Of a stretch of 11,428 bases of DNA, positions 1 to 11,428 are shown piece after piece. The notes beneath the pieces are model-generated. The model worked only from the letters and a program-made list of their open reading frames with translations, was not told the DNA's origin and did not search any database. The first letter of the stretch is position 1. Every line of letters starts with the position of its first letter. A program made the position numbers and the translations under genes. This stretch comes from Planctomycetaceae bacterium (GTDB lineage: Bacteria; Planctomycetota; Planctomycetia; Pirellulales; Thermoguttaceae). The stretch is taken from positions 1-11,428 of the forward strand of contig JAIRLW010000392.1 in assembly GCA_031259095.1 (NCBI GenBank), in the 5' to 3' direction.

Positions 1-7
1 ACTTAAC

Positions 8-26
8 CCCACCCCGTTGGGGTGGG
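8..26. other. GC-rich hairpin (possible transcript end or repeat)
   Basis: CCCACCCC, a GTT loop and GGGGTGGG form a perfect 8-bp stem in otherwise AT-rich DNA. No T-run follows on either strand, so a classical intrinsic terminator is not shown. It may be the 3' end of a gene left of the window or a dispersed palindromic repeat. Confidence 0.45.
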
Positions 27-48
27 CTATTCAGTAAAAAATCTTGAC

Positions 49-62
49 GCCCCTATCGGGGC
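49..62. other. Second small GC-rich hairpin
   Basis: GCCCC-TATC-GGGGC gives a 5-bp GC stem with a 4-base loop. On the minus strand a T-rich run follows after about 7 bases, so it could act weakly as a terminator for a minus-strand transcript. On the plus strand there is no U-tract. Its role is unknown. Confidence 0.35.
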
Positions 63-165
63 TAATGTAAAAAACAAAAAATATTTCAAAAAGTAGTTTG
101 TTATTTTAGGAAAGTGCAACTGTTAAAAGACGTTTTTGAAAAATTCCACTGATCTATTACTAAAA

Positions 166-205
166 ATTAATCAAATCTTAACGAAATCTTAATAAAATCT
201 TAATA
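166..205 (+). promoter_or_regulatory. Pho-box-like direct repeats upstream of pstS
   Basis: Four 7-bp units start at 166, 177, 188 and 199: ATTAATC, CTTAACG, CTTAATA and CTTAATA. Each neighbouring pair is separated by the identical 4-bp spacer AAAT, giving exact 11-bp periodicity. This is the geometry of a PhoB/PhoP box (7-bp direct repeats, 4-bp AT-rich spacers, one DNA turn), although the repeat sequence differs from the E. coli CTGTCAT. The last unit ends 9 bp before a TATAAT box, where a response regulator would replace a -35 element. The downstream gene is a phosphate-binding protein, which fits phosphate-starvation control. Regulator identity is inferred. Confidence 0.72.
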
Positions 206-214
206 ATTGAATAT

Positions 215-220
215 TATAAT
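215..220 (+). promoter_or_regulatory. -10 box of the pstS promoter
   Basis: TATAAT is a perfect -10 hexamer 9 bp after the last Pho-box-like unit, with no good -35 hexamer, as expected for an activator-dependent promoter. Transcription would start near 227, leaving a leader of about 80 nt before the ATG at 308. Confidence 0.65.
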
Positions 221-295
221 GGGCGGCAAATGTTTGTTTATACGATGTCGGAAAATCCGGCGTGTATAAATTTTCCTTCACCTTTTTTCCATTTT

Positions 296-301
296 GAGGA
301 G
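296..301 (+). promoter_or_regulatory. Shine-Dalgarno that sets the pstS start
   Basis: GAGGAG lies 6 bases before the ATG at 308. It selects that ATG over the in-frame ATG at 230, which is almost on the predicted transcription start and has no ribosome binding site. Confidence 0.8.
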
Positions 302-307
302 AAAACC

Positions 308-1120
308 ATGTTGAAAAAGTTGTTTGCGATTTGTTTGTTTCTTGTGTTGACCACGTTTAGTGTTGCGCAGGAAATCCGTATTGAAGGTTCGACGACGGTT
401 GGTCCGATTGTCGATGCCTTTGTTGAAGCGTTACAATCGGACACGGAAGCCCGATTTACCGTCAAAAAAACCGGTTCCGGCGACGGCGCCGCCGCGTTGA
501 TTGACGGGCGTTGTGAAATTGCCGCGATGAGCCGGTTTATGAAAAAGGAAGAGTACGAAAAAGCAGTGGCCGCTGGTCGAATGCCGATTCCGTTTACGAT
601 TTGTATGGATGGAGTGTGTTTTATTGTGCACCCATCGAACACCGTACGAAGTCTGAACAAGCAACAAGTTACCGATATTTACACCGGAAAAATCAAATCA
701 TGGAAAGAACTTGGCGGTCCTGATGTTCCGATTGTTGCGATTAGCCGTGATACGTCGTCGGGAACTTATGAGGTGTTTCATGAATTGGCGGTCGGCAAAG
801 CGAAACTTGGCAACAGTGTCGAATATACCAATTCGAATCCGCAAATGTTCATCCGAATCAGTACCACACCGGGAGCGATTGGTTATGTCGGTATTGGTTT
901 TTTACAGGAAGGAGTTGCGACAATCAAGTTTGAAAATGTCGTACCGAACAAGGAATCTGTTGCCAACGGAACTTATCCGCTTTCACGACCGTTGTATCTT
1001 TTCACCAACGGTTATCCGAAAACAGGTTCGGCATTGATGAAATTTTGCAACTTTTATCTGACGGAAGAAGGACAAGAGGTGATTACCGCCAAAGGGTTTG
1101 TCCCGTTCACAAAATATTGA
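308..1120 (+). CDS. pstS: PstS-type phosphate ABC transporter substrate-binding protein
   Basis: A 270-residue exported protein that would capture phosphate for a PstCAB importer. Residues 1-20 form a signal peptide (MLKK, a hydrophobic core, SVA at the cleavage site before Q21). The mature part starts with the family pattern: GSTT at 27-30, TGSGDG at 55-60 and RDTSSGT at 147-153. In PstS proteins these Ser/Thr/Arg/Asp segments contact the phosphate ion. The length suits the shorter PstS-like proteins. The start at 308 is chosen for its Shine-Dalgarno and because the signal peptide begins there; a longer form from 230 would add 26 residues ahead of it. No pstC, pstA, pstB or phoU follows, so the gene appears to stand alone. 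The Pho-box-like repeats upstream suggest induction by phosphate limitation. A related oxyanion-binding role cannot be excluded. Confidence 0.9.
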   Translation: MLKKLFAICLFLVLTTFSVAQEIRIEGSTTVGPIVDAFVEALQSDTEARFTVKKTGSGDGAAALIDGRCEIAAMSRFMKKEEYEKAVAAGRMPIPFTICMDGVCFIVHPSNTVRSLNKQQVTDIYTGKIKSWKELGGPDVPIVAISRDTSSGTYEVFHELAVGKAKLGNSVEYTNSNPQMFIRISTTPGAIGYVGIGFLQEGVATIKFENVVPNKESVANGTYPLSRPLYLFTNGYPKTGSALMKFCNFYLTEEGQEVITAKGFVPFTKY

Positions 1121-1169
1121 CAACCCGAAGGGCTTTCACCCGCCATCAGTATTTTTTCTTGGGGTCTTG

Positions 1170-1207
1170 CTATGAACAGAAAATCGTGGACAATAAGAGG
1201 TTCATAG
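1170..1207. other. Inverted repeat between pstS and the exonuclease gene
   Basis: CTATGAAC at 1170-1177 is exactly complementary to GTTCATAG at 1200-1207, giving an 8-bp stem with a 22-base loop. It could be an operator or part of a transcript end for pstS. The T-run at 1152-1157 lies before it, not after, so it is not a clear terminator. Confidence 0.3.
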
Positions 1208-1318
1208 AATAAAAGTTAAGAGTTTGTGGTTTGTGTTGCAAGCGGATTAATTTTGCTTGCAACATCAATCTCAAATTCCAAACCACTCGCCACATCCCCC
1301 CAATCACCCATTCTAATC

Positions 1319-2155
1319 ATGTCCGACCATTTTGCTTATTTTGTCTTCGATATTGAAAGTGTCGCCGACGCTCAACTTGTTTCCAAAGTTCATTTCAATG
1401 GCAAGGTTCCGCCTCAGGAAGCGATTCGAAAATATCGGGATGAACTGCTGGAAAAAAATGATTCCGACTTTATTCCCTATACGTTTCAAATACCGATTTC
1501 TGTTGTTATTGGTAAAGTTGCCGATGATTTTTCGCTGATGGACGTGGTGGTTCTTGACGAGCCGGAATATCGTCCGCATGAAATTTGCAACAAATTTTGG
1601 CGAGGTTGGTCGGCGTATAAACAGCCGACTTTTGTGAGTTTCAACGGGCGCGGATTTGATATTCCGATGTTGGAACAAGCGGCATTCCGATACGGAATTT
1701 CTGTTCCGGGGTGGTTTGCAATCAACGCCAAAACTTTTGAACAACCAAGAAATCGTTACAATCTGAAAACTCATATTGATCTTTGCGATATTTTGACCAA
1801 TTACGGTGTAACCCGATTCAACGGCGGTCTCAATCTTGCGGCAAGTATTTTGGGAAAACCCGGAAAAATGGAAACGCAAGGATCAATGGTGCAAGACCTC
1901 TACGACGCCGGTGAATTGGTAAAAATCAATGATTATTGTCGTTGCGACGTTTTAGATACTTATTTTGTTTTTTTGCGGGTGATGGTGTTGACTGGAAAAT
2001 TATCGCTTCACGACGAACAGGTTTTAGTCAAGAAAACAAAGGATTGGCTCACTGCCCGTGTGGACAACTGTCCGGCATACCGTCAATATCTCGACAGTTG
2101 GGGCGATTGGTTCAACCCTTGGGAAAACCGCGATCACGCCGAACCGAAATCATAA
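1319..2155 (+). CDS. PolB-like DEDD 3'-5' exonuclease (DNA_pol_B_exo2 family)
   Basis: A 278-residue cytoplasmic protein with the three motifs of the DEDD exonuclease fold. Exo I is FDIES (D11, E13), Exo II is FNGRGFDIP (N109, D114), and Exo III is Y206 with D210. This is the DEDDy arrangement, which hydrolyses DNA from the 3' end with two metal ions. A conserved-looking HIDLCD at 152-157 lies between Exo II and III. The pattern fits Pfam DNA_pol_B_exo2, stand-alone relatives of the family-B polymerase proofreading domain; no polymerase domain is present. The physiological substrate is unknown. The ATG at 1319 is preferred because the fold begins a few residues later. The GTG at 1226 would add 31 residues with no family likeness. 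No clear Shine-Dalgarno precedes the ATG. Confidence 0.85.
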   Translation: MSDHFAYFVFDIESVADAQLVSKVHFNGKVPPQEAIRKYRDELLEKNDSDFIPYTFQIPISVVIGKVADDFSLMDVVVLDEPEYRPHEICNKFWRGWSAYKQPTFVSFNGRGFDIPMLEQAAFRYGISVPGWFAINAKTFEQPRNRYNLKTHIDLCDILTNYGVTRFNGGLNLAASILGKPGKMETQGSMVQDLYDAGELVKINDYCRCDVLDTYFVFLRVMVLTGKLSLHDEQVLVKKTKDWLTARVDNCPAYRQYLDSWGDWFNPWENRDHAEPKS

Positions 2156-2161
2156 TCGTAT

Positions 2162-2179
2162 CGGATAACATGTTTTCCG
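2162..2179. other. Near-perfect palindrome before the OleA-like gene
   Basis: CGGATAACATGTTTTCCG reads almost identically on both strands, with one mismatched pair. It lies in the 57-bp gap between the exonuclease and the OleA-like gene. It could bind a dimeric regulator or be a weak transcript end; there is no T-run. Confidence 0.3.
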
Positions 2180-2212
2180 TAACTTCTAATTGTAACTGTT
2201 AATATTTTCCTA

Positions 2213-3328
2213 ATGAACTACACGAAAGTTTGTGTTGAGGCGTTTTCTTATACGTTACCGGAAGAGGTTGTTTGCACGGACGAATTGGAATTACGGTTAC
2301 AACCGCTTTATCAGCGGCTGAAACTTCAGGAAGGCAGACTGGAAATGCTGACCGGTATTCGGGAACGCCGACTTTGGCAACAAAACCGTACACCGGGAAA
2401 TCAAAGTGTTACAACCGTTCGTCGTCTTCTTGAACAAACCGGAATGAATCCGCAAAAGGTGGGAGCGTTGATTCATGGTTCGGTTTGCCGTGATTATCTG
2501 GAACCGGCAACCGCGTGTTCGGTTCATCACGCATTGGAGTTGCCGACCAACGGTTTTGTTTACGATATTTCCAACGCTTGTCTTGGCATTGTCAGCGGCA
2601 TGATTCAGATTGCCAACATGATTGAGTTGGAACAAATTGAAGCCGGCATTGTTGTTGGTACGGAAAGTTCCCGATCTCTTCTTGAAACAACAATCCAACA
2701 TTTAAATACTGATTTTTCTATTACGCGAAAAAGTGTTAAACCGATGTTTGCGTCTTTAACGATTGGTTCCGGCAGTGCGGCGGTTCTTCTGACCAACCGG
2801 AATCTTTCACGAACCGGCAACCGATTACTTGGCGGCATGGTTCGCGCACAAACCAATTTTTGTAATCTTTGCCGAAGCGACACGGATCAATCCGGCGGCG
2901 ACGCGATGAATCCGTTAATGCAAACCGATTCTGAAACTTTAATGAACGAAGGAATTGCCGCCGCTTCCCGAACATTTAATCCGTTTTTAAACGAAATCGG
3001 TTGGACGCGGCGAGATATTGACCGGACATTTTGCCATCAGGTTGGACGTGTTCACCAAAAACTTCTGTTCGACTCATTGGAATTACGGACGAGTCGGAAT
3101 TTTTCAACATTGGAGTATCTCGGCAACACCGGAAGTGCGGCGTTACCGACAGCCGCTGCAATTGGTACGGAAACCGGTTTTGTGCCGGACGGAAGTCGTG
3201 TTGCTCTTTTGGGAATCGGTTCGGGAATCAATGTGGTCATGCTCGGACTCGAATGGAACAAAACACTGATAGCCTCACTTCCAACAAGCAAAACAATCGA
3301 AAATATTGTACAACAAAATACTCAATAG
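2213..3328 (+). CDS. OleA-like 3-oxoacyl-ACP synthase III (thiolase fold)
   Basis: A 371-residue condensing enzyme of the FabH/OleA group. The catalytic triad is visible: C123 in ISNACLG, H275 in CHQVGRVH and N305 in GNTGSAALP. It matches my recollection of Xanthomonas OleA better than FabH: LQPLYQRL near 29-36, GIRERRLW at 48-55, SVCRDYLEPATA at 90-101 and ALLGIGSGIN at 331-340. The Glu in DYLEP (E97) corresponds to the OleA glutamate that reaches into the partner subunit's active site during head-to-head condensation of two acyl-CoAs. A long-chain beta-keto acid product is therefore plausible. No oleB, oleC or oleD gene is within the window, so hydrocarbon formation is not shown, and another condensing role is possible. 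No good Shine-Dalgarno precedes the ATG. The exonuclease gene ends 57 bp upstream. Confidence 0.85.
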   Translation: MNYTKVCVEAFSYTLPEEVVCTDELELRLQPLYQRLKLQEGRLEMLTGIRERRLWQQNRTPGNQSVTTVRRLLEQTGMNPQKVGALIHGSVCRDYLEPATACSVHHALELPTNGFVYDISNACLGIVSGMIQIANMIELEQIEAGIVVGTESSRSLLETTIQHLNTDFSITRKSVKPMFASLTIGSGSAAVLLTNRNLSRTGNRLLGGMVRAQTNFCNLCRSDTDQSGGDAMNPLMQTDSETLMNEGIAAASRTFNPFLNEIGWTRRDIDRTFCHQVGRVHQKLLFDSLELRTSRNFSTLEYLGNTGSAALPTAAAIGTETGFVPDGSRVALLGIGSGINVVMLGLEWNKTLIASLPTSKTIENIVQQNTQ

Positions 3329-3368
3329 ATTTTCTGATTGTTTCGGAATTTTGGGAATAATATTCAGA

Positions 3369-3390
3369 GGTAGGCAACGTTTCGCCTACC
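3369..3390 (+). terminator. Hairpin after the OleA-like gene
   Basis: GGTAGGC at 3369-3375 pairs perfectly with GCCTACC at 3384-3390 around an 8-base loop, 40 bp after the stop codon. Only a T-rich stretch some 23 bases later (CTATTTTTCT) follows, so it is a weak or Rho-assisted terminator, or a dispersed palindrome. Confidence 0.45.
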
Positions 3391-3503
3391 ATCTTCTGGA
3401 AATCCTCTCACTATTTTTCTTCTGTTTTTATGATTACATTCCTCAAATTCCACAATAATCTGAAAAATTTTTCGGAAATCTGTTAAAAAAGAAATTTTCT
3501 GGA

Positions 3504-3532
3504 TTGACAATTTTTCTAGTTTGTCGTAAAAT
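3504..3532 (+). promoter_or_regulatory. Sigma-70-like promoter of the DUF1559 locus
   Basis: A perfect -35 TTGACA (3504-3509), an optimal 17-bp spacer and TAAAAT as -10 (3527-3532). Initiation near 3539 gives a leader of about 93 nt. It is the best promoter match in the window. Confidence 0.75.
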
Positions 3533-3546
3533 GTGAATTTGATTCG

Positions 3547-3594
3547 ATTGCGATCTGTTTTTTTACCGTTTGTTTGCGGTAAGCGAATCGCAAT
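3547..3594 (+). promoter_or_regulatory. Nested stem-loop in the DUF1559 mRNA leader
   Basis: The outer arms ATTGCGAT (3547-3554) and ATCGCAAT (3587-3594) are perfectly complementary. Inside them TTACCG (3563-3568) pairs with CGGTAA (3577-3582) around an 8-base loop. GATTCG (3541-3546) can alternatively pair with CGAATC (3584-3589), so two conformations compete. The structure sits between the promoter and the Shine-Dalgarno and could affect translation or mRNA stability. I recognise no known riboswitch class. Confidence 0.5.
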
Positions 3595-3618
3595 GATTTC
3601 AGTAAAACCTTAGAAAAT

Positions 3619-3624
3619 AAGGAG
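3619..3624 (+). promoter_or_regulatory. Strong Shine-Dalgarno for the ATG at 3632
   Basis: AAGGAG lies 7 bases before the ATG at 3632. It is the only good ribosome binding site ahead of the DUF1559 frame, which makes this ATG, not the TTG at 3765, the likely true start. Confidence 0.75.
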
Positions 3625-3631
3625 TATCACG

Positions 3632-3727
3632 ATGAAAAATGTCGTAAAATGTTTGATTGGATTTTTCGTGAAATTATGGGTGAAAAATTCGATGTTAAAA
3701 TGGGCAAGACAGGGGGGGGGGGGCTAG
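3632..3727 (+). CDS. 31-codon leader ORF running into a G12 tract; probable 5' end of the DUF1559 gene
   Basis: The ORF starts at ATG 3632 behind a strong Shine-Dalgarno and encodes a basic, hydrophobic peptide ([12 protein letters not shown]...) ending in Gln and four Gly before TAG at 3725-3727. Codons 27-31 read through the 12-G run. If the run had 11 G (or 14), the frame would avoid this TAG and continue, with no stop, through basic residues into the DUF1559 frame. That would make a protein of about 478 residues with the prepilin cleavage site near residue 63. So this is most likely the detached first exon-like part of the next gene, put out of frame by tract length, not an independent peptide. 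A translated attenuator-type leader peptide is the alternative. Confidence 0.55.
3712..3723 (+). repeat. Homopolymeric tract of 12 G
   Basis: Twelve consecutive G lie inside the start region of the DUF1559 gene, in a genome region below 50% GC. Such tracts change length by slipped-strand mispairing. Three frames are possible downstream: 12 G gives a 31-codon peptide, 11 or 14 G the DUF1559 protein, and 10 or 13 G a different short product. It is also a classic site for sequencing or assembly error. Confidence 0.85.
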
Positions 3728-3764
3728 ATGTAGAGAAAAGGCAAGAATTGAGCGTGAAAAGTGT

Positions 3765-5069
3765 TTGGTTTTCCAACGTTTTTCCGCAAAATTCTCAACT
3801 CTTCGTCCCTCTTTGTTTGGCTTTACGTTGGTCGAACTTCTGGTGGTGATTGCGATTATCGGGATGTTAATCGCTCTTCTGTTGCCGGCGGTGCAGGCGG
3901 CACGTGCGGCGGCACAGCGGATGCAGTGTTCCAACCATCTCAAGCAACTTGGGATTGCGATTCACACGTTTCACAGCGCCCACAATGTTATTCCGCCTTA
4001 TGGTTTTCACGACCGACTAAACGATCCAGCAGATACCAATTCTTACCTATATAGGCTTTCCCCATTTGGTCCGTTGTGTCCGTTTATCGAACAGACGGCA
4101 CGATTTGATGAATACGCCGCGACAAACTATCAATTAGATGGCGACAGCATGAGCACTACAAACTGGACAAATCTCGGTAAACCGTTGTGTTTTCTCGGTT
4201 CTATCAACGGATTGTTGTGTCCTTCGGATGCTGTTGGAAACAATATCTCTTATCCCTACGGTAATAATGCCACCAATCCTGGAGCAAGAAGTTGGGACGA
4301 ACATCGGCGGACGTTGACAAGTTACAAATTTTCCGGTGCGGATTATCCTCCCCATGAGGCCAATGGAACGCGTCGGAAATATAATTATGACCGGACGCCG
4401 TTCTGTTTTATTCCTGAAGGAACAAAAAGTCTTTCACAAAGTTATTCATTTGCTTCGGTAAGCGATGGTCTGAGTAATACCATTTTTATGAGCGAGCGGG
4501 GAATGTGTGACGAACAGGTAATGAATCGGACTCAAGGCGGTATGTTGGCAAATGTCCTCACTGCCGGCAGTTGGATTAGTAGCGAAACAGGAAGTTACTT
4601 TACCGGATCATTGTCAACTGTTATGGCTGCTGCTACCGGTAATCAATATATTACCACTGGAACATATACTGACAGCGGATCACGTTACACAGTTGCCTCT
4701 GGAACAAGAATGGGGGCATCAGATTATATGACAAACCGAGGTGACGCTGCTTTTTGCGAAAAACCTATCTCAACCCGTTTCTATACCATTGTTCCGCCGA
4801 ATGGACCATCGTGTCTTGTAGGCGAGTTGAGTGATGGTCACAACGGGCTTTTGCTGACAGCGAACTCCTATCATACCGGCGGCGTCAATGTCGTTAAAGG
4901 CGATGGTGCGGTGAGTTTTATCAGCGATACGATTAATAATCTCTCTCCCAACACAGCGGCAACCGTGGATGTTGCGGGCGACCCAAGATTACGAAACGGC
5001 GAATCGCTCTTCGGAGTTTGGGGTGCCTTAGGAACGATCAACGGCGGCGAGGCAAACACACAACCATAA
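3765..5069 (+). CDS. DUF1559 prepilin-type protein with H-X9-DG domain
   Basis: The open frame from TTG 3765 gives 434 residues. Residues 19-45 carry a type IV prepilin signal: G19 before F20, Glu at +5 (GFTLVELL), then a hydrophobic helix [17 protein letters not shown]. After it comes the DUF1559 start ([17 protein letters not shown]). Near the C-terminus [12 protein letters not shown] (H370, D380, G381) is the H-X9-DG motif. The family is hugely expanded in Planctomycetota; members are thought to be pseudopilin-like, membrane-tethered envelope proteins of unknown function, processed by a prepilin peptidase. TTG 3765 has no Shine-Dalgarno, while the frame is open upstream to 3699 without ATG or GTG. 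I therefore infer that the true start is ATG 3632 across the G tract. A terminator and a palindromic element follow the stop, then a lipoprotein gene of the usual partner type. Confidence 0.88.
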
Positions 5070-5077
5070 TTGTCGGC

Positions 5078-5163
5078 GGGAATCTCTAAAAATTATTGTT
5101 TCGACTTCAGTCGATTGAAATCGAATAATTGTTTTTTTAAAAATGGTATTTTTTAGAGATCCC
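5078..5163. mobile_element. Palindromic element A (MITE-like), 86 bp
   Basis: The left end GGGAATCTCTAAAAA (5078-5092) and the right end TTTTTAGAGATCCC (5150-5163) are inverted copies apart from one bulged A. Inside, AATTATTG...TCGA and TCGAATAATT pair again, with CGACT-TC-AGTCG near the centre. The element begins 8 bp after the DUF1559 stop. Its ends resemble those of element B at 6347-6478 (GGGAA, pyrimidine pair, TCTAA, AT-rich). It has no coding capacity and may also act as a transcript end. A foldback MITE is my inference; one structured 3' UTR would be the alternative. Confidence 0.5.
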
Positions 5164-5182
5164 TAATTATTGTTTTTTTAAT

Positions 5183-5217
5183 GAATCACAGAATTTTCTG
5201 TGATTCGTGTACTTTTT
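5183..5217 (+). terminator. Intrinsic terminator after the DUF1559 gene
   Basis: GAATCACAGA (5183-5192) pairs perfectly with TCTGTGATTC (5197-5206) around ATTT, and TTTTT at 5213-5217 follows 6 bases later. It would end transcription about 130 bp after the DUF1559 stop and separate that gene from the lipoprotein gene, unless it is leaky. Confidence 0.65.
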
Positions 5218-5256
5218 ATTCATAATCATTTTATTCAAAAACATTGAGAGGAAATG

Positions 5257-5754
5257 ATGTTACACAAAAATATTTTATCCTTTACGATAATTTTATTAAC
5301 GGCATTGTGTTTTGCCGGTTGCGCTCCTTCGTTACCGAAAGGAATGCCGCCGATCTATCCCTGCACAATTACGCTGACCCAAGAAGGCGTTCCTCTGAAA
5401 GGAGCAAGCGTTGCGCTTATTCCTGAAGATACAACGCTTAATTTTACGTTTGCAGGCACGACCACTTCTTCCGGAAACATTGAAATGTACTCGCATGGAA
5501 AATATCGCGGTATTCCCGCCGGAAAATATAAACTCGTTGTAACAAAAAAGGCGAATGAGATTCAAAACGAAAAAATATGGACAGTTTCGTTGGTTGATGT
5601 AAAATATACTAATCCTGATACATCGCCGTTACAGGTTGATATTGCCAAGAAAAAAAACGAATTTACCTTTGAACTTGGTCAATCCGTAAAAATACAAATA
5701 TCGCCGGCACAAACATTAAAGCAGTATTACGGAACGCCTGACGAAGATAAATAA
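5257..5754 (+). CDS. Small lipoprotein with transthyretin/carboxypeptidase-regulatory-like domain
   Basis: A 165-residue exported lipoprotein. Residues 1-21 are a type II signal peptide: MLHK, a hydrophobic core and FAG before the predicted lipidated C22. Residues 36-97 look like one beta-sandwich of the carboxypeptidase-regulatory/transthyretin kind: a strand (CTITLTQEG), PLKGASVALIPED, AGTTTSSGNIEM, then IPAGKYKLVVTK. A second part ends with TSPLQVDI and a Phe-rich strand. Such lipoproteins often sit directly after DUF1559 genes in Planctomycetota, which suggests a shared envelope role, but the function is unknown. GAGAGGA at 5246-5252 lies 4 bases before ATG 5257; the ATG at 5254 is too close to it. 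A terminator lies between this gene and the DUF1559 gene, and I see no convincing promoter of its own. Confidence 0.75.
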   Translation: MLHKNILSFTIILLTALCFAGCAPSLPKGMPPIYPCTITLTQEGVPLKGASVALIPEDTTLNFTFAGTTTSSGNIEMYSHGKYRGIPAGKYKLVVTKKANEIQNEKIWTVSLVDVKYTNPDTSPLQVDIAKKKNEFTFELGQSVKIQISPAQTLKQYYGTPDEDK

Positions 5755-5793
5755 GTTCAAAATAAAATGAGAATAATTCCGTGATGTTTTATT

Positions 5794-5932
5794 TTGGTTG
5801 GTTCCGCGGGGACGACACTTTATTTTAGGCGTGTGAATTGCACCTTCGGCGACGGTTCGGTTCATTTCATTTCCGAGACGATTGATTCGCTCACTGCCGG
5901 AGAAACGGAATCTTCCGGAATTTTGAAATCAT
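5794..5932 (+). pseudogene. Remnant of a second DUF1559 gene (C-terminal end)
   Basis: Frame 1 here encodes VNCTFGDGSVHFISETIDSL followed by TAGE, which is the C-terminal part of a DUF1559 protein; compare [20 protein letters not shown] in the intact gene. The His of H-X9-DG and everything before it are missing: the residues before VNC are RR where HxGG is expected. GGCGTGTGAAT at about 5829-5839 reads as a GGCGTGAAT (Gly-Val-Asn) with an extra TG, so a 2-bp insertion is likely. After SSGI the usual Tyr-Gly-Val-Trp ending is not recognisable. There is no ribosome binding site. This is a decayed duplicate. Confidence 0.65.
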
Positions 5933-6262
5933 GTGAGCGCAAGAACAAATACGAATGGTATGGCGTTGATGGAAACATCAATCAATTCTTATTCCAAAAC
6001 CGGTGCGCCGGTCGGCACGTTCAAGGGAACAGTAACACATCGCCCAAAAGTTCCTTCCGATTTAACAAAAGAAGAGTGGCAAAAGTTAAATGATGAAGAA
6101 GCGGAGGCTCAAAGTAAAAAAATCGCGGTAGAGGTTTCCAAGATGAAACAGATACCTTCAACATGGGAAAATCTCACAACGTCTCCAGTAAAGGTTACGA
6201 TTCCCGAAAACGGCGGAAATGTTACCATTGAAATCACCGATGCAAAAACTTTTGCACAATAA
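5933..6262 (+). pseudogene. Remnant of a second transthyretin-like lipoprotein gene
   Basis: This 109-codon frame encodes a hydrophilic product with TGAPVGTFKGTVTHRPKVPS, a charged Glu/Lys helix and the ending TSPVKVTIPENGGNVTIEIT. That ending resembles TSPLQVDI plus a final strand in the intact lipoprotein at 5257-5754. It has no signal peptide, no lipobox and no Shine-Dalgarno at its GTG start. Frame 1 just before it reads YGVDGNIN and fits naturally onto YSKTGAPVG of this frame, so a frameshift near 5985 probably splits one older gene. The order DUF1559 fragment then lipoprotein fragment repeats the intact pair upstream. A short secreted-less real gene is possible but less likely. Confidence 0.55.
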
Positions 6263-6346
6263 TACAGTTTTTTGTATCGATTAATATTCCGTTCCGTTAG
6301 TTTTCTACCGACATCTTGTCCTTAACGGGACAGAAATATAAAAATG

Positions 6347-6478
6347 GGGAACCTCTAATAATGCAAATTTTACTTAGTGAGCGGCGGAAGGTATCAGCGC
6401 TTGGCGTATAACATTTCACAGCGCAAGGCAAGTCCACGACGCTAACTATTTGTGAATTTCGAATTATTAGAAGTTCCC
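6347..6478. mobile_element. Palindromic element B (MITE-like), 132 bp
   Basis: The left end GGGAACCTCTAATAAT (6347-6362) and the right end ATTATTAGAAGTTCCC (6463-6478) are inverted copies with one mismatch. The symmetry continues inward: TAGTGAGCGGCG (6375-6386) faces CGACGCTAACTA (6437-6448) at the same depth with two mismatches. Nearly the whole element is an imperfect hairpin with a GC-richer core. It lies in AT-rich DNA about 85 bp after the decayed lipoprotein gene. The ends match the pattern of element A. There is no transposase; a non-autonomous foldback element is inferred. A minus-strand 62-codon frame across it is most likely a by-product of the repeat. Confidence 0.6.
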
Positions 6479-6519
6479 AATACAATCTCCATAATTTGAA
6501 AAATCTGAAAAATACATAC

Positions 6520-6591
6520 TTGAATAGTCGTCAATACGACGGAATAAAATTATTTTTTTGCAAAGGAAATAAAATGAACAATTATTCATAG
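6520..6591 (+). promoter_or_regulatory. Promoter-like boxes around a palindrome, then a 5-codon ORF
   Basis: TTGAAT (6520-6525) and TAAAAT (6545-6550) are 19 bp apart, and the spacer contains GTCGT-CAAT-ACGAC, a perfect small palindrome that could be an operator. AAGGA at 6563-6567 then stands 6 bases before ATG 6574, but that frame ends after five codons (TAG at 6589-6591). This looks like a working gene start whose coding part has been lost, or a minimal leader ORF. Confidence 0.35.
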
Positions 6592-6667
6592 ACCATTTAT
6601 TGATTCTATACAGCAACTTTCTAAATGTCAAAAAAAATTTTTCTTTACCATATTTTGTTGTAAAAAA

Positions 6668-6763
6668 TGAAAGTAAGAAAAAACACGTTTTTTTTGTACT
6701 AATTTGTGAAAATCGGTGATTTTTTGTAGAAAAACGGAGCCGTTTTACGCATTTTTACTTTCA
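6668..6763. repeat. Long-range inverted repeat with inner hairpin
   Basis: TGAAAGTAA (6668-6676) is complementary to TTACTTTCA (6755-6763), and between them AAAACG-GAGC-CGTTTT forms an inner hairpin. Because the region is made mostly of A and T, part of this may be chance. Confidence 0.35.
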
Positions 6764-6838
6764 AAACAATTCTTTAAATTCTTCTGTTTTCTTATTGACG
6801 TGGAAACTTAGTTTATAAAAAAAATAGAAAAAATACGG

Positions 6839-6868
6839 CTGGGTCAAAAAACTGCCTATTTTACCCAG
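6839..6868. other. Small stem-loop in the AT-rich region
   Basis: CTGGGT (6839-6844) pairs with ACCCAG (6863-6868) around an 18-base AT-rich loop. It stands out as GC-containing symmetry in AT-rich DNA, but no role can be assigned. Confidence 0.25.
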
Positions 6869-7222
6869 ACGTAAAATTCGCTAAGAAAATACGTAAAAAT
6901 TACCTTAAAATGCTGTTATATTCTTTTTAATCGTTAAAGTTTAAAAAGGTGTTTTTATTGTATGACGGAGCAAATAAAAGATTTTTAAATTTATTTTTTT
7001 CTGGAATATCGGAGAAAAAAAACCGAATTTTCTGAATACCTAGATGCGAAATCGGTACGCTACTTTTCGTACACTTTTTACTGTTCCGCCATAAAATTCT
7101 TTTCACAATATTTTTTTGTACAATTTTATGACCGGCAGATTTTTAACTGAAGTAAAAACGTGCCGTGTTATCGAAACGTTTTTGGGACTGTTTCGGATTT
7201 TTTAACAAAAGAATAACGTATT

Positions 7223-7242
7223 GAATCCGCGATGCCGGATTC
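7223..7242 (+). promoter_or_regulatory. Hairpin upstream of the giant surface-protein gene
   Basis: GAATCCG (7223-7229) pairs perfectly with CGGATTC (7236-7242) around CGATGC. It is 88 bp before the start codon, so it lies in the promoter or the mRNA leader and may be an operator or a leader structure. There is no T-run. Confidence 0.4.
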
Positions 7243-7330
7243 GATAAAAGATTCGTTTTCGCACAAAAAATCATGGAATCGTCATTGCATATTGTCTTAT
7301 CGTCTTCTTTAACTTGTCGGAGAACATAAC

Positions 7331-10300
7331 ATGACCGAAAAAAAAACTAATCGACTGTTCTTATCGCAATTAATCTCTCTTCCGGAGAACAAAATAACTG
7401 CGAATACCGTTACAGCCGGCGGTAAAAAATTAGGGCTGAAAAGAGTAAGATCATGGCTAAGAAAAACTATTGTAACGGGAATCTTAGCAAGTTCAACGGT
7501 TGTTTGTGAACCGTCTGTTTGGGCGGGCGATATCAACATCACCAATGGACGTACCCGTACCGGTCAATCCCGCGGATCATTGGCAACCAATCCGTACTAT
7601 GATAATGGTACGCCGGGCAATCCCGGTAATTGGTCGCACACTGATCGCTGGTTTGGACATAGTGACGCTGATAACGCTTTAGTGTACATCAACAGCGCCA
7701 ACGGCGGAACTGTTCGTGTTACCTCGCCGGATAACAGAGCCTCTGATAATTACGAATATTCCGCCAGCAAATATGCCACCTTTTGGTCTCACAGTTATTG
7801 GGGACCGCAATATGAGATGGCAGACCATGTCTATAATAATGTGTCGCCCAGTCTGTCACAAAACGTTACAATTACAAATGCAACAACGCCGACTACGTTA
7901 GTAACAGATTGGGATCCTGCCGAGCAAACTGCTGCTTCGACGGCTTACCGAGCTACTCCATTCACTATTACTACCGTGAATAAAACGAGCGGCAGTACCG
8001 GAGAACTCCAATTAGGAATCAATAATTTTCACATCACCAATTTTACCGCTCAAGCCAATAGCGGAACATTGAGTGTTGGAAATTACGGGGGAGGGAAACT
8101 GACCACAGGAACGCTGCTCTCTCAGAATGTTACACTTAACGGCGGAACCGGCGCTGCCGGAACGATAGGTAACAATTTTTCCGATGCACGATCAACCTTT
8201 ACGTTTCATAGTGCAACGACCAATAACACCTGGACAATCACTTCATTCGCTTCCAACGCGGCTAACGGTTTCAATAGCTCCGGAATCATGAATGTTCAGA
8301 GCGATACAACATTGAACAATACTACATTTATAACCGATCAGACCGGTCAATTAAATGTAACTGGTTTTTTGAGAGTAAACGGTAACGCAACTCTCAATAT
8401 TGAAAATCAAGGATCGGTTAATGTAACAAGTACGTTCTACGCCGGAAAAGAAGCCGCCGGAGCAGCAACATCAACCTACCTCAATTTGGATAACGGTCAA
8501 ATTATCAGTCAGAATAGCGCCATTTTAGGACAACAGAATAATGATACGGTAAGCGCTGTTATGAAAGGCGGTAGTCAATGGAATAATACCGGTACTTTTG
8601 TTGTAGCGCAAAATAGCACGAACACGAAGTTATCGGTTGAAAGCGCTGCCAATCTGACCTCGACTGGTTTTATCAGTGTTGGTCAAAATGACGCTTCCAA
8701 TGGAACGTTGGATGTGAGCGGCGGCAGTACCGTACGATCAACCGCTGGAAATATTTATGTTGCACACAATGCCGGCGCAACAGGAACGGTCAATGCCGAT
8801 GGGACGGGAACAAATGTTATTGCCAATGAGAATATCTTTGTTGCCAATATGGACAGGACCACCGGAACTTTCAACGCCAAGAACGGCGCAACAATTACCA
8901 CAACAACAGGAAGTATTTATGTTGCCAATGGCAGCAAATTGACCGGAAACGTTACCGGAATTTTCAATGCCGATAACGCAAACGTTACTGCTGCGCAAAA
9001 TATTGAGATTGCGTCGGGTGTTGAATCAAATGGAACGTTTACCGCTGATAACAGCTCTGCCGTTAAGGCGGCAGCAGGGCATATTACTGTTGCCAATTCC
9101 ACCAATTCCACAGGAGATTTATTGGTCAAAAACAGATCAACGATGAGCGCAGGAACTTATATTGACGTTGCGATGTCATCCGGTTCCACTGGAACAATCA
9201 CTGCCGACGGCGGAGGAACCGACGCAACAATTACCGCAACAGATGGTCGCTTTATTCTCGGCGGTTCCGGTCACGGAACAATGGACGTACTGGGAAAAGG
9301 TAAAATTTTCATTAAAGACGCTGGAAATAATACGCCGGACGCCGGAAACGCTTATTTCGGCAACCTCGATTCAGGTTACGGAAAAGGAACGGTAACCGAT
9401 GAAGATTCTTTATTTGAAGTTGATCACAATTTAATTGTCGGAAATTCCGGAACCGGTTTATTGTACGTTAATAATAAAGGTAAGGTTAGCGTCGGCGGTC
9501 AGCATATTATCGCCAATAAACCTAATTCCTTTGGCCGTGATACCGTGAACGGTTACGGTACAACATTGGATATTGTCGGCGATTTAATCGTTGGAAATGA
9601 AGGTCGAGCCGGAGGATATTACCATTATATCGGCGTCGGTTTTAATGGAGGTTACGGAAAAGATCCGACAAGCAAGGGAACTCCGCCAGGCGCCGGTTGG
9701 TATGGTTCAAATAACCTAAACTTAACACCGGCAGATGTTGGCTGGAATGCCGTTGAACAGAATTCGCCGGGTTTTGCGGTTGTGGCGGGCGGAGTTGCCA
9801 ATGTTACCGGTAACGCTTTTGCCGGTCAAAACAGAAATGGTTACGCTTACATGCTTGTTGACAATATTGATAACAGTTCAGGAACCGGCAATTCGACTTT
9901 AAACGTTACTGGAAATTTCACGGTTGCCGACGCCGGCGAAGCCTATCTTCGTGTTATTAACGGCGGTATCACCGATGTTACGGGAAACATGATCATCGGT
10001 AATCAAGGTCAAGACATGAATTATGCGAACAACGGAAAAGTTGGGCATGGTACGGTTCGGGTAAGCGGTACGAATAACGGCGATGCAACGTTAAATGTGG
10101 GCGGCGATCTGATCGCCGGAAATCACGCCGGATCGCAAGGTTTTCTGTACGTTCATGAAAGCGGAAAAGTCAATGTTACCGGAAATCATATCATTGGAAA
10201 CGAAACCGGCAGCTTCGGACGCGATCATCTTGATGGTTCCGGTTCGGAATTAAAAGTTACAAAAGAATTGCATGTCGGTAGAGACGGCAAAGCCGGAGGA

Positions 10301-11428
10301 GAATACGAATATCGTATCGACGGTTCCAATGCCGATCCTAATGTTTGGTTTGATTCGCCGAATCTAACGCTTGAACCGGGAACACAATCCGGCGTAACGC
10401 GACCTTCCGGTATTGACGGAAGCCGTGATATTGGAAATAGTCTTACAAGTCTGACATGGAATGACATTGTCAAGAATGCGCCGGGACTGGCGTTGACTGC
10501 CGGTGCGCAAGGAACCGCTCAAAATATCTTTGCCGGAACGAATCAAGGAAGTTTCAGTTACATTTTAATCGACGACAAAACAAATCTCAACAACACTCAT
10601 TCGTCCTTAAAAGCGGAAAACAATATGACGATTGCCGATTACGGCGTTGCTTATACTCGTGTTCTTAACGGCGGATCACTGCTTGTCGGTACTAATGTAA
10701 CGGATTCGCTGACTATCGGTCAATCCGCCGGTAGTCAGGGAACATTGCGGATCGGCGATACAACCGGCGGCAGTATTAAAAGCGTTGTTTCTGTTACAGG
10801 AACGCTCGTTACTTCAGGAAACGGAAGCAGCGGCAATATTGCGGAAGGTTATTTGTACGCTAACAACGCAAGTACGACGCAAGTTATCGGCAATCATATT
10901 GTTGCGCAAGGTCAATACAGTTTCGGACGCGACCACTTTAACGGTAACGGCTCCATGCTGCAAGTGGTCAGCGGTCAGGCAACCGATAAAACAACGATTG
11001 CCGACAACGGATATGCGGGCGGACGTTATCGTTACATTCTGGGAGGAGGAAACGCCAATGATCCGACGGTTCGTCAAACGGAATTTAGTAACAACGGTAA
11101 CGGTAAATGGTTCGATTCCGCTAATTTGTTGTTGGAACCGGATCAGGCAACCGCAGGCGATAACATTAATTATCCCGCGCTCACATGGGATCATGTTCGC
11201 AATAATTCGCCGGGTTTTGCGCTGACTGCCGGAGCAAAGGCAATCACGAATGACAGTGTTGTTGCGAACAGTTCAAGCAGTTACGGTTATATCCTGCTTG
11301 ATAACGCCGACAACGATTCACCATCGACAGCCAATCGTAGTTCATGGACGATTACCGGCGCAAACAATGCCAATCTCGTACTCGGTAACGCCGGAGACGC
11401 TTATGCCCGCGTGATTAACGGAAGTTTG
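7331..11428 (+). CDS. Giant repeat-rich beta-solenoid surface protein (3' end outside window)
   Basis: The frame is open from ATG 7331 to the window edge, 1366 codons without a stop; GGAG at 7319-7322 is 8 bases upstream. Residues 1-65 look like an export signal with a very long basic N-region (RVRSWLRK at 38-45), a hydrophobic stretch and a cleavage site after A65 (SVWA-GD). Residues 66 to about 420 are Gly/Asn/Thr-rich beta structure. Residues 421-664 are nine rungs of about 27 residues. Residues 719 onward hold three long repeats of about 230. Phrases such as DLIVGNEG, LIVGNSGTGLLYV and VNGYGTTLDIVG resemble T5SS/PEP-CTERM-associated repeats, which form beta-helices in autotransporter passengers. 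A surface adhesin or structural layer protein is inferred; no enzyme motif is seen. The anchor (autotransporter barrel, PEP-CTERM or other) must lie beyond the window. Confidence 0.87.
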   Translation, partial: MTEKKTNRLFLSQLISLPENKITANTVTAGGKKLGLKRVRSWLRKTIVTGILASSTVVCEPSVWAGDINITNGRTRTGQSRGSLATNPYYDNGTPGNPGNWSHTDRWFGHSDADNALVYINSANGGTVRVTSPDNRASDNYEYSASKYATFWSHSYWGPQYEMADHVYNNVSPSLSQNVTITNATTPTTLVTDWDPAEQTAASTAYRATPFTITTVNKTSGSTGELQLGINNFHITNFTAQANSGTLSVGNYGGGKLTTGTLLSQNVTLNGGTGAAGTIGNNFSDARSTFTFHSATTNNTWTITSFASNAANGFNSSGIMNVQSDTTLNNTTFITDQTGQLNVTGFLRVNGNATLNIENQGSVNVTSTFYAGKEAAGAATSTYLNLDNGQIISQNSAILGQQNNDTVSAVMKGGSQWNNTGTFVVAQNSTNTKLSVESAANLTSTGFISVGQNDASNGTLDVSGGSTVRSTAGNIYVAHNAGATGTVNADGTGTNVIANENIFVANMDRTTGTFNAKNGATITTTTGSIYVANGSKLTGNVTGIFNADNANVTAAQNIEIASGVESNGTFTADNSSAVKAAAGHITVANSTNSTGDLLVKNRSTMSAGTYIDVAMSSGSTGTITADGGGTDATITATDGRFILGGSGHGTMDVLGKGKIFIKDAGNNTPDAGNAYFGNLDSGYGKGTVTDEDSLFEVDHNLIVGNSGTGLLYVNNKGKVSVGGQHIIANKPNSFGRDTVNGYGTTLDIVGDLIVGNEGRAGGYYHYIGVGFNGGYGKDPTSKGTPPGAGWYGSNNLNLTPADVGWNAVEQNSPGFAVVAGGVANVTGNAFAGQNRNGYAYMLVDNIDNSSGTGNSTLNVTGNFTVADAGEAYLRVINGGITDVTGNMIIGNQGQDMNYANNGKVGHGTVRVSGTNNGDATLNVGGDLIAGNHAGSQGFLYVHESGKVNVTGNHIIGNETGSFGRDHLDGSGSELKVTKELHVGRDGKAGGEYEYRIDGSNADPNVWFDSPNLTLEPGTQSGVTRPSGIDGSRDIGNSLTSLTWNDIVKNAPGLALTAGAQGTAQNIFAGTNQGSFSYILIDDKTNLNNTHSSLKAENNMTIADYGVAYTRVLNGGSLLVGTNVTDSLTIGQSAGSQGTLRIGDTTGGSIKSVVSVTGTLVTSGNGSSGNIAEGYLYANNASTTQVIGNHIVAQGQYSFGRDHFNGNGSMLQVVSGQATDKTTIADNGYAGGRYRYILGGGNANDPTVRQTEFSNNGNGKWFDSANLLLEPDQATAGDNINYPALTWDHVRNNSPGFALTAGAKAITNDSVVANSSSSYGYILLDNADNDSPSTANRSSWTITGANNANLVLGNAGDAYARVINGSL
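8591..9322 (+). repeat. Nine short beta-helix rungs inside the giant protein
   Basis: Nine consecutive units of 25-29 codons (residues 421-664). The shared pattern is G-x-I-x-V-A-x-N, about five variable residues, G-T, a short hydrophobic strand, Asn/Asp-Gly-(Ala/Ser) and a final Val/Ile strand before the next unit. Examples of unit starts are GTFVVAQN, GFISVGQN, GNIYVAHN and GSIYVANG. One unit equals one turn of a right-handed beta-helix in related proteins. Sequence identity between units is low, so the duplications are old. Confidence 0.7.
9485..10168 (+). repeat. Long tandem repeat 1 of the giant protein (228 codons)
   Basis: The unit begins VSVGGQHIIANKPNSFGRD and contains, in order: GDLIVGNEGRAGG, a Trp-containing insert, NSPGFAVVAG, YAYMLVDNID, VADAGEAYLRVINGG and GSQGFLYVHESGK. 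The same landmarks recur in the two following units, with differing inserts after the AGG motif. Confidence 0.75.
10169..10876 (+). repeat. Long tandem repeat 2 of the giant protein (236 codons)
   Basis: The unit begins VNVTGNHIIGNETGSFGRDH. It repeats the landmarks of unit 1: KELHVGRDGKAGGEYEYR, WFDSPNLTLEPG, LTWNDIVKNAPGLALTAGA, FSYILIDD, IADYGVAYTRVLNGGS and GYLYANNAS. Unit 2 shares the WFDS...L.LEP and LTW segments more closely with unit 3 than with unit 1. Confidence 0.75.
10877..11428 (+). repeat. Long tandem repeat 3 of the giant protein (cut by window end)
   Basis: The unit begins TQVIGNHIVAQGQYSFGRDH and continues GYAGGRYRYILGG, WFDSANLLLEPD, LTWDHVRNNSPGFALTAGA, YGYILLDNAD and LGNAGDAYARVINGS up to the last base. 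More units may follow outside the window. An 18-bp stretch at 11204-11221 is identical to 9761-9778 in unit 1. Confidence 0.75.

Follow-up and report, generated by a model that had tools for sequence, protein, structure and literature searches.

Can a run of G decide whether a DUF1559 protein is translated? The question arises from a locus of an uncultured planctomycete (Planctomycetaceae bacterium, GCA_031259095.1), in which exactly 12 G at positions 3712-3723 lie between an ATG leader and the prepilin motif of a DUF1559 frame. The initial annotation took this arrangement for a possible phase-variation layout. All positions refer to the window, the whole 11,428-nt stretch analysed, which is positions 1 to 11,428 of contig JAIRLW010000392.1. 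Assuming independent bases, 12-base G or C runs are expected about 0.0002 times per window and about 0.07 times per 3.84 Mb.

All features of the locus are on the + strand. The promoter of a repeated header, TTGACA-N17-TAAAAT, occupies 3504-3532, about 180-210 nt 5' of the tract; it had been called perfect, which is right for the -35 element and slightly too strong for the -10 element, where five of six positions match. The Shine-Dalgarno sequence AAGGAG (3619-3624) stands 7 nt 5' of ATG 3632 and is followed by the leader (3632-3711), whose final codon is finished by the first G of the tract. As annotated, translation from this ATG meets the 12 G and then a stop: the frame spans 31 residues and ends at TAG 3725-3727. 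The post-tract segment (3724-3818) is open in the DUF1559 frame, as judged from stop counts over 63 loci, and leads into a prepilin-type N-terminus and DUF1559 body (3819-5069, stop included). The body matched the PF07596 profile with an E-value of 4.3e-41 and 142.2 bits, against a curated cut-off of 23.3, which places it in the DUF1559 family. The N-terminus contains GFTLVELL and scored 20.8 bits with the N_methyl profile, slightly under the cut-off of 21.2; geopilin and PilA N-termini matched it weakly (best E 5.3e-07).

The DUF1559 frame has no stop back through the G tract as far as a TAA inside TGTTAAAAT. It had been described as lacking an ATG or GTG start, and the only start listed between tract and motif is indeed TTG 3765. 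In the computed translation, tracts of 8, 11 or 14 G fuse the leader and DUF1559 frames with no stop up to the motif. The initial annotation had named 11 and 14 and a product of about 478 residues, in agreement with the 478 aa that the coordinates give for 11 G. With 12 G, the window locus is OFF (+1). Its leader of 63 residues by coordinates is as long as had been remarked; this length is not general, and leaders are shorter in the sampled loci of G028 and in many of those of G141, two genomes from other genera, where some are short (e.g. MKKLLENVKIGGGGCLCCSKAAFTLVELL). A small lipoprotein-like gene follows at 5254-5754. Further downstream, a long, repetitive, exported-looking ORF (7331-11428) runs off the window end, and a Pfam search of this ORF gave no match. 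A separate contig, L423 (G000:C565 end), stops within a leader and is 99% identical to window 3500-3647; it is a second copy of the window header or a strain variant.

Next, we consider how widely this arrangement recurs. The assembly that holds the window (653 contigs, 78% complete) contains 44 PF07596 matches and 34 runs of 9 or more G; 21 of these runs lie within 330 nt upstream of a prepilin motif on the same strand, compared to 0.06 expected. A congener, G018 (90% complete), was surveyed with 150 of its 152 PF07596 matches listed. Of its 88 tracts, 56 are followed within 300 nt by one of the listed matches on the same strand, in 47 cases at a distance of 174-178 nt; 10 tract-gene pairs have opposite strands, and none of the 88 tracts lies within 300 nt downstream of a listed match. 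Such tract families in the window's own genome, G018 and relatives rule out a lone oddity.

A motif-plus-tract pattern with up to three mismatches was present in 20 of the 21 genomes of the genus, the window's own included, with a maximum of 98 places (G012); the reversed pattern gave 0 to 3 matches, so genomes with one or two are indistinguishable from this control. G009, alone among the 21 congeners, has no run of 9 G despite DNA matching the window DUF1559 locus. The named relatives, MAGs of 'Planctomycetaceae bacterium', are presumably of termite gut origin, judging from their isolate names. A second pattern matched 57 of the 119 genomes in the family, representing 14 of its 40 genera, with the highest number in G141 (128), and six such matches checked from genera g17 and g58 were all in genes other than DUF1559. 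We sampled 30 distinct tracts each from G141 and G028, drawn from the first 30 loci listed of 127 and 48, respectively; a prepilin motif followed within 330 nt in 24 of the G141 tracts and 17 of the G028 tracts. All seven bodies sampled from G141, G028 and two more loci of the family search matched PF07596. The search of related genomes proposed in the initial annotation thus recovered many paralogs with G runs behind Shine-Dalgarno-backed ATG leaders, and extended them to two further genera. Among 30 tract loci from eight family or order genomes, including G028, a motif with an open frame was found only at L222 (G028); at L235 (G059), the prepilin motif is present but behind a stop. Loci outside the own genome, G018, G141 and G028 were picked as DNA or pattern matches and are a non-random set, and outside the own genome, G018 and the Pfam samples the DUF1559-like call is from the prepilin motif alone.

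If translation passes through the tract, the segment behind it should be open in one frame. Over the 63 loci of the own genome and G018 in which tract and motif are 50 nt or more apart, a post-tract stop was present in the DUF1559 frame at 2 loci, compared to 56 and 63 for the other frames, and shuffled post-tract segments were open about 15% of the time. Codon-position bias agrees, although weakly (p 0.07 for the leader, 0.045 for the post-tract segment). The openness of the leader is itself no test, because the leader frame was chosen as open. Translation starting downstream of the tract was rejected as a candidate, a Shine-Dalgarno-backed start being found there in only 2 of 78 tract loci (own genome and G018). 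Public protein predictions include in-frame products (P0006, P0122-P0124). In the window type, the string beside the tract, TGTTAAAATRGG, falls in a different frame and gives MLKW. Its variants in other genera fit the peptide V-K-[ILMV]-G; some matches are antisense, in the poly-C leaders that precede other genes. One candidate reading of this string is an internal extended -10 promoter.

To follow the phases of these loci, we compiled 166 distinct tract loci, 141 with a Shine-Dalgarno-ATG leader open to the tract and 139 also with an open post-tract segment. The phase count excluded the 25 loci without a recognised leader, some of them cut by contig ends, and the two with a post-tract stop; L050, which has lost its ATG, was not entered. 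Of the 139 loci, 30 were ON, 90 were +1 (one G too long) and 19 were +2 (two too long, or one too short), with lengths from 9 to 15 G and 12 as the commonest. The corresponding ON/+1/+2 counts were 5/5/13 in G141 and 5/10/0 in G028, together 10/15/13 of 38 loci. Pooling gave 176 leader loci with 40 ON, 104 +1 and 32 +2, with L222, common to both sets, counted once. L425, a further own-genome copy outside these counts, has 8 G and is in frame up to the contig end. The spread over the phases is uneven (chi-square p 2e-14, a value inflated because the loci share ancestry). Simple neutral slippage does not predict such uneven phases, with a +1 excess in the window genus and in G028, and the +2 excess in G141 argues against one common rule.

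These counts bear on the reading in which DNA length is no switch, and a 12-G gene yields a constant full-length fraction because RNA polymerase slips, or the ribosome shifts frame, on the G run. The +1 excess of the 139 loci recurs in G028, whose tracts most often have 11 G and would mostly be ON at 10 or 13. As that reading would also favour, 12 G is found at 0 of the 20 loci among the 139 that have other ON lengths, compared to 77 of 119. However, all three phases are present in both sets, rather than a single fixed offset, and the 40 ON loci of the pooled set are in frame at the DNA level already. In G141, moreover, +2 is the phase in excess (13 of 23), and 12 G is the length of 16 of the 23 tracts, spread across all three ON classes. 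We consider this reading unlikely. A fixed equilibrium length of 12 was rejected on the same 0 of 20 loci; in its favour, all 10 ON-10/13 loci and 3 of 9 ON-9/12 loci of G141 have 12 G. Three factors could each contribute to the phase excess: selection that keeps OFF as the default, a mutational preference for lengths of 11-12, and RNA-level correction.

Alternatively, the lengths might be assembly or sequencing errors, with a true length that is always in frame. The genomes are draft MAGs and homopolymers are error-prone; many contigs end at tracts, so individual tract lengths may be off. Against this, 12 G is the commonest length in several separate MAGs in which other loci have 9, 10, 11, 13, 14 or 15, and 164 of the 166 loci, which come from at least 15 assemblies, have 8-15 G (the other two have 18 and 22). 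Error, which the initial annotation had raised for the window tract, is a very improbable account of it.

Orthologs allow tract lengths to be compared between species, and 148 of the 166 loci had enough body for this comparison. Five cross-species pairs with 87-89% identical body DNA had tracts of 11/13, 13/12, 12/11, 13/12 and 15/12 G, the body overlap being just 189-216 nt in four pairs and 502 nt in one. The sixth pair, the window and its G014 ortholog (74% identity over the whole query), had 12/12; the G014 ortholog adjoins the same downstream lipoprotein-like gene. Lengths were thus unequal in five of six cross-species pairs, and equal (12/12) in one close within-genome body pair (86%). 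According to the initial annotation, homologues with interrupted, in-frame tracts and no length variation would speak against switching. Interrupted tracts do occur in relatives, L123 in frame and L122 out of frame; length variation is plain nonetheless. Recurrence, the presence of all three phases, the open post-tract frame and the unequal ortholog pairs together favour the proposed phase-variation layout, as far as genome sequences can indicate it. The loci share three of the features by which contingency loci are recognised: a simple repeat in the 5' part of the frame, a frame change with one unit, and length variation among homologues.

The header upstream of the tract is itself a recurrent module. 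Of the 102 tract loci preceded by 150 nt or more of sequence, 67 have a promoter score of at least 10/12 upstream of the ATG, compared to 7 after one shuffle. The 80-nt leaders of L170 and L174 are identical, and their posts are 68% alike; conversely, the 98-nt posts of L061 and L064 are identical, and their leaders are 58% alike in a gapped comparison. In gapped comparisons over five genomes, 79 of 91 leaders and 85 of 91 posts had their nearest relative within their own genome, as did 32 of 91 segments covering the 240 nt that begin at the motif; 26% would be expected from the counts. An ungapped version gave same-genome nearest relatives for 87% of leaders, 95% of posts and 46% of helix segments. 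For bodies the nearest relative was in the same genome in 30 of 98 cases, and 22 more had no blastn neighbour. We read the leader and post-tract patterns as probable gene conversion, or recent copying, over diverging bodies.

This mosaic structure raises the possibility that the tract loci are mainly silent donors, with the G run as a recombination point for the exchange of leaders and bodies, as in pilin antigenic variation. The Neisseria pilE/pilS system is alike in being a pilin-like multigene family with mosaic sequence. Its silent pilS donors are not known to have a promoter or a translation start. The planctomycete loci differ, with Shine-Dalgarno and ATG in 141 of 166, a promoter in most of those scored, and leader and post-tract segment as the shuffled part. 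About a quarter are in frame, and a donor would not need a frame open back to the tract. The two mosaic pairs and the same-genome relatives do favour donation, as do some degenerate copies, with a degenerate prepilin motif in L163 and early stops in L412 and L417. We regard a mainly silent-donor role as unlikely; it may be true alongside a switch.

Taken together, these genomic patterns are in our view very probably best explained by slipped-strand translational phase variation in a mostly OFF repertoire of pseudopilins. The header would supply promoter, Shine-Dalgarno and ATG, and a ribosome would enter the leader and reach the G tract. Only tract lengths that keep the frame would allow reading on into the prepilin-like DUF1559 protein. 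Slipped-strand mispairing would add or remove G and so turn a locus ON or OFF; the window locus, assembled OFF, would be ON after the loss of one G. With tens of such switches per genome, most of them OFF, each cell would produce a changing, small pseudopilin subset. The sequences themselves show the anatomy, the phases, the recurrence, the length variation among paralogs and between species, and the mosaic leaders and post-tract segments; slippage in living cells, surface display and a selective benefit are what we infer.

G or C runs were also observed in genes other than DUF1559. In L348 (G095:C27), a 12-G run near 1510 falls within a type I restriction HsdS gene (PF01420), and another HsdS-like ORF adjoins this gene; by its sequence, this is likely a phase-variable restriction system in the window's family. 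L352, L353 and L354, on the reverse strand, are long ORFs with a C run in the leader and the DNA string GTTAAAATGCGGGG in antisense; PPPRILT is found in L353 and L354, and L353 is an adhesin-like gene with LamG and PATR domains and a poly-C leader. HsdS and adhesins are classical targets of phase variation, so their tracts support the mechanism in this family. At L347 (G036:C104), a 525-aa ORF that has no Pfam match and whose N-terminus resembles a signal peptide carries a G10 in frame in its leader. In the own genome, G9 runs follow AAAATAGGYAAAA.GTGTTTTGT at L082 and L084; the next 450 nt contain no prepilin motif, and the two loci appear to form a second repeated tract context. L081 (G000:C204) has an 18-G run, at 1817, within a 265-codon ORF that continues through the run without a stop.

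Poly-G slipped-strand switching of pilus and surface genes is already known, as described in passages of PMC5231331, PMC5953494 and PMC6321876. According to excerpts of the first two, Neisseria pilC likewise has a G tract within the frame of a pilus-related surface protein, and a change of one G turns pilC1 off; pilC is present as one or two genes per genome, whereas the planctomycete, in another phylum, has tens of DUF1559 paralogs. In the sections of PMC6321876 that describe the Campylobacter phasome, poly-G tracts are likewise mostly intragenic and the ON share is nearer to neutral drift in the larger genome set. The same sections give C. jejuni a median of 20 tracts per genome, with 9 and 10 G commonest, whereas the planctomycete has 11-12 G, largely in one protein family. 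Neisseria opa is similar in that a single surface protein family occupies several loci, each of them switched by a separate repeat (CTTCT); it differs in using a pentamer, with up to 12 loci in the part of PMC5953494 that lists them, compared to a homopolymer at no fewer than 56 loci in G018. In the literature searched we found no report of phase variation for DUF1559 or planctomycetes, and a term search of a 2025 review (PMC11868660) returned no mention of Planctomycetes. The mechanism is thus familiar from Neisseria and Campylobacter, and the DUF1559 or planctomycete case is without an earlier report in that literature.

DUF1559 families can be large: portions of PMC10632474 describe it as the biggest paralog group of Planctopirus limnophila (68, of unknown function), and portions of PMC2754498 give 74 genes in Rhodopirellula baltica, termed a solute-binding family. 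The sets described here match the size of Neisseria phasomes, for which an extract of PMC5953494 gives maxima of 54 and 47 and a range of 36-82 per genome in N. lactamica: they number at least 56 in G018, and in G141 there may be about a hundred, provided that the sampled fraction of 24/30 holds for its 127 tracts. It is an evenly balanced possibility that two diversity systems are combined, with pseudopilin loci numbering from tens to around a hundred in each genome under independent, mostly OFF switches, and with leaders and post-tract segments homogenised within the genome and shuffled at the tract, each cell showing a small, random and evolving DUF1559 subset. The mix of ON and OFF states could be counted from long reads. 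If so many DUF1559 members do switch, they would probably be surface or phage-exposed proteins under diversifying pressure.
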